Assembly: GCF_900452865.1 (NCBI RefSeq)
Contig: NZ_UGOZ01000001.1
Coordinates: forward strand, 2,945,001 to 3,009,000
Reading direction: 5' to 3'
DNA length: 64,000 bases
From: Legionella taurinensis
Lineage (GTDB): Bacteria; Pseudomonadota; Gammaproteobacteria; Legionellales; Legionellaceae
Each line of letters starts with the position of its first letter. Position 1 is the stretch's first letter. Shown here piece after piece: positions 1-64,000 of the stretch. The notes under the pieces are model-generated. The model saw nothing but the letters and a program-made list of their open reading frames with translations. It searched no databases and was not told where the DNA came from. The position numbers and the translations under genes are program-made.

Positions 1-665
1 AACCGCTGTTTCTCTGCCTGGGACGCCTGTTTAACAGTACGCAACCGGGAAAAACCTGGGCAGGGTACGGTCGCTGCAATGTGCCGTATGGTGGTAAGGA
101 ATACATCGTTAATGATTACCAGGTTCCGCCAGCCAATGCCTTTGGCAATGTGTTCTGGCAGAATGCAGGCGGCCAGCCGCTTGCCATTGGCCGCGACACC
201 AACGGCAATCCTTTGTTTTTATGTCAGGCTTATTTTAAAGGCAGTAAACAACCCGGCAAAACCTGGCCTGGCTACAACCACTGCAATATTTCTTATGCGG
301 GACACGAAATCATTACTGACAATTACCGGATTCTGGGCTCGGATAGCGGACAGGCCAATTTTCACCAGCACGCCAGTCAAAATGCACAGCAACAACAGTG
401 CATTACCGGGCCTTTCGGTAATAAAGCCTGTGGTTTTAACTGCATTAAATCCACGAATAATGTCGCCTGCGCCACCTCGATGGATCAACAATGTGTCAGT
501 GATAACTTCGGGCGCATTGCCTGTGGGTATGGGTGCGTGCAGTCACCGTTGAAAGTTGCCTGTGCCAGGAAGCGCTCTGAAAATTGCGTCATCAATTCCT
601 TTAACGAGATTCGCTGCGGCAGAAATTGCAGAATGGATAATTTTAACAGGATCCAGTGCGATTAA
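1..665 (+). CDS. DM9/DUF3421 repeat protein with cysteine-rich tail (5' partial)
   Basis: The reading frame is open from base 3, so the start lies upstream of the window. Two copies of a DM9/DUF3421-like unit are visible: PLFLC, then QPGKTWxGY, then CN, encoded near bases 3-110 and again near 210-310. The DM9 family is found in eukaryotic lectin-like and bacterial proteins of poorly defined function. The C-terminal third is a separate array of about 31-residue units with Cys at unit positions 1, 11, 15 and 24 (pattern C-x4-F-x4-CG-x2-C). There are two full copies and a shorter third. Such a cysteine spacing fits an exported, disulfide-bonded protein, but no signal peptide can be seen because the N-terminus is missing. 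Its stop codon overlaps the convergent folA stop. Confidence 0.75.
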   Translation, partial: PLFLCLGRLFNSTQPGKTWAGYGRCNVPYGGKEYIVNDYQVPPANAFGNVFWQNAGGQPLAIGRDTNGNPLFLCQAYFKGSKQPGKTWPGYNHCNISYAGHEIITDNYRILGSDSGQANFHQHASQNAQQQQCITGPFGNKACGFNCIKSTNNVACATSMDQQCVSDNFGRIACGYGCVQSPLKVACARKRSENCVINSFNEIRCGRNCRMDNFNRIQCD

Positions 666-1147
666 CGGCGTTCATAAGAATAGAATGTAACATCATAGGG
701 ATTCTTCTCATCCGCCTGTCTGGACAGCGTCTCCAGACAGGACCACTCGTTCGCATTCCATAACGGAAAAAAGACATCCGCATCAAAAAGGTGATGGATG
801 ACCGTCAGATAAAGGCGGGAAGCCAACGGCAAGGCCTGTTCAAAGAGCTCCGCCCCTCCAATAATCATGGCTTCAGGAAACTCCGAAACCTGTTCAAGAG
901 CCTCGGGCAAGGATGAAACCGTAACCACGCCAGGAATCATGGACTCAGTCCGACTGAGAACGATATTCAAACGGCCCGGCAATGGCCGGCCAATTGAGAC
1001 AAACGTTTTCCTGCCCATGATAATCGGTTTGCCCATGGTGATTTTTTTAAAATGAGCCAAGTCAGCGGGAAGATGGCAGAGCAGCTGGTTGTTTTTACCC
1101 AGGCCGCGATTTTCGTCTATCGCGGCAATGAGGCTAATAAGGGTCAT
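662..1147 (-). CDS. folA: dihydrofolate reductase
   Basis: This 161-aa protein has the normal length for chromosomal DHFR. It reduces dihydrofolate to tetrahydrofolate with NADPH in the cytoplasm. The N-terminus (SLIAAIDENRGLGKNNQL), the substrate-site segment LPADLAHFKKIT, the MGRKTF NADPH loop and the later IIGGAELF segment are all typical. Its ATG overlaps the pdxA stop as ATGA, so it is the last gene of lptD-surA-pdxA-folA. In E. coli, rsmA, apaG and apaH lie between pdxA and folA; they are absent here. Its stop (662-664) overlaps the stop of the convergent gene (663-665). Confidence 0.97.
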   Translation of the reverse strand: MTLISLIAAIDENRGLGKNNQLLCHLPADLAHFKKITMGKPIIMGRKTFVSIGRPLPGRLNIVLSRTESMIPGVVTVSSLPEALEQVSEFPEAMIIGGAELFEQALPLASRLYLTVIHHLFDADVFFPLWNANEWSCLETLSRQADEKNPYDVTFYSYERR

Positions 1148-2121
1148 GAGTGGCCCCTGGCTTGAACCATGGTCAACGCGGTACGCACTGCGGCGAACAG
1201 GCTTCCTGTGTCGGCGTGTCCTGTTCCTGCCAATTCCAACGCCGTGCCGTGATCCACCGATGTACGAATGAAGGGCAAACCCAGGGTAATATTCACGGCA
1301 TGATTAAAACCAGCATACTTAAGCACGGGCAATCCCTGATCATGGTACATGGTCAGGTACACATCGCATTGGGTAGCCTTTTGTGTTGCAAACAGGGTAT
1401 CCGCCGGGTAAGGCCCGCTCACGTCAATCCCCTGTTGGCGTAATGAAGTCAGCGCAGGTTCGATAACATCAATCTCCTCTCGCCCCAGATACCCACCCTC
1501 GCCAGCGTGAGGATTTAGTCCGGCAACAGCAATCCGCGGTTCCCGGATACCAAAATCCCTTTGCAGGGACTGATGAACCTGTCTGGCCACGCCAATGATC
1601 AAATCCTGGGTTATTGCCTGCGGCACCTCACTTAACGGCAGATGGGTGGTCACCAGAGCAACCTTCATGGCGTCACAAGCCAGCATCATAACAACCTGGT
1701 TGACGCCGCAATAATCAGCAAAAAAATCGGTGTGGCCAGTAAAGGCAATACCGGCCTTATTAATAATGGCCTTGTGAACCGGTGCTGTCACCAGCGCCGA
1801 AAATTCACCTGCAAGACAAGCGTTGGCACTCTTCGTCAACAGATCCAACACGTAAGGGGCATTGCGAACATCAAGCTGACCCGCTACTACGGGAGCAGGA
1901 CAGGGTAAGGATAACACCGTGAGTTGCCCGGGTTGGGCACTGAGAGGGCTTTGAGGCTTGTAATCCTGGATTTCAACCTCGAAACCAAGCGCCTTGGCGC
2001 GCTGCATTAAAAGCTGTTTGTCACCAATGACCACAAGAGGTAAGTCAAGTCCGGCCAGCGAAAGGCACAAATCAGGTCCTATGCCAGCCGGTTCACCGCT
2101 GCTGACCAGCAGTGGCTTCAT
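1144..2121 (-). CDS. pdxA: 4-hydroxythreonine-4-phosphate dehydrogenase
   Basis: PdxA oxidises 4-phosphohydroxy-L-threonine in the DXP-dependent route to pyridoxal phosphate. The 325-aa length is typical. Visible family segments are SSGEPAGIGPDL at the N-terminus, GHTDFFADYCG, GLNPHAGEGGYLGREE and TMYHDQGLPVLKY; the histidines in these segments include the divalent-metal ligands. The start codon overlaps the surA stop by four bases (ATGA), and the gene's own stop overlaps the folA start in the same way. This points to translational coupling. Confidence 0.97.
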   Translation of the reverse strand: MKPLLVSSGEPAGIGPDLCLSLAGLDLPLVVIGDKQLLMQRAKALGFEVEIQDYKPQSPLSAQPGQLTVLSLPCPAPVVAGQLDVRNAPYVLDLLTKSANACLAGEFSALVTAPVHKAIINKAGIAFTGHTDFFADYCGVNQVVMMLACDAMKVALVTTHLPLSEVPQAITQDLIIGVARQVHQSLQRDFGIREPRIAVAGLNPHAGEGGYLGREEIDVIEPALTSLRQQGIDVSGPYPADTLFATQKATQCDVYLTMYHDQGLPVLKYAGFNHAVNITLGLPFIRTSVDHGTALELAGTGHADTGSLFAAVRTALTMVQARGHS

Positions 2122-3401
2122 GCTAAATCCTTATCCAAAATTTTAACATAAGCATCCGCTCTTAAATGCTGCTGCCAGTTTTGCACCGCCTCGGTAAATT
2201 TACGCTGCTGCAGGAAGGCGCGGACCTGTTGTCTTTTGAATGTTTCGGTGTCATCGACCTTTTTACGCCCAAGAACCTGAATGATATGCCAGCCAAAGCC
2301 CGATTTAACCGGCTTGCTGATCGCGTTAATGGGCAGGGCATCCATGGCTTTTTCAAACTCCATTACCAGTTCCCCGGAGTTCACCCAACCCAAATCGCCG
2401 CCTTTTACTGCACTTGCCGCATCCAGCGAATACTGCTTGGCCATGTGGGCAAAATCTTTACCCGATTTCAATTGCTGGTATAAATTGTTCGCCTGTTTTT
2501 CCGCTTCTGCCGCTGTCATGCTGGCATCTTGTTTCAGCAGGATATGGCGTACATGGGTCTTTACGACTTCATGCTTCTGCTCTGCCCCGCCAATAGCAAT
2601 CAGCCTGATCAGCTGGAAACCGTTCCCTGTTCGGATGGGACCGGCAATCTGGCCGGTTTTCATGTTCACCACCTGTTTGGCAAACACTTCGGGTAATTCC
2701 GCCAGATGACGCATACCCAGATCGCCGCCTTCCAAAGCAAACTCTCCGCTTGATTCGGCAATCGCCAACCGGTTGAAGTCTTCGCCTTTTTTGATTTTGG
2801 CCAACAATTCCTGCGCTTTTTGGCGGGCTTTGTTTAATTGTTCGGTCGTCGGCTCTTCCGGCAACGGGATGACAATGTTCTGCAAGTGATAGGTAAATTG
2901 GGTTTTATCCTGAAATTGCGCCGTTTTAAGGTAATCTTCAACCTGCTCATTGCTGATGGCCGACACGTCCTTGCCCACGGCTTTCTGCTGCACGCGGCTG
3001 ATTAAAATTTCCTTGCGAATGTTTTCGCGGTAGCTCTGCCAACTGATCCCCTGACGGGTCAATTCTTCACGCAATTCCGTGAGCGTCAGGTGGTTATTGG
3101 CAGCAATCTTGTTGATGGCCTCATTCAGCTCCGTGCTGTCGACCGTCATGTCGTTCTGCTTAGCCAGCTGCAATTGCAAATCCACATCAATCAAGTGTTG
3201 CAATACTTGTTTACGTAAGGTTTTTTCAGGAGGCATCTGCATTTTTCTGGCTTGCATCTGCTGACGCAGCGCGTCCACCTGAGTATTGAGTTCGCTTGAG
3301 GTAATGACGCCGTCATTGACAATAGCCACCACGCTGTCTAAAGGCTGAGCTAAGGCAAGGGTTGGCAGTATCAGGGCCAAAGAGACAATCCGCTTTAACA
3401 T
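2118..3401 (-). CDS. surA: periplasmic peptidyl-prolyl isomerase / outer-membrane protein chaperone SurA
   Basis: SurA escorts unfolded outer-membrane proteins, LptD among them, across the periplasm to the BAM complex. I place the start at 3401, where ATG follows an AGAGGA ribosome site. An upstream TTG would extend the frame by 18 residues ahead of an otherwise good signal peptide (MLKRIVSLALILPTLALA). The protein is then 427 aa. It has the SurA N-domain (VVAIVNDGVITSSEL) and two PpiC parvulin domains, the first with GDLGMRHLAELP and the second with VRHILLK, GGDLGWV and GFGWHIIQVLG. It lies directly after lptD, the usual gammaproteobacterial order. Confidence 0.97.
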   Translation of the reverse strand: MLKRIVSLALILPTLALAQPLDSVVAIVNDGVITSSELNTQVDALRQQMQARKMQMPPEKTLRKQVLQHLIDVDLQLQLAKQNDMTVDSTELNEAINKIAANNHLTLTELREELTRQGISWQSYRENIRKEILISRVQQKAVGKDVSAISNEQVEDYLKTAQFQDKTQFTYHLQNIVIPLPEEPTTEQLNKARQKAQELLAKIKKGEDFNRLAIAESSGEFALEGGDLGMRHLAELPEVFAKQVVNMKTGQIAGPIRTGNGFQLIRLIAIGGAEQKHEVVKTHVRHILLKQDASMTAAEAEKQANNLYQQLKSGKDFAHMAKQYSLDAASAVKGGDLGWVNSGELVMEFEKAMDALPINAISKPVKSGFGWHIIQVLGRKKVDDTETFKRQQVRAFLQQRKFTEAVQNWQQHLRADAYVKILDKDLA

Positions 3402-3491
3402 CCAATTTTCCTCTAAATTGTTTTTTTGCCGCCATTTTGGTTTATTTATAACCAAAAAACAAGCTTTGATTAATTAAACGGCATTATGCCT

Positions 3492-6056
3492 TCATTGATG
3501 AAAAGTATCCACATAGCTCGGCAAATATGTACGAATCATGCCGATGGGATCGCTGTATCCCAATGAGCCTAAGCCTTTTAACAGAAACTGTAAATAAACA
3601 TGGTTGTTGTATTGAGGCTCAAGGGTATTATTCAGGCTCTGGAAAGAACGTCCCCCGACCAGCCGCACTGCCCAACAACAATTATCGTACTGCACGCCCA
3701 GAAAGGACAGCATTTCATACCGCTTGCTGATGTTGTAACTGAATGCGCCCAGGGTGCTCCATCGATCATTGAATGGCCAGGCATAGGATATTGTGGCCTG
3801 ATGCAGTGGATTTTTCTGCGGTTTAACCGTACTGCGGGCCACCTGAGTGATGTCGCCATTAACCAGGTAGGTATACCCAAGATTAATAATGCGGTTAGCC
3901 TCAGGCTGGTAGTGGAAATAGACATTGCTGTTATCGGTACTTCGGGTATAAGGATCCCACACGTAGTCGCTGGTTACGGTCCACACGGGATTAAAACGGT
4001 ACATGGCTCTCGTGGCCACAGGGGAAAAATCAGCCAGTGGTGATAAATAGCCCAGCAAGGTCGGGGGATCGATGCAATCCGGATTGCCGGGATGATTGCG
4101 GCAAAGCTGGACGCGCCTGTCTTCAAAGTAACGGATTTGCCCCACAGTCACCTGGGCTTTTTCAACCCCAGACTCATCCGAAATCCATCGTGAAGTCACA
4201 CCGTAGGCCAATTGATTGGCATCGCTGATGCGATCGTAGCCGGAAAAACGATTCGCACGATAGACCTGATCCGTGTTAAAAATCATGTAGGCGGAATCAA
4301 AAACCGGTATCTCGGACTGATCCACAAAGGGGGTATACAGATAATAAAGTCTGGGCTCCAGCGTTTGAGTAAATGAGCGATTCATTATCCTCAGGGGTCG
4401 GTCAAAATATAGGCCCCCGTCGGCACTCAACCGGGGAATGGTGGGGCTGAATTCAGAATCCGGCATCACCCCGTTACCCCGGATATTGTAATAATTCTGC
4501 ACCAACTCAACCGTTGGCGTGAAATACCCCCATGGCTTCATTTGCGGCAGGGAAAGCACCGGATTGAAATGATAACGCGGCCCTTCCGGTTGTTCAGTGA
4601 AACTGTTATCAGGCCAGTGGAATTGATCAAACTGATTATGCAAAATCAAATTGCCATTAAAAGGCAAGTCGTTGTAGCTGCCTAAAGCCACCAATTGCGG
4701 CAGGCGCTCATAAATGTCGCTGACGGGGGTCTGGTTGACCGGCTGCAGGGTCTGGTAACTTTGCAGGGTTGAACGGAACAGCCAGTGATCCGTGGTATAG
4801 ATTAAATCCCCCTGACGTAACAACTGCCTTTCAGTCAGCACCGACAGATTGCTGCTGAAATCCTGTAGAAAATAATCATCCGACACCTGCTGGTAATTAA
4901 CCCGCAGGTGCAGGTTTGGAGCCAGTCGGGTGATGTCATTGTATTGGATAGACCAGCGATTACTGGATTCATTACGCAATGCCGGAAATTCCAGTTCGTT
5001 ATCGCGTAGAAACTGCTTAAACGCACGATCCTGGGGTAGAAAGCGTCCGTTAAAAATACCTGTTGAGTTTTCGGTCAGGTAACGGAATTGGCCCCCCAGC
5101 ATCACACCGCGGCGTGTGTAAATCTCAGGGGTTATCGTGGCGTCATAATTAGGCGCCATATTCCAGTAATACGGCAGGGCAAAATTAAACCCGCCAATGT
5201 TGGATGAACCCAGCGTAGGCAGCAGAAACCCTGACTTTCTGTCTTTGGAGGTCGGGAAACTTAAATAAGGCGTATAAAAAACAGGGACATCTCTGACGCG
5301 CAAACGGGCGTGACGGGCAACACCGGTGGCGGTGGCATCATCCAGGGCAATGGAATCGGCTTCAATCTGCCAGGCTTTGTCCTGCGGGGCGCAGGTGGTG
5401 TACGTTGCCTTTTTTAAAAAATAATCCTTGTTGGCAAAGCGCTCAATAAAGCTGGCCCGCCCCCAGGCCGGTAAGGACGCGCTTGGGCGAGGCGAATTAA
5501 AGCGGTATAACACGTCCTCTGCCTGTCCGGAACGATCCGATGGATTGATGTTCACTTTCCTGGCAATCATCAGGCGTCCGGGCTCGAGGTAATTTACCCG
5601 ACCCAACAATTCAATACGGTTAACCTGATTGGTTTTGGCGTCACGGTACACATAAGCGGTCTCGGCATTAACCATACGGCCGGTTTGATGAACCTCGACA
5701 TTGCCTTTCAGTGTTGAGCGGCCCTGATTGTAAAAGGACACTTCATCCGCCTGTATGCGGATTTCATCGTCTTCTGCCAACGGTTCAACATCCACCGGGC
5801 GGTAAGCACCTCGGCACATCGGCAGCGCCGAACTGTCTTCCCAACCCAAACATTGGGCAATCCTGGCTCGAAGCATGGGGTTAAGCACCGCCTCGCGTGG
5901 AATGATGCAGGCCTGCACCGGTTCAAGCCAGGTTTCGGCCGCACTGGAAACATCCTGGTAAAGCAGAATCCCAAGCGTTATCAGGACGAAACCCGCCGCT
6001 GCAACCGGCTTTAAACCGCGCCGCATTAATCGATAATATCTAATGTTCACCGTCAC
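3492..6056 (-). CDS. lptD: LPS-assembly outer-membrane protein LptD
   Basis: LptD is the outer-membrane beta-barrel that inserts lipopolysaccharide into the outer leaflet together with LptE. The protein is about 854 aa. An N-terminal signal/anchor segment (AAAGFVLITLGILLY) precedes the periplasmic OstA/LptA-like domain (IQADEVSFYNQGRSTLKGNVEV). A long barrel follows, with the conserved YDNCCWAVR cysteine pair near the C-terminus that forms the essential disulfides. The start is uncertain: GTG at 6056 has AAGG seven bases upstream, while ATG at 6026 has no clear ribosome site but also gives a good signal peptide. It heads the operon and is divergent from amgK across about 90 bp. Confidence 0.96.
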   Translation of the reverse strand: MTVNIRYYRLMRRGLKPVAAAGFVLITLGILLYQDVSSAAETWLEPVQACIIPREAVLNPMLRARIAQCLGWEDSSALPMCRGAYRPVDVEPLAEDDEIRIQADEVSFYNQGRSTLKGNVEVHQTGRMVNAETAYVYRDAKTNQVNRIELLGRVNYLEPGRLMIARKVNINPSDRSGQAEDVLYRFNSPRPSASLPAWGRASFIERFANKDYFLKKATYTTCAPQDKAWQIEADSIALDDATATGVARHARLRVRDVPVFYTPYLSFPTSKDRKSGFLLPTLGSSNIGGFNFALPYYWNMAPNYDATITPEIYTRRGVMLGGQFRYLTENSTGIFNGRFLPQDRAFKQFLRDNELEFPALRNESSNRWSIQYNDITRLAPNLHLRVNYQQVSDDYFLQDFSSNLSVLTERQLLRQGDLIYTTDHWLFRSTLQSYQTLQPVNQTPVSDIYERLPQLVALGSYNDLPFNGNLILHNQFDQFHWPDNSFTEQPEGPRYHFNPVLSLPQMKPWGYFTPTVELVQNYYNIRGNGVMPDSEFSPTIPRLSADGGLYFDRPLRIMNRSFTQTLEPRLYYLYTPFVDQSEIPVFDSAYMIFNTDQVYRANRFSGYDRISDANQLAYGVTSRWISDESGVEKAQVTVGQIRYFEDRRVQLCRNHPGNPDCIDPPTLLGYLSPLADFSPVATRAMYRFNPVWTVTSDYVWDPYTRSTDNSNVYFHYQPEANRIINLGYTYLVNGDITQVARSTVKPQKNPLHQATISYAWPFNDRWSTLGAFSYNISKRYEMLSFLGVQYDNCCWAVRLVGGRSFQSLNNTLEPQYNNHVYLQFLLKGLGSLGYSDPIGMIRTYLPSYVDTFHQ

Positions 6057-6076
6057 CAAAATACCTTATGATCCTG

Positions 6077-6091
6077 GTGCACATTGTGCAC
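6077..6091. promoter_or_regulatory. palindrome in the lptD/amgK divergent intergenic region
   Basis: Two copies of GTGCAC are separated by ATT, giving a 15-bp inverted repeat (GTGCACATTGTGCAC). It sits about 20 bp upstream of the lptD start and about 50 bp upstream of amgK. The position and symmetry suit an operator for a dimeric regulator serving both directions. That is inference only; I recognise no regulator consensus. Confidence 0.35.
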
Positions 6092-6144
6092 AGTCATTTA
6101 AACGCCCCTGATATTTCAGGCAGGCAATGGGTTTGGAGTATAAC

Positions 6145-7122
6145 ATGCAACATCGTCAAAGCGCACTGAGCAAATGGCTTCAGAACGTGCTTCCCCGGCA
6201 ACACCATGAGTTAGTGCCTTTAACCGGGGATGCAAGCTTCAGACGCTACTATCGCCTCCGTTATAACGGCATCAGCCGCATCGTCATGGATGCGCCGCCG
6301 GATAAGGAAACCATGCGGCCGTTTTTGCTGGTTGGCGAGTTATTACGACAGGCCGGAGTCAAGACACCCACGGTGTATGCCTGCGATGAAGCCCAGGGAT
6401 TTGCCCTACTCGACGATTTTGGCGACACGCTGCTGCTTTCGCAATTGACGCCCGATCGTGCCGACTCGCTTTACCGTCAGGCGCTTGCCAGTTTAGTCAT
6501 CATGCAGCAATGCGCAACAGCAACGCATGACTGTTCGCTCCCCTCCTTTGACCGGTCCTTCATGCGGCAGGAATTAGAGTTGTTCTCCACTTGGTTTCTC
6601 GACGGCTATTTGAAAGTTAAACTGACTTCGGCTGAACAGACCATGCTGGAACAATCCTTTGACTGGTTAACGACTGAAATCAGCCGTCTGCCTCAGGTCT
6701 TTATCCACCGGGATTATCACTCCCGTAACATCATGATCCTTGAATCGGGGGAATTGGGCATTATTGATTTTCAGGATGCCATGAAGGGCCCGTTAACCTA
6801 TGATTTGGTGTCGCTGCTTAAGGATTGCTACATCCAGTGGCCCTGCGAGCAGGTCCGTGATTGGGTCCACTGCTTCCACGCCCAATCCGCCATTGCCCAA
6901 CAATTGCCATTTCAGGATTTTTTCCGCGCTTTCGAATTGTGCGGTCTGCAGCGGCATCTAAAAGTCCTGGGTGTCTTTTCGCGCCTGTTTATCCGTGACC
7001 ACAAGCCAGGCTACTTAAACGACTTGCCACTGACCTTGCATTATACCCTGGCCTTCCTGGAGTCCTGTGAAGAATTGCAGCCCTTTTACCAATTCATGCA
7101 ACGCAGGATTCAATTACCATGA
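6145..7122 (+). CDS. amgK: N-acetylmuramate/N-acetylglucosamine anomeric kinase (AmgK type)
   Basis: AmgK phosphorylates recovered MurNAc (and GlcNAc) at C1. With MurU this feeds UDP-MurNAc synthesis from peptidoglycan turnover and bypasses de novo, fosfomycin-sensitive MurA. The aminoglycoside-phosphotransferase fold is shown by the catalytic HRDYHSRN loop at about residue 188 and IDFQDA about 20 residues later. GDASFRRYYRL near the N-terminus is the family's phosphate-binding segment. ATG at 6145 has GGAG seven bases upstream; an in-frame ATG at 6127 is less well supported. The stop overlaps the murU start (ATGA). The next gene makes the specific AmgK assignment stronger than the fold alone. 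Confidence 0.88.
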   Translation: MQHRQSALSKWLQNVLPRQHHELVPLTGDASFRRYYRLRYNGISRIVMDAPPDKETMRPFLLVGELLRQAGVKTPTVYACDEAQGFALLDDFGDTLLLSQLTPDRADSLYRQALASLVIMQQCATATHDCSLPSFDRSFMRQELELFSTWFLDGYLKVKLTSAEQTMLEQSFDWLTTEISRLPQVFIHRDYHSRNIMILESGELGIIDFQDAMKGPLTYDLVSLLKDCYIQWPCEQVRDWVHCFHAQSAIAQQLPFQDFFRAFELCGLQRHLKVLGVFSRLFIRDHKPGYLNDLPLTLHYTLAFLESCEELQPFYQFMQRRIQLP

Positions 7123-7781
7123 AAACAGCGATGATTTTAGCCGCTGGGCGCGGTGAACGTTTAAAGCCAGTGACACTTTATACCCCTAAAGCCATGTGCC
7201 GCGTCCAGGGCATACCGCTCATTGAACGCCATGTGGTGAATCTTGCGCGGGCGGGATTTGAAAAAATCATTATCAACCATGCCTACCTGGGTGGGCAGAT
7301 TCGCCATCATCTCGGCGATGGCCGACGTTTTGGAGTGACTATCCATTACTCCCCAGAACCCCCGGGGGGGCTTGAAACCGGCGGCGGCATTCAGAATGCG
7401 CTTCAGCTGTTGGGCGATGCCCCCTTCCTCACGGTCAATGCCGACATCATAACCCATTATGATTTCACCCGTCTTGCCTTGCCTCAGGATTCACTGCTGC
7501 ACCTTGTGTTGGTCCCCAATCCGGCCCATAACCGGGCAGGGGACTTTGGTTTGACAACCGAAGGCCGGTTAACCAACGATCGGGTTTACACCTATCCGGG
7601 GATTGCCTGCTATCATCCTCAAGCGCTTAAGCATTGCCTGCCAGGACGCTATTCGGTAGTGCCGCTGATGCGTGCCCTGGTGCGAAACCAGCAGGCTACA
7701 GGGGAATTGTTCGAGGGTGTGTGGCTGGATATCGGCTCGACCGACAGGCTTAACCAGGCCAATACCCTGGCCTGTGACTAA
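7119..7781 (+). CDS. murU: N-acetylmuramate alpha-1-phosphate uridylyltransferase
   Basis: MurU converts MurNAc-1-phosphate plus UTP to UDP-MurNAc, the second step of the AmgK-MurU cell-wall recycling shunt. The 220-aa nucleotidyltransferase has the N-terminal LAAGRGERLKPVT loop, TPKAM, the sugar-binding PPGGLETGGGI segment, and NADIITHYDF with the metal aspartate. It lacks the C-terminal hexapeptide-repeat domain of GlmU, as expected for MurU. Its first base lies inside the amgK stop, so the pair is translationally coupled. Confidence 0.9.
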   Translation: MKTAMILAAGRGERLKPVTLYTPKAMCRVQGIPLIERHVVNLARAGFEKIIINHAYLGGQIRHHLGDGRRFGVTIHYSPEPPGGLETGGGIQNALQLLGDAPFLTVNADIITHYDFTRLALPQDSLLHLVLVPNPAHNRAGDFGLTTEGRLTNDRVYTYPGIACYHPQALKHCLPGRYSVVPLMRALVRNQQATGELFEGVWLDIGSTDRLNQANTLACD

Positions 7782-7820
7782 CCTGACTTGTCCCGATTAA
7801 TGGGGCCCATGGACAGATGA

Positions 7821-8591
7821 TTAACCGCCCATGCGCCCGCCGCTTGTCGGGGATTCGGCCGTGGAAGGCACTTCCGGACGGGTTTCCTGCGGAGCAGGAA
7901 CCGCTTTTCCTTTTTTGGCGGTATCCTGGGCTCCGCGCTGCTTATCGGGCGCCTGAGCTTGCTCGGGGTACTGATGCTGCTGCACAACGACTTCCAGGCC
8001 CCGGTCTTGAAGAAACCGGCCAAATCCTTTTTTCTCATCCCCCATCAATTGCATGATTTTTTCAGCATCGGCCCTTAAGGGGTTACCCTCCTTGTCTTTG
8101 ACAATATCACCGTGTTCATTGGTTTGATAGATAACGCTGCCTTTGCTTAAATAATTATTTTCTGCCAGCCAGGCATTAAACAATTTATCGAGAGACTCTA
8201 CCGGCACGCCTTTCAAAGCCACGCCTTCTTCACTGTACCCGCGAAGCAACTGCGCCGCCCTGCCGACCGCAACATCCATTTTGACAATGCCTTTGATGAT
8301 GGCCGTAATGGTTCGGACAGCGGCCTCGGCCAGATGATGCTGCAGGTTTTGAAAATCGGTGCGCATCTGCGTGTCGCCATCCCAGGGAAAGCCACGGGCA
8401 TCACGCTGGTAATGGGTATTTTTAACAAAATCCCTGATTTTATTGAGAATGGGTTCTGACTTTTTATAAACATCGCCGCCAGCTTCTTTCAGGATATTTT
8501 CAAATTGCTCCAGAAAATAATCGGCTGCCTCAGGGAATTTAAAGCAGGCTAAGAGGGCATCCTTGTCGGGTAATGGTGTTACTTTAGGCAT
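7821..8591 (-). CDS. uncharacterised 256-aa protein, Pro-rich C-terminus
   Basis: I do not recognise this family. The first 190 residues look like a soluble helical domain (DALLACFKFPEAADYFLEQF; MRTDFQNLQHHLAEAAVRT). The last 55 residues are low-complexity and rich in Gln, Pro, Lys and Ser, ending TSGGRMGG. No signal peptide or membrane segment is seen. A helical soluble domain with a disordered polar tail is compatible with a type IV secretion substrate, but no E-block is evident. It is convergent with murU. A TATAAT hexamer on its strand at 8664-8669 may be its -10 box, with no clear -35. Confidence 0.7.
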   Translation of the reverse strand: MPKVTPLPDKDALLACFKFPEAADYFLEQFENILKEAGGDVYKKSEPILNKIRDFVKNTHYQRDARGFPWDGDTQMRTDFQNLQHHLAEAAVRTITAIIKGIVKMDVAVGRAAQLLRGYSEEGVALKGVPVESLDKLFNAWLAENNYLSKGSVIYQTNEHGDIVKDKEGNPLRADAEKIMQLMGDEKKGFGRFLQDRGLEVVVQQHQYPEQAQAPDKQRGAQDTAKKGKAVPAPQETRPEVPSTAESPTSGGRMGG

Positions 8592-8671
8592 TCTTACCTC
8601 TCGCTATCTTTATCAATGCAAATGCTGGGAAGGACGTTCAGCATTTTTGTTAATTATTAATCAATTATAGC

Positions 8672-8699
8672 AATCGGTACTGGCAAAGCAGTACCGATT
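8672..8699. terminator. perfect 11-bp hairpin downstream of fadE
   Basis: AATCGGTACTG and its exact complement CAGTACCGATT flank a GCAAAG loop. It lies 33 bp past the fadE stop. There is no long T-run on either side, so it may be a factor-assisted terminator or an mRNA-stabilising hairpin. On the minus strand it is followed by a TATAAT that could start the next gene's transcript. Confidence 0.55.
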
Positions 8700-8731
8700 A
8701 TTTCAAAGAAATGGTTAAAAGAACGTAAAGT

Positions 8732-11173
8732 TTAATCGACCGGGTTGGGTAAATTATCCGCCACCGACGTGAATGTTTTGTTTTTCATGGATTCGAACGT
8801 GAATTCATCCACCTGCATCGCATCCCATCGCGCCTTTTCAACCGCGATCAAGTCATCCATTTCCTGTTGCGTCAATTGCCCCTGGCTGACTTTTTCCGCC
8901 AGCTTTACTTTCATGTCATCGAATTTTAAGCGGCGAAGATCACTGACTTTTTTATACAGATCAGCGCTTTTCAATACCATCTGCAGCGTCTCTTCCATTT
9001 TATCCACGGGTTGTCGCCGATCGCCTGAGAGGTAGATGCGTTTCTTAATGCGATCGCGGTAATGGTTATTGGTCATCATCCGTTTGGCCAATTGATGGTC
9101 GGCCTTGTCGCTGGGGTAGCGCATGGTTTGTCCCAAGGGGAAAGCCAGCAGCCGCATGATCACACCCAGCGTACGGGAAGGGAAATTGGCACAAAAGGCA
9201 ATCATTGCCCGTTGGGCGTGATAAAAGCAGTAATCCACCGCCCATTGCGCATGCAGTTTCTCATCCGCATGTTCTTCGTTCTGCTCGTAAGTGAGAAGAA
9301 CGCCCATGGCCATGTAGAGATAAGAAAGACCATCTGCCAGACGCGCCGACAGGCGCTCGCGGCGTTTTAAATCCCCACCAAGATAAATCAGGGATAAATC
9401 GGCCAACCAAGCGTATGCATGACTTAAACGCGCCAGGCGTTGATAAGCTCTTTTCATGCCGTTGTTGGGGGCACTGATAAACAGGCCGCCAGTCCAGCCA
9501 GAACAAATGGTCTTGGCAAAATTTTGCATGAAATAATGGATGTGTTTCCACAGCAGGGTATGAAAGGCCGGTTTGTCTTCGCGTGAAATGGCATAAAATT
9601 CATCGCGGACATAGGGGTGACAGGCCATCGAACCCTGACCAAAGATCAACAGATTGCGGGACATGATATTGGCACCTTCCACCGTCACCGACACAGGAAT
9701 GCCTAAATAAAAGCTGGTCATGTAATTGCGTGGACCCACCACTACCGCACGCCCGGCATGGATATCCATGGCATCATTAATGACAATTCGGGCAAGCTCG
9801 GTATTGAAGTATTTGGTAATCGCCGAAGCCACAGAAGGCTTTTTATGTTGATTGACCGCTGCCACCGTCAGCAGGCGCGTGGCGTTGATGAGGTAATTCA
9901 AACCAGCCACTTCCGCCAGCTTTTCCTGAATCCCCTCAAACTGGCCGATGTCGACATTGAATTGACGGCGAATGTGAGCAAAGGCACCGGTAGCCAGATA
10001 GGCGATGGTGGACGATGCGGCACCCAGTGCGGGCAGCGAAATCGAGCGGCCGATGGACAGGCACTCCACCAGCATTTGCCAGCCGCGCCCAGCATTTTTT
10101 TGGCCGCCGATGATGGTGGTGATGGGGACCACAATGTTTTTGCCACGGATAGTGCCGTTCATAAAGGGTTGATCGGCGGGCAAATGGCGATTGCCGATTT
10201 CCAGATTTTCGGTATCGCGCGGAATCAACAGGCAGGTGATCCCTTCTTCGCCTTCACCCTGTAACAAGCCATCCGGGTCTTTGAGGTTAACCGCGAGGCC
10301 GATGAGCGTGGCGACGGGTGCGAGGGTAATCCAGCGTTTGTTCAAATCAATTTTTAAATACAATTCCGTTTTGTTGCCCACCTTTTTCTTCATCACAATC
10401 GCCTCAGACTGGATGGAAGTCGCATCGCTCCCGGCGCCCGGTTCAGTCAGGGCAAAGCAGGGAATGTCGACGCCTCGAGCGAGATTAGGCAGGTACTGCT
10501 GCTTCTGCTCATCCGTACCGTAGTAATGCAACAACTCGCCCGGGCCAAGCGAGTTGGGGACCATCACGGTCACCGCGGCAACACCGGAGCGGCTGGCAAT
10601 CTTCATGACGATGTCAGAATGGGCACGAGCAGAAAAACCCTTGCCGCCAAATTCCTTGCTGATGACCAAGCCGAAAAAGCCATTCTTTTTTAAGTAGGAC
10701 CAGACTTTCTCCGGTAAATCCCCGTGTTGAATAGTTTCCCATTCATCCAGCATATCGCACAGCGTTTTGGTTTCGTTATCAAGAAAATGCTGCTCTTCGT
10801 CGGTTAAGGACGTGGACACCGCGCTGAGTTTCTGCCAATCCGGCGTACCGGTAAAAATGTCTTTTTCCAACCAGGTTTCACCGGCATTTAACGCTTCTTC
10901 TTCGGTTTTGGACAGTTTAGGGATGGCTTTTCCTGAGCGAGCATAAAAAAAATCAGTGAGGGCCTGGCGCAAGGGTTCGGCCCGGATAACCGCCACAGCC
11001 GCGAGAATACCCAATGCGATAATGATCGTTGGTAACCAATGCATATCCAGGTACACCGTCGCGATAAGCAGATACACAATACTGCCGGCTTCCCAGATGA
11101 TGGGACTCATCGCCCGATAAAGGACAATCAGGGTAAATGCCAGGTAGGCAATCAACAAGAACGTAGCGGCCAT
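8732..11173 (-). CDS. fadE: acyl-CoA dehydrogenase FadE
   Basis: FadE carries out the first, FAD-dependent oxidation of acyl-CoA to trans-2-enoyl-CoA in beta-oxidation. From ATG 11173 the protein is 813 aa, matching the long FadE class (E. coli 814 aa) rather than ordinary 380-aa acyl-CoA dehydrogenases. Two N-terminal hydrophobic segments suggest membrane association, as usual for FadE. FALTEPGAGSD is the acyl-CoA dehydrogenase FAD/substrate signature, and a C-terminal FadE-specific domain follows. The ATG has AAAGGAAG upstream; an upstream TTG is less likely. A TATACT hexamer at 11219-11224 on this strand could be the -10 box. Confidence 0.95.
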   Translation of the reverse strand: MAATFLLIAYLAFTLIVLYRAMSPIIWEAGSIVYLLIATVYLDMHWLPTIIIALGILAAVAVIRAEPLRQALTDFFYARSGKAIPKLSKTEEEALNAGETWLEKDIFTGTPDWQKLSAVSTSLTDEEQHFLDNETKTLCDMLDEWETIQHGDLPEKVWSYLKKNGFFGLVISKEFGGKGFSARAHSDIVMKIASRSGVAAVTVMVPNSLGPGELLHYYGTDEQKQQYLPNLARGVDIPCFALTEPGAGSDATSIQSEAIVMKKKVGNKTELYLKIDLNKRWITLAPVATLIGLAVNLKDPDGLLQGEGEEGITCLLIPRDTENLEIGNRHLPADQPFMNGTIRGKNIVVPITTIIGGQKNAGRGWQMLVECLSIGRSISLPALGAASSTIAYLATGAFAHIRRQFNVDIGQFEGIQEKLAEVAGLNYLINATRLLTVAAVNQHKKPSVASAITKYFNTELARIVINDAMDIHAGRAVVVGPRNYMTSFYLGIPVSVTVEGANIMSRNLLIFGQGSMACHPYVRDEFYAISREDKPAFHTLLWKHIHYFMQNFAKTICSGWTGGLFISAPNNGMKRAYQRLARLSHAYAWLADLSLIYLGGDLKRRERLSARLADGLSYLYMAMGVLLTYEQNEEHADEKLHAQWAVDYCFYHAQRAMIAFCANFPSRTLGVIMRLLAFPLGQTMRYPSDKADHQLAKRMMTNNHYRDRIKKRIYLSGDRRQPVDKMEETLQMVLKSADLYKKVSDLRRLKFDDMKVKLAEKVSQGQLTQQEMDDLIAVEKARWDAMQVDEFTFESMKNKTFTSVADNLPNPVD

Positions 11174-11270
11174 AATGGTCTTCCTTTTAACAGCCAAAAA
11201 GAGTCGAAATGAAACCTAAGTATATACTGTTAATAGCAAAATTGGCGAGATGATACGATTGAAATCCTGA

Positions 11271-14200
11271 TTAACTATCGAGAACTTTGTTGAGCGTCGC
11301 CTCTGGCCCAACCTCAGGCGCAGCCGGTTTGGGTTTGCGCCAGAAATTAAACCAGCCGGTGGTTGGCGATTTTGGCTCTAACGGTTCGGCTTTGACCACA
11401 TCCGGGATCACCGAAATACTGGTCAATAATGCATCCACTTCCTCGCTCACGACCACCTTGGGCTTTTCGGTTTTAATGTCAAGCAGGATAAAACTGGACT
11501 CACCAAGATGGCTGCTCTCATCCAGGGATTTTTTACCCTCGTTGGTTAACACGTTCTGCTCCTCCACGTTTTGCTCCGGCTTTTGCCAGCTAAATAGCCG
11601 CCCGACATAGTCCATTACACGGAAGAAACCGCTGACTAAGGTAGCCGTATACCCCGAAGCATCAACACCCTGCACGGTTTCCAGCGTTTTGGGATGAGTT
11701 TTTTCATAATAAGCATCCAGATCAATCCATGCGCTTTGCTCGGCTGGCAGAGGATTCGCCTCCTGTTTTTTTACAGGCTCGACAGGAACGAGAGGGACAG
11801 GCTCGTCAGGGTTTTGCATGGCATCAGTCATCTTTTGCATCACATTAAAAGACGGCTGTAATTTTTTAATCTCCTCGAACATGGCTTTGTATTCTGCCAG
11901 TTCCTGCTCATAGGTGTCCGTTTTTCGTGCATCATTGATGGACAATGTCAGCGCTTTTTCCGCAGCGCCGATTGCCTTATCCAGTTTCTCCAGGGCCATT
12001 TGCAGGTCGCCCTGTTCGGGTTGGGCAATCAGGGCGTTGACCTGACTCATGGCCTTGTCGACGTCATTCAGTGCGGCCAACTCCTCCTCGATCTGGTCTT
12101 CAGTGGGGTACACCCGAAAGGCATTGCGCAACCGCGCGATGGGCCCGAAGGCAAACGCATTGGCAATTTTGGCCACCAGAAAATCGGTCAACAGGGTTTT
12201 AAGTAACGCCAACCCTAAACATTTCAAGACAACCACTGTGATTAATCCCGCTTTTTTAGCATTGGAATAATCAGGGTGATTGCTGATGTCATTGAATTCC
12301 TTGCGGTGTGAAAAAATCTCTTTACCCATTTTGATGCTAAAGCGCACCAGGGCAATAACGCCAAGAACCACTCCCCCAGCGATCGACGCCGTCGCACCTA
12401 CCGCGCCCCCGACGCCAAGCAACACCAAAAAGGATTGCAACGCGCCAGATGCGCCCCCGAGGGTCATCAGCGGTGCAATAATGGATACCCAGAGAGACGT
12501 AAAACTCACCGCTTCGTAAAGCCATCGCAGGACGGTTACCGCCAGACGGGGGTTATTGCCTTTATCAAGGTCGTATTCCACTGACACGACGCTTCGTCCG
12601 AGACGCGGCGGTTTCGCCTTTTTCAATTCCTCTCGAAGGTTGATTTCTTTCTGAATTTCAGCTTTTGCATCGCTAAGCCGCTTAATAGCCCGCTGCTGAA
12701 GTGCGGCGGCTGCTTTTTCTTTCGCGGGTTTTAACAGCTGCATCAGTCTGGCGGATGATTGAGCAACAGCTTTTTCTTCTTCTTTTTTATGAGAAGCCTC
12801 ATCCGTTTCCATTTTTTTAAGGACGTTGGCTAAGGTTTCTATCGCCTGTTGCTGTAATTTGTATTTTTGATCGGCATCGAGGTTTTCAGATGCCTCCAGT
12901 GCCATCAGCAGGTAGCGGTTGATTAAGGCTATGCGGATAATGTTGTCATTGTCCGGATCGCTTAAATTCAGGTTTTGAATTAAAAATAGAAGCTGATCTT
13001 GCGTTTCCTCTACAGCCGAACGCTCCTTACGAACCAGTTGGGTATTATCCTGTAACCGCTGATCCAGCGCAGTGAACGCGCCCACCATCGCGTCTTTTTT
13101 CTTCTCTTTTTCCACCGCGTCCTTTTCTTCTCCAAGAAAGGCATTAAACAGGTAGTCGACGCAGGTGGAGGTGAATTCCGGACTCGCCTTCGGGCTTTGC
13201 CGTTTCAGGGCCTGGTACTGGAGGTAGTAATAAGCGAAGGCATCCCTGTCAGCCGATGAGGCGGCTTTCTTATCGGCGCTGATTGCGTAAGCGTAGGCAC
13301 GACTCTCCATGGTCTTTTTCAACTGCACGCCCAACAACATGTAGAGTCTTTCTTTGGCAACATTAGCCACCTGCAGGGTTTTGTCAGCGATCACATCCCC
13401 GTATTCCGTGGCCATTACCGCAAGAAACTGTCCAAGCAGCTCCCGCATTTCCTCACTCTGCATCATCTGATAGGCAATAATGCCCATGAAAGGATACGGG
13501 AACAAACTCATTAACGTGTCTCTGTTAATGCTGCTCACTATTTTTTGTACCGATGTTTTAAGGAATTGGCTGCCCCAGGCCAGAAATGATTGCTCATTTA
13601 TGCCAAGAAGGGTATTTAACAGCTGATCCATCTGCGCTTCTTTAGCCGGAATAAGATGGTCGACACTTAAGGGGTCTGTCAGTAGGGGCATTAACTCAGG
13701 AATAGGTCTGGCGTTTAATTCATCGGAAAATGTTTTTTGCGCCTGGTAAATCTCACTGGCATCCGAATCCTTAAAATAATAAGTCAGGAGATTATGGAGA
13801 AAATTATCATCCGGTTTAGGTTCATTCGCCGGCCAGACCGTCCAGGCAAAGCGAACCAGTTTTCCACTGAGGGACGTAAAGGACAAATGCTTAATCCCGT
13901 CTTCGACTTTTTGTCCGCTAAGCCAACCATCCAGCGACTGAGCCAGCGTATCAGGGTGGTTGGTAATCTCATCGTTGAGTTGATTAATGCTAGCTTTAAC
14001 GCTGTCGATGTATTCAATTTTCTTTAGACAGAGTGCATGCAAGTCGCTTCCTGCATCACATAAATCCAATAATCTGTTGCATTCCTGTTTCTGGGCATCG
14101 AGTCCCTGCAGCAGGTATTGCAGGGTTATTTTAATGTTTGGAAACGCCTGGGCCGTAATAAATCGAACACGTGATTGATGCGGTGTCGGGCAAGGCTCAG

Positions 14201-16235
14201 GGATAGCCTCGCTGGCCGGAAATGATTTGCAAAATGATTTTTCCAGCGAAGAGGCCGCAGTAAACAAGTCCTGACAGGCAGTAAATTCGGCCGTGGCAGC
14301 AAAGACTGATTTAAGGGACTCGTAATCCTTTGTCGATAATCTCTGTCTGGACTTAAGCTTGGCGTAAATCGAGGGCAGATGATTCGTGTCAGCCTTATTG
14401 ATAGGGTCCACTCTCGGCTTATCGTAGCCGATGACACGCTCCAGCAGGGGGATGAATTCATTTCCCATGGCATCAAGCAGCATGGCTTCAATGGCGGGTT
14501 TCAGAAAGCGTTGGCTGTATGCCTTCAGGGTGGGATTGTCTTTGCTGCTGTTTATCGCATCCATCGCCAGTTTCAAGGCCGCCAGGGTTTCTGATAAGGC
14601 TTTAATATCATTGGCCTGCAATGCCGCATTAAATTGAATCTGCAATTCCTTAAGCTGATGCACCATTAACACCACGTCAAAAGCCCGGAAATCCTCGCTT
14701 CCCAGTAAGGTTGGCGTCGGTTTGTCGCTTTTTTGGTCGGCAAAATCCTTCAGGCGTTGATGTAACGGAATGGCCAGATCGCTTTCATGAAGGCTTTTTC
14801 TGAAGGCTTTAAACTCGGAGTAAGGGAATTTGGTTTGCGTGTCTTTGTATAAATCGCGGATGTACGCGTTAAAGAATCGCTCAATCAAGGGTTCCTGAAT
14901 ATCGCTTCGGACAGCCAGTTCATAAAAAGTGAGATACACCAGCACGGCTTCCGCCCCACCAGCCTTAGCGCCAAAGGTACGGAAAATTTCGGCAAAATCA
15001 TCCTGCCGGTTGGTTAAATACTGTCTTACGGACTCCGGGATAAAGTAGGTCAACCGGTTGTAAAATACGCCGAATCCCTCATAAGCCGCCTGCATTAAAT
15101 TCTGAATGCCATCCGCCTTCTGGTGCAATTCCTGATAATAGCGGCTGGTTTCTCGCAACCAGGACGGCAGCAGGCTTTCATCCACCTGCGCGGTGACATC
15201 GGCCATCTGCTCAAGGTTAGCGAAGATTTTGCCAATCTGGGCGGCTCGGTCGATCACATTGTCATTGGCAATGGCTTTCCCTGTCGCCTCCGCGGCGCCC
15301 CAAAGGCCGCTCGCCAATTGCTCGCACTGATGAACGGGATTCAGCAAGGTATTTTGGATAACATCCTGCAGGGAATCAAAATGAATGCCGAGATGAGACA
15401 ATAATTTCTGACGGGCAGCGGTTTTTTTCGGATCATCGACAGGGAAAATTTTCCCCTTGGCCTTTACAAGGCGTTCATTATTCTGCATGACCTGCACGAT
15501 GAAGGGTAAAAGCTCGTCTTTGATTTGATCAATTAATTGTTCATCGATGGGTAATTCCGGCAAGGCAATCTGTACAGCCAGTTTCAATGCCTGCGTCAAC
15601 TGGTGCTCATCCAGCGACAAACTAACCACGTCAAGTACCCGGGTCAGCATTTCCGCACTTTTACGCGGAACGTAATTAATGCCCTTGTTATTGGCTACGC
15701 CAACACAGAATTTTTCCAGAACAAAAGGCAGCGTCAACAGAGTATCTAAATAATTACGGTGTGCATGCAGGGCATCGAGATACTCCCTGCTTAAGGTTTC
15801 GGCGAATTGTTCCCCCTGAATGTAGCTAACCGACATGTCCTCCGGGGCATTAGCCAGGGTCCTTATCGCCGTCTCGGTGTTTTTACGGGCTTTATCAAGT
15901 TCGCTTAAGTAGCCGGTCTTTAGTAATTTCACTCCCCAAGGATCACGATTGGCCTGCTGAACCTCATCGACGATGCTTTGGGCAAATTCTTTGAGCAGAA
16001 TCAGGGTGCCGGCACTGGCTTCATCATGCCATGCTAAAGGGAGAGCCTGGCATAATTTGTTCCATTTGTCCGCTTTAAGCACCATTTGCCGCCGCAGTGC
16101 GATGTGCAGGTGAAACGCATAAGCTGTGGGATTGCAGCCGGCTTTGTCTAGAGTAAAACCACATAAATCCAGAATGAACTGGCTTAACCTTTTTTTATCT
16201 TCAGCAATCAGATTGCTCTCTATTTTTGTACGCAT
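11271..16235 (-). CDS. giant uncharacterised protein (1654 aa), candidate Dot/Icm substrate
   Basis: I do not recognise this gene. It is an uninterrupted 1654-codon frame. Residues 1-1150 are mainly amphipathic helix with no repeats obvious by eye. Residues about 1120-1200 are highly charged and probably coiled coil (KKMETDEASHKKEEEKA, then KRLSDAKAEIQKE). Strongly hydrophobic stretches follow at about 1236-1330 (SLWVSIIAPLMTLGG; GVVLGVIALVRF), then another coiled segment and a Pro/Lys/Glu-rich tail with WFNFWRKPKP near the end. There is no signal peptide. A huge helical protein with an internal membrane hairpin resembles several Legionella type IV effectors in build, but that is architecture only. 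It is transcribed with fadE downstream after a 97-bp gap, so cotranscription is possible. Confidence 0.8.
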   Translation of the reverse strand: MRTKIESNLIAEDKKRLSQFILDLCGFTLDKAGCNPTAYAFHLHIALRRQMVLKADKWNKLCQALPLAWHDEASAGTLILLKEFAQSIVDEVQQANRDPWGVKLLKTGYLSELDKARKNTETAIRTLANAPEDMSVSYIQGEQFAETLSREYLDALHAHRNYLDTLLTLPFVLEKFCVGVANNKGINYVPRKSAEMLTRVLDVVSLSLDEHQLTQALKLAVQIALPELPIDEQLIDQIKDELLPFIVQVMQNNERLVKAKGKIFPVDDPKKTAARQKLLSHLGIHFDSLQDVIQNTLLNPVHQCEQLASGLWGAAEATGKAIANDNVIDRAAQIGKIFANLEQMADVTAQVDESLLPSWLRETSRYYQELHQKADGIQNLMQAAYEGFGVFYNRLTYFIPESVRQYLTNRQDDFAEIFRTFGAKAGGAEAVLVYLTFYELAVRSDIQEPLIERFFNAYIRDLYKDTQTKFPYSEFKAFRKSLHESDLAIPLHQRLKDFADQKSDKPTPTLLGSEDFRAFDVVLMVHQLKELQIQFNAALQANDIKALSETLAALKLAMDAINSSKDNPTLKAYSQRFLKPAIEAMLLDAMGNEFIPLLERVIGYDKPRVDPINKADTNHLPSIYAKLKSRQRLSTKDYESLKSVFAATAEFTACQDLFTAASSLEKSFCKSFPASEAIPEPCPTPHQSRVRFITAQAFPNIKITLQYLLQGLDAQKQECNRLLDLCDAGSDLHALCLKKIEYIDSVKASINQLNDEITNHPDTLAQSLDGWLSGQKVEDGIKHLSFTSLSGKLVRFAWTVWPANEPKPDDNFLHNLLTYYFKDSDASEIYQAQKTFSDELNARPIPELMPLLTDPLSVDHLIPAKEAQMDQLLNTLLGINEQSFLAWGSQFLKTSVQKIVSSINRDTLMSLFPYPFMGIIAYQMMQSEEMRELLGQFLAVMATEYGDVIADKTLQVANVAKERLYMLLGVQLKKTMESRAYAYAISADKKAASSADRDAFAYYYLQYQALKRQSPKASPEFTSTCVDYLFNAFLGEEKDAVEKEKKKDAMVGAFTALDQRLQDNTQLVRKERSAVEETQDQLLFLIQNLNLSDPDNDNIIRIALINRYLLMALEASENLDADQKYKLQQQAIETLANVLKKMETDEASHKKEEEKAVAQSSARLMQLLKPAKEKAAAALQQRAIKRLSDAKAEIQKEINLREELKKAKPPRLGRSVVSVEYDLDKGNNPRLAVTVLRWLYEAVSFTSLWVSIIAPLMTLGGASGALQSFLVLLGVGGAVGATASIAGGVVLGVIALVRFSIKMGKEIFSHRKEFNDISNHPDYSNAKKAGLITVVVLKCLGLALLKTLLTDFLVAKIANAFAFGPIARLRNAFRVYPTEDQIEEELAALNDVDKAMSQVNALIAQPEQGDLQMALEKLDKAIGAAEKALTLSINDARKTDTYEQELAEYKAMFEEIKKLQPSFNVMQKMTDAMQNPDEPVPLVPVEPVKKQEANPLPAEQSAWIDLDAYYEKTHPKTLETVQGVDASGYTATLVSGFFRVMDYVGRLFSWQKPEQNVEEQNVLTNEGKKSLDESSHLGESSFILLDIKTEKPKVVVSEEVDALLTSISVIPDVVKAEPLEPKSPTTGWFNFWRKPKPAAPEVGPEATLNKVLDS

Positions 16236-16437
16236 GATGACTCAAATGCCCAACTATTATTCACTGAGTATAAAACCTATTTATTAAGGGAATATGATAT
16301 GCCATCGCGAATGGTTCCTGCCTTTTGAAAAATTGACGCCAGCGGTAACCCTTTTTTGTCACAGGAAGAAAAAAAGGCTTTTAATCGCCCACCCCCATGA
16401 AATAGACTAACTTAAGAATCACCCAGTCAATCCGCCT

Positions 16438-17064
16438 ATGAAAAAACGCCTGGTTTGGAATTTTGAAATTGACCCTACGCATGCCGAGCAATTCCCAACC
16501 CTCGTGCCTGCCGCCAAAGAATCCCTGCGTTGGGAAGCACGTTATTTCTGGACGGAAAATGACATTGCAGTCCTTAACGGCTTAAGCGATTATTATCTTG
16601 ATTTAACCCGCTATGAGAGCAAACACAGAGAAGACACCTATCACCTGCTTCTTCCCTTTGATTTCAATATTAAAGTCAGGCGGGGCGAACTTCTGTACAA
16701 GCCGTTACTCGACCAAACCCCGCTGTTACTGGGGTTTGGTAAAAAAATACCCCTCCATGAACAACCTTCTGAGGCGGTTTTACCCGGAACCGACGGGCTT
16801 TCAGCTCGGCAACTGCTGGAATTAATTGAAAAAGGGTCCCAGCTCATCACCGTAGAAAAGGATGCGCTCATTCATCAGTTGACCCATGAGCCAACCATTA
16901 AACTGGAATTGTCGCGGCTTAAACTCGGTTCCCGCATTTTTTTTAGCGCCTGCCTGGAAGGGCGGTCGCAGGCCCTGGTTCAAGCCCTTGCGCGGCATCT
17001 TTTCCCCGATCTCAAGCCTTGCGATTACGTGCGCTTTCTGAAACAGCAGGTTGACCATGATTAG
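16438..17064 (+). CDS. uncharacterised 208-aa protein upstream of a chrA half gene and ppk
   Basis: I do not recognise this family with confidence. It is a soluble protein with alternating charged and hydrophobic strands. The segment IKVRRGELLYKPLL recalls the Lys/Arg-rich strands of CYTH-type phosphate-binding tunnel enzymes, which would fit the nearby polyphosphate kinase, but the diagnostic ExExK motif is not present at the N-terminus. Its last 8 bases overlap the chrA-like start, which argues for cotranscription. It is divergent from the giant gene across about 200 bp. Confidence 0.7.
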   Translation: MKKRLVWNFEIDPTHAEQFPTLVPAAKESLRWEARYFWTENDIAVLNGLSDYYLDLTRYESKHREDTYHLLLPFDFNIKVRRGELLYKPLLDQTPLLLGFGKKIPLHEQPSEAVLPGTDGLSARQLLELIEKGSQLITVEKDALIHQLTHEPTIKLELSRLKLGSRIFFSACLEGRSQALVQALARHLFPDLKPCDYVRFLKQQVDHD

Positions 17065-17590
17065 TACTCTCCTGGCGTTGATGGCAAGTTTCGGCAAAAT
17101 TGGCTTTATCTCACTGGGCGGCGGTAATTCCATGCTGAAGTTGATTGAATACGAGGCTGTCGTCTACCGGCATTGGATTAGTCCCGAAGAATTTGTAAAC
17201 ATGGTCGGTACGACCTTTTTATTCCCCGGCTTAACGGCCGTGAAATTGTCCGCGGTCATCGGCTACAAAGCCGCCGGCTTCTGGGGACTCATCCTGGCCG
17301 TTGTCAGCATTAATTTACCGGGTTTGATTTTAGCCGTACTGGGTTACCGCTTTTTAAGCAACAGCACCAGTGTCATGGCTCATAAAATCATGGTTTCGGT
17401 TCAGTATGGGGCCCTGGCCTTGCTGGCCGCTGCGTCGTTTTCGGTGGCTCAGGGGGTAGTGAGTATGTATTATTCTCTTTCCATCAGTATTGCGACGGTG
17501 TTGTTTTTCATTGCCCTGGTTTATTTGCAGTTATCGCCGTTTTGGGGATTTATTGCCTTTATCGGCATTTGCTTTTTTATAGTAAGATAA
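17057..17590 (+). CDS. short-chain chromate transporter family protein (ChrA half)
   Basis: This 177-aa membrane protein matches one half of ChrA: FGKIGFISLGGGNSMLKLIE at the start, then WISPEEFVNMVGTTFLFPG, which corresponds to the family's glycine-rich and PGP-type segments. About six membrane helices are expected. Short-chain ChrA proteins usually occur as adjacent pairs; only one is present here. The transported anion is unknown, and chromate should not be assumed. ATG 17057 has AGCAGG upstream. The gene overlaps the previous one by 8 bases. Confidence 0.82.
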   Translation: MISTLLALMASFGKIGFISLGGGNSMLKLIEYEAVVYRHWISPEEFVNMVGTTFLFPGLTAVKLSAVIGYKAAGFWGLILAVVSINLPGLILAVLGYRFLSNSTSVMAHKIMVSVQYGALALLAAASFSVAQGVVSMYYSLSISIATVLFFIALVYLQLSPFWGFIAFIGICFFIVR

Positions 17591-17646
17591 ACAGGCGAGA
17601 AATTTGCTTGTATTGGAATGAGGCCATCTTAATGGAGGAGATCGGT

Positions 17647-19716
17647 GTGAGCGAATCTCTGGACAATCCGGAATATTACATCAATCGCGAGTTCACTGCC
17701 CTGGCATTCAATGAACGGGTTTTACAACTGGCTAAAAACGAACGCGTCCCCTTGCTGGAACGCATGCGTTTTTTGTGCATATGCAGCAGTAATCTCGATG
17801 AGTTTTTTGAAATTCGTGTCGCCGGTCTGAAAGAAAAAATCGCCCTGTCGTCACGCAAACCCAATATTGACGGGTTAACGGCCGATGATGTATTTAATCA
17901 TTTAAGCCGCAAAGCCCATCTGCTGAGCGATGAACTTTATGAGATTTTCAATCGCGAACTGATGCCGGCGCTGCGCAGAGAAAACATTTATTTCCTCGGA
18001 ATTGATGAGTGGAGCGACGACATTCAGTTGTGGGCCAAGCATTATTTTAAAAATGAAATTCTGCCCATCGTCAGCCCCATTGCACTGGATCTGGCGCATC
18101 CGTTTCCGCGTTTATTTAACAAGAGCCTCAATTTCATTATCGCTTTGCAGGGCCGGGACGCATTCGATCGCAGCATCGATTACGCGGTGGTTCACGCACC
18201 CCGTTCTCTGCCGCGCATGATTCACCTGCCTTCCGAACTCTGTACTTCAGGCGGCAGTTACTTTGTTTACCTTTCATCCATTATCCAAACGCACATTCAC
18301 AGTCTGTTTCCGGGCATGGAAATCAATGGCTGTTATCCTTTTCGTTTAACACGAAACAGTGATTTATTTTTGCGCGAAGAAGAAATTGAAGATCTGGCAG
18401 TCGCTGTACAGCGTGAATTATTCTCCCGCCACTACGGTCATGTGGTCCGGCTTGAAATCGACAAAAAATGCCCCCCGCACATCGTGGATTTTCTTCTGCA
18501 GAAACACCACCTTCACCATGAAGACAGTTATTACTGCGATGGGCCGGTTAATTTGCAGCGCTATGCCAGCGTCATCAATCAAATCGATCGACCCGACTTG
18601 AATTATCCGCCGCTGCATGTCCAATACCCGACGTTTCTCACCCATAAGCGCAACCTGTTTAACGTCCTGGATGAGCAGGACATCCTTCTGCACCATCCCT
18701 TCCAGAGTTTTGATGTGGTCATTGATTTTGTGCGCCAGGCCGCGGCCGATCCGAATGTGCTGGCCATTAAACAAACCTTGTACCGCACTCGCTCCGATTC
18801 CATCATGGTTAAAGCCCTGATTGAAGCGGCGCGCTCAGGCAAAGAAGTGACTGCCGTCGTTGAATTGCGAGCCCGCTTCGATGAAGAATCAAACCTTAAA
18901 CTAGCGAACCGCCTGCATGAGGCAGGGGTGCTGGTTCTGTATGGCGTAATGGGCTATAAAACCCATGCCAAAATGACGCTGGTGGTCAGACGAACGCACG
19001 GCAAGCTGAAGCGCTATGTGCATCTCGGCACAGGAAATTACCATGAGCAGACTGCAAAACGCTACACCGATTTAGGCTTGTTAACCAGCGAGTCCACCAT
19101 TACCGCCGACACGCAGATTATTTTCCAGCAACTGACCGGTTTGGGTAAAACGGTCAAGCTCAAAGCCTTGTGCCACTCACCGTTTACACTGCAGAAAAAC
19201 CTGTTGCAATTGATTGAGGATTGCGCTGTCACCGCCAAAGAAGGCAAAGAAGCTGAAATTATTATCAAGGTGAATGGCCTGACCGACAAGGTCATGATCA
19301 AAGCGCTTTACCTTGCCTCTCAGGCAGGAGTAAAAATTACGTTGCTGGTGCGAAGCCTCTGCTGCCTTAAACCGGGAATACCCGGCATCTCCGACAATAT
19401 TCGCGTCATCTCCATTGTCGGGCGCTTTCTTGAGCACCATCGCATTTATTATTTCCGCAAACAGGAAGAGGAATTTTATTTCTGCTCCAGTGCAGACTTG
19501 ATGGAGCGCAATCTTTATAACCGCATCGAAATCATGTTTCCTATTCTCGATGAGGATTGCCAGCGGCGCATAAAAAATGAAATTTTTAGAAATTACCTGA
19601 AGGACAATCGCAATGCCTGGGAAATGCAGGCAGACGGCAGTTACAAAGCCTTAACCCATGGCGCTTACAGCGCTCAGGAAAAATTAATTGACCTGTATTC
19701 TCATAGCATTGAATAG
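17647..19716 (+). CDS. ppk: polyphosphate kinase 1
   Basis: PPK1 reversibly transfers the ATP gamma-phosphate to long-chain polyphosphate. I choose GTG 17647: the GGAGGAG six bases upstream is a near-perfect ribosome site, and the resulting 689 aa matches the E. coli length. The in-frame ATG at 17632 overlaps that ribosome site and so is unlikely to be the start. Features are YINREFTALAFNERVL and CSSNLDEFFEIRVAG at the N-terminus. The autophosphorylated histidine is in GYKTHAKM at about residue 440, followed by HLGTGNYHEQTA and the phospholipase-D-like C-terminal half. Confidence 0.96.
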   Translation: MSESLDNPEYYINREFTALAFNERVLQLAKNERVPLLERMRFLCICSSNLDEFFEIRVAGLKEKIALSSRKPNIDGLTADDVFNHLSRKAHLLSDELYEIFNRELMPALRRENIYFLGIDEWSDDIQLWAKHYFKNEILPIVSPIALDLAHPFPRLFNKSLNFIIALQGRDAFDRSIDYAVVHAPRSLPRMIHLPSELCTSGGSYFVYLSSIIQTHIHSLFPGMEINGCYPFRLTRNSDLFLREEEIEDLAVAVQRELFSRHYGHVVRLEIDKKCPPHIVDFLLQKHHLHHEDSYYCDGPVNLQRYASVINQIDRPDLNYPPLHVQYPTFLTHKRNLFNVLDEQDILLHHPFQSFDVVIDFVRQAAADPNVLAIKQTLYRTRSDSIMVKALIEAARSGKEVTAVVELRARFDEESNLKLANRLHEAGVLVLYGVMGYKTHAKMTLVVRRTHGKLKRYVHLGTGNYHEQTAKRYTDLGLLTSESTITADTQIIFQQLTGLGKTVKLKALCHSPFTLQKNLLQLIEDCAVTAKEGKEAEIIIKVNGLTDKVMIKALYLASQAGVKITLLVRSLCCLKPGIPGISDNIRVISIVGRFLEHHRIYYFRKQEEEFYFCSSADLMERNLYNRIEIMFPILDEDCQRRIKNEIFRNYLKDNRNAWEMQADGSYKALTHGAYSAQEKLIDLYSHSIE

Positions 19717-19719
19717 CGG

Positions 19720-20703
19720 TTACACCAGCAGGGTTTTGTGTTTTTTCCCCGCCTCTTCTCTGGCCAGACGCGGAACCAGATAACCTGGAAGCAGCGCTTG
19801 CAATTGATGATAAATGGCCAGAGCCTCGTCATCGTGGATATCAAAATGCGCGGCGCCCTTGACCTTATCGAGCACGTGCAGGTAATAAGGCAGGATTTTA
19901 CAATCGAACAAGCGCTCGCTCAAGGCGGCAAGGACGTCTGGTTTGTCATTAATGCCCTTGAGCAGAACCGATTGATTGAGCAACTGGCAACCAGCCTGAT
20001 GCAGGGCAAGACAGGCTTTCGCGACCGATTCGTCTATCTCTTGGGGATGATTGCAGTGCATAACAATGACTTTGCGCAAACGTGAAGCCTTCAATTGCGC
20101 TAATAACGCCGCATTGATGCGCTCCGGCAGGACGACGGGTATGCGGGTATGAAACCGCACCGTGCGTACATGGTCTATCTCACCCAGTGCCGTAAGCAAT
20201 TCGCCCATAACCAAGTCCGCCGCCATCAACGGATCGCCGCCGCTCAATATCACTTCATGAATGGCTGAATCCTCACGGATATAGTCTACGACACGTCGCC
20301 AGCCTTCACGGCCCGGATTGTTATCCTGATAGGGGAAATGACGGCGAAAACAATAGCGGCAATTGACAGCACATGCACCGGTCAATGTTAACAGCACGCG
20401 GCCCTGGTATTTATGAATTAAACCCTGCAGCGGATTGGCAGCTGTCTCCGCCAGTGGATCGACGCTGTAGCCTAAGGTCTCATGCAGTTCCTGTTCCACA
20501 GCCAATACCTGAAGCAGCAAGGGATCAGTCGGGTTTCCCGCCTGCATCCGCCTGGCAAAACCGCGCGGGACACGGGTCTTAAATTGCTGCTCCGCCCCAT
20601 CGCTGCCCAGCGTGTGGGGCAGGGAAAGGTAATCCAGCAACGCCTCTTTTGTGGCAAAACCTTGTGCCAGAATTTTTTGCCAGCTCACAGAAGCATCTCG
20701 CAT
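19720..20703 (-). CDS. epmB: EF-P beta-lysylation enzyme (lysine 2,3-aminomutase family)
   Basis: EpmB is a radical-SAM, PLP-dependent enzyme that makes (R)-beta-lysine, which EpmA attaches to elongation factor P. The 327-aa length is the short EpmB class. The iron-sulfur motif is CAVNCRYC, followed by the family's FRRHFPY. SGGDPLM, HTRIPVVLPERI and a C-terminal PLP-lysine region (EEAGKKHKTL) are present. It is divergent from efp across a 71-bp gap, a standard pairing of modifier and target. No good ribosome site precedes the ATG. Confidence 0.95.
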   Translation of the reverse strand: MRDASVSWQKILAQGFATKEALLDYLSLPHTLGSDGAEQQFKTRVPRGFARRMQAGNPTDPLLLQVLAVEQELHETLGYSVDPLAETAANPLQGLIHKYQGRVLLTLTGACAVNCRYCFRRHFPYQDNNPGREGWRRVVDYIREDSAIHEVILSGGDPLMAADLVMGELLTALGEIDHVRTVRFHTRIPVVLPERINAALLAQLKASRLRKVIVMHCNHPQEIDESVAKACLALHQAGCQLLNQSVLLKGINDKPDVLAALSERLFDCKILPYYLHVLDKVKGAAHFDIHDDEALAIYHQLQALLPGYLVPRLAREEAGKKHKTLLV

Positions 20704-20774
20704 TAATTGTACAAAATTGGTAAACTGCGTGAACTTTAGCGAAATTACGACAAAATCTCAACTGTGGAGAACGA

Positions 20775-21344
20775 ATGGCTATTTACGGCAGTAATGATTT
20801 AAAAAATGGTTTGAAGGTCATGGTGGACGGCTCGCCCTGCAACATTGTTGAGTGCGAGTTCGTCAAACCCGGCAAAGGCCAGGCTTTTACCCGCATCAAA
20901 ATCCGCAATTTAAAAACCGGCCGCGTCGTCGAGCGCACCTTGAAATCAAACGAGACGTTATCCTCTGCCGATGTCACCGATGTAGAAATGCAATACCTTT
21001 ATAATGATGGCGAACAATGGCATTTCATGGTACCAGACAACTTTGAACAATATGCCATCAGCACCGACACCTTGGCAGACTCCGCTCAATGGTTAAAAGA
21101 ACAGGATATCTGCATTGTGACTCTGTGGAATAACGAACCCATTCAGGTCACACCGCCGAACTTTGTTATTCTGGCCATCACCGAAACCGACCCTGGCTTA
21201 AAAGGCGATACGTCTGGCGGCGGCGGTAAACCCGCGACGCTGGAAACGGGCGCTGTGGTCCGTGTTCCGCTGTTTGTCCAAACCGGTGAACTGATTAAAG
21301 TGGATACGCGTAAAGGCGAATACGTTTCTCGCGCCAAAGAGTAA
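20775..21344 (+). CDS. efp: elongation factor P
   Basis: EF-P relieves ribosome stalling at polyproline stretches. The protein is 189 aa with three beta-barrel domains. Lys34 in the loop PGKGQAF is the residue modified in the EpmA/EpmB pathway, consistent with epmB next door. The C-terminal domain contains [16 protein letters not shown] and [12 protein letters not shown], both typical. GGAG lies upstream of the ATG. Confidence 0.98.
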
Positions 21345-21355
21345 TGGCGCCTGGT

Positions 21356-21371
21356 GCGGGAGTCTTCCCGC
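21356..21371 (+). terminator. probable efp terminator
   Basis: A GC-rich 6-bp stem (GCGGGA/TCCCGC) with a four-base loop lies 12 bases after the efp stop. It is followed within a few bases by a pyrimidine run ending in T-rich sequence. Confidence 0.5.
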
Positions 21372-21500
21372 GCTCCCCTTTCTTTAATTCTTTCAATTTA
21401 TCTGCTAAGTCTTTTATTTTTATCGATTTTTTGACCCTATTGAACAAAAAAAATTCATGTGTTAGCCTAGCCTCTTTTATTTATCAGGCAGAGCATCATT

Positions 21501-23072
21501 ATGGTTTATTATTTTGGCACCCCGGATCAGGTTAAAGCCGATGAAGCTTACGTCAGCGGTAATTACCATGAGGCGCTGACCCATTACCACCGCGCACTCG
21601 AAACCCTAAACCGGTATGCGGCCCAACCCCATTTTCATCCGCCTTCTGCATTTTATGATGCGTTGTGCTATGTCAATGTTGAAATTGCCCACACGCAGTG
21701 CATGATCATCCAGACGTCTATCGATGACGGTCGTTTTTCACAGCAGGAAACAGAGACGCTCTGGCAGCAAATCCGGGGAAAAATTCCTGAAATTATCCAG
21801 GTGTTTGAACGAATCAGAAATCACAGTCACATCAAATGCGATCAGGCATTCATTAACAACCTCTTAAGTCTGGCTTCCGAAACCTGTGAAAAAATCAGCG
21901 ATGAACTGCTTGATTTACAGGACAATCAAGAATTTCTACCCGCTCGATTAGCACTGCTGCAGGCAGGCAAGTCCTGGATAAGGGAAGCCATACACTACCG
22001 TCATCAGGCGGGTTTGAGCTCAATTGACCAACACTTAAGCTATTTAAATGCATTGGAATCACTCTTTAAGCTGGATCCAAACCCTGAAACCATGAACGAA
22101 ATGCTTTCTTATACGGAAAGCAGCCAGCTGCTCACCACAGCATTACCCGCCACGCTGGAACTGGAAGTGTGTTACTATCGCGCACTGGCGGCCTTTGAAT
22201 TGCGAAAAGACGATTGCGGCCTGTTTATGGCCCGCTGTCAGCGCCTTATTGATGGACTCGATCCGTCTGCCAGTGAGTTGCTCGTGGTGGACGATACCAA
22301 CGCGCTGATTAAACGCTACAGGAACCCATTGCCTTCCCCAGACCCCCATGATTATGCAGATGATCACCTCGATTCCGATAGCATGGATGACTCTGCATTC
22401 GAGGAGCCTCCCATGGACGATGACTCGAACGTCATGCCCACCCCACCTCAGCCAGACATCGTGCCTCCAACCAGGCCGGCTGCCGCAGCCACCAGCCCCT
22501 TGACCGCTGGCCCGTCGCCGCTGCCCACGAATTCCAGCCCATGGTTATTTTTTCAACCGCCTGTCGAACATACCGGAACGATGAACGTTGTGACCGCCAT
22601 GAGGGCGATTACTGATCAGGCAAAAAATGAGAAATTTTTTGCCAATATCCTGTCGGTGGCAGGGGATTATTTCTATCAACATTGCCAGTTTAAATTTAAA
22701 AATCGCCTATTGATGGCCAATGATTTGTATACTGCTGCCTTGTCGATTGATCCGAACCACGTCGTGGCCAGAGCCAATCAAAAGCAAATTCAACGTTTCC
22801 CCGAAATACGGGATAATCATCGTTTTGCCATGAGAGGGACTCGACAGCAGGACCCGAGAAGCTTCTTTATTCAGGCAATTGAAGACATCGGCTTGCAACT
22901 GGAAGTGCTCACCCCCCAAAGAATACAGGACATTCTTGCCGAGATGATTCAATCCGTTGCGGCGACAATTGAAGCAAAAAACATTGCCGGCTCCTCATCC
23001 CACCAGGTCGCTGAGACGTTAAGGAATCACTTTAACCAGGCCGATCAGTCCATTTCTCATTCCGCCTATTAA
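21501..23072 (+). CDS. uncharacterised 523-aa protein with TPR-like N-terminus
   Basis: I do not recognise this as a known family. The first 60 residues resemble a tetratricopeptide helix pair (KADEAYVSGNYHEALTHYHR), and a second such segment occurs near residue 410 (LLMANDLYTAALSIDPNHV). Between them lie a long helical region and a linker of about 70 residues rich in Asp and Pro (residues about 278-345). There is no signal peptide or membrane segment. TPR-containing proteins of this size with acidic linkers are common among Legionella adaptor or effector proteins, but function cannot be named. Confidence 0.75.
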   Translation: MVYYFGTPDQVKADEAYVSGNYHEALTHYHRALETLNRYAAQPHFHPPSAFYDALCYVNVEIAHTQCMIIQTSIDDGRFSQQETETLWQQIRGKIPEIIQVFERIRNHSHIKCDQAFINNLLSLASETCEKISDELLDLQDNQEFLPARLALLQAGKSWIREAIHYRHQAGLSSIDQHLSYLNALESLFKLDPNPETMNEMLSYTESSQLLTTALPATLELEVCYYRALAAFELRKDDCGLFMARCQRLIDGLDPSASELLVVDDTNALIKRYRNPLPSPDPHDYADDHLDSDSMDDSAFEEPPMDDDSNVMPTPPQPDIVPPTRPAAAATSPLTAGPSPLPTNSSPWLFFQPPVEHTGTMNVVTAMRAITDQAKNEKFFANILSVAGDYFYQHCQFKFKNRLLMANDLYTAALSIDPNHVVARANQKQIQRFPEIRDNHRFAMRGTRQQDPRSFFIQAIEDIGLQLEVLTPQRIQDILAEMIQSVAATIEAKNIAGSSSHQVAETLRNHFNQADQSISHSAY

Positions 23073-23086
23073 GGGCTCTTGTTGCC

Positions 23087-23111
23087 GCCGCAGGAAATTA
23101 CCACCTGCGGC
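23087..23111. terminator. hairpin between convergent genes
   Basis: GCCGCAGG and CCTGCGGC form an 8-bp stem around a 9-base loop. It overlaps the stop of the minus-strand lipoprotein gene and lies 15 bp past the 523-aa gene. There is no T-run, so a terminator role is tentative. Confidence 0.35.
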
Positions 23112-23370
23112 CAAATAAACCGACCCCATAAGAGCTACCATAGTAACCGCCATAAAGGGAGCGATTACCGTACCAGTAACTGTTTCTCCAGGTCACACCA
23201 GGATAGTAGGAACTGTAGTAGCTTCCCCAATAGGGTCGATAACCATAATAACCAACGGAGTAGACATAATCGCTATTGTAACCGGGTGAATACGTGCTAC
23301 TGGTCACCGTGCAACTGGAGAGCATGAAGGCGGACAAAGAAAGACTGCTTAGTAGAATTAGTTTTTTCAT
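23098..23370 (-). CDS. small Tyr/Gly-rich lipoprotein
   Basis: This 90-aa protein has a lipoprotein signal peptide ending LSSC, which gives the acylated Cys at about residue 20. The mature part is almost entirely Tyr, Gly, Ser and Trp (SVGYYGYRPYWGSYYSSYYP). Such aromatic-rich small lipoproteins are often envelope-associated, but no function is known. AAGGA precedes the ATG by seven bases. It is convergent with the 523-aa gene. Confidence 0.75.
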   Translation of the reverse strand: MKKLILLSSLSLSAFMLSSCTVTSSTYSPGYNSDYVYSVGYYGYRPYWGSYYSSYYPGVTWRNSYWYGNRSLYGGYYGSSYGVGLFGRRW

Positions 23371-23437
23371 GACGTTGTCCTTGTCTTAGACGTGTATAAA
23401 GTATACGACAAGAACAAATTATTAACAAATTGAGGTC

Positions 23438-23758
23438 TTATTTCTCACTAAGATTCAAACCAATGATGGAGAGGCAAATCAGGCTGATGCAGGTGAGACG
23501 CAGCAGCGACGTCGACTCGCCAAAAAAATAAATACCATAAATGACCGTGCCAACCGACCCGATCCCGGTCCAAACTGCATACGCTGTTCCCAGGGGAAGT
23601 GATTTGAGGGCATAGGAAAGAAAGAAAAAACTGACAGCCATGCCTGCACCGGTCAGGAGCGAAGGATATAATCGCGAGAAACCCTCCGTGTATTTGAGGC
23701 AAATGGCCCAGAAAATTTCAAAAAAGCCAGCCAGAAACAGCGCTATCCATGCCATCAT
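23438..23758 (-). CDS. gdx: SMR-family exporter, Gdx/SugE type
   Basis: This four-helix small multidrug resistance protein is 105-106 aa depending on which of two tandem ATGs is used. The conserved membrane glutamate is in GFFEIFWAICLKYTEGFSRL. The KYTEGFSRL segment is characteristic of the SugE/Gdx branch, whose characterised members export guanidinium in exchange for protons. Family members act as homodimers or paired heterodimers; no second SMR gene is adjacent. No guanidine riboswitch was recognised upstream. Confidence 0.88.
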   Translation of the reverse strand: MMAWIALFLAGFFEIFWAICLKYTEGFSRLYPSLLTGAGMAVSFFFLSYALKSLPLGTAYAVWTGIGSVGTVIYGIYFFGESTSLLRLTCISLICLSIIGLNLSEK

Positions 23759-23987
23759 TGCTTTCCATGGTAAAACGATAAAGAGTATAGGAATTTAAAA
23801 AAAGAAGAAAGATCCTCGCGATACAGGTAACGACTTTCCTGAGTTCTGAGCCGCAACTGCTCTTACTGTGGCGATCTATGAAGGACTTTAGGTTTCCTTA
23901 ATTCACAAGGACGCACACCGCTCTTCAAAACCAATCTCCGTATTCGAAATTTGATTTAGGTTCAGCCAGGGCAGTCATCACCTATAT

Positions 23988-24003
23988 GTCTAATATAATA
24001 GAC
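23988..24003. repeat. short inverted repeat
   Basis: GTCTA-ATATAA-TAGAC is a 5-bp inverted repeat with an AT-rich centre, in the 269-bp gap between the gdx start and the end of the next minus-strand gene. It could be an operator or a weak terminator of the 69-aa gene. Nothing else in this gap was recognised. Confidence 0.25.
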
Positions 24004-24027
24004 CATTAAGCGCCGGTTGTGCATAAT

Positions 24028-24237
24028 TTATACAAAATTACTTTTGGAAAGGGGCTGGTTTTGTAGTTTCCGGTTGTTTTTTTTATTTTTTTTCAGTGAT
24101 TGCTCATTGATTGCATCGATGGGGGCGGGGCCCTGAAAGCCATGATCATTTTCCAGACGCTCTTCCTCTTCGTCATTGGTGAGGGGAATTGCTGCCGGAT
24201 GAGTATTCCCTTTCCCTGAATGTTTAAACGTTGACAT
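24028..24237 (-). CDS. small hydrophilic protein (69 aa)
   Basis: The start at ATG 24237 is chosen because AAAGGAG lies eight bases upstream. The 69-aa product is very polar, with an acidic patch (TNDEEEERLENDHGF) and a Lys/Asn-rich end (LKKNKKNNRKLQNQ). It has no predicted fold, signal peptide or membrane segment. A terminator-like hairpin sits in the leader. It resembles the other short disordered proteins in this window in character, though not clearly in sequence. Confidence 0.6.
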   Translation of the reverse strand: MSTFKHSGKGNTHPAAIPLTNDEEEERLENDHGFQGPAPIDAINEQSLKKNKKNNRKLQNQPLSKSNFV

Positions 24238-24543
24238 CGTACCACTCCTTTGCTGTGACGAAAAAGCAAAAACCACCCGAGGGTGGTTGTTTGCTGTCGG
24301 TAACTAAGCGAAATTCTCATTTCGTTACTACCCACATTCTAAGTATAGTAAGGGATAACTATTTTTGCCATTTTTTTGATAAACGACATTTGAAAATGTG
24401 AAGAAAAATTTTTAAATATCAATCGATTGATTCATGTAAAAAATTTTATGAAAAATATTAACCATTTGCATAATACTTTCATATGTTCTATGGTTACTTA
24501 AGCTTACTTCAATTTTGGACAAGCAATGATAAGGAGAATTATC
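24238..24543. other. 306-bp intergenic region between divergent small genes
   Basis: No gene was seen. On the minus strand there is a possible -10 (TATACT, near 24338-24343) followed by a leader that carries a hairpin at about 24266-24294. The hairpin core is ACCACCC/GGGTGGT and it ends in T-rich sequence about 15 bases before the ribosome site of the 69-aa gene. On the plus strand the last 150 bp are AT-rich and end in the AAGGAGAA ribosome site of the 80-aa gene. Confidence 0.45.
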
Positions 24544-24786
24544 ATGGATCATAATCAACAATCCGGGAAAAACCAAACCCCGGGCAATATGGGGAAAAAT
24601 CAAACTCAAACCCAGGGGCAAGGCCAAAAACAAGCGGGCATTAATCAAAAACCCGGTCAAAATCAAACGGTTAAAGGCGGCCAAGGCCAATCCACACAAT
24701 CTCAAAATCTAGGTAAAGGCAACACCCAAAATCAGGAAAAGGTTAGTCAGGGGCGCAATAATATTGATGACCCCATGCGACGCTAA
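24544..24786 (+). CDS. small Gln/Asn/Gly-rich protein (80 aa)
   Basis: ATG 24544 is preceded by AAGGAGAATTATC, a strong ribosome site. The product is low-complexity: Gln, Asn, Gly, Lys and Thr make up most of it (KNQTQTQGQGQKQAGINQ), ending NIDDPMRR. No hydrophobic core exists, so it is probably intrinsically disordered, in the style of small stress-linked hydrophilic proteins. It stands alone, followed by a perfect terminator. Homology is unknown. Confidence 0.65.
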   Translation: MDHNQQSGKNQTPGNMGKNQTQTQGQGQKQAGINQKPGQNQTVKGGQGQSTQSQNLGKGNTQNQEKVSQGRNNIDDPMRR

Positions 24787-24803
24787 TCGCTAAATCCACT
24801 TAA

Positions 24804-24829
24804 AATTCTGCCAGTTTTCTGGCAGAATT
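24804..24829. terminator. bidirectional terminator
   Basis: An 11-bp perfect stem (AATTCTGCCAG/CTGGCAGAATT) with a TTTT loop is followed by ATTTTGATTTT on the plus strand and by TTTTAAG on the minus strand. It can serve both the 80-aa gene and the convergent yajQ. Confidence 0.8.
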
Positions 24830-24874
24830 ATTTTGATTTTATGATTAAAAAACCTCTCGATTTATTGGCGAATT

Positions 24875-25360
24875 TTAGTCGCGAAAATTATCAAACTGCA
24901 GCGGGATTTTAATGTCAGATTTTTTCAATAAGGCAATTATTTCCTGTAAATCATCGCGTTTTTTCCCTGTGACCCGCACCTTATCCCCCTGAATAGACGT
25001 TTGTACTTTTGCTTTACTGTCCTTAATGATTTTAACGATTTCCTTGGCCATGGGTTGATCAATTCCCTGTTTAAACGTCATCGTCAGAGAGAAGGTTTTT
25101 CCGCTGTGTACCGGTTTGTCTTCCATGTCCACACCGGACGCATCGACACCGCGTTTGCTGCAATGAGTACGAAATAAATCTTCAAGTTGTCTGACCTGAA
25201 AATCTGATTCTGATTTTAATGTGACAGTCATTTCTTTTAATTCAATGCTGGACTCCACCCCGCGAAAATCAAAGCGCGTCCCCATTTCCCGTACCGCATT
25301 ATCAACAGCATTTTTAAGCTCAACTTCATTAATTTCGGAAACAATATCAAATGACGGCAT
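24875..25360 (-). CDS. yajQ: YajQ family nucleotide-binding protein
   Basis: This 161-aa UPF0234/YajQ protein starts at MPSFDIVSE, the conserved family N-terminus. The frame extends 19 codons further upstream without support. Members have two ferredoxin-like domains. A Xanthomonas homologue binds cyclic di-GMP, and other members bind nucleotides or [16 protein letters not shown] and the C-terminal [17 protein letters not shown] are typical. It lies alone, convergent with the 80-aa gene. Confidence 0.95.
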
Positions 25361-25572
25361 AATGGACCTGCAACAGTTAAAATAACGTGGACTTACGATT
25401 GTAACGAAAAAAAGCAAGCAGTGAAATTGCAGAGGGGTTACTGGTTGAACCCAGGGAAATCCTGTATAATTTTACAGCATTATTGCCTCCCATCTGAAAC
25501 AGGGGCAGATTTTTTTAATGGCAAAATGGTAATATGCCGGCACTCGTTGCTTTAACTCCAACAGGTAGGATT

Positions 25573-26364
25573 ATGAATTCGTTTGTTATTATTGCTTTCT
25601 ATAAATTCACCCACATCGCCAACCCAGAACAATTGCGTGAAATTCTTCTTTCGAAATTAATTGAACTGGATATCAAGGGCACCCTTATCCTGGCAAACGA
25701 AGGAATCAACGGCAGCTTCAGCGGCACCCGGGAGCAAGTGGATACGTTTATTGACTACCTTAGCTCCTACCCTGAATTTAAAGGCATTCATTTCAAGGAA
25801 AATTACGACAGCAGCAACCCCTTCGACAAGTCCAAGGTCAAGTTACGCAAAGAAATTGTTTCCATGGGCGTGGCCAACGTCGATGCACAAACCCATGCCG
25901 GTGAATACGTGAAACCGGAAGAGTGGAATGCCCTTATTGACGATGACAATGTGCTGGTCATCGATACCCGCAACGACTATGAAATTGAATTAGGCACGTT
26001 CAAGCGGGCCATTAATCCTAAAACGGTTAATTTCCGCGATTTCCCAGACTACGTGGAAAAAAACCTGCTTGAAAATAAAGATAAAAAAATAGCCATGTTC
26101 TGTACCGGCGGGATACGCTGTGAAAAATCCACCGCTTACTTAAAACAACTCGGCTTTGAAAAGGTGTATCACCTGGAAGGCGGAATTCTTAATTACCTTG
26201 AAAAAATCCCCGAACACGAATCCTTATGGCAAGGGAGTTGTTTCGTTTTTGATAATCGCGTCGCCGTTGATCAGTCGCTCGCTTCTCTGCAAAAGGGCAC
26301 CATTGATCTCGAGTGGAAAAACAAACACCGTCAAAAAAGCCTTGATGACATGATCGAGTCTTAA
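25573..26364 (+). CDS. trhO: tRNA U34 hydroxylase, rhodanese-like
   Basis: TrhO (YceA) hydroxylates uridine at tRNA wobble position 34 to ho5U, the precursor of cmo5U. The protein is 263 aa from ATG 25573 (AGGTAGG upstream). An N-terminal acylphosphatase-like domain ([18 protein letters not shown]) is followed by a rhodanese domain with the active-site loop [10 protein letters not shown]. It is shorter than E. coli YceA (350 aa) at the C-terminus, as in many other bacteria. A TATAAT at 25465-25470 may be its -10 box. Confidence 0.93.
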
Positions 26365-26388
26365 TTCATTGCGAGAACTGCATTGAAC

Positions 26389-26742
26389 ATGCCCACTGCC
26401 ATTCGTTTCGTTAAAATTCCACTCATTGTCAGCGTCGCCACGCTGATTGCATGGGAAAACAGGGTTGATTACTCATCAAACCTGTCTTATGTCGCCAGAA
26501 TCATGACCATGGATGATGTTTTTGTTTCCAGTACACCGCGATCACCGGCCATGCAACATCCTCTGCTCGTGCACGCTGCTTTTCTTTTCATCATCTTTTG
26601 GGAATGCTGTATCGCGCTATTGGGTTGGATGGGCAGCGTCCAGGCTTTGCGTAAACTAAAGCAGAGCTCATCCCTGATCAATGACTTGACGATAACCGCC
26701 ACCCGGGGCTTTATGCTGTTACTAAGGATGCATGCAGAGTAA
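26389..26742 (+). pseudogene. DUF2165 membrane protein, C-terminally truncated
   Basis: The protein matches the N-terminal two-thirds of DUF2165 small integral membrane proteins: WENRVDYSSNLSYVARIMTMD, then PLLVHAAFLFIIFWE and the LLGWMGSVQALRKL helix. Family members normally run to about 165 aa and end with a GEWFxMWQSxxWNGQ region. Here the frame stops after 117 aa (RGFMLLLRMHAE), and the rlmM-like gene begins two bases later, so the last helix and the signature are gone. It could be a decayed remnant or a short functional form. I rate decay as more likely. Confidence 0.65.
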
Positions 26743-26743
26743 T

Positions 26744-27664
26744 ATGGATACATTAAAGAAAGCCGCGGCAATTTATCTTGCCAAACCCGAATACCACAAG
26801 GAGTTGGCAGAAGAACTTGGCCAGGATAGCCTGACGATTGGAGACCTGTTCTTCTCGCCGCGTCAGTCGCAGACTGTCTGCTTTGCAAAAGACAGTTGGC
26901 TCAATCCTCAATTCGTTGAATTTGAATCCATTTCCCAAGCGGCCGCTGCATTAAAAAATGCGGGCAAGTTCTGGTACCTTCATCCCTTAACGCATGTTCG
27001 ACGCGGGCGCTTAATCGAAGAAAAATTACGCAAAACACCATCCCTGCTGCGTCATTTTCCACTAACACACGATCTGCCGCCAGTGAATGTCTTTTTTCTT
27101 CTCGATAAGAATACCCTGGTGTACAGCACGGAGCGAACGAATCCATGGCCGGACGGCGACTGTTTATTCATTGAAGACAAGGTCAATCCACCCAATCGGG
27201 CTTATTTAAAATTATGGGAAGCCCTGACCCTGCTTAACCATTATCCCAAAGCAGGGGAAAAAGCCCTTGATTTGGGAGCCTCACCCGGCGGCTGGACCTT
27301 TGTCATGCAAAGTCTGGGCGCCAGCGTCACGGCGGTTGACAAAGCACCGTTGGCTGATCCAATCGCACGCTTGCCGCGCGTTCATTTCCTAAAGCAAAGT
27401 GCTTTCGCACTTCATCCCGATAAACTGACGGAACCCTATGACTGGGTGCTGTCCGACGTGGCCTGCTATCCCGAGCGGGCTTTCCGATTGATCAAACAAT
27501 GGATAGCTTCAGGAAAAGCGAAGCAATTGATTTTTACCATTAAACTGCAGGGGGAAACGGATCTGCAAATCCTCAGGGAATTGCAAAACATTCCCAATTC
27601 CCGGGTTTTAAATCTGTTTCATAACAAGCATGAAGCCACCTTTTTCCATCCCTTTCCGGGTTAG
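26744..27664 (+). CDS. rlmM: FtsJ-like rRNA 2'-O-ribose methyltransferase (RlmM-like)
   Basis: The C-terminal half is a Rossmann methyltransferase with the SAM motif LDLGASPGGWT, VDKAPL, the acidic VLSDVACYPE and FTIKLQG. This order matches RlmM/FtsJ enzymes, which methylate ribose 2'-OH (C2498 of 23S rRNA for E. coli RlmM). At 306 aa it is shorter than E. coli RlmM (366 aa), and the N-terminal THUMP-like part is divergent, so the exact target is uncertain. It starts two bases after the truncated DUF2165 gene. Its stop overlaps the convergent eamA stop. Confidence 0.82.
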   Translation: MDTLKKAAAIYLAKPEYHKELAEELGQDSLTIGDLFFSPRQSQTVCFAKDSWLNPQFVEFESISQAAAALKNAGKFWYLHPLTHVRRGRLIEEKLRKTPSLLRHFPLTHDLPPVNVFFLLDKNTLVYSTERTNPWPDGDCLFIEDKVNPPNRAYLKLWEALTLLNHYPKAGEKALDLGASPGGWTFVMQSLGASVTAVDKAPLADPIARLPRVHFLKQSAFALHPDKLTEPYDWVLSDVACYPERAFRLIKQWIASGKAKQLIFTIKLQGETDLQILRELQNIPNSRVLNLFHNKHEATFFHPFPG

Positions 27665-28545
27665 GTCGCCGGTTGTAATTTGACTCGGGCTAGACGCGTA
27701 CTCAAAATATTAATCATTAAACCGCAAATAACCAGCAAGCCGGCTGCCACTTTCCAAAGCTCAAAGGGCTCACCTAATACAATGATTGAACTGAAAACGC
27801 CGACGACGGGTACTAATAACGTATAGGGAACCACCATACCGACCGGGTAACGGCTTATTAGCCAGTTCCATACCCCATAGCCCACCCAGGTGGAGATGTA
27901 CACAATGTAAAGCAGAGAACCAATGCCCAGCCAGTTGATATGGTGGTAGGTGTAAACCATGCTCGCCGGCCCTTCCAGCAGGAGGGATAAAAGCAGCATG
28001 GGGATACTGGCTACAAAGCTGCCCCAAACCACCACCGCCATCATATTGACGCCTTGAAATTTTTTGGTAATCAGATTGCCAATACCCCAGGTGGCGGCAG
28101 CAGCAAGAATGAACAGGAATCCGGTTAAGGTGATGTGGCTATCCAGATGCAAGGCGACAAGGCCGATGCCGGCAAATGAAACGATGGCTCCCATGATCTG
28201 CAACAGATGAGGCTGCTCTTTTAAAAAAACCACGGCAAAGAACAGGCTGAAAAAAACCTGCACCTGAATAATCAGCGAAGCCATTCCGGGAGTCATGCCG
28301 GCATGCATGCCCAAAAACAACAAAGAAAACTGCAGGGCAAACATCACCAGACCATAGGAGGCAATTAAGGTAAACGGGACCTTCGGCGGTTTAATAAAAA
28401 AAACAGCCGGCAGGCTTGCCAGCACAAAGCGCAGGGCGCAGAGCAGCAAGGGGGACATTTCATCCAGGGCGAATTTAACAAAAAGGAAGTTAACACCCCA
28501 GACAAGCACCACAACCAGGGCTAATAACACATGGGCAAAAGGCAT
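27661..28545 (-). CDS. eamA: EamA-type DMT-superfamily exporter
   Basis: This 294-aa protein has ten predicted membrane helices in two EamA repeats. The sequence follows E. coli EamA closely in several places (ALVVVLVWGVNFLFVKFAL, LLCALRFVLASLPAVFF, LVPVVGVFSS). E. coli EamA exports cysteine and O-acetylserine; the same substrate is plausible but not proven. The ribosome site is weak. The gene is convergent with the rlmM-like gene, with a four-base stop overlap. Confidence 0.85.
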   Translation of the reverse strand: MPFAHVLLALVVVLVWGVNFLFVKFALDEMSPLLLCALRFVLASLPAVFFIKPPKVPFTLIASYGLVMFALQFSLLFLGMHAGMTPGMASLIIQVQVFFSLFFAVVFLKEQPHLLQIMGAIVSFAGIGLVALHLDSHITLTGFLFILAAAATWGIGNLITKKFQGVNMMAVVVWGSFVASIPMLLLSLLLEGPASMVYTYHHINWLGIGSLLYIVYISTWVGYGVWNWLISRYPVGMVVPYTLLVPVVGVFSSIIVLGEPFELWKVAAGLLVICGLMINILSTRLARVKLQPAT

Positions 28546-28650
28546 AATGGAAAACCGCTTGAAACAATACCCGTTATTTTAACTTAAAAAGACCATTATT
28601 TTTTAAAACCAGGTGAAAAAATAGTGTTAAGTTTAAAAATCAAACAAGCT

Positions 28651-28674
28651 GGCTGCCTGCAAAAGCCTGCAGCC
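28651..28674 (-). terminator. probable terminator of the 101-aa secreted-protein gene
   Basis: On the minus strand a stem with six outer GC-rich pairs (GGCTGC/GCAGCC), two mismatches and two inner pairs closes on a TTTT loop. It is followed within about 12 bases by a T-rich run. It lies just past the stop at 28689. Confidence 0.5.
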
Positions 28675-28688
28675 CGCAAGACAGCGGC

Positions 28689-28994
28689 TTAATTGCAGCG
28701 TCTTTCTATCCAGCATTCATCATAATAATTATCGCAAACCTCATACTCCTGGCAGCGTGGAACATAATAATTTTCCACTGGCACATTGATAATGACATTG
28801 GGTACAGGAGGACCCCAGTAAGGGCCTGGATCGTAATAATAAGCGCGCGGCCCATAGCCGGGGTGATAATGGGTATTGCCGCCATACCAGCCCACACCAA
28901 CGCTTACCGCTGACCAGGCCTGGCAATTAAAACTGGCAAGGAGGCTTACGAGAAACAAGCCAATACAAGCTGCATTGCCTTTACGTGTAGTCAT
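28689..28994 (-). CDS. small secreted protein with cysteine-rich C-terminus
   Basis: This 101-aa protein has a clear signal peptide (IGLFLVSLLASFNCQAWS). The mature part has a Tyr/Gly/Pro-rich stretch (YGPRAYYYDPGPYWGPPVP) and a C-terminal block with five cysteines (CQEYEVCDNYYDECWIERRC). The cysteine block suggests disulfide bonding after export. AAGGATAATAAA precedes the ATG. I know of no assigned function. Confidence 0.72.
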   Translation of the reverse strand: MTTRKGNAACIGLFLVSLLASFNCQAWSAVSVGVGWYGGNTHYHPGYGPRAYYYDPGPYWGPPVPNVIINVPVENYYVPRCQEYEVCDNYYDECWIERRCN

Positions 28995-29210
28995 TTTATT
29001 ATCCTTGGGTAATGATTATTCATTTTGAACGTGGAGAACAACAGAGTCACTCGGTTGGAGGTTATTTTAAATTTGTACAACTTGTTCCGCAATTACCTTT
29101 GAAAAATTATTTTTACCTCGTTTCAATTCATTTGACGGTTAATCGTCTTGCTAACTGCCGTCGTTATTCGCAAAATGCTGGTCACCCAATTCAACCCATC
29201 AGGCTGTTGC

Positions 29211-29864
29211 ATGAAATTGAAACTTGATAAATTCTTAGACTTTTTTAAGAAGAAAAAACCTAAACCCAAAGCCTTTTCCGCGGACAATACCCCCAACCGA
29301 TTGAGTCTGCTTGAGGCGAACACCCCGGCTGAAAAAGCGGATAACCGCCCAAAAATCCAGACTTTCTCAGAAAAGCAACCACATTTATACAGCGTCACTG
29401 CCGTTCGTATTACGTCCGGGTGCCTGGGGGTCAAAATAGCGTTTGAAGTCAAATCGGAAGCCTTGTCTAAAGTGTATTTTCGCCTGACTCAAACCAAAAT
29501 ACCCCTGAAATGCAATAAACATAACGAAGCCTATCATCTGGCTTTAACCTTGTCGCAAAATCGCTTCATTCAAATTGTCAGTAACGATGTGTATGACATT
29601 CTGACGAGCCTTAAAATTTTATCCCCTGACTACCTGAGTCCTGAACTGTTACAGCAAGTTGCCCAACATTTTCCTGCCATGCCTGGCGAGGTTGATCTCT
29701 ACAGCTTCATAGCCCCACCCCCGTTAGACGAAGCGCCTGAGCCGCCGCAGGCAGGGAATACTACTCCCCTTCAGACCGACACCCATTCCTCTGGCTTTTT
29801 TATCGTGCGCCCTGTAAAACAAGCACCCACAGCGCCAGAAAATCAGCCCTTGAAATACCAATAA
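29211..29864 (+). CDS. uncharacterised 217-aa protein
   Basis: I do not recognise this family. After a lysine-rich start (KFLDFFKKKKPKPK) and a polar linker, residues about 60-155 look like a compact alpha/beta domain (LYSVTAVRITSGCLGVKIAF). The last 50 residues are Pro-rich and disordered. The start is uncertain: in-frame ATGs lie at 29175 and 29211, neither with a strong ribosome site. It could be a small cytosolic regulator or a secreted substrate; the sequence does not decide. Confidence 0.6.
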   Translation: MKLKLDKFLDFFKKKKPKPKAFSADNTPNRLSLLEANTPAEKADNRPKIQTFSEKQPHLYSVTAVRITSGCLGVKIAFEVKSEALSKVYFRLTQTKIPLKCNKHNEAYHLALTLSQNRFIQIVSNDVYDILTSLKILSPDYLSPELLQQVAQHFPAMPGEVDLYSFIAPPPLDEAPEPPQAGNTTPLQTDTHSSGFFIVRPVKQAPTAPENQPLKYQ

Positions 29865-29935
29865 GCAGAATCATCTGCCCTTAACTATACTGAGAGAAAC
29901 TGCTGCGTTACCCTGACCATCGATAAGGAAGAGAA

Positions 29936-30538
29936 ATGAAAGGGACCAGTCAAATCACTCTCTCAGTGTGTTTTATTGCCTTGCTCAACCTGCCTGCCTT
30001 CGCCTCAAACCCAGACGAAACGCTTCATTATGGTCGCGCGTATGAAGGCGGCGTGGTTGCCTGCCTGCAGAGCAACGGGGATCTTTATAACCTTATCGCC
30101 GCAAACAAAGACAACAGTGATGGCATCAGTTGGGGGGGACAGGGAATTGCCATTGGCCCTTCCGCCCAAAGCGAAACGGATGGTTTGGCGAATAGCCAGG
30201 CAATTAGAGAAAAATTAGGTGATGACTCCAGTTACGCTGCGAAACTCTGTCTTGATTATGAAGTCGATGCGGCAGGCAATACTCCCTGCAAGGACGATAA
30301 ACCCTGTTACCGTGACTGGTTTCTGCCCGCTAAAAAGCAACTGCACTGTCTTTATAAGCATCACAAGGAAATCGGTGGTTTTGCGAAGGACTATTACTGG
30401 AGTTCTAGCGAATTTGCAGGTTATCCCGAATACAGTGCCTGGGATCTTTATTTTTCAGACCAGGCTCACCATGATTCGGGCGAAGATGATTTTGAGAGAG
30501 TGCGTTGCGTACGCTATTTTACTCCCCCAAAATCCTGA
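29936..30538 (+). CDS. secreted DUF1566 (Lcl C-terminal type) protein
   Basis: This 200-aa protein has a signal peptide ending in NLPAFA-S. The mature part contains the DUF1566/Lcl_C pattern: GYPEYSAWDLYFS near the end, DWFLPAKKQLHCLY, YYWSSSEF and a final RVRCVRYF. In Legionella this domain is known from the C-terminus of the collagen-like adhesin Lcl; here it stands without collagen repeats. A surface or matrix-binding role is inference. GGAAGAG precedes the ATG. Confidence 0.8.
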   Translation: MKGTSQITLSVCFIALLNLPAFASNPDETLHYGRAYEGGVVACLQSNGDLYNLIAANKDNSDGISWGGQGIAIGPSAQSETDGLANSQAIREKLGDDSSYAAKLCLDYEVDAAGNTPCKDDKPCYRDWFLPAKKQLHCLYKHHKEIGGFAKDYYWSSSEFAGYPEYSAWDLYFSDQAHHDSGEDDFERVRCVRYFTPPKS

Positions 30539-30549
30539 TTTTTCAAGGA

Positions 30550-33500
30550 TTACTCCTCTGCAGTGACGCTTAACTTACCAGCGGCGCTGTAAGCCTGAAC
30601 ATTGGGCTGATACATCGCCTGGGCATACACGGGCGGTACGATGTATTCCCCATTATTAATCGCTTTAATACGATAAACAATTTCAGTCGCCTCAGAGCCA
30701 AGGCCGGTGAAGAAGATGACGCGGTCTTCACGCACATCAGCATAATCGAGGTATTTCGCATTCACGGAATCCCTAACGACTTCAAAGCCCCCCGGTAACA
30801 GATCGACAATGGCCACGTTATTCAAGTACCGATCATCCAATGCCCTGACCTGAATATGGACTTCCATCTCTTTACCCAGGGCAATGGCGTCGATAACATC
30901 GCCATCCAGATTACGGTATTCACGGTCAATCTCTATCCCTTGCTTCAAGGCCTCAGTGGGTGCCTGTTGATCAAAGCCCGCCTGAATCAGTTGATAAAAA
31001 ATAGACTGCTTTCCTGGATTATTAAAGGTAATTTCCTTAACCTCGCGTTCCAATAGCGCCTTCTGGAAAACGGGATTGCTGGCGGGTAATGCTTTGGATG
31101 TATTATCCGCCAGGGTTTCGGTCATTGAGAAGCTTCCCGAACCATCCGCTTCCACGGCCTGGGCATACGCACCCAGCGCCAAACTGGAATAACCGGCCAG
31201 CAAGGTGTTGATTTCGCCATTATTCATCGCCGACACCAGTGGGATAACGTACTGGTCAGTCATTTTTCCGAGCCTTTCCGGGAAATGGCTGGCGACTAAA
31301 TAAAGGTATTGGGCATTGGCAATCGATTTGCTATAAAAATCAGTGGATGAGGCATCGACAGGCGCCTTGTAGCGGCCGATCAGTTGCTGCGCTTCATCCT
31401 CGCTTTTCAGCAATTGATAACTGGCAGCAATGTAAGCCCCGAGAATGTCCTCACGCCAGACTTTCGCCTGCTCTTTTTCCAGATAAAGTTGCAGGTTGGT
31501 TAAGTAATTGGTCGTAACGACTTCATTGCGGGTTAATAGATAAATGGCATAGGCCTGTAACCTCGCGTCTTCGAGATTTCGGGGATTTTGAGCGGCCAGT
31601 TCTTTTAAAAAGGCCATGCCCGCATAATACAGTTCATTGGGAATGTTATAACCCTGCGCTTTCGCTTCCGTAATAAAGTGCATGGCATAGACAGAAACAA
31701 AGCGATCACTGTCACTGGCTGTCATTCCTGGCCAGTAGCTAAACCCCCCGCTGGTCATCTGACGTTGTCCAAGCATCTGGAAGGTCGTTGTCAACCGATC
31801 GGTAATGGAGGCGGCGCTGCTGTTAAACCAGGGCTGCTTACCCATGGCCAGTAAAGGCAGCGCCTTACTCGTCAATTGTTCCGTACACCCATAGGGATAA
31901 TCATTTAAATAGCGCTCCAGACCCGTGATGAGAATCAGCGGGCTGCTGGACATCGCTGCCTCGACATGCCTGTATTCGGGGTACAGGTTTCTATCCAGAG
32001 TCAGGCTTTTGGCTCCACTGGTGGTACTGCCGCTTTTAACCGAGGTGAGGAAAGCCGTCGGGGGCCTGATACTTAAGGTGGCCTCCATTTTACTGGACTT
32101 ATCCCCTGCACTGGTTACGAAAGTCACCGAGGCGGAACCAAGGACAGATTTAGCCCGTAATTTATAACTGACCGTCTTTTCCTTGCCCTCAGCAATGGTC
32201 AGCGTGGTCTTGGCATCCCCCATAATCTCCAATCCGGGAGTAGCCGTCAGCGCGACATCAATGGCAGCAGCATCCCCTGAGTCTTTGATGTTATTGGCAA
32301 TGCTCGCCGTCACTTCAAACTCATCCCCCGGAGCCACAAACGTGGGCACATTGGGATTGATGACAAAATGCCCGCGCACCTGCGATTCCTTACTCGCCCC
32401 ACCGACGGCATCCTCGGCCACGGCAACCGCCATGACTCTTAAAGTACCACTGAAATAATCCGGCACCTGGTATTGGACCTGCCTCGGGGTTTGATCCGCG
32501 TCCATAATCCCTGACCAATATACCACGGGTAAATCGGTTTTGCGTTTGAATGGGTTTAAGTGATTCGCCAGGAACTCTTCGCCGCCATCGCCGCCCACCG
32601 TCGACAATTCACGCTCCTGAACAAATTTAGGCAGAATCTGATCAACCGTTTGCTGCGTCAACACTTCGAGTGCTCTTTTCTGGAAAAAGAAGCTTAACGG
32701 ATCGGGCACCTCATAGTTAGCCACCTGCAAAATGCCTTCATCGACAGCATACACGATGATTTTCCCGGGCTTGTCCGTCTGGTATTCGATGGTAAACGTT
32801 TCACCGGGTCTTGCCAGTTGCGGCGTGTTGAGTGCAATTTTCACCGCATGATTGTCATGGCTGACCTTAAAAGGAATCACGCTGTAACTTAAAGGACTGA
32901 TAAAGATTTCAGGTGAATTCCAATCCCGAACAAAGGCGACATTCACATAGCCGTTGCCCTCAAAATCGGCAGGAATGTGAATAGTCTGGACCGAACTGGT
33001 CGTCTCCGTTTTAAACCACTGGGTTGCATAGACTTTATCCCGCTCAATGGTGATTAACCCGGCACCAGTATAAGGCGCAGTAATCTGCAGCTCAATGTCT
33101 TCATCCGCGTTGTACTCTTCCTTGCTGAGCTTGACGGTTAATTCGGCATTTTTTGCCAGCGGAATTTGGCTTTCGCCAACCACGCTGAAGGTGAATTGAC
33201 TCAACTCGGTATTATTTTTATCCATCACCCGAACGGAAAAATCACCGATCTGATTAGTCGGCAGGGGGTATTGAATGCCCTGTTCAGCAATAGCAAGCGG
33301 CTGGCTGTTCACCAGCGTGGATTGAATAATGGATTGGTATTGATAAGTACCATCCGGTTTTTTAACCAGTGTTGAAACCGGCCTTAATGAGTAAAGGTTC
33401 AGTTTCAAGTCGTTGACAGCCATAGGCTTTAACTGGGGATCGATGGCGATAAACTGGACTTGTCGAGCAGTATTCTGCTTGATGTACTTTAAATCGCCAT

Positions 33501-36309
33501 CCGGTTTATAACCGATAAGGTAGCTTAAAGGACTGACCAAAGCCGTCAATTGCGTAGCGACACTTCGACCACCCTGGGCTTCAAAGCCCTCAGCAAAAAA
33601 GGTCAACTGATACGTCGCCTTGTCAAATCGCTCAAGGTCCAGATTAAATACCGCCATGCCGTCCGCATCCGTTTTAGTCTCCGGCAAATTATCCGTAAAC
33701 ACTTTCGCGGGTTTGTCAGGATCAAGCAGGGGATCGGCAAAAACATAATCGGGGTATTTATCAAAGGCCACGCGTTGCGGGGTCAGTAAAATTTTGGCGC
33801 TGACAGTGCGCTCAGCCGCAGGGGCGCCGTACAGATTCCAAAGACCCACTTTAGCGCTTAAATCGGCAGGCGACATCCAGCCTTCCGAGCGAGGCTGCGA
33901 CCATTGCGAAGTGATGCGCATGCGATCCGGCTGAAACTCAGACACGCGGAAATTCACCGAGCCTAAGTAACTGTCAGCCTGGTTATCCTTCACGATGTAG
34001 AGGTTAACATAATATGGTCCCGTGGGAGACGTAGCATTGGTTGCGACATCAAAACTCATATAACCTGACGCATCCAGGGTGAATTTTTTATCCAGAACGG
34101 TCGTGCCACGCGGATCAGTGACCGTGGCCTGAAGGGGTAAACCCGCAGGTTGAGGTTTGGCGAACGTTTGTTTGACAATGACGCCAATGTGCGCCTCATC
34201 CCCAGGGCGATAAATGCCGCGATCAGTAAACAGGAAGGCACTGAGACGGTTTTTCTCATCGGCATTGTAAACCCCTCCGACATCATAACGGGAATAATTC
34301 AATTGCCGGCCGGGATTGTTGTAGGGAATAAACGAGACATCGCTGCCGAAACTGGCTAAATAAGCCACAGGCTCCCTGTCTTCGATAAAATCATTGAGGG
34401 GAGGGAAATTGGCGCGACCCTGCGCATCGGTAAAACGTGTTAATACCGGCAGCCCGTTTTTACCCAAAACCGCGACCATGGCATTCACCACGGGAGTCCC
34501 TCCCGTGATCGACTGCACAAACACATCATGGGATTTGTCGCTGTTGTCTTTAACAATCAAGCCTAAATCCGTCATCAAAATCAAGCGGCTGTTTTTGACA
34601 TCAAGCGGGGTATTGTTGCTCATGTCCCAGCCTGTGGCCTTGAGCAGGAATAAACCCTGCGGTCCCTGACTGTTGATCTCGGTGTTGACGTACTTGCCCA
34701 AATCCAGCGCCGTATACTGCTGTCTGCTTAAATCCGAGTTATCGAACTGGCGTATCTCAGAAAAAAGCTGACTGATGTTCTGCTGATTAAAGCTTTGATT
34801 GATGAAATACGGGTTATTAAAATCCCCCTGTGTCTGCGTCACCAGCTGATTGATGTTATCCGGCATAACCCGGGCAATTTCAAATTTAACAGCAGAAAGC
34901 CCGCGCACGGTCACCGACAGTTTCCGCTCGCTGTTTAAGGCCAGCAGAGCGCCTTTATGTAAAAAGCCGATTTCGCGCGGGAACTCCGGCACTTTGATAA
35001 TTGCCGCGTAGTCACTGCTTAAGACGAAATCGCCAAAACTCTTGATGCCTTTGTTGAGTTTGACGTACAGGTAACGGGGTTCATTCACTGTGAATTGATA
35101 ACTGTGCAGCGTAGCGAAATGATGGGCAGCAGGAATGGTTGTTTTATTAAGCGGTGTGGCCAGCGCCAGGATGTTTGCTGTGACTTCACCAGGATTCTGC
35201 CACTGATAATTTTTAATCTCGCCTTGTGTACGCGTGGCGGGATAATCCTCAGGCAGCAGGTAGACATGCAGGTATTTGCTTAATTCTGCCTCATTGACAC
35301 CCACGGACGTTTCCAGATTCAGAACCTGTTCCGGTTGATCATTGTTATTGCGTACAATGGTGGCATCCACTTTAACCACTTTAAAGTAACTGCCCATGTC
35401 AGGAAGCAGCACGTTCCTGCTGACCGCCGCCTCCGTTTCACTCGATTGACTGGCTGATTTAACCCCGGGGCCGATGGACAAGACGAGGTAACGCGAGATT
35501 TCGGGCAGTTGCAGCGTCTCTGAACGCAAATACGCCACGCGGTTGTGCTTGCCATACGTGACTGTAAATTGATACTGTTGTGCGGCCAGATCCAGTTTGT
35601 CTTTTTTAATGGCTTCCAGTATCAACCGGGTGTTGTTTTCAAAACTGGACGTATCCACAGGGTAATTAAATCGCACGGTGGCTACTATCTGCCGTACATT
35701 GGGTTTTACCGGATCCTGATAAAATTTCAATTGACTGATTTTGACGTTGAACGGTTGGGTTGCAAAACGATACGTCAGGGTGTCCATCCGACTGCTGTCG
35801 GCGACAGCGGTTTTATCCAGCGTGACCTGATAGGTTTGACCAGCAGGCCAATCCTGGTTGGGGGTAAAAATCAGACGGTGATCATTTTCCCATTTCCAAA
35901 GACCTGGGATCTCGGGAGACAGCGTAATGCCTTCAGTGACCTCCTTGCCGATGAGCTTTAGAGGGGCCACCGATTGGCTCTGCAACCCGCCATCCCGGTT
36001 CACACCAAAATCAAAAATCACCGGTTCAGGAATTAATTCATCCCCCACGGGGGTTATTTCAGGTGCTGTAATCCTCGCGGTAATCAGTTCGGGAACCGGG
36101 CGGTTTTTATACCATTGATAGGCATAAGCCAGTGCCGCCACCAGAATGAGGGCCGAAACCAGGGTACCAACGAATTGCGCGGGTTTACGGCGGGCTCGCT
36201 GACCTAATTCCTGGACCCAGGGCGGAGAACTCCAGCTGATACGACCAACGAGTCGCGACAGGACAGAGCCCAGTGCAGCAAAGAAACGTGAAACAGGATT
36301 GTTATTCAT
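30550..36309 (-). CDS. bacterial alpha-2-macroglobulin, membrane-anchored, thioester type
   Basis: This 1919-aa protein has MG1/MG2 domains, an alpha-2-macroglobulin middle domain and a C-terminal thioester/complement-like region. The reactive thioester motif is intact in PYGCTEQ at about residue 1472. Bacterial alpha-2-macroglobulins are thought to trap proteases in the periplasm and are typically paired with pbpC, as here (divergent, about 130 bp apart). E. coli YfhM is a lipoprotein; this one has no lipobox. It has a basic cytosolic start and one membrane helix at residues about 46-66 (FVGTLVSALILVAALAYAY), so it is probably inner-membrane anchored. Confidence 0.94.
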   Translation of the reverse strand: MNNNPVSRFFAALGSVLSRLVGRISWSSPPWVQELGQRARRKPAQFVGTLVSALILVAALAYAYQWYKNRPVPELITARITAPEITPVGDELIPEPVIFDFGVNRDGGLQSQSVAPLKLIGKEVTEGITLSPEIPGLWKWENDHRLIFTPNQDWPAGQTYQVTLDKTAVADSSRMDTLTYRFATQPFNVKISQLKFYQDPVKPNVRQIVATVRFNYPVDTSSFENNTRLILEAIKKDKLDLAAQQYQFTVTYGKHNRVAYLRSETLQLPEISRYLVLSIGPGVKSASQSSETEAAVSRNVLLPDMGSYFKVVKVDATIVRNNNDQPEQVLNLETSVGVNEAELSKYLHVYLLPEDYPATRTQGEIKNYQWQNPGEVTANILALATPLNKTTIPAAHHFATLHSYQFTVNEPRYLYVKLNKGIKSFGDFVLSSDYAAIIKVPEFPREIGFLHKGALLALNSERKLSVTVRGLSAVKFEIARVMPDNINQLVTQTQGDFNNPYFINQSFNQQNISQLFSEIRQFDNSDLSRQQYTALDLGKYVNTEINSQGPQGLFLLKATGWDMSNNTPLDVKNSRLILMTDLGLIVKDNSDKSHDVFVQSITGGTPVVNAMVAVLGKNGLPVLTRFTDAQGRANFPPLNDFIEDREPVAYLASFGSDVSFIPYNNPGRQLNYSRYDVGGVYNADEKNRLSAFLFTDRGIYRPGDEAHIGVIVKQTFAKPQPAGLPLQATVTDPRGTTVLDKKFTLDASGYMSFDVATNATSPTGPYYVNLYIVKDNQADSYLGSVNFRVSEFQPDRMRITSQWSQPRSEGWMSPADLSAKVGLWNLYGAPAAERTVSAKILLTPQRVAFDKYPDYVFADPLLDPDKPAKVFTDNLPETKTDADGMAVFNLDLERFDKATYQLTFFAEGFEAQGGRSVATQLTALVSPLSYLIGYKPDGDLKYIKQNTARQVQFIAIDPQLKPMAVNDLKLNLYSLRPVSTLVKKPDGTYQYQSIIQSTLVNSQPLAIAEQGIQYPLPTNQIGDFSVRVMDKNNTELSQFTFSVVGESQIPLAKNAELTVKLSKEEYNADEDIELQITAPYTGAGLITIERDKVYATQWFKTETTSSVQTIHIPADFEGNGYVNVAFVRDWNSPEIFISPLSYSVIPFKVSHDNHAVKIALNTPQLARPGETFTIEYQTDKPGKIIVYAVDEGILQVANYEVPDPLSFFFQKRALEVLTQQTVDQILPKFVQERELSTVGGDGGEEFLANHLNPFKRKTDLPVVYWSGIMDADQTPRQVQYQVPDYFSGTLRVMAVAVAEDAVGGASKESQVRGHFVINPNVPTFVAPGDEFEVTASIANNIKDSGDAAAIDVALTATPGLEIMGDAKTTLTIAEGKEKTVSYKLRAKSVLGSASVTFVTSAGDKSSKMEATLSIRPPTAFLTSVKSGSTTSGAKSLTLDRNLYPEYRHVEAAMSSSPLILITGLERYLNDYPYGCTEQLTSKALPLLAMGKQPWFNSSAASITDRLTTTFQMLGQRQMTSGGFSYWPGMTASDSDRFVSVYAMHFITEAKAQGYNIPNELYYAGMAFLKELAAQNPRNLEDARLQAYAIYLLTRNEVVTTNYLTNLQLYLEKEQAKVWREDILGAYIAASYQLLKSEDEAQQLIGRYKAPVDASSTDFYSKSIANAQYLYLVASHFPERLGKMTDQYVIPLVSAMNNGEINTLLAGYSSLALGAYAQAVEADGSGSFSMTETLADNTSKALPASNPVFQKALLEREVKEITFNNPGKQSIFYQLIQAGFDQQAPTEALKQGIEIDREYRNLDGDVIDAIALGKEMEVHIQVRALDDRYLNNVAIVDLLPGGFEVVRDSVNAKYLDYADVREDRVIFFTGLGSEATEIVYRIKAINNGEYIVPPVYAQAMYQPNVQAYSAAGKLSVTAEE

Positions 36310-36436
36310 GTTGGGTCCAATGAAAGGGTGGCACTTAATAATTCAATTTGCTTGAGGTATTCAAAGTCCATTTTTTTATCTTTTTTATCGAATTGACGGG
36401 AAAAAATAACCCACTCGCATGCGGTTGCGGTATAGT

Positions 36437-38746
36437 ATGGCCATGAAATTCCTCAGACCCTCTAGAATAATATTTGTTTTGCTGTTTGTCAGTGGATCGG
36501 CTGCTTATTTTTTCATTCCCAAACCGCCGCTGCTTGAGGGCGTCGATTATTCGCGGGCTTATTTCGATGAACAGGGGCAACTCTTACGGCTCAGTTTAAG
36601 CCATGACGACCAATACCGACTCTACACCCCCCGGTCAGCCATTGCATCCCCCTTAATTGAAGCGACGCTGCTGCAGGAAGATCAATACTTTTATCGGCAC
36701 CCGGGCATCAACCCCTTTGCTCTTGGCAAAGCCATCTGGCAGACGTATGTGATGAGAACACGGCGGCTGGGAGCATCAACCATTACGATGCAGCTGGCAC
36801 GCATCCGCTTTCACTTAAACTCCAAAACGGTTTCCGGCAAGCTGATGCAGATGGCCCGCGCCTTACAGCTTGAACGGCATTACAGCAAAAACGAGATTCT
36901 TGAAGCCTATTTAAATCTTGCACCCTACGGCAATAACATCGAGGGGGTGGGGGCTGCAAGCCTGATTTACTTTAACAAACCGGCAAAGCAGCTAACGCTG
37001 CCTGAAGCATTGACGCTCAGTGTGATTCCACAAAATCCTGCACACCGTACCCCTGATAATCGGCAGTTGCAAAGCATCCGTAACAAATTGTTCAAACGTT
37101 GGCTTTCCCTACACCCGCAAGACCACACATTCAAGGCAACCATGAGCCTGCCTCTCTCGATGCGCAGTATCCGCCAGATGCCCTTTTCAGCACCTCATTT
37201 TGTTAATTCCCTGACAAAGAGCCACCCCCTGCCCACCACCGTCACAACCACGCTGGATAGTCGTCTGCAGCGCATTGCCGAGCGTGTCCTGCATCACTAC
37301 TTAACCCGAACCAAACGGTTGGGCGTAGACAATGCCGCCCTCCTACTGGTGGACACGCGCAGCATGGGCATTAAAGCCATGGTTGGTTCGGCTGATTTTT
37401 TTAATCAGCACATCGGCGGGCAAATCAACGGCACGGACATTAAACGCTCGCCGGGTTCCACCCTGAAACCCTTTATTTATGCCCTCGCTCTGGATCAGGG
37501 CTTAATCCATCCCGCCACTGTGCTGAAAGATGTTCCCCACCGTTTTGGCGCCTACAACCCTGAAAATTTTGATTATGATTTCATGGGCCCGATCAAGGCC
37601 AGGGACGCCCTGGTCTTAAGCCGCAACATCCCTGCCATTGCATTGGCCAACCAGCTCAGTCATCCTGATTTGCATCAGTTGCTGGTTGAAGCTCAGGTCA
37701 CTCAACTCAAACCCGCCTCCTATTATGGACTGGCGCTCAGTTTGGGCGGTGCGGAATTGACGATGAAAGAACTGACCTCCCTCTATGCCATGCTGGCCAA
37801 TGAGGGGGTGTGGCATGAATTGCGCGCGCAGGCCAATGACGGTCGGGATGCCGGCAAACGCCTGTTAAGTCCGGAAGCCAGTTTTCTGGTTTTGGATATG
37901 CTGACGCAGACGCCAGGACCTGGCGTGTCTCATCCTTTTAACCAGGACAAGCTTAAAATCGCTTGGAAAACCGGCACCTCCTCCGGTTTTCGCGATGCCT
38001 GGACCGTCGGTGTTTTTGGCCCTTATGTTCTTACCGTGTGGGTTGGCAATTTTAATAACAAAAGCAACCCAGCCCTGGTGGGCAAAGACATCGCGGCCCC
38101 TTTGTTTTTTGAAGTCGCGGAAGCGATTCGACAGGAATACGGTCCCCTGCCCAACCTGCGCCAAGCCCCTCAAACCATGAATTTACGGCAGATCGAGGTC
38201 TGTAAAGCCTCAGGCATGTTGCCAACCCGCTATTGCAAAGAGACGGAGCGGACCTGGTTTATCCCTGGCAAATCGCCCATAAAAAGCGATACCATCTACC
38301 GGGAAGTGGCGATCGACAGCCGCACCGGATTAAGGACTTGCCATTTTAATGAATACACGCATTTCGAAGTGTACGAATTCTGGCCGTCTGATCTACTCAG
38401 GATTTTCAAAAAAGCAGGAATTCAACGCCGCTCTCCCCCGGTCTACGAACCGGGTTGCGAACGCATCAGCAGCATAGGCTTACCGCCGCAGATCACCTCG
38501 CCCCAGCATGAACTGCGCTACATGATTCAGGCTCACTCCGCAGAAACAACCAGGATTCCTTTAAGTGCGGTGACCGATGCCGATGTAGCGACTCTCTATT
38601 GGTTTATTAATGACACCTATCTCACCCGAACATCCCGTGATGAAACCTATTGGTGGCAGGCAAAGCCTGGGCATTTTATTGTACGCGTGGTGGACGACCA
38701 CGGGTTGTCGCATGCGCAGGATATAACCATCTCTGTTACCGATTGA
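36437..38746 (+). CDS. pbpC: penicillin-binding protein 1C
   Basis: PBP1C is a class A peptidoglycan synthase. After a short cytosolic tail and a membrane helix come the glycosyltransferase motifs EDQYFYRHPG, GASTITMQLAR and EAYLNLAPYGNNIEG. The transpeptidase motifs follow: the SxxK serine in PGSTLKPFIYAL (about residue 338), LSRNIP, and WKTGTSSGFRDAW. A C-terminal BiPBP_C domain, special to PBP1C, ends the protein. It is about 769 aa. Possible ATGs are at 36419, 36437 and 36443; none has a clear ribosome site. Its partner alpha-2-macroglobulin gene is divergent. Confidence 0.95.
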   Translation: MAMKFLRPSRIIFVLLFVSGSAAYFFIPKPPLLEGVDYSRAYFDEQGQLLRLSLSHDDQYRLYTPRSAIASPLIEATLLQEDQYFYRHPGINPFALGKAIWQTYVMRTRRLGASTITMQLARIRFHLNSKTVSGKLMQMARALQLERHYSKNEILEAYLNLAPYGNNIEGVGAASLIYFNKPAKQLTLPEALTLSVIPQNPAHRTPDNRQLQSIRNKLFKRWLSLHPQDHTFKATMSLPLSMRSIRQMPFSAPHFVNSLTKSHPLPTTVTTTLDSRLQRIAERVLHHYLTRTKRLGVDNAALLLVDTRSMGIKAMVGSADFFNQHIGGQINGTDIKRSPGSTLKPFIYALALDQGLIHPATVLKDVPHRFGAYNPENFDYDFMGPIKARDALVLSRNIPAIALANQLSHPDLHQLLVEAQVTQLKPASYYGLALSLGGAELTMKELTSLYAMLANEGVWHELRAQANDGRDAGKRLLSPEASFLVLDMLTQTPGPGVSHPFNQDKLKIAWKTGTSSGFRDAWTVGVFGPYVLTVWVGNFNNKSNPALVGKDIAAPLFFEVAEAIRQEYGPLPNLRQAPQTMNLRQIEVCKASGMLPTRYCKETERTWFIPGKSPIKSDTIYREVAIDSRTGLRTCHFNEYTHFEVYEFWPSDLLRIFKKAGIQRRSPPVYEPGCERISSIGLPPQITSPQHELRYMIQAHSAETTRIPLSAVTDADVATLYWFINDTYLTRTSRDETYWWQAKPGHFIVRVVDDHGLSHAQDITISVTD

Positions 38747-38812
38747 TACAGTTGACCAAAAAACAGCAATTGTTGTGCTATGTTTTGATTATGGCCGATA
38801 ACGAGCTGCCCC

Positions 38813-41272
38813 ATGAAGCCCTCGCTTTCTGAGTATTATCAATACGTCTTAGCCGGTCATGCCCGCCTTGATCTTTCCCAGGTTCCCCCTGCCAGACAGG
38901 CGCAACGCAGGCATTTCATTATTGCCTGTATCAAAGAAAAATTTCAGGCTATTACCGAGGATAGTGATTTGTCTCTGCATTTCAGGCGGATGCTGCGTCA
39001 GACAGGCTCCGAACTGGAAGGGGTATTGTATGGCAATCAGGAAGACCCATTGGGCCCAGCAATGCCTGGGTATGAAATACCGGATGATGAAACGATTTTT
39101 GCTTTTTTTAAGCCGTTAAATGCCCGTTATCTTTTTTTTGAACGGGACGATGACGAAGCGGCCCAGCAATTCAGCCTTTTTTTTAAAATAGGCAAAATGG
39201 TTAACCTTTACCTCGAAAAAAGCGGGGCAGGCGATGAAGCCATCGGCTTACAGGCTTACAAGATGCTAGTCTGGCATGGGTATACTCCGGGCCGCAATCC
39301 GTTTGCACGCATTGAAAGTCATGTAAACACGCATGGCGCATCGCTTGACAAACCCTTGTCCGACAGCCTTAAGCCTGATTTGCCTATCAACGATCCGCCC
39401 ATTAAAAAAGTTGAACAATGGCGCAAACTCATTGCATTGCATGGTCAAATCGCCATTCTTCTTTTACAACAGGCCCAGGCCATTGAGCAGGGCTTAAAGA
39501 AAAACAGACTGACTTTGATCGCTGCCATACAACAGGCCGCCGCTTTGCGTTATGAGCGTGCCAGAGAATACCCCGAACTCGCCAGCCTCTGTTACCAATA
39601 CAATCGTCCGCAAAGCCTGTTTGACCAATGCCTGGCACTCAGGCCGCTCATTAAAACCCGTGACAGGCTGCCAGGCCTTGTTATTGAAGGCAGGGATTTT
39701 GGTTACAGAGGGTATAGTCTCGTCAAACTGCCGGCGAATGATCCTAACGCCTACCTGCTTGGGGAAATCAACCACTGCTGCCAGTCCATGGGGGCAGCCA
39801 GTGAATCCATTGTCCGTGACGGCCTGCGTTTTGAGAACAATGGCTTTCTGGTTCTGCTTAAAGAAAAGAAGCCTGGTGCCGGTCCTCCTTGCGATCTGCA
39901 AGGGGCAATCCGTTACTCGGATTATGAGATTGTCGCCCATGGTTACCTGTGGAATTCCTCCTCAGGACTGGTACTGGACTCCTTCGAAAGCCTGCGATCG
40001 ACCGATGAACCCGCCGGTATCTACCTGTTGCAGCAATACGGTCGAGCCGTGTTGCTGGCATACCCGCAATACCGTCTTTTTTCCCTTGGCGCGGGTGGGA
40101 AAACACCGGCGGCCTTAGTGCATGAGGCAAACCTGCCGCTGCTGTTTTTAACCGACCCCATGCTTCAAGGAAAACAACACCTGGATTCGTTCCTGCAATT
40201 TGTTGTGGCAGAACGTGATCTTGACCAACGCCGTGATGCGCTAAGACGTCGCCTCTCTGACAATAAGCTCGGCTGGGATCCGGATGACCTTGCCCGATTG
40301 ATTGCAGTGGACTCGCTGCATACCGACAGTCAGTTTGACAGCATTGAAACCACGTTATTTGATGAGAATATATGTCAATTAATACGCTTGTTTGAGGCAG
40401 AAAATCCTGAAAAATTTTCACTGCTTTTTCTAAGGGAAACCGACGTTTTTTTGGGACTTATTTATACGCTAAAACAGTGCAATCTAACCACCGACCACAC
40501 CCTGTGTTGTCAAGCGCTCGCCTTCACCAAAATAACTGCCATTCATACCCTTAAACTCCTGCAACAACTGCCCGCTCTTGACAACACCATTCTCAAGCGG
40601 CTTTTTTCATCAGAAACGGAGTTTAAAAAATTATCAGCAATTTGTCATGCGCTTGCTGGCTGGAATGCACTGAACCAGTCCACTTTCGATTTACTGCTGA
40701 ATGCTCAAACCGTCGCAGTAAGACTTAAGCTTCAGGATAAAATTCAGCGCTTAGCCAAAAAAAATCAAGTGGTTCCTGACGATTTCCTGGCCCTTGTGAC
40801 GTTATCGCCTAAACAGCAGCAGGAGACACTGGAGCACTTGTGCTTACTGAGCGAAATGGGCTTGTTTACCCCGCCCATCCGCCGTTGCCTGTTGACGCAT
40901 CCTGCTCACGGCAATGCCTTACTGCTTTTCTTACCGCGCTTAAACCATCTCCATGATCAATTGACTGAGGATGACTACGCCTTCATTCAGCAGCACATCA
41001 ACAAGTTGCCGGCCTTGCAGGCAGCAGCGGATTTTCTGGCCGATAAAAACCAGTTAACGCGCTTCGCCTGGCGAGCCTTGATCCCGGTCATAATAAAAAG
41101 AAAATCAACTACGGATCAGTTAAATCAATGGCTCGAACACTACTGGAAGAAAGAAACCTCTGCCGTCACCACCGCGTCAGGAAAACACGGTATGTTTATT
41201 AGTAAAACACCCGCGTTCAATGAGCAGGAAATTGACGCCACCATAGGCCGAAGCTCTCCGCCACCCGCATGA
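38813..41272 (+). CDS. uncharacterised 819-aa protein with a conserved-looking Cys-Cys core
   Basis: I do not recognise this family. The protein is soluble, with no signal peptide. An N-terminal helical part (1-280) leads to a compact domain at about 280-395. That domain contains YLLGEINHCCQSMGAASES (cysteines near residue 322) and HGYLWNSSSGLVLDSFESL. The block looks like an enzyme or binding core, because it pairs a Cys-Cys centre with a His/Asp strand. The remaining 420 residues are helical and Leu-rich (DQRRDALRRRLSDNKLGW). The ending is polar with no clear secretion E-block. Size and lack of known relatives make a Legionella effector possible. Confidence 0.75.
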   Translation: MKPSLSEYYQYVLAGHARLDLSQVPPARQAQRRHFIIACIKEKFQAITEDSDLSLHFRRMLRQTGSELEGVLYGNQEDPLGPAMPGYEIPDDETIFAFFKPLNARYLFFERDDDEAAQQFSLFFKIGKMVNLYLEKSGAGDEAIGLQAYKMLVWHGYTPGRNPFARIESHVNTHGASLDKPLSDSLKPDLPINDPPIKKVEQWRKLIALHGQIAILLLQQAQAIEQGLKKNRLTLIAAIQQAAALRYERAREYPELASLCYQYNRPQSLFDQCLALRPLIKTRDRLPGLVIEGRDFGYRGYSLVKLPANDPNAYLLGEINHCCQSMGAASESIVRDGLRFENNGFLVLLKEKKPGAGPPCDLQGAIRYSDYEIVAHGYLWNSSSGLVLDSFESLRSTDEPAGIYLLQQYGRAVLLAYPQYRLFSLGAGGKTPAALVHEANLPLLFLTDPMLQGKQHLDSFLQFVVAERDLDQRRDALRRRLSDNKLGWDPDDLARLIAVDSLHTDSQFDSIETTLFDENICQLIRLFEAENPEKFSLLFLRETDVFLGLIYTLKQCNLTTDHTLCCQALAFTKITAIHTLKLLQQLPALDNTILKRLFSSETEFKKLSAICHALAGWNALNQSTFDLLLNAQTVAVRLKLQDKIQRLAKKNQVVPDDFLALVTLSPKQQQETLEHLCLLSEMGLFTPPIRRCLLTHPAHGNALLLFLPRLNHLHDQLTEDDYAFIQQHINKLPALQAAADFLADKNQLTRFAWRALIPVIIKRKSTTDQLNQWLEHYWKKETSAVTTASGKHGMFISKTPAFNEQEIDATIGRSSPPPA

Positions 41273-41400
41273 CAATGAAATAAAAAATTGCAATACAAAC
41301 AAGGCGATAAAAAAAATGTTTCAATTATTGGAAATATTAAAAAACAGAGACTACTATTAATTTTGCTGTCTTTATTAATTAATCCATAAGGAAATGAAAA

Positions 41401-41667
41401 ATGACACAAAGAAACGATCAGGGACATCATGGCCAACAAAAAATTAATTCCGCATCAGACAATGCCCGATTCCACCCGAATCATGATAAAAATAATGCGG
41501 ACAAATCAGAAAAACGCCACGACTCAAACCTCTCTCGAACCGCTCGCGACAGCAAAGAAAGAGCTGACATTCGAGACAATAAAAAGCAAGAAAAACAATC
41601 CTATAGCCGTGATGAAGCGTCTCAAAGAAATGTTAATTCACGTCAAAACAACACTCCAAGAAACTAA
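41401..41667 (+). CDS. small Lys/Asp/Asn/Arg-rich hydrophilic protein (88 aa)
   Basis: The ATG is preceded by TAAGGAAATGAAAA. The product is almost wholly charged and polar (HDKNNADKSEKRHDSNLS, then RNVNSRQNNTPRN), with no hydrophobic core, and is probably disordered. It opens a plus-strand group of likely stress-related genes, but its own terminator separates it from the BON gene. Another frame is also open here; the ribosome site and termination pattern favour this one. Confidence 0.6.
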   Translation: MTQRNDQGHHGQQKINSASDNARFHPNHDKNNADKSEKRHDSNLSRTARDSKERADIRDNKKQEKQSYSRDEASQRNVNSRQNNTPRN

Positions 41668-41979
41668 GAAAAAAATATCGCCAGAATATTGATTTCTGGC
41701 GATAACTCATCCGTGTATTTTTTAAATTAAAAACAAACATCTACTTGATATATATAGTTAAATTTTTTGCCAAAAATCGCACAATGGTCTAATCTTAAGA
41801 CAAGCCATATTTTTATGGATTAATATAAATCCTGTATAGATTAAAATTTAAGGCGGTTTTATAGTTGGATATGGCTCTCTGTTTAATTGAAGCACAATAG
41901 GAAATGATGCTTCTTTTAATCTCTGATTTATTAAATACCGCTATTGCATAAAACCGGGACATTAATAGAGGTAGATATC
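41668..41979 (+). other. 312-bp AT-rich intergenic region upstream of the BON gene
   Basis: The region starts with the terminator at 41677-41703. The remainder is very AT-rich and includes possible -10-like hexamers (for example TATAGA near 41836). No gene was recognised. It presumably holds the promoter of the BON/PRC gene group and ends in the ribosome site AGAGGTAG before ATG 41980. Confidence 0.4.
41677..41703 (+). terminator. terminator of the 88-aa gene
   Basis: A perfect 10-bp stem (ATCGCCAGAA/TTCTGGCGAT) with a seven-base loop begins ten bases after the stop. A-rich sequence precedes it, and a T-run (TATTTTTT) follows about 13 bases later. Confidence 0.65.
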
Positions 41980-42606
41980 ATGGATAGATTACGTTTGAAA
42001 GCAACAGCCCTTCTCATTTTGGGCGGCCTGTCGTTCAGCCCCTTGGTCGGCGCGAATGCCGTCCCAGCTGACACGACGACCACAACCACAACGCCCGTAA
42101 CAACAACCACGACGACGGAGGGAACGGCGACGGAAGGCACGGCAACCGTTAAAACCAGCGACGCTGACTTTCAGCATGCTGTCGAAGCCGCTTTGGCGCA
42201 ATACCCCGATGTCAAAGTCACTGTCACTAACGGGATTGTTTATTTGGACGGGCAGTTAGCCTCCGATACCGACTATGAAAAAGTGGTCATACTTACCGAA
42301 TCCGTGGAAGGGATTGGTGATGTCAATGCCGATAACCTGACCGTAAAAGACAGCCGGGCTCCCTTGGCAGACACCTACATCACAGCCAAAGTGAAAGCGG
42401 CCATCTTAAAATCGGACATCATGGGAAGAGACATCCCCAGCTGGTCTGTGAGCGTTGAAACCAAAAACGGAAAAGTCATTTTATCCGGTGAGGTCGCTTC
42501 CGCTCAACAGAAGCAAGCCATTATGACTGTCGTAAACTCTGTCAAAGGTGTGCAAGGGGTTGACGATCAGCTAACGCTTTCCGGGCATGATTCATTAGCT
42601 GAATAA
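41980..42606 (+). CDS. periplasmic double-BON-domain protein (OsmY-like)
   Basis: This 208-aa protein has a signal peptide (ATALLILGGLSFSPLVGA), then a threonine-rich linker (residues about 26-50), then two BON domains. The first carries DVKVTVTNGIVYLDGQL and the second WSVSVETKNGKVILSGEVAS. BON proteins bind membranes or envelope polymers; OsmY is induced by osmotic and stationary-phase stress. ATG 41980 is supported by AGAGGTAG. The PRC-barrel gene follows 51 bp downstream on the same strand. Confidence 0.9.
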   Translation: MDRLRLKATALLILGGLSFSPLVGANAVPADTTTTTTTPVTTTTTTEGTATEGTATVKTSDADFQHAVEAALAQYPDVKVTVTNGIVYLDGQLASDTDYEKVVILTESVEGIGDVNADNLTVKDSRAPLADTYITAKVKAAILKSDIMGRDIPSWSVSVETKNGKVILSGEVASAQQKQAIMTVVNSVKGVQGVDDQLTLSGHDSLAE

Positions 42607-42657
42607 CGGCCGTTATTCAGTTAACCCGGAGTAAACGGAAGTACAAGGAGAATCATT

Positions 42658-43002
42658 ATGACAAGCTTAATAGTAAACGCCAATGATGTCATTGGCGCTG
42701 AAGTAAGGAACCTTCAGGACGAGGACCTTGGTAAAATTGAAGCCCTGATGATTGATAAATTGGACGGACATGTCGCCTATGTCGTATTGTCTTTTGGAGG
42801 CTTGTTTGGCATGGGTGACAAATTATTTGCCCTGCCCTGGTCCACTTTTTCCTATGATAAGGAAAACGAGTGTTACATCATCAATATCAGTAAAGAGAGA
42901 CTTAAAAACTCTCCGGGCTTTGATAAAGATCATTGGCCTGATATGTCCAGTCCCAACTGGAGCACAACAATCCATAATTATTATGGGACTACTCAGCAAT
43001 AA
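42658..43002 (+). CDS. PRC-barrel domain protein
   Basis: This 114-aa protein contains a single PRC-barrel: NANDVIGAEVRNLQDEDLGKI, then AYVVLSFGGLFGMGDKLFALPW. PRC-barrels occur in RimM and photosynthetic reaction-centre H subunits and, as stand-alone proteins, in stress and membrane-associated gene groups. Here it sits between the BON gene and two membrane proteins. AAGGAG precedes the ATG. The perfect hairpin at 43011-43042 follows the stop. Confidence 0.88.
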   Translation: MTSLIVNANDVIGAEVRNLQDEDLGKIEALMIDKLDGHVAYVVLSFGGLFGMGDKLFALPWSTFSYDKENECYIINISKERLKNSPGFDKDHWPDMSSPNWSTTIHNYYGTTQQ

Positions 43003-43010
43003 CAAAAGCA

Positions 43011-43042
43011 AACACCAAAGATGCGCTGGCATCTTTGGTGTT
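43011..43042 (+). terminator. perfect 14-bp hairpin between the PRC gene and a 27-aa gene
   Basis: AACACCAAAGATGC and its exact complement GCATCTTTGGTGTT close a GCTG loop. TTATAAGGAG follows directly, so the right arm ends about four bases before the ribosome site of the next small gene. It can act as a terminator for the PRC gene, with partial read-through, or as an RNA structure that controls access to that ribosome site. Confidence 0.75.
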
Positions 43043-43059
43043 TTATAAGGAGAAAAAAA

Positions 43060-43143
43060 ATGCTTAAATACCTGATTGCCTGGTTACTGGGCGTACCATT
43101 AAGTGTTTTAGTGTTGATTTGGCTAGTATCTCGCGTCTTTTAA
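43060..43143 (+). CDS. 27-aa single-helix membrane peptide
   Basis: The reading frame ATG-CTT-AAA to TAA encodes 27 residues, MLKYLIAWLLGVPLSVLVLI followed by WLVSRVF. It is one hydrophobic helix with a Lys near the start and an Arg near the end. AAGGAG lies 7-8 bases upstream, which is as strong a ribosome site as any in the window. It lies in line with the neighbouring genes, between the PRC-barrel protein and a membrane protein. Short membrane peptides in stress operons commonly modulate a partner membrane protein, which is inference here. Confidence 0.7.
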   Translation: MLKYLIAWLLGVPLSVLVLIWLVSRVF

Positions 43144-43173
43144 TTTAATGGACTATAGACAAGGAAAGCTATC

Positions 43174-43821
43174 ATGATTGAACAAACCATCCCTGTGCAA
43201 GAGGTTCATGAAGAACACTGCACAATCCACCATCATCATTTCAAGCGTATTTCCTGGACAGCAATCTTTGTCGGTGCGCTGATCGGGGTAGGACTCGGAT
43301 TTTTACTGACCCTGTTTAGTATGGCCATTGGTCTCAGTCTCTTCACTTTAAGCAGTAATGGCGCCATCGTTTTGGCAATTGGCGGCTTTCTCGGGGTAGT
43401 GATTGGCTTAATCGCCTCCATGCTGACCGCCGGTTACGCCGCAGGCTATCTTGGCCGTCTTTACTGCCCCAAAAGAAACCTTGGCATTGTGTATGGTTTT
43501 ACAACCTGGACGGTGGCTTTATTGTTAAGCGCCGTAGCCATTGGCCACATTAGCCAATACGTTGCCAATTACCCGACCGCCATTCCTCATTCGGTAAAAC
43601 AAATGATTCCCGTAGTCACAGCCAACACGGAAGCAGTGAAACCGAGCGCTTCAGCGCCTGAGGCTCAAAAGCAAGCCGCTGCTGATAACAGCATGCGAAT
43701 TGATACAAGCCCCTCCAACTTAGCCTGGAACGGGTTTGTTATTTTCGTGCTGTTCTTTATCGGTGCCTTATCCACCTGTTTTGGTGCCTGCTGGGGCATG
43801 ACCTGTAAGCGTTTCGATTAA
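43174..43821 (+). CDS. uncharacterised four-helix membrane protein
   Basis: This 215-aa protein has a His-rich N-terminus (HEEHCTIHHHHF) before three adjacent membrane segments (FVGALIGVGLGFLLTLFSM, IVLAIGGFLGVVIGLIASML, TTWTVALLLSAVAIG). A soluble Ala-rich loop follows, then a last helix near the end containing two Cys (TCFGACWGMTCKRFD). I cannot name the family. The histidine cluster next to the membrane might bind metal. It lies 30 bp after the 27-aa peptide gene and probably belongs to the same unit. Confidence 0.78.
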   Translation: MIEQTIPVQEVHEEHCTIHHHHFKRISWTAIFVGALIGVGLGFLLTLFSMAIGLSLFTLSSNGAIVLAIGGFLGVVIGLIASMLTAGYAAGYLGRLYCPKRNLGIVYGFTTWTVALLLSAVAIGHISQYVANYPTAIPHSVKQMIPVVTANTEAVKPSASAPEAQKQAAADNSMRIDTSPSNLAWNGFVIFVLFFIGALSTCFGACWGMTCKRFD

Positions 43822-43829
43822 TCATCGGC

Positions 43830-43852
43830 AAGGGGAGTATCCTGCTCCCCTT
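43830..43852 (+). terminator. terminator of the stress-type gene group
   Basis: AAGGGGAG and CTCCCCTT form an 8-bp GC-rich stem with a seven-base loop, nine bases after the stop at 43821. A short T-run follows. Confidence 0.7.
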
Positions 43853-43899
43853 TACCTCCTGGCTGGACAACCATCACAACGGGCATTGGGTTAAGTCAG

Positions 43900-45024
43900 C
43901 TACATCAGAGGCTCAGCCCAACGTTGACATTGTGCTGCCACCACTTGCGGATAAGTTCCTTTTTCCTTGTAAATGTCTCTTAAGTAGAGTGCATCGCTTT
44001 GATTTGTCTTTACCCCTTCAAGTAAACGCTCAATCGCTTCCCGCGAATTTAATTCATCCGCCACATCCTGGATGTTTTCCCAGGTGTGCAGAATATCGTC
44101 ACGAATGACTAGTTTAGTCTGCGAGTCAGGATGGATGAATTCCCCTTCGTAGCCGTAGCGGCTTGCCTGAAAACGGTTGTAGTTATAGAGGTAATACAGA
44201 TCGTGGGAAATGGTGATGGGTTTCTCACGCAACAGATAAAACACCAGCGCCTGAACATAAGCCGTGATATCCACTGCCTTTTTCATGCTGAGCGGCGTAT
44301 CACACACCCGGATTTCCACGGTGCCGAACTCAGGTTTTGGCCGCACATCCCAGTAAAAATCCTTCATGCTTTTAATCACACCCAGGCGCCGCAACTTATA
44401 AAAATAGTCTGAAAACTCTTCCCAGGTCAGGAAGTAGGGGATGACACCGCTCATGGGAAAATTGGTAAATATCGTGGAGCGGGACGAATAATACCCTGTG
44501 TCCACCCCCTGATAGAAAGGGGAACAGGCACTTAAGGCGATAAACTGAGGCACATAACGACCCAACGCATGCGTGAGGTAAAGCGCATCCCTGGCACTGG
44601 CACAGCCCACGTGGATGTGCTGTCCAAAAACCGTGGAACGCTTGGACAGGTATCGGTATTTCTGCGATAAATTTTTATAGCGTAACGTTGGAAATATTTT
44701 TTGCAGGTTCCATCGTTGAAACGGGTGAACCCCGCCCCCGCAGAATCGAATGGCCAATGCCTCAGCCTTGTGCATTAAAAAATCATGAATTGCCGCAAAT
44801 TCCCGGAGCAGTTCAGCAGGAGAATGATGAACGGACGAATTGATTTCAATCATGCTCTGGGTAATTTCAGGAATGATTTGCCTGCTGAAATCACTTTCAC
44901 GGATGCTGCGGATAAGATCCTTTGCCCGCGGAATCAAGGTATAGGTCTGTGGTGAGACAATTTGAAATTCGAGCTCTACACCGATAGAGCCCACCAGGGA
45001 CTTTTTAAATGGTACCCGCCTCAT
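43900..45024 (-). CDS. YbdK-type carboxylate-amine ligase (GCS2 family)
   Basis: This 374-aa protein belongs to the glutamate-cysteine ligase 2 family: GSIGVELEFQIV at the N-terminus, SMIEINSSVHHSP, and the ATP-grasp-like centre FGQHIHVGCASARDAL. FGTVEIRVCDTPLS and TYPQVVAAQCQRW-like endings also fit. E. coli YbdK has weak glutamate-cysteine ligase activity; the true substrate is uncertain. AAGGAACAACC precedes the ATG. It is divergent from the di-haem gene. Confidence 0.87.
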   Translation of the reverse strand: MRRVPFKKSLVGSIGVELEFQIVSPQTYTLIPRAKDLIRSIRESDFSRQIIPEITQSMIEINSSVHHSPAELLREFAAIHDFLMHKAEALAIRFCGGGVHPFQRWNLQKIFPTLRYKNLSQKYRYLSKRSTVFGQHIHVGCASARDALYLTHALGRYVPQFIALSACSPFYQGVDTGYYSSRSTIFTNFPMSGVIPYFLTWEEFSDYFYKLRRLGVIKSMKDFYWDVRPKPEFGTVEIRVCDTPLSMKKAVDITAYVQALVFYLLREKPITISHDLYYLYNYNRFQASRYGYEGEFIHPDSQTKLVIRDDILHTWENIQDVADELNSREAIERLLEGVKTNQSDALYLRDIYKEKGTYPQVVAAQCQRWAEPLM

Positions 45025-45195
45025 GGTTGTTCCTTCAATCCACGGAGTGATATGTTAATTATAAAACAACTCTTTATTGGCGGGGCATGCAGGGAAAGAC
45101 TTTCACTGTGTAATCATAGACCTTATAATAAAAAACTCACGTCTTGCCTTCCTTTACAGACATCAATAAGGGAAAATCAGAATAAGGATTATTTT

Positions 45196-46572
45196 ATGCA
45201 TACGAAAAAGCAAGGTCTGGCTTTCGCATTGCTGGGCGCCCTTTCATTGACGATTCAGGCCGATCCGCCCACCAGCTATATGCCGGTTATTATGAAAGAA
45301 GACTTCCAAAGCGTGGTCAAGCGCATGGAATCACAAAAAGAATCCCTGGCCAAACAACACAACGAGCTCTTGAATCAACGGTATGATTTGAGCAATAAAC
45401 CCTCCAAAACCGCAGCCATGACCGGCGGCAAACCCGTACAGGAAGGGGTGCGAGTCAAATTACCAGCCGGCGTCACCTGGGAATCCCTGTCAAAAATGAC
45501 CCCTGAGGAAATCAAGGAAAAAGGCGTGTTCCCCAAAGGCTTTTTACCCCTGCCCCACCCGCACCATGCCGAGGGCGGCATGCTGTTTCCTCAGTTTGTT
45601 ATCGATGAGATTAAACGTCAGGAACAGCGGGATCTGACCCGCTTTGATCTGGATTTTGATATCCCTGATCATTTTCTGCCGCCGTTTCCCCCGGCTATCT
45701 TTTTGACCACACGTCCGGACTTGGGGGATGTCTCCAAAGGCCAGCTGGTCACCATCAATAATTATTTTGACTTGTTTAACGGCCTGTTAAATCCCAAACA
45801 ACTGGAAGGCCTGCGCCTGCTGGTGACGCCTTTTCCGCAACAACAGTTTAACCAGACCGATGATCGCCGCACCTTAACGCCAAGCCGCGGCGTTGCCTGT
45901 CTTGATTGCCATGCAAACGGACACACCAACAAAGCCACCCATCTGGTGGGCGATATCCGTCCCCAGGAATTCAGGCACCGTATCAATACCCCCAGTTTAA
46001 GGGGAGTGAATATCCAGCGCCTCTTTGGCTCTCAGCGTGCCTTAAAAACCGTTGAGGATTTTACGGAATTTGAACAACGCGCCGCTTACTTTGATGGGGA
46101 TCCGGTCATTGCCACGAAAAAAGGGGTGAATATTCTCGAACGCGGCAGCCAGGTTCACTTTATGGCGGAATTTCAGGCACTGCTGGATTTTCCCCCCGCC
46201 CCCAAATTACGATGGGATGGCAAACTGGATCCTAAAAAAGCCACTGAAGCAGAATTACGCGGGCAGGCTTTATTCTTTGGCAAAGCCCAATGCGCTACCT
46301 GCCATACACCGCCCTACTACACGGACAATACCATGCATAACCTCCACACCGAGCGTTTTTTCAAGCCCGAACTGGTCAATGGGTTAATGGAAAGTGCGGA
46401 CGGTCCGATTAAAACCTTCCCGCTGCGCGGCATTAAAGACAGTCCACCCTATCTGCATGATGGCCGGCTGTTGACGCTGGATGATACCGTTGAGTTTTTT
46501 AATCAGGTGCTGGAATTGCAGCTTAACAGCCAAGAAAAGCAGGATCTGGTTGCCTTCATGCTTACCCTCTAA
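45196..46572 (+). CDS. exported di-haem cytochrome c peroxidase-family protein
   Basis: A signal peptide (GLAFALLGALSLTIQA) leads a 458-aa protein with two c-type haem sites, CLDCH near residue 235 and CATCH near residue 366. The second is followed by the MauG/CcpA-type ending TFPLRGIKDSPPYLHDGRL. The N-terminal 200 residues are unusual for bacterial cytochrome c peroxidases (330-360 aa). They include a Met/Lys coiled segment and LPLPHPHHAEGG. An oxidase or protein-maturation role is as possible as peroxide removal. ATG 45196 has AAGG upstream. A terminator follows the stop. Confidence 0.85.
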   Translation: MHTKKQGLAFALLGALSLTIQADPPTSYMPVIMKEDFQSVVKRMESQKESLAKQHNELLNQRYDLSNKPSKTAAMTGGKPVQEGVRVKLPAGVTWESLSKMTPEEIKEKGVFPKGFLPLPHPHHAEGGMLFPQFVIDEIKRQEQRDLTRFDLDFDIPDHFLPPFPPAIFLTTRPDLGDVSKGQLVTINNYFDLFNGLLNPKQLEGLRLLVTPFPQQQFNQTDDRRTLTPSRGVACLDCHANGHTNKATHLVGDIRPQEFRHRINTPSLRGVNIQRLFGSQRALKTVEDFTEFEQRAAYFDGDPVIATKKGVNILERGSQVHFMAEFQALLDFPPAPKLRWDGKLDPKKATEAELRGQALFFGKAQCATCHTPPYYTDNTMHNLHTERFFKPELVNGLMESADGPIKTFPLRGIKDSPPYLHDGRLLTLDDTVEFFNQVLELQLNSQEKQDLVAFMLTL

Positions 46573-46578
46573 CCCCGT

Positions 46579-46604
46579 AATCCGCTCCTAAATGGGAGCG
46601 GATT
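46579..46604. terminator. bidirectional terminator
   Basis: AATCCGCTCC and GGAGCGGATT form a perfect 10-bp stem around a short loop, followed by TATTTG. It starts seven bases after the di-haem gene and overlaps the last codons of the convergent glycosyltransferase gene. Confidence 0.75.
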
Positions 46605-47583
46605 TATTTGCCGCAAGCAATGCCAGAACCGCATCAAAAACGGCGTCCACTGAAATGGCCTGCAAACCAAGTTTCGGGTTGGCCGTGTCTTCAGCGCGCA
46701 GAACCTTACAGTTTTCTTCAGGCATATAAGGGCCGCAGTCGCCGGGATGAAGCGCTGAAAATAAAGCCACCAACGGCGTGTTCAGAGCCGCTGCAAGATG
46801 CATGACCCCGGTATTGGCTACCACAAGGCCATTTAAGCGATGAAGAAAACACAGGTACCGTTGGAAATCGGGCTCAGTCGGCAATAACACCGCGCAGCCC
46901 TGACTGGCTTTTTGTATTTGCAATCCCAATGTTCGTTCTTCGGGAAGCAGGTCCATCACCACCCGAATATCCATGCCCCTGTTTTTTCCATACTCAGCGA
47001 GCATCACAGCCAGTTTGGCAAAGTGTTGCCAAGGCCACAATCGATGAATACTCTCCCGGCCCTTACCCCATTTATTAAATCCGCTGTAGGTTGGGTGCAG
47101 TCCAATCAAAACCGTACTGGACGTTATGCCCTGAGCCTCTAAAAATTCATTAAGCAACGACGCTTTTTGAGCGTTAAAGGGCAGGTAATGACGCTGGTAA
47201 TTCGTTTCAGGCGAGGGCGTGACTAATGTCAAACAACGCCAGGCGTAATGTTGCAGTTGCGGGCTCTCTTCTATTATTTTAGCCTGCGCGGGCAGCCAGG
47301 AAACCGTGCGTTTTTTCCTCTCAAAACAATAAACCAAATCAAACGACTGTTGGCGAATAAATCGCCTGATTTTGTAGAGTTCCCACCACCGATACAGAAA
47401 ATGATTGTTGTATTGAACCATTGTTTCAGGACTCAGACCAAAGGCTTTCAGAAGGCGAATGCCATCCAGACTGGTAATGACATGAATCCTTGCCTCAGGA
47501 TACAAACGCTGGATTTCTTTCACCGCGGGCAAGATCATCACCATATCGCCCAGACGGCCAATTCTTACAAGTAAAATATTCAT
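46588..47583 (-). CDS. glycosyltransferase family 9 (heptosyltransferase-like)
   Basis: This 331-aa GT9 protein has the N-terminal MNILLVRIGRLGDMVMILPAV, which is the ADP-heptose transferase type. The C-terminal nucleotide-binding region carries GLVVANTGVMHLAAALNTPLVALFSALHP. The family adds heptose or similar sugars to the inner core of lipopolysaccharide. Which sugar this enzyme uses cannot be told. It is not next to other LPS-core genes. Confidence 0.9.
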   Translation of the reverse strand: MNILLVRIGRLGDMVMILPAVKEIQRLYPEARIHVITSLDGIRLLKAFGLSPETMVQYNNHFLYRWWELYKIRRFIRQQSFDLVYCFERKKRTVSWLPAQAKIIEESPQLQHYAWRCLTLVTPSPETNYQRHYLPFNAQKASLLNEFLEAQGITSSTVLIGLHPTYSGFNKWGKGRESIHRLWPWQHFAKLAVMLAEYGKNRGMDIRVVMDLLPEERTLGLQIQKASQGCAVLLPTEPDFQRYLCFLHRLNGLVVANTGVMHLAAALNTPLVALFSALHPGDCGPYMPEENCKVLRAEDTANPKLGLQAISVDAVFDAVLALLAANKSAPI

Positions 47584-47754
47584 ACGATCCGTTACACTGC
47601 CGTGTCAGTTAAAGCACGTTCAACAAAAACAGGTCAGTATAACTCATCCCAAAAAGAGCCGTTAGTTTTTATCCGCTTGATAACAATCACTGGATAATTC
47701 TTTTTCTTGCACTATCCTTAAAGATACCGGATTAGAAAAGAAAGGAAGCGTACC

Positions 47755-47907
47755 ATGAATGACACGGAAGCCCCAAAAGTGAAAAAAGGAAGTGAGGAAG
47801 CCTCTCTGGTTTTGACTCAGCATGAGCTTGAAGAATTTTTAAAAACGCTCATTAGCAGAGACGTGGATTTATACGAAGAATTTGACGTTGTCCGCTCCAT
47901 TAATTAA
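47755..47907 (+). CDS. 50-aa acidic small protein
   Basis: ATG 47755 follows AAAGGAAGCGTACC, a good ribosome site. The 50-residue product is acidic and helical (LTQHELEEFLKTLISRDVDL, ending VRSIN). There is no signal peptide. It stands between two minus-strand genes with its own upstream region of about 170 bp. Codon use looks like its neighbours. The family is not recognised. Confidence 0.6.
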   Translation: MNDTEAPKVKKGSEEASLVLTQHELEEFLKTLISRDVDLYEEFDVVRSIN

Positions 47908-47974
47908 ACAGCCTTTGCTCTCCCACCGGTTAACCTTGAGCAGTCATTCAAGGTTAGTCCAGGTTGTTTGATTA

Positions 47975-48418
47975 TCAGGCCTGATAATCGTATTGCAATT
48001 CCAGCGGCATTAATTCATGCAATCGCTGAAAAAGCCGCAGAATGTCGATGCAAAAAACATGCTGTTGCTGGCGGTTTTCCCACAATTCGTAATCAATTCC
48101 TTTGCGAAAAGCCACCTGGCGCGACAGCTTTTTCATGAGTTGAATGTCCTGATTGGAAAAACCAAGATCAATGTTTAACTCCACCAGTTCCTGTAAATTT
48201 TTATGTTGTTTAACCGGGCGGTGATCATGCAGCAGGAAGGCTTTAAACATCATTTCAAACGCGGTATACATCAGGGATGAAATGGGCGCTAAGGCGTCGC
48301 TGACACCATAACGGGCAATATTGACTTCCGCGTCATTCGCCAGCAAATGCTGCGCACAATAGGCATGCTGGCTTGCTATCTTAAGCATCTCAATGGGCGA
48401 GTAGTAGTGTTTGTCCAT
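47975..48418 (-). CDS. HEPN-like domain protein
   Basis: This 147-aa all-helical protein has the HEPN layout: a first long helix (EMLKIASQHAYCAQHLLAND) and a central SSLMYTAFEMMFKAFLL helix, followed by KQHKNLQELVEL. The RxxxxH catalytic motif of HEPN ribonucleases is not evident at the usual position. No MNT nucleotidyltransferase partner is adjacent. GAGGAATGCC supports ATG 48418 over the upstream ATG. Confidence 0.6.
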   Translation of the reverse strand: MDKHYYSPIEMLKIASQHAYCAQHLLANDAEVNIARYGVSDALAPISSLMYTAFEMMFKAFLLHDHRPVKQHKNLQELVELNIDLGFSNQDIQLMKKLSRQVAFRKGIDYELWENRQQQHVFCIDILRLFQRLHELMPLELQYDYQA

Positions 48419-48523
48419 GGCATTCCTCGTTAGGTTGTGTGCCTTAAGCGGAGCAATCATGCATCATGATAATGGATGTGTATAATACTCTCAATTCATG
48501 TTTGTTTTATTTTATTGTAACCC

Positions 48524-49507
48524 ATGCAATCTTTTCTCAACACACCACTGACCATCGGGACCCTGACTTTGGCTAACCGCCTGATTCAGGGCCCCCTGGC
48601 TGGATTCAGCTGCGCGGCGTTCCGACGCTTGTTTTATCGCTTCGTACCGCCGGCTTACTGTGTCAGCGAAATGATGTCCGCTCACGATGTAGTCTATAAA
48701 CATCATTTTAGCAGCCGCTACCTTTTTCGTGCGCCGGAGGAGACTCATTTATGTTATCAACTCGCCGGCAACGATCCGGCCCTGATGGCTGAAGCGGCGG
48801 CTAAACTGGCGGCGCTCGCCCCCGACTTGCTGGATATTAATTGCGGCTGCCCCAAAGCCAAGATTCGCAAAAAAGGGGCTGGCAGCGCCCTGCTGCAACA
48901 ACCCGACACCCTAAAAGCGATTGTTCGCGCCGTGAAAGACGTGAGCCCCTGTCCTTTAACTGTCAAAATCCGTATCCAGGGCAATGATCAGGACTTCATG
49001 CTGGCAGAACAACTTGCCGAAGCCGGTGCCGATGCCCTGATTGTGCATGGACGCCGCTGGGTGGATGATTATGCTATTGCCTGTGATTTTAAACAGATTG
49101 CCCGCATCAAACGCCACATTGGCATACCGGTTATTGCCAATGGCGATATCCATGACTTAGCCAGCCTGCACAACGCTCGATTGGAAACCGGTTGTGATGC
49201 GTTCATGATCTCCAGAGCAGGCACCGGCAAACCCTGGCTTTATCAGCAATTGCTGCAACAACCCACACTGCGTGCAGACACGGAGCAAGCAAGCGAATTA
49301 TTTCTGTTGCATCTGACTTATTTAAGTGAGCAGGACACTGAATACCAGGCGGTTTTACAAAGCAAATCCCTTATCCGTTATTATTTTAAAAACCGCCTCA
49401 CGCCCTCTGATCTGTCGTCTTTCTATGCCTTAACGAGCCTTGCTGCCATCAAGGACTACATGCGGCAGTGGTGTTTAAGTCAGGCTGCGACCACCGTCGA
49501 CATTTAA
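48524..49507 (+). CDS. dus: tRNA-dihydrouridine synthase family protein
   Basis: This 327-aa FMN enzyme reduces specific uridines in tRNA. The TIM-barrel carries ANRLIQGPLAGFSCAAFR at the start, the catalytic NCGCPKAKIRKKGAGSALL (Cys109), and the flavin-phosphate segment ANGDIHDLASL with MISRAGTGKPWL. Whether it is the DusA, DusB or DusC type cannot be fixed by eye; it is not flanked by fis as dusB usually is. TATAAT at 48481-48486 may be the -10 box. Its last 33 bases overlap the convergent reductase gene. Confidence 0.88.
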   Translation: MQSFLNTPLTIGTLTLANRLIQGPLAGFSCAAFRRLFYRFVPPAYCVSEMMSAHDVVYKHHFSSRYLFRAPEETHLCYQLAGNDPALMAEAAAKLAALAPDLLDINCGCPKAKIRKKGAGSALLQQPDTLKAIVRAVKDVSPCPLTVKIRIQGNDQDFMLAEQLAEAGADALIVHGRRWVDDYAIACDFKQIARIKRHIGIPVIANGDIHDLASLHNARLETGCDAFMISRAGTGKPWLYQQLLQQPTLRADTEQASELFLLHLTYLSEQDTEYQAVLQSKSLIRYYFKNRLTPSDLSSFYALTSLAAIKDYMRQWCLSQAATTVDI

Positions 49508-50218
49508 AATCTGGCCGGTGATAAAGGCATTATCCGCTAAGGCCAGCACCGCCTGAGCAATGTAATCCGGTTGGCCATGACTTCTTAAGGGTGTGCGGGC
49601 AATGATTTGTTCACGCGCATTAAGACTTAAGCTGTTTTCATGCTCTGGCCAGGCAATGGCGCCCGGCGCTACCGCGTTTACGCGCACAAGCGGCGCAAAT
49701 TCACGGGCCAGCGCTCGGGTCTGCATGGCTAAGGCCGCTTTGGACTGGCAATACAGAGCATAGCCCTTTAAAGGCTTATCCGCATGGATGTCGGTAATAT
49801 TGACGATACTTCCCTTCTGTTGCTGCAACCAGGGGAAAGCGGCCGTACTTAACGAAAAAGGGGCAAACACATTCACCTGAAATAATCGACTCTGATCCGT
49901 CACATGCCATTGCTGAACATCGGTACGGAAAAACAGCGACGCATTGTTCACCAACAGGTCAAGACGGCCTGCCCAGCGGGTCACGTCGTCGATAATCACC
50001 TGTCCGGCATCGCCCCGTAACAGGTCACATTGGATGACCCGGGCACTGTCGGCTTGCAAATTGTTCAATATTTTTGCTAAATTAGCGGCCTCGGTCGACG
50101 ACTGATGGCAATGAATGGCCACTTTAAACCCTGCCTGATGCAGGAATTGGACGATGGCTGCCCCGATACGGCGAGCAGCGCCGGTCACCAGGGCAACACG
50201 GCCTTCTTGTTTAGTCAT
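49475..50218 (-). CDS. pteridine reductase, PTR1/FolM type (SDR)
   Basis: This 247-aa short-chain dehydrogenase has the NADPH motif VTGAARRIG. The arginine pattern is typical of pteridine reductases rather than the TGxxxGIG of ordinary SDRs. The active site has Asp in place of the usual Ser: Asp143, Tyr156 and Lys160 have exactly the 13- and 4-residue spacing of PTR1. Such enzymes reduce dihydrobiopterin, dihydromonapterin or dihydrofolate. It lies next to, but divergent from, the MidA-PTPS genes. It overlaps dus by 33 bases. ATG 50218 is preferred to an upstream TTG. Confidence 0.86.
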   Translation of the reverse strand: MTKQEGRVALVTGAARRIGAAIVQFLHQAGFKVAIHCHQSSTEAANLAKILNNLQADSARVIQCDLLRGDAGQVIIDDVTRWAGRLDLLVNNASLFFRTDVQQWHVTDQSRLFQVNVFAPFSLSTAAFPWLQQQKGSIVNITDIHADKPLKGYALYCQSKAALAMQTRALAREFAPLVRVNAVAPGAIAWPEHENSLSLNAREQIIARTPLRSHGQPDYIAQAVLALADNAFITGQILNVDGGRSLT

Positions 50219-50259
50219 TTGATTCAAGGTATTTTCCCCGTTTTTAATGGTATTTTCCT

Positions 50260-51372
50260 ATGAGCAATCCTACTTCGCTTCATCACCTCTTGCAGGAATG
50301 CGGTGAAATTCCCTTCGTGGAATTCATGCAACACGCCCTCTATGCACCAGGCAGCGGTTATTACAGCGCCGGATTGCAGAAGTTTGGTGCAGAAGGTGAT
50401 TTTATCACAGCTCCTGAATTAACCCCGCTTTTTGCACAAACACTGGCGGTACAGTGTCAACAGATTCTTAAGGAACTGGACCGTCCGGTTTTGTTTGAGT
50501 TTGGTGCAGGTTCAGGACGTCTTTGTGTGGATTTACTCAAAGCCCTGGACGCACTGCAGTGCTTGCCAGAGCAATACCTGATTATGGAAGTCAGCGGCAA
50601 TTTACGCCAACGACAACACCAACTGATTCAAGCTGAAATCCCTCACCTTCAAACGCGCGTCCAATGGTTGGAGCGGTGGCCAGAGCAGGGCTTTGATGGC
50701 GTCATGATTGCCAATGAAGTACTGGACGCCATGCCCGTTCATCGCTTTTTGCAAACGGAACAGGGCCTGCTGGAGAGCTGGGTAAGCGTTGATGAACAAG
50801 GCCAACTCAGCGAGCGTTTTAAGCCCTGCGACAATTCCCGCCTGATCAATTACCTGCAACAGGCCTTACCCGACCTACCCTGCCCCTATCAATCGGAAGT
50901 GAATTTATTCACGGAGGACTGGCTTAAGGAATGCAGCCGGATTTTACATCGGGGCGCGATGCTGCTGATTGATTATGGTTTCCCGCGCCATGAATATTAC
51001 CATCCCGATCGCAATCAAGGCACCTTGATGTGCCATTTCCGCCATCACGCCCACAGTAACCCGCTCATTCATGTCGGCGAACAAGATATTACCGCACACG
51101 TGGACTTCACCCAGGTGGCCGAAGCGGGGCACGAGGCGGGTTTTCATGTCGCCGGTTACACCAATCAAGCCTCTTTCTTGCTTGCGAACGGTTTGCTAAG
51201 CTTACTGGAGCGTATAGCCGGTGAGCCGCAACGCATTCGAGCTCAGCAAGCGGTTAAACAGTTAATTCAGCCCGAGGAAATGGGTGAGCTTTTTAAGGTG
51301 ATTGCCTTGACCAAAGGCATCGACTTCCCCCTGCAGGGCTTTCTACTTCATGATAAGCGAGTGAGTTTGTGA
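50260..51372 (+). CDS. MidA/NDUFAF7-type SAM-dependent methyltransferase (DUF185)
   Basis: This 370-aa COG1565 protein is related to NDUFAF7, the mitochondrial complex I arginine methyltransferase. It has FVEFMQHALYAPGSGYYS, then GDFITAPELTPLF and the SAM motif LFEFGAGSGRLCVDLL. VMIANEVLDAMPVHRF is the conserved acceptor-site loop. The bacterial substrate is not known. The gene ends one base before the PTPS-like gene, so they are cotranscribed. Confidence 0.9.
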   Translation: MSNPTSLHHLLQECGEIPFVEFMQHALYAPGSGYYSAGLQKFGAEGDFITAPELTPLFAQTLAVQCQQILKELDRPVLFEFGAGSGRLCVDLLKALDALQCLPEQYLIMEVSGNLRQRQHQLIQAEIPHLQTRVQWLERWPEQGFDGVMIANEVLDAMPVHRFLQTEQGLLESWVSVDEQGQLSERFKPCDNSRLINYLQQALPDLPCPYQSEVNLFTEDWLKECSRILHRGAMLLIDYGFPRHEYYHPDRNQGTLMCHFRHHAHSNPLIHVGEQDITAHVDFTQVAEAGHEAGFHVAGYTNQASFLLANGLLSLLERIAGEPQRIRAQQAVKQLIQPEEMGELFKVIALTKGIDFPLQGFLLHDKRVSL

Positions 51373-51373
51373 T

Positions 51374-51868
51374 ATGAGCAAATATTTAACTACTGTGGAA
51401 TTACAAAAAGAATCCATGAAGTTTTCCGCGGGCCATACGACCATCTTTTCAGCCACCGAGCGCGAACCCTTACATGGCCATATGTACAACGTTTATCTGG
51501 CACTGACAACCTGGGTTGAAGAGAATGGCATGACCTTCGATTACCGCTACTACAAGGAGCGCATTCACAAGCTGTGCAGGCAGCTGAATCAGACATTCCT
51601 GATGCCGCAATTCTCCCCCTTTCTGCAATACGCTGAAGATGAAACGTATCTTTATTTCACTTTTAATCACAAAAAAATTCCTTTCCTTAAAGAAGACGTC
51701 ACGCTCATGCCCTTGACTAACATTACTGTGGAAGAGTTATCACGCTGGTTTGTGCAGGAATTGATTAAAGACACCGCCGAGCTGGACCGTCACCGTATTG
51801 AAAAAGTGGTGGTTAAGGTTTTTTCAGCACCCGGGCAATCCGCCAGTCATGAATGGCAACGCACTTAA
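51374..51868 (+). CDS. 6-pyruvoyltetrahydropterin synthase (PTPS/QueD) homologue with altered active site
   Basis: This 164-aa T-fold protein keeps the three zinc histidines of the family: His21 in FSAGHTT, and His34 and His36 in EPLHGHMY. The catalytic Cys of QueD and PTPS is absent. The motif here is ExxHGH (Glu31), the form described for PTPS-III proteins that replace dihydroneopterin aldolase FolB in folate synthesis. The usual Asp-His of the LDHxxLN segment appears as Asn72-Gln73 (QLNQTFLM). It is therefore not a standard QueD. Neighbours are a pteridine reductase and a MidA methyltransferase. A true PTPS-III or a new activity are both possible. Confidence 0.8.
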   Translation: MSKYLTTVELQKESMKFSAGHTTIFSATEREPLHGHMYNVYLALTTWVEENGMTFDYRYYKERIHKLCRQLNQTFLMPQFSPFLQYAEDETYLYFTFNHKKIPFLKEDVTLMPLTNITVEELSRWFVQELIKDTAELDRHRIEKVVVKVFSAPGQSASHEWQRT

Positions 51869-51870
51869 CA

Positions 51871-54045
51871 ATGACTCAAGTCGTTCAAGTCTGTATTCCA
51901 CACACTCACCGCGATTATTTCGATTATTTACCGGCGGACGCGTTGCCTTTAGCCGGTTCTCGTGTCCTTGTACCGTTCCGTAATAAAATTCGCGTCGGCT
52001 TCGTCACCGGATTCGGTGAGACAGAGCAGGAAATTACCAGCTTAAAAACCATTGAGCGGCTTTTTGATGAAGAACCGCTGTTCACACCCTCACTGCTTGA
52101 ATTGTGTCACTGGGTCAGCCGCTACTACCAGTCGCCGCTGTCCGAAGTACTCCCCCTAGCCCTCCCTAAAAATTATCGCCTCGGCAAAGAAGCGCAATTG
52201 ACTTACGTCGATTATTTTCAATTGGCCCTTCCTGCAAAGGAGGTTTTGCGTCTGATTAATCCCCGGGCGCGAAAACAGCAGCAAGTGCTGGATCATTTCA
52301 TGATCAACCCCAAGGCGGTCAGCAAAAGCGAATTGCAGAAAGCCGGATTTACTTCTATCCTGCTGAGCACGCTGTGCGAGCGCGGCATTCTGGAGCGACG
52401 GCAGGAGTTAGCCTTGCCAATGGCAGGTAATCGCAGTCCCGAGGCCCCGCTCGTGTTAAATGAAGAACAACAGTCAGCGGTCGAAAAAATAACCGCCAAC
52501 ACGACTGGGTATCATTGTTATCTTTTACAGGGTGTAACCGGCAGCGGTAAAACAGAAGTCTACCTTCAGGTGATTAGCACCTGGCTGTCTTTAAACCGTC
52601 AGATTCTGGTTTTAGTCCCGGAAATCGGCTTAACACCGCAATTGATTCATCGTTTTAGCCAGCGACTGAGCGTGCCCATGGCCGTGATTCACTCCGGTCT
52701 CAACGAGCAGGAGCGTCAGCAAGCCTGGCATCTGGCTAAAATCGGAGCCGTTAACGTCGTCATCGGCACCCGCACCGCCGTGTTTACACCCATGCCCCAC
52801 CTGGGCTTGATTATCATTGATGAAGAACACGATCCCTCATTAAAGCAAGGGGAGGGCGTGCGCTATTCCGCCCGCGACACCGCCTTGATGCGGGCGCACC
52901 TTGCAGGCATCCCCATCCTTTTAGGTTCAGCCACCCCAAGCCTTGAAAGCCTGCAAAACAGTCTGCAGGGAAAATACAGCTTGCTGCGTTTAAATCAAAA
53001 AGCGCTCAATCAATCCCCCCTGCATATTCAAATCACCGATTTACGCAACGTTCCGCTTAAAGACGGTCTGGCCGACTCGACCCTTAACACCATGGCTGCC
53101 CATCTGAACGAGGGCAATCAGGTGTTGGTTTTCATTAACCGCCGCGGTTACGCACCGGTTCTGCTTTGTCATCAATGCGGCTGGATGGCGGATTGCCGTG
53201 CCTGCGACAGCCATCTGACGCTGCACCGCCAACGCCAGCAGCTGCTTTGCCACCATTGCGGCTTAAGCCAGGCTATTCCCTCGGCATGCAAACAATGTAA
53301 AAGCCGGGAACTCGTTCCTGTCGGCGTGGGGACGCAACGGCTTTATGATTATTTAAGCCAGCACTTCCCAACCACCCGCGTGATGCGTATTGATCGGGAT
53401 GAAGTGCGTAAAAAAAATGAACTGGATGAACGGCTGGCTCAAATCCATCGCGGGGAGGCCCAATTAATCATTGGAACGCAAATGTTGGCCAAAGGGCATC
53501 ATTTCCCCCGCTTGACCCTGGTCGTGATTGTCGACGTGGATGCCGGCTTCTACAATCAGGACTTTCGTGCCCTGGAGCGTTTAGGTCAATTATTAACCCA
53601 GGTGGCAGGGCGTGCAGGACGCGCTGACAAACGGGGACAGGTGATTATTCAAACCCATTTCCCGACCCACCCGCTGTTAAACACGCTGGTGCAGAAAGGC
53701 TACGATGCCTTTGCCGAAGCCCTGCTGACCTCCCGCCAGCAGGCTGCCCTGCCGCCTTACCATTACCTTGCCGTGATTCGCGCCCAGGATAAAAAGCCGG
53801 CGCCGCTGCTTCAGTTTCTGCATGCGGTGAAGAATCAGTTACAGGATCAAGCCATTGACATCATGGGACCAGCCCCGGCCCCGTTGCCGCGTAAAGCCAA
53901 TCAATACCGCATGCAATTATTATTAAAATCATCCTCCCGTAAATTACTGCAACAGTCATTGACGACCTTAAGGGAGTGGTTAACAATGGATAAATCACAC
54001 AACGTCCGCTGGAATATCGACGTGGATCCCATGGATTTAACATGA
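51871..54045 (+). CDS. priA: primosomal protein N' (replication-restart helicase)
   Basis: PriA is the 3'-5' helicase that reloads the replisome at stalled forks. This 724-aa protein has the DNA-binding start (VQVCIPHTHRDYFDYLPA), Walker A GVTGSGKTEV, the DEEHD Walker B and GSATPSLESL. The eight zinc cysteines are spread over CHQCGWMADCRAC to CKQC near residue 440. The C-terminal helicase motif LTQVAGRAGRADKRG is present. ATG 51871 agrees with family N-termini; an ATG at 51853 overlaps the previous gene. The stop overlaps the thioesterase start (ATGA). Confidence 0.96.
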   Translation: MTQVVQVCIPHTHRDYFDYLPADALPLAGSRVLVPFRNKIRVGFVTGFGETEQEITSLKTIERLFDEEPLFTPSLLELCHWVSRYYQSPLSEVLPLALPKNYRLGKEAQLTYVDYFQLALPAKEVLRLINPRARKQQQVLDHFMINPKAVSKSELQKAGFTSILLSTLCERGILERRQELALPMAGNRSPEAPLVLNEEQQSAVEKITANTTGYHCYLLQGVTGSGKTEVYLQVISTWLSLNRQILVLVPEIGLTPQLIHRFSQRLSVPMAVIHSGLNEQERQQAWHLAKIGAVNVVIGTRTAVFTPMPHLGLIIIDEEHDPSLKQGEGVRYSARDTALMRAHLAGIPILLGSATPSLESLQNSLQGKYSLLRLNQKALNQSPLHIQITDLRNVPLKDGLADSTLNTMAAHLNEGNQVLVFINRRGYAPVLLCHQCGWMADCRACDSHLTLHRQRQQLLCHHCGLSQAIPSACKQCKSRELVPVGVGTQRLYDYLSQHFPTTRVMRIDRDEVRKKNELDERLAQIHRGEAQLIIGTQMLAKGHHFPRLTLVVIVDVDAGFYNQDFRALERLGQLLTQVAGRAGRADKRGQVIIQTHFPTHPLLNTLVQKGYDAFAEALLTSRQQAALPPYHYLAVIRAQDKKPAPLLQFLHAVKNQLQDQAIDIMGPAPAPLPRKANQYRMQLLLKSSSRKLLQQSLTTLREWLTMDKSHNVRWNIDVDPMDLT

Positions 54046-54443
54046 CCGATGCCAAAATTGCTGTTCACCAAAAAACCTTTGCCATTGCCTGGGGCGACAT
54101 GGACGCGCTGGGTCATGTCAACAACGGCCGTTATTTCGACTATTTTCAGCAGGCGCGCATTGACTGGCTGCAGGAATTGAATCTCGACATGCGGCAAACG
54201 CTTGGTCCAGTTGTTATTCACATTGCCTGCACGTTTTTAAAGCCCGTGGTCTATCCGGCCACATTAACCTTAACCAGCAGCGTGCATAGCCTGGGACGCT
54301 CCAGTTTCGTGATGGATCACGATTTGTTTCAGGATGAGCAACTGATGGCGCAGGGCACAAGTAAAATTGTTTGGGTTGATTATCAGAAAAATCAGTCTGT
54401 CCCCGTACCGGAATGCATTCGCGGGTTCTTTCAGCAAAAATAA
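54042..54443 (+). CDS. acyl-CoA thioesterase, 4HBT hotdog family
   Basis: This 133-aa single-hotdog protein is of the YbgC/4-hydroxybenzoyl-CoA thioesterase type. GDMDALGHVNNGRYFDYFQQ contains the catalytic Asp and the GHVNN motif, and SLGRSSFVMDHDLF follows. It hydrolyses short or aromatic acyl-CoA; the exact substrate is unknown. It is coupled to priA by a four-base overlap. Confidence 0.92.
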   Translation: MTDAKIAVHQKTFAIAWGDMDALGHVNNGRYFDYFQQARIDWLQELNLDMRQTLGPVVIHIACTFLKPVVYPATLTLTSSVHSLGRSSFVMDHDLFQDEQLMAQGTSKIVWVDYQKNQSVPVPECIRGFFQQK

Positions 54444-54518
54444 AAGGGGGCCTTAAGCTTCCCTTAACGCTTTTCTGCCTATAATCGGCTCTCCTTGATG
54501 AAGCCTAACGGAGAGACC

Positions 54519-55373
54519 ATGGCAAAAAAACAAGAACTGCTTAAACTGGCCGACACTTTGCGCAGCAATTACATTGCTTATCAAAAAGACAAAAGTCATA
54601 TTACTCATTTAAAAGCCGGCATTGAGGCATTTGAAAAGACCATACCCGATCTTTCAAAATTAGACCATTTGCTCAGCAGCGTTGCATTGACGGACTTACC
54701 TGCCTGTCTTGATGCCCTCCTGTGGGCAGCAAAAAGTTATGTGGCTTTAGCGCTTGAAAATAAAGCCGACTTGAACAAGCATCACCAATTATTGGAGCAT
54801 GCCCTCGACTGTTATGAGCTAACTAGCAATCTCGTTAAGCAGATTCAACCGGTCCGAATGACAACCGCGTTGAGCCTTATTGAATTGGAAGCCGACTTCA
54901 GTGGATTAAAAATAGCTTACTTGAAAGCAGCAGGGGAATTCGATGCCCTTAAGAAACAGATGCAATCCGATAACCAACCTGATTCAGGCATTCAGGCCCG
55001 CCTGCAAAAAATTCAACAAGAAATAAGTGGGTTTAATCAAAAGCTCAAAAAGGGGTATAAAAATCCGTTCTACCGGAAATCCTTAAACATTACCGCCGAG
55101 TTCGAGGACGAAGTGAATCAGATCTTGAATTCCATTAACGACCTGTTAAAAGCACCATCCAAAAGGAAGAATGAGGAAATTACGGAGCCCTCCACGCAGG
55201 CAAGCGTCTTTAAAACGCCTGTTTCTATTCCTAAAAAGAAAAAAAGCCAGACTGAACAGGTCATGCCCGACCAGGAGGCAGCCGTTGCCCTGCTGTCATT
55301 GTCTCTTTTTTGTAAACAACAACCCGAACAGGAAAAACCCGGCAATACCGCCAAAACCCTGCAACTCTCCTGA
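54519..55373 (+). CDS. uncharacterised 284-aa helical protein
   Basis: I do not recognise this gene. The start at ATG 54519 follows AACGGAGAGACC. The protein is helical and lysine-rich, with probable coiled coil around residues 130-190 (DFSGLKIAYLKAAGEFDALK, then RLQKIQQEISGFNQKLKKGY). The C-terminus is polar and disordered (PKKKKSQTEQ). No signal peptide or membrane segment is seen. A hairpin follows the stop. Confidence 0.65.
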   Translation: MAKKQELLKLADTLRSNYIAYQKDKSHITHLKAGIEAFEKTIPDLSKLDHLLSSVALTDLPACLDALLWAAKSYVALALENKADLNKHHQLLEHALDCYELTSNLVKQIQPVRMTTALSLIELEADFSGLKIAYLKAAGEFDALKKQMQSDNQPDSGIQARLQKIQQEISGFNQKLKKGYKNPFYRKSLNITAEFEDEVNQILNSINDLLKAPSKRKNEEITEPSTQASVFKTPVSIPKKKKSQTEQVMPDQEAAVALLSLSLFCKQQPEQEKPGNTAKTLQLS

Positions 55374-55387
55374 CAGCCTTGAATACG

Positions 55388-55419
55388 TTCAGGTTGGGTT
55401 TCACATGGCCCAACCTGAA
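55388..55419 (+). terminator. hairpin after the 284-aa gene
   Basis: TTCAGGTTGGG and CCCAACCTGAA form a perfect 11-bp stem with a ten-base loop, 15 bases after the stop. It is followed by AATTT, a short T-run. Confidence 0.6.
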
Positions 55420-55480
55420 AATTTGCCATAACCCTCCTTTTCCATTACTTTAAGCGTCTATCCCTTTTTTCAAGACAAGA

Positions 55481-56413
55481 ATGACTGACGTATTAATTTC
55501 TCATCAACAGGAAACGGAAGCCCTGTCCGCAGTAGCAGCGCGTGTCGCTGAGAAAATTAAACAACAGGGCAGGCAGGATGGCTTTTCCGTTGCAGAGCAG
55601 TTGGAACTGCTGCAGGAATTGCAGTCTTTTGACTTTGGGCGTTTTCTTTTACAGAACCAGGGCATTAATGGGTTTTGGACACATTACATGTTAACGCACC
55701 CCTTTCATGGCCGGCTAACCGGAAAGAATAACCGGGGCCACGCGTTTTCGCCACTGGAAAAATTTATTCTTGATGACTCCCCCTTAATGTTGGCCACCCA
55801 GGAGCGCTTCACGTTTTTCCTTAAAGAAAACCAGACCGGGGTGCGCCCTGGGGCCACATTGGCTTGTATTCCCTGCGGCATGATGGGGGAATTGCTTTAT
55901 CTTGATTTTCAGGGGGTTTCTGATTGCCGACTGGTGGGTATTGATTACGATGCCGACACCCTGAGGGATGCAAAGCAATTAGCCGTCGAAAAAGGCTTAA
56001 ACCCATGGCTGGTTTTAAAACAGGCAGATGCCTGGAAAATCACGGCCGAGGATGAATACGATTTGATTTCAAGCAATGGCTTAAGCATTTACGAACCGGG
56101 CACCGAACGGCTTTTGCAGCTCTATCAACGCTTTTATACCGCATTAAAGCCAGGCGGTAAATTAGTCACCAGCTTTGTCACTCCGCCCCCCACGGAAACT
56201 CACCCCGGAGAATGGGATCTGTCGCAGATAAACTTAGAGCACCTGCGCTTACAGAAACTGTTATTCACAACGCTTATCGACAGCAAATTCCGCTGCTTCC
56301 GCTCGTCGCAGGAAACAGAGGCCCTGCTCTCGCAGGCCGGGTTTTCATCCATCCGCTTTATTTATGACAAAGCACGCCTTTTTCCAACCGTGACGGCGTT
56401 TAAACCCCAATAA
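55481..56413 (+). CDS. class I SAM-dependent methyltransferase
   Basis: This 310-aa protein has an all-helical N-terminal 110 residues and a Rossmann methyltransferase domain. The SAM site is ACIPCGMMGELLYLDF, with the acidic residue in VGIDYDADTL, then DLISSNGLSIYEPG as motif III/IV and LKPGGKLVTSFV. The double-Cys glycine loop is unusual. The substrate is unknown. It is not EgtD, because the EgtD N-terminal motif is absent, even though an EgtC-like protein follows. Confidence 0.82.
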   Translation: MTDVLISHQQETEALSAVAARVAEKIKQQGRQDGFSVAEQLELLQELQSFDFGRFLLQNQGINGFWTHYMLTHPFHGRLTGKNNRGHAFSPLEKFILDDSPLMLATQERFTFFLKENQTGVRPGATLACIPCGMMGELLYLDFQGVSDCRLVGIDYDADTLRDAKQLAVEKGLNPWLVLKQADAWKITAEDEYDLISSNGLSIYEPGTERLLQLYQRFYTALKPGGKLVTSFVTPPPTETHPGEWDLSQINLEHLRLQKLLFTTLIDSKFRCFRSSQETEALLSQAGFSSIRFIYDKARLFPTVTAFKPQ

Positions 56414-56468
56414 TACAGCGCGCCTCCTCAGGTTTTATTGCTATAGTTAATAAAACCAAGGAGGAATC

Positions 56469-57314
56469 ATGTGTCGACTTGTTGCTTATCTCGGGGATGA
56501 TGTGTTACTGGAGGACGTGCTGGTGAAGCCCACCAACTCCATCATTATGCAAAGCCTTCACGCTCGCGAATCCACCATTCCAACCAATGGCGATGGGTTC
56601 GGTTTAGGCTGGTATGCCCATCACCTCAGCCCTGCGCCGGCCTTGTTTACCTCCATTTCACCGGCCTGGAATGACAGAAACCTACTGCATTTGACTGCTA
56701 AAATTCAATCCACCTGTTTTTTTGCGCATGTACGCGCGGCCAGTGCGGGAGGTGTGACCAACTACAATTGCCACCCGTTTATTCATGGTAACTGGATGTT
56801 GATGCACAACGGCGGCATTGACAATTTCATCACCGTTAAACGTCACTTGCGCCACATGCTGGAGGATGACATTTATAATTGGATTCAGGGGGAAACCGAT
56901 TCGGAGCATTTTTTTGCTTTGTTTCTGCAATTGGCCAAGGGAAAAGATTTATCGCAATTATCCACTGTCGCTGAAATTTTTCAGGCGACGGTGACCGAAA
57001 TCAATCGGCTGGTCAATGATTTCGGTGCGGAAGAAGCGTCTTATTTTAATATTTGCCTTACCGATGGGCAGCGCTTACTGGCAAGCCGTTATTGTTCTGA
57101 CAAGAAACTAAAACCCGAATCCATGCATTATTTTTCCGGACACTGTTTTACGCCGCATAAACACAATCATGGTCATTCAACCGACGATCATCATTGCGTG
57201 CTGGTGGCGTCCGAAAAATTAACTAAATTTAAAGCGGAATGGCAGGACGTGCCCCCCAATCACCTGCTGCTGGTGGATTTTGACCGGGAAATCAGACTTC
57301 ATCCCCTGCTGTAA
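56469..57314 (+). CDS. class II glutamine amidotransferase (EgtC/YafJ-like)
   Basis: This 281-aa Ntn-hydrolase begins MCRLVAYLG, with Cys2 as the nucleophile after Met removal. DGFGLGWY, FFAHVRAAS, NCHPFIHGNWMLMHNGGI and GETDSEHFF complete the glutamine-binding site. There is no synthase domain. Related proteins include EgtC, but the other egt genes are not seen here, so function is open. AAGGAGGAATC precedes the ATG. Confidence 0.87.
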   Translation: MCRLVAYLGDDVLLEDVLVKPTNSIIMQSLHARESTIPTNGDGFGLGWYAHHLSPAPALFTSISPAWNDRNLLHLTAKIQSTCFFAHVRAASAGGVTNYNCHPFIHGNWMLMHNGGIDNFITVKRHLRHMLEDDIYNWIQGETDSEHFFALFLQLAKGKDLSQLSTVAEIFQATVTEINRLVNDFGAEEASYFNICLTDGQRLLASRYCSDKKLKPESMHYFSGHCFTPHKHNHGHSTDDHHCVLVASEKLTKFKAEWQDVPPNHLLLVDFDREIRLHPLL

Positions 57315-57764
57315 TTAAGCGTGCAGTGTGTCTGTAACGGCGGTAAGGTTGGCGGCGGGCGTGGCGCCGGTTTGTTTGCCGAGGTAATTCAAGGCTAAGG
57401 AAATGCGTTCCTGACTGACGATTTTAGGCCAGCAATAAATATCGTTAAAACATTTCTGTTGTTGTTTAAACGTTTCAGCGAAGGCGCTTCGCATCATTTC
57501 CGAATCAGTCCAGGCAATGACAGGCAATGAGGGCTTCAATTCCCAGAGCGCATCCGCCAGGGCAGGTCCATTACACAATAATCCATCGCTGGCACCCAAA
57601 TCGCCATCGACAATCACTAAAGACACCTCGTCTGATTCGATCACATTTAACGCGTTGAGACTGTCATTGACCACTGTCACTTGCACTGCAGGTTGCACGG
57701 ATTGCAACAGACGTGTTAAGCAAAAGGCATTAAATGCATTGTCCTCGACAATTAATACACGCAT
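57315..57764 (-). CDS. stand-alone response-regulator receiver domain
   Basis: This 149-aa protein is a CheY-like receiver with no output domain. The acidic pair is Glu7-Asp8, the phosphoacceptor is Asp53 in VIVDGDLG, the switch Thr/Ser is in VIAWTDSE, and the conserved Lys is in CWPKIV. It probably passes phosphate in a relay or signals by protein contact. No kinase gene is near. AAGGAG precedes ATG 57764. It ends one base past the convergent amidotransferase gene. Confidence 0.82.
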   Translation of the reverse strand: MRVLIVEDNAFNAFCLTRLLQSVQPAVQVTVVNDSLNALNVIESDEVSLVIVDGDLGASDGLLCNGPALADALWELKPSLPVIAWTDSEMMRSAFAETFKQQQKCFNDIYCWPKIVSQERISLALNYLGKQTGATPAANLTAVTDTLHA

Positions 57765-57896
57765 GAAAACTCCTTGAATCAATGCCTGCAGTATACCGAG
57801 CAAACCTTAAGAAAAACTTAAGAATTATTGCAATTTCATAAATATTTTTAGTCGCTTTTAAAATAGATTATTGATTTTTAACGGATTTTTTAAAAA

Positions 57897-57919
57897 AACA
57901 GACTGCGTGGCAGTCTGTT
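57897..57919 (-). terminator. rpiA terminator
   Basis: On the minus strand a perfect 10-bp stem (AACAGACTGC/GCAGTCTGTT) with a three-base loop is followed by a run of seven T, starting 18 bases after the rpiA stop. It is the most typical intrinsic terminator of the window. Confidence 0.92.
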
Positions 57920-57936
57920 CCTGTGTTAAGAAAAAC

Positions 57937-58584
57937 TTACCTGATCGTCAGGCCATCCGAGTGAGCGGCAATGACTTTGTTGGCCCGGCGTTTAGCAAAA
58001 AGACCGCACTCGACTACCCCGGGAATGAGCTTGATAGACTCTTCGAGACGGATGGGGGTGGTTATATCTAAATGATAAACATCAAGAATAATATTGCCGT
58101 TGTCGGTTTTAAATCCTTCACGGTATTCCGGGTCGCCACCGAGCTTAACCAGTTCGCGTGCCACGTAACTGCGGGCTAAAGGAAGTACCTCGACCGCCAC
58201 CGGGAAAGCGCCCAAACGATTGACGATTTTTGATTCATCCACGATGCAGATAAATTCAGAAGCCACGGTGGCAATGATTTTTTCGCGGGTTAAGGCCCCG
58301 CCGCCGCCCTTTACCATTTCGTTCTGTGCATTGATCTCATCCGCCCCATCAATGTAAATGGGCAATTCACCCGCGGCATTTAAATCAATCACCGGAATTC
58401 CTGCGGCCCGCAAACGGGTTTCTGTGGCCACTGAACTGGCGACACAGGCGTCAATGCGATGCTTAATAGCCGCCAATTCCTCAATAAAATAATTGACCGT
58501 CGAGCCTGTGCCTACGCCGACAATCATGTTGTCATCAATAAAGGCGAGAGCCGCTTTGGCAGCCTGTTGCTTTAATTCATTCAT
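57937..58584 (-). CDS. rpiA: ribose-5-phosphate isomerase A
   Basis: RpiA interconverts ribose-5-phosphate and ribulose-5-phosphate in the pentose phosphate pathway. The 215-aa protein carries [16 protein letters not shown] (phosphate-binding loop), YIDGADEIN with the catalytic-site acids, and [12 protein letters not shown], including the catalytic Glu. [13 protein letters not shown] is the C-terminal signature. It is separated by about 30 bp from the poxB-type gene on the same strand. Confidence 0.97.
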
Positions 58585-58614
58585 CGTGCACTCACTGGGG
58601 TGAAAAGCCGCATT

Positions 58615-60336
58615 CTAACGCCATAAACTGTTCTTCACCAAATCAAGAATTTCAGTTCCCTGGCCGTTGATAATGGCTTTCATCATGTAGAGGCTAAACC
58701 CTTTGACCTGCGCTGTGGTGATGGTCGGCGGCATGACCAGTTCATTGCGGTTAACCCGCACGTCCACCAATGCAGGTCCGGGATGGCTGAAAGCCACCTG
58801 CAAAGCCTGTTGTAATTGCTCAGGCTCCTCCACCCGAAACCCCTTAATCCCTATCGCTTCGGCCATGAGGGCAAAATTGGGGTTTTCCAACTCGGTGGCA
58901 TATTCCATCATGCCGCCCACGTGCATTTCCATCTCCACAAAGCCTAAGGTGCTGTTATTAAAAATAACAATTTTGACGGGCAGATTCTGCTGCACCAGGG
59001 TCAGAACATCCCCCATTAGCATGCTGAATCCGCCATCACCGCATAAAGCGACCACCTGACGCTCGGGAAAGGCAGTTTGCGCTCCGATGGCCTGAGCCAG
59101 TGCATTAGCCATAGAGCCGTGATTAAAGGAGCCCAGTAAACGCCGCTGGCCATTCATGCTGAGATAACGGGCTGCCCAGACCGTCGGCGTACCGACATCG
59201 CAGGTAAAAATCGTGTCGACGTGCGCTTCTTCATTGATAAGACGGGTTAAAAACTGCGGGTGGATAACCTTTTTGCCGGGGTTATAATTAGCAAGCGCAT
59301 CCAAATCACGGCGTGCCTTTTTATAATGGCTAACCGCCTGTTCCAGATGACTGCTGTCGGTTTTTGTCTCAATCAAAGGCAGCAGGGCTTTGAGAGTGGC
59401 ATCGCTATCGCCAATCACCCCAAGTGCGAGATCGGTGCGTTTGCCCAATTGTTCGCCGTGCAAATCAATTTGAATGATGTCTGCTTTACCCGGATAAAAT
59501 TGCCGGTAAGGGAAGGACGTTCCAAGCAGCAGCAGGGTGTCGCAAGCCTCCATCGCATAATAACCGGAAGAGAAGCCGATCAGCCCTGTCATGCCGACGT
59601 CATACGGGTTGTCGTATTCGACATAAGGTTTTCCGCGCAGGGTATGAACCACCGGCGCACGCAATTTTTCACACAAGGCCATCAGCGATCGATGGGCGTT
59701 AGCCGCGCCGATGCCGGCAAAAATGGTGATTTTTTTTGCGCTGTTTAACCGCTTTGCCAATTCATCCAATAAATCCGGCTGCGGAATCACCGCGGGTTGC
59801 GGCATAGGCATCCACGCCGGCATCGCCTCTGCCCGCATTTCCTGCAAGGCCAAATCGCCAGAGATCACCAACACGGCCACACCCCGTTTGGCCAGGGCGG
59901 TCTGCATGGCAATTTTCAGCAAACGCGGCACCTGTTCGACCGACGAAATGACTTCACAAAAACAGCTGCATTCTTTAAATAAAATATTAGGATGGGTTTC
60001 CTGAAAATAATCCCCGCCGATTTCCGGGGTTGGGATATGCGCGGCAATCGCTAAAACCGGGGCATTGCTGCGCTGGCAATCATAAAGCCCGTTAATCAGA
60101 TGCACATTACCCGGCCCGCAGCTTCCGGCACAGACCGTGAGCTCGCCGGTCAACTGGGCCTCGGCGCCGGCAGCAAAGGCTGCCACCTCCTCATGGCGGG
60201 TATGCACCCAGCGGATGATCTTGCGTTTTTGCAGGGCATTGGTAATGCCGTTTAAAGAATCACCAACAATACCGTAAATGCGTTTGATTCCTGCCTTTTC
60301 CAACGATTCCACAAAAACATCCGCAACAGTAGCCAT
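58615..60336 (-). CDS. poxB: thiamine-pyrophosphate-dependent pyruvate dehydrogenase (quinone), PoxB type
   Basis: This 573-aa protein matches E. coli PoxB in length (572 aa) and order: HTRHEEVAAFAAGAEAQLTG contains the TPP-activating Glu, then the FAD-binding middle domain, then GDGGFSMLMGDVLT as the TPP/Mg motif. The C-terminal membrane-binding tail (KGFSLYMMKAIINGQGTEIL) closely follows PoxB, which supports pyruvate:quinone oxidoreductase over acetolactate synthase. The product would be acetate and CO2, with electrons to ubiquinone. AAGGACTGAAC precedes the ATG. Confidence 0.92.
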   Translation of the reverse strand: MATVADVFVESLEKAGIKRIYGIVGDSLNGITNALQKRKIIRWVHTRHEEVAAFAAGAEAQLTGELTVCAGSCGPGNVHLINGLYDCQRSNAPVLAIAAHIPTPEIGGDYFQETHPNILFKECSCFCEVISSVEQVPRLLKIAMQTALAKRGVAVLVISGDLALQEMRAEAMPAWMPMPQPAVIPQPDLLDELAKRLNSAKKITIFAGIGAANAHRSLMALCEKLRAPVVHTLRGKPYVEYDNPYDVGMTGLIGFSSGYYAMEACDTLLLLGTSFPYRQFYPGKADIIQIDLHGEQLGKRTDLALGVIGDSDATLKALLPLIETKTDSSHLEQAVSHYKKARRDLDALANYNPGKKVIHPQFLTRLINEEAHVDTIFTCDVGTPTVWAARYLSMNGQRRLLGSFNHGSMANALAQAIGAQTAFPERQVVALCGDGGFSMLMGDVLTLVQQNLPVKIVIFNNSTLGFVEMEMHVGGMMEYATELENPNFALMAEAIGIKGFRVEEPEQLQQALQVAFSHPGPALVDVRVNRNELVMPPTITTAQVKGFSLYMMKAIINGQGTEILDLVKNSLWR

Positions 60337-60368
60337 GTTCAGTCCTTAGCGCCAGGCGTTAGTGTCAA

Positions 60369-60680
60369 TTACTGACCTACAGTGGGTGCTGACATCGGCA
60401 CCGCCGGTTTGGTCGTTATGGATTGACCAGAGGGGTTGGGCGCGTTGGAAGCCGCTGCGGAGGAGGAAGACGAATGACCGGCTGTGCTGGATCCGCTGCT
60501 TGGCGCATTCGCACGATCATAGGTCGTGACGCTGGCCGAGGAGCTGCTATGGTACGTGGTGTCATCCCTGCCGCTGGAGCCGCCCATTAAGCTTTGCATG
60601 GTGTCACACCCTGTCATTACCAACGGTGAAGCCAGTAACAATGAAGTCATATAGACCGTGCGCAATTTCAGTTTTTGCAT
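60369..60680 (-). CDS. small Ser-rich lipoprotein
   Basis: This 103-aa protein has a lipoprotein signal ending LVMTGC. The mature part is low-complexity, dominated by Ser, Ala, Thr and Pro (HSSSSSAAASNAPNPSGQS). AAGGATGACGAT precedes the ATG. It lies 32 bp upstream of poxB on the same strand and might be cotranscribed. The function is unknown. Confidence 0.75.
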   Translation of the reverse strand: MQKLKLRTVYMTSLLLASPLVMTGCDTMQSLMGGSSGRDDTTYHSSSSASVTTYDRANAPSSGSSTAGHSSSSSAAASNAPNPSGQSITTKPAVPMSAPTVGQ

Positions 60681-60832
60681 ATCGTCATCCTTGAAATAAT
60701 TGGAGATACAGTCGTATAGATTCTAGCGGGTGCTCCCGACGTTGTAAAACGTCAACTTGTTAATACGGCAAAATTGGGATAAATATGTCTTATGCGTGCA
60801 AAGCGCAACCCAATCATTAAAAGGATTCATTC

Positions 60833-61783
60833 ATGATTTACCAGACTATTCTTGAAACCATAGGTCAGACCCCTGTCGTCCGCATTAACCGAATCAGCCA
60901 GGAATTGGACTGCGAACTCTATGCCAAATGTGAATTTTTTAATCCCGGCGGCTCAGTGAAGGATCGTATCGGCTATGAGATGGTTAAAAAAGCAGAAGAA
61001 GCCGGACGCATTAAACCCGGCGATACCCTGATAGAGCCCACGTCCGGGAATACGGGGATAGGCATTGCCTTGGCCGGTGCCGTGTTGGGCTATCATGTCA
61101 TTATTACCATGCCAAACAAAATGAGCCAGGAAAAACAGTCGGTACTGGAACGCCTGGGCGCCACCATCTACAGAACACCGACTGAAGCAGCGTCCAGCGA
61201 TCCGGACAGCCATATTTCCCTGGCTAAGGATCTACAGCGGCAAATTCCCAACTCCCATATCCTCGATCAATACGCAAACCCCGACAATCCCAATGCCCAT
61301 TACTACGGGACCGCGCAGGAAATTATTGATGATTTCGGAAAGGACTTGCACATGGTGGTTGCCAGCGTGGGGACAGGAGGCACCATCACCGGCATTGCCC
61401 GCCGACTGAAAGAATACAACCCGGCCATCCAGATTGTCGGCGTTGATCCCGTAGGCTCAATCCTTGGCGGCGGTACGGAAATTAAACCTTATCTCGTCGA
61501 GGGGATTGGCTATGATTTCTTTCCCGACGTGTTAAACAATGACTTGATAGACCAATACATTAAAACGACAGATGCCGATTCATTCGCCATGGCAAGGCGC
61601 TTGATTCGCGAGGAAGGCTTGTTAGTCGGCGGCTCCTGTGGCGCCGCCATGTGGGGGGCCCTTAAAGCGGCAAAAACACTCGGGAAGCATCAGAAATGCC
61701 TGGTTATCCTGCCCGATTCCATCCGCAACTACATGTCCAAATTCGCTAACGATGAGTGGATGAAAGAGCAGGGTTTTCTGTAA
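60833..61783 (+). CDS. cbs: PLP-dependent cystathionine beta-synthase type enzyme
   Basis: This 316-aa fold-II PLP enzyme has the PLP lysine in GGSVKDRIG, the substrate loop PTSGNTGIGIAL and the phosphate-binding VGTGGTITG. TMPNKMSQEKQ, GVDPVGSILGGG and DSIRNYMSKFANDEWM are marks of the cystathionine beta-synthase branch rather than CysK/CysM. It lacks the regulatory CBS domain pair of the eukaryotic enzyme. It would condense serine (or acetylserine) with homocysteine. No gamma-lyase gene is adjacent. AAGGA precedes the ATG. Confidence 0.86.
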   Translation: MIYQTILETIGQTPVVRINRISQELDCELYAKCEFFNPGGSVKDRIGYEMVKKAEEAGRIKPGDTLIEPTSGNTGIGIALAGAVLGYHVIITMPNKMSQEKQSVLERLGATIYRTPTEAASSDPDSHISLAKDLQRQIPNSHILDQYANPDNPNAHYYGTAQEIIDDFGKDLHMVVASVGTGGTITGIARRLKEYNPAIQIVGVDPVGSILGGGTEIKPYLVEGIGYDFFPDVLNNDLIDQYIKTTDADSFAMARRLIREEGLLVGGSCGAAMWGALKAAKTLGKHQKCLVILPDSIRNYMSKFANDEWMKEQGFL

Positions 61784-61816
61784 GACGATGGTCTCCCCTG
61801 ATCAGGGGAGTTGCCT

Positions 61817-62992
61817 TCATTTAATGGCCGAAATGGAACTGCGGGTATTTTCCTGATTGTCGTTTTCAATCATGTCAAGTACCAGTTTGGAGTCAAGCTG
61901 GCCAATGCTGACCGCGCGGGCAATGGCATGGATAAGTTCGTTAACCACTTGCGACTCATTGGATTCCCTGTTCAAGGCAATGATGGCGGGTTTGTTCTGA
62001 GCTCTGGACGTGATTTCAGCAAAGAAATGCTCATTACCGTACTCAAGTCCTACCTGACGAATGCGCCCTCGCAGGTAATCACTGCTGCCTAATCCTTTGA
62101 CATACATGGCAATCAGTTGGTCTTTGTTCAAATTGCCATACTGAACCATATTGGCCAGCAGGCTTTTATAATAATCAAACTCCGCCAGCAACCGCTTGTC
62201 TTCCGCCTCAATGCGCGCCAGGATGGCCGGCATTTCCGGATCGGGCTTGCTTTGTTCAGGGTTCGGTTCAATGGGTGGAACGGGTTGATTGGCAACCAGT
62301 TGAAAGCGTTCGGGTTGGGATACGCGAGGAATGTAGTGTTGTCCCTGCAACTGGATCACAACCTCGCCCACCCCTTGAGATTCCGCTTGACCATGGTACT
62401 TCATTGCGGGTATTTCTTTGTTGGGCTCGACCATTTTCACGGTAATCGGAATGTGCAGGGCATTGGCCAAGGCGGCAAGGGCCGTTTCATCAATCCAGGT
62501 GGATTGCTGGCGCATTTCAGCCGGTGACGTGCCTTCCGTGTTATCAACGAAAGCACCTCGATAGTTTTCGGGATAAGTCACCATTTCATCGACTGCAATC
62601 TGGCGCAGGGTATACGCCAATTTATCAATGAATTCAGCCATTTTGACAGGTGAATCCACCATTCTTGCCGGTGAATCGACTAAATCGCGGACACGCTCAG
62701 TCACTGTTTTTAATCCAGAGCCATGCTTCATGGGGAATAATTTAAAATGACGTGCTAATAAACGCTTAAACAGGTCTTCGATGCCTCGGGAACGGGCATT
62801 CATGGGAAAATTGTTTTTAGTCAACAGCTTATCAACCAAGGCCGCTGCAATCGCTCTAAAACCGCAATCGCCGTGACCGCCGACATCGACGAACGCAGGT
62901 TCCTGACGTTTGACTACTTTTGAATAAGTCGGCGCCACACCCTGGTTGGGCTTGACCCTGGCCGGGTCTCTAAAAAAACTTGATGTACTCAT
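61817..62992 (-). CDS. OTU-type cysteine protease, candidate deubiquitinase effector
   Basis: This 391-aa protein carries an OTU catalytic core. GGHGDCGFRAIAAAL holds Asp42 and the nucleophile Cys43 with the helix that follows. STWIDETALAALANALHIPI is the OTU central helix. QLQGQHYIPRV supplies the general-base His219. Legionella deliver OTU enzymes (LotA, LotB/Ceg23, LotC, Ceg7) through Dot/Icm to edit host ubiquitin. The remaining C-terminal 170 residues are helical, starting with a Pro-rich linker (VPPIEPNPEQSKPDPEMP). There is no signal peptide. AGAGG precedes the ATG. Ubiquitin cleavage is inferred from the motif. Confidence 0.82.
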   Translation of the reverse strand: MSTSSFFRDPARVKPNQGVAPTYSKVVKRQEPAFVDVGGHGDCGFRAIAAALVDKLLTKNNFPMNARSRGIEDLFKRLLARHFKLFPMKHGSGLKTVTERVRDLVDSPARMVDSPVKMAEFIDKLAYTLRQIAVDEMVTYPENYRGAFVDNTEGTSPAEMRQQSTWIDETALAALANALHIPITVKMVEPNKEIPAMKYHGQAESQGVGEVVIQLQGQHYIPRVSQPERFQLVANQPVPPIEPNPEQSKPDPEMPAILARIEAEDKRLLAEFDYYKSLLANMVQYGNLNKDQLIAMYVKGLGSSDYLRGRIRQVGLEYGNEHFFAEITSRAQNKPAIIALNRESNESQVVNELIHAIARAVSIGQLDSKLVLDMIENDNQENTRSSISAIK

Positions 62993-63079
62993 CGCACACC
63001 TCTGTGTCGGGTTATTCTTCCATTCTAATCAAACTAGATTTAGGAATACTGTTTGTTCAATTACCCAACAAAGCCAATT

Positions 63080-63880
63080 TTAATCACTCCCCGGGCAATG
63101 GGAGCGAATAAATTGCATAAGCTGCGCAAAAAAATCCTTATCCCACAAATTATTATGATCTTTATCTGCAAATTCAATCAATTTTTTAGGTTCTTTGGCT
63201 TTTTTATACAAAACCTGAGCCTGTTCAAAGGGCACAATCCGGTCTAAACGCCCATGCAGAATAAGCAGTGGCGCACCAATGCGGTCAATCCGGGATAAGG
63301 AATCGAACTTATCCCAGGGCGGCAGCAGAATCCAGGGATAATGAAATCGAGCCACCGCTGTCATGGAGGTGTAGGGGGATTGCAGAATCACGGCGCAAAC
63401 GCGGTATTGTTCAGCCAATTTGGTCGCGACACCGCTGCCTAAGGATTCGCCATAAAGAACCACCTTATCGCTGGTCACGCCTTCGTTGAGTAAAAAAGTC
63501 ATCGCCGCCTCGCCATCGCGGTACAGGCCAGCCTCCCCCGGGCTTCCAGGATTACCGCCATAGCCGCGGTATTCCAGCAGCAAAACCCCGTATCCGGCAT
63601 CTAAAAACCCTGTCACCAGCGGCATGCGAAAACCAATATGCCCAGCATTACCATGTAAATAGAGAATGGTTGGTTTTCCCGTCGCCGCTTTTTTGTACCA
63701 CGAGTTTAACTGAAGGCCATCCGGTGTGCTTAATTTAACATCCTGCATCGTTTGTGCATGGAAATGCTGTCGACTTGGCATTTGTTTTGCTGGAAAATAC
63801 ATAAGATGCCGCTGTAAAAAATACAGAAGCAACATAAGCAGAGTGAACACAAAGGCAAGCGCCCAAAGAAACTGTTTCAT
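63080..63880 (-). CDS. membrane-anchored alpha/beta hydrolase (ABHD12/13-like)
   Basis: This 266-aa protein has one N-terminal membrane segment (FLWALAFVFTLLMLLLYFL) followed by an alpha/beta hydrolase. LYLHGNAGHIGF is the oxyanion loop, YGESLGSG holds the nucleophile Ser, GRLDRIVPF the acid, and DKDHNNLW the histidine. The arrangement resembles ABHD13-type hydrolases, which act on lipids or small esters. The catalytic domain probably faces the periplasm. Confidence 0.88.
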   Translation of the reverse strand: MKQFLWALAFVFTLLMLLLYFLQRHLMYFPAKQMPSRQHFHAQTMQDVKLSTPDGLQLNSWYKKAATGKPTILYLHGNAGHIGFRMPLVTGFLDAGYGVLLLEYRGYGGNPGSPGEAGLYRDGEAAMTFLLNEGVTSDKVVLYGESLGSGVATKLAEQYRVCAVILQSPYTSMTAVARFHYPWILLPPWDKFDSLSRIDRIGAPLLILHGRLDRIVPFEQAQVLYKKAKEPKKLIEFADKDHNNLWDKDFFAQLMQFIRSHCPGSD

Positions 63881-63978
63881 TATTGCGTCATTAGAAGGCG
63901 AAGTCCTCTACTTTAAAGCAGGGTCTCCATTCAAACAATACACGACCCGGGAGACACTGTACCCAGCAAGGAGATGGT

Positions 63979-64000
63979 ATGGACCGTGTGCGGGAAGAAG
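63979..64000 (+). CDS. start of an unidentified gene (3' partial)
   Basis: An ATG at 63979 follows AAGGAG with five-base spacing and opens a frame (MDRVREE) that runs off the window. Only seven residues are visible, so no identity can be given. Confidence 0.35.

What the first reader, a model, noticed from the sequence alone, without database searches (positions are those of the whole stretch)
51374..51868. PTPS homologue with intact zinc site but replaced catalytic residues, beside a pteridine reductase
Directly seen: His21, His34 and His36 are kept, the catalytic Cys is gone, and the motif is ExxHGH. The LDHxxLN dyad reads Asn72-Gln73. Established: PTPS-III proteins with ExxHGH replace FolB in folate synthesis in some bacteria. 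The Asn-Gln change goes beyond that description. With the PTR1/FolM-type reductase 1.2 kb away, this could be a modified pterin branch or a folate bypass.
Basis: partly seen in the sequence, partly recalled or inferred. Interest (0 to 1): 0.7.

Follow-up and report, generated by a model that had tools for sequence, protein, structure and literature searches.

The report
Conserved, rewired pterin-synthase relative in Legionella
This Legionella gene makes a close structural relative of a malaria-parasite vitamin enzyme that keeps the metal site and one key acid but has lost two other key residues in every relative checked, so it probably does unknown chemistry on pterins (folate-related molecules) rather than replacing a missing folate enzyme.

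The parts
51374..51868 (+). X: PTPS-fold protein, 164 aa, subject of the finding
   Evidence: AlphaFold2 pLDDT 95.6
51434..51436 (+). codon of His21, zinc ligand 1 (by homology)
   Evidence: invariant in 94 of 94 X proteins; aligned with Pf H29
51461..51466 (+). codons of Arg30-Glu31; Glu31 aligns with the catalytic Glu of malaria PTPS (Pf E38 / Pv E37)
   Evidence: both invariant in 94 of 94; alignment; role of Glu38 in PMC2229834 (passages)
51473..51481 (+). codons of His34-Gly35-His36, zinc ligands 2 and 3 (by homology)
   Evidence: both His invariant in 94 of 94
51587..51592 (+). codons of Asn72-Gln73 in place of the Asp-His dyad
   Evidence: Asp in 16 of 94, His at the second position in 0 of 94
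51608..51709 (+). residues about 79-112, extra strands absent from the short QueD rows of the alignment but shared with the malaria enzyme
51824..51826 (+). codon of Ser151 in place of the pterin-anchoring Glu
   Evidence: Glu in 0 of 94
50260..51372 (+). MidA-type SAM-dependent methyltransferase (Methyltransf_28; the name MidA is recalled), stop codon one base before the X start codon
   Evidence: 232 bits; immediately upstream of X in 65 of 80 named loci
49475..50227 (-). pteridine reductase (PTR1 type, TGAARRIG and YCQSK), divergent; ATG at 50218
   Evidence: NF006598 337 bits, cut-off 288; motif definition from PMC13259868 (passages)
51853..54045 (+). PriA helicase, overlapping the X stop; a neighbour rather than part of the proposed function
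   Evidence: directly downstream in 53 of 80 named loci

Best explanation
X is a conserved, functional branch of the PTPS family (COG0720), nearest to the malaria-type PTPS-III. It kept the three-His zinc site and the catalytic Glu (E31) and lost the second catalytic base (Asp-His dyad) and the Glu that holds the pterin ring. I propose that X uses zinc and E31 to rearrange or cleave the side chain of a dihydropterin derived from GTP (7,8-dihydroneopterin or its triphosphate), stopping short of the full PTPS reaction because the dyad is missing, and that the neighbouring short-chain reductase (PTR1 type in Legionella, SDR-b in others) reduces the product to a tetrahydropterin. One use of that cofactor would be phenylalanine hydroxylase. 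Shown here: fold (predicted), invariant residues, purifying selection, gene linkage, co-occurrence, presence of FolB, no second PTPS found. Inferred: substrate, reaction, partnership with the reductase, end use.
Against: No activity or substrate is shown. PhhA is missing in 14 of 27 X genomes, so it cannot be the only use. Neither X nor SDR-b lay within about 5 kb of phhA in the ten X-carrying genomes inspected, some stretches being cut by contig ends. FolE was seen near X in one genome only (L129, 3.2 kb) by a motif scan. 21 of 80 named loci have neither reductase kind; 13 of these hold under 14 kb but 8 are full length. Loss of the anchor Glu could mean the ligand is not a pterin at all. Conserved order within Legionellaceae is partly inheritance. 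SDR-b carries no pteridine-reductase Arg and passes no NCBIfam cut-off in the rows shown. FolE was not searched in this genome.
Confidence: 0.4

Rival explanations
1. X is the QueD of these bacteria: a catalytically rebuilt 6-carboxytetrahydropterin synthase feeding QueE and QueC in queuosine synthesis.
For: The genome has QueC (258 bits) and gamma-type QueE (364 bits over a cut-off of 300), and X is the only PTPS found. Of 21 class-sample genomes whose only PTPS is X, 14 have QueC, versus 36 of 91 with no PTPS (p 0.03). In Legionellaceae queC is loosely near X: in 7 of the 8 family genomes where both were placed it is 4-39 kb away (from coordinates), about 246 kb in this genome if its contig is circular; two such stretches were read.
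Against: QueD's Cys, Asp-His and Glu are all missing; 39 bits against the QueD cut-off of 89. QueC occurs without any PTPS in 36 of 91 genomes, and in a 99% complete Legionellaceae genome, G070, so another source of QueD activity or precursor must exist. X occurs without QueC in genomes rated 99% complete, G030, G188, G239. Six genomes have X as well as another PTPS, all six with QueC. queC is not adjacent or in one operon: three genes read the other way between it and X in L221; in 100 X loci held it is present in two (L155, L163), about 4 kb off, and queE in none.
Confidence: 0.23
2. X is a working PTPS-III: it makes 6-hydroxymethyl-dihydropterin from dihydroneopterin triphosphate, in parallel with or instead of FolB.
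For: ExxHGH motif, closest to the malaria enzyme that does this (PMC2229834 passages). A FolB lies about 5 kb from X in L072 and its homologue about 3 kb from X in L076.
Against: FolB is present and passes its cut-off, so no bypass is needed. H80 and E161, called catalytically important in the P. falciparum enzyme (PMC7546909 passages), are Gln73 and Ser151. FolB and X together in L072 and L076 argue against substitution.
Confidence: 0.15
3. X is not an enzyme but a zinc-stabilised binding or regulatory protein (pterin sensor or partner of MidA or the reductase).
For: Two catalytic groups are lost throughout the subfamily while the fold is kept; tight coupling to MidA (65 of 80 loci).
Against: The zinc triad and E31 are invariant in 94 of 94, more than a scaffold needs.
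Confidence: 0.15

Closest known systems
Plasmodium PTPS (PTPS-III; PDB 2a0s, 1y13, 3lze, 3m0n)
   Different: Plasmodium keeps the Asp-His dyad and Glu161; X has neither His nor Glu. X genome has FolB
QueD / PTPS-I (TIGR03367)
   Same: Fold and zinc site; only PTPS found in a genome with QueC and QueE
   Different: No Cys, no Asp-His, no Glu; 39 bits versus a cut-off of 89; extra strands
PTPS-II (tetrahydrobiopterin synthesis)
   Same: Fold, zinc site; works before a short-chain reductase (sepiapterin reductase), as proposed for X
   Different: No CxxxxxHGH motif, no dyad His, no anchor Glu
FolX-FolM tetrahydromonapterin route
   Same: Same kind of partner reductase; phenylalanine hydroxylase present
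   Different: No FolX found; X belongs to PTPS, not the FolB/FolX family
PTPS-like relatives in L063-L065, L124
   Same: Share E31, D or E at 108, Q155; in L063/L064 beside an SDR and FolB
   Different: Keep the anchor Glu; 68-92 bits to the X profile versus 136 or more for X

Membership tests
PTPS superfamily (COG0720, PF01242) | Pfam match over cut-off and PTPS fold | tested here: met
PTPS superfamily (COG0720, PF01242) | three-His zinc site | tested here: met
   94 of 94; zinc binding itself not measured
PTPS-I / QueD | CxxxHGH, Asp-His dyad, anchor Glu | tested here: not met
   motif from PMC5041015, dyad and anchor recalled
PTPS-I / QueD | TIGR03367 cut-off 89.25 bits | tested here: not met
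   39.2 bits
PTPS-II | CxxxxxHGH motif | tested here: not met
   Thr28 in the window protein; motif from PMC5041015
PTPS-III | ExxHGH motif | tested here: met
   E31, H34 and H36 in 94 of 94; motif from PMC5041015
PTPS-III | catalytic residues named for the malaria enzyme (E38, H80, E161) | tested here: not met
   E38 kept; H80 is Q73 and E161 is S151; 0 of 94 keep either
PTPS-III | replaces a missing FolB in the genome | tested here: not met
   FolB present
PTPS-III | makes 6-hydroxymethyl-dihydropterin from dihydroneopterin triphosphate | not testable with these tools
   needs an enzyme assay
PTPS-IV | FGPAQ signature | tested here: not met
   absent from the window protein; seen in another PTPS of L123; signature from PMC5445326 (passages)
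PTPS-V and PTPS-VI | their own signature motifs | not tested
   defining paper PMC3262898 not held
Pteridine reductase (the neighbour 49475-50227) | NF006598 cut-off and TGX3RXG | tested here: met
   337 bits versus 288; TGAARRIG in sequence

The most novel reading that the evidence does not exclude
X is an enzyme of a new PTPS class (zinc plus Glu, without dyad or pterin anchor) that, with PTR1 or SDR-b, makes a tetrahydropterin by a route separate from the PTPS-II and FolX routes, or supplies QueD activity by new chemistry. The MidA methyltransferase may decorate that pterin (compare the proposed 2'-O-methylmonapterin of Agrobacterium, PMC13259868, passages).
Probability: 0.3. Interest if true: 0.75.

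Novelty: new variant of a known kind. Interest (0 to 1): 0.5.

Why it matters
PTPS-family genes are widely misannotated (PMC5041015, section read), and this one could easily be taken for PTPS or QueD although it lacks residues that those enzymes use. By sequence its nearest solved relatives are the malaria folate enzymes rather than any bacterial PTPS. It raises two testable questions: how Legionella makes the pterin cofactor of phenylalanine hydroxylase when no FolX is found, and what supplies QueD activity in genomes with QueC and QueE but no ordinary QueD.

Tried and rejected
FolB substitution in this genome: rejected, FolB present. Decayed pseudogene: rejected by selection and by conservation. 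Mobile gene: no match among 72,556 plasmid records at 1e-8 or 50,697 phage records at 1e-5. Weak Pfam match SSAP_Sak (19 bits, below cut-off): taken as chance, 1 of 31 members. Two-domain long PTPS as hidden QueD: profile A2 found nothing in 56 genomes, but that call held no positive control, so it shows little. Sepiapterin-reductase identity of SDR-b: no such name among the 39 PDB sequences at 1e-10 for the one copy searched; unresolved. Literature: ten full-text searches showed no title or abstract start describing this subfamily in their listings; the library is partial and the key COG0720 paper is not held.

Not done: FolE, FolK, FolP, FolA, QueF, Tgt were not searched in this genome (all 12 genome searches used). 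FolB was not counted across X genomes. Pocket geometry was not examined, as no model coordinates were found in the Python box. Co-occurrence tests are not corrected for phylogeny beyond counting by family, and PhhA was chosen after seeing the neighbours. X presence in Legionellaceae (106 of 112) is by score band; 16 sequences were read in alignment A1, the window among them.

Full report
What is there. The ORF at 51374-51868 (+) encodes 164 aa and matches Pfam PTPS at 47.7 bits, cut-off 22.4. It falls far below the curated QueD model (39 versus 89 bits). The start codon lies one base after the stop of a MidA-type methyltransferase (50260-51372; the name MidA is recalled, the Pfam name is Methyltransf_28), and the stop overlaps the start of the priA ORF; 41 bases upstream of the methyltransferase a pteridine reductase (49475-50227, ATG at 50218) reads the other way. 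That reductase passes the pteridine reductase equivalog (337 versus 288 bits) and carries TGX3RXG, whose Arg is described as specific to pteridine reductases (PMC13259868, passages).

Whose genome. The genome has 3.15 Mb in 2 contigs. Of the 80 loci kept from a scan of one genome for each of 84,980 species, the closest is Legionella erythra (L201), 82% DNA identity over 7 kb in the same gene order; records of this very genome may be left out of that scan. The organism itself is unnamed to me; it is a Legionella or close relative.

A subfamily, not an oddity. In the family sample 108 of 112 genomes have a PTPS; 106 show a hit of the weak-scoring X type by score band, and 16 read sequences align at 77% mean column identity. 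In a class sample, a profile of these found 31 of 369 genomes at 1e-15: 27 at 136-339 bits in 15 families, then a gap to four at 68-92 bits. Among 94 distinct X proteins (71 of the 80 named loci plus the two earlier alignments, duplicates removed) H21, R30, E31, H34, H36, D108, N116 and E120 are invariant; the dyad Asp is kept in 16, the dyad His in 0 and the anchor Glu in 0. The nine named loci dropped from that count were read afterwards and agree: 9 of 9 keep the His triad, R30 and E31, 0 of 9 have the dyad His or anchor Glu. Against L. erythra dN is 0.025 and dS about 1.8, near saturation. X is under strong purifying selection.

Neighbours. In 21 loci (window plus 20 others from the class sample, several cut by contig ends), MidA occurs in 11 and a short-chain reductase in 15. 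The reductases fall into two clades: PTR1 type, mostly divergent, and SDR-b, on the same strand downstream of X, directly or one gene further. In the 80 named loci MidA is directly upstream in 65, a PTR1-like gene is present in 53, SDR-b directly downstream in 7, and 21 have neither; 13 of those 21 hold under 14 kb, 8 are full length. 52 of 53 PTR1-like proteins over 100 bits carry the Arg motif; 7 of 7 SDR-b have Gly. In the outlier group (L063, L064) a FolB (95 versus 72 bits for the L063 copy), an SDR and an X-like PTPS that keeps the anchor Glu lie in a row. This ties X to pterin metabolism, though inherited gene order accounts for part of it.

Folate. One FolB-family protein was found in this genome, passing the dihydroneopterin aldolase cut-off (86 versus 72) and far below the FolX epimerase cut-off (63 versus 152). 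The bypass idea fails here. FolB was not counted across all X genomes.

Queuosine. The genome has QueC and QueE, and X is the only PTPS found. In the class sample QueC is present in 14 of 21 genomes with X as only PTPS, 6 of 6 with X and another PTPS, 233 of 251 with other PTPS only, and 36 of 91 with none. So X-only genomes are in between, and QueC often occurs without any detected PTPS, including in a 99% complete Legionellaceae genome (G070). X also occurs without QueC in genomes rated 99% complete, G030, G188, G239. For this rival speaks that in Legionellaceae queC is loosely near X: 4-39 kb away in 7 of the 8 family genomes where both were placed (coordinates), about 246 kb in this genome if its contig is circular. 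It is not adjacent: three opposite genes lie between in L221, and of 100 X loci held two contain queC (about 4 kb off) and none queE.

Pterin cofactor. Phenylalanine hydroxylase is present in this genome (185 bits), in 13 of 27 X genomes and in 39 of 342 others (p 9e-6; without Legionellaceae 9 of 23 versus 39 of 342, p 0.001; by family 7 of 15 versus 26 of 167, p 0.008). It is absent from 14 of 27, so it cannot be the sole use. In the ten X-carrying genomes whose phhA stretch was read, neither X nor SDR-b lies there; two weak SDR matches (62 and 70 bits) do. PhhA of L. pneumophila is reported to have a major role in pyomelanin synthesis (PMC3458870, title, start of abstract and passages).

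Reading. The best account is a metal-plus-Glu enzyme acting on a dihydropterin, working with the neighbouring reductase to give a tetrahydropterin. The missing dyad would block the second half of the PTPS reaction; the missing anchor means the ring is held differently or the ligand is different. Function remains inference, hence confidence 0.4. Identity as a distinct, conserved subfamily nearest the malaria enzyme among solved structures is well supported.

Noticed in passing
class sample: 36 of 91 gammaproteobacterial genomes without any detectable PTPS still carry QueC, which suggests an unrecognised QueD substitute, precursor salvage or missed PTPS.
   Followed up: partly
L015 / L125 (same-genus genome G088): A second PTPS with a RLVHGY motif lies beside a GTP cyclohydrolase I (233 bits) in one Legionella-group genome.
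   Followed up: partly
L008-L013: Some Legionellaceae genomes carry another PTPS paralogue with an HSHHY motif in place of HGH and Glu-Asn before it.
   Followed up: no
L122:2574-3629: A single 352-aa reading frame with three PTPS-like HGH motifs in a genome that also has X.
   Followed up: no
L115-L119: A two-part PTPS-like protein of about 280-300 aa, one half with a CQRIAHGHRS or CQRMVHGHRS motif, only weakly matched by Pfam PTPS.
   Followed up: partly
L129:3218-3781: GTP cyclohydrolase I (250 bits) 3.2 kb from X in one uncultured gammaproteobacterial genome.
   Followed up: partly
L155, L163, L221, L222: queC lies 4-14 kb from X in these Legionellaceae loci, with unrelated genes between.
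   Followed up: partly
window 47975-48460: 161-aa ORF on the minus strand next to the dihydrouridine synthase gene, no Pfam family at 0.001.
   Followed up: no
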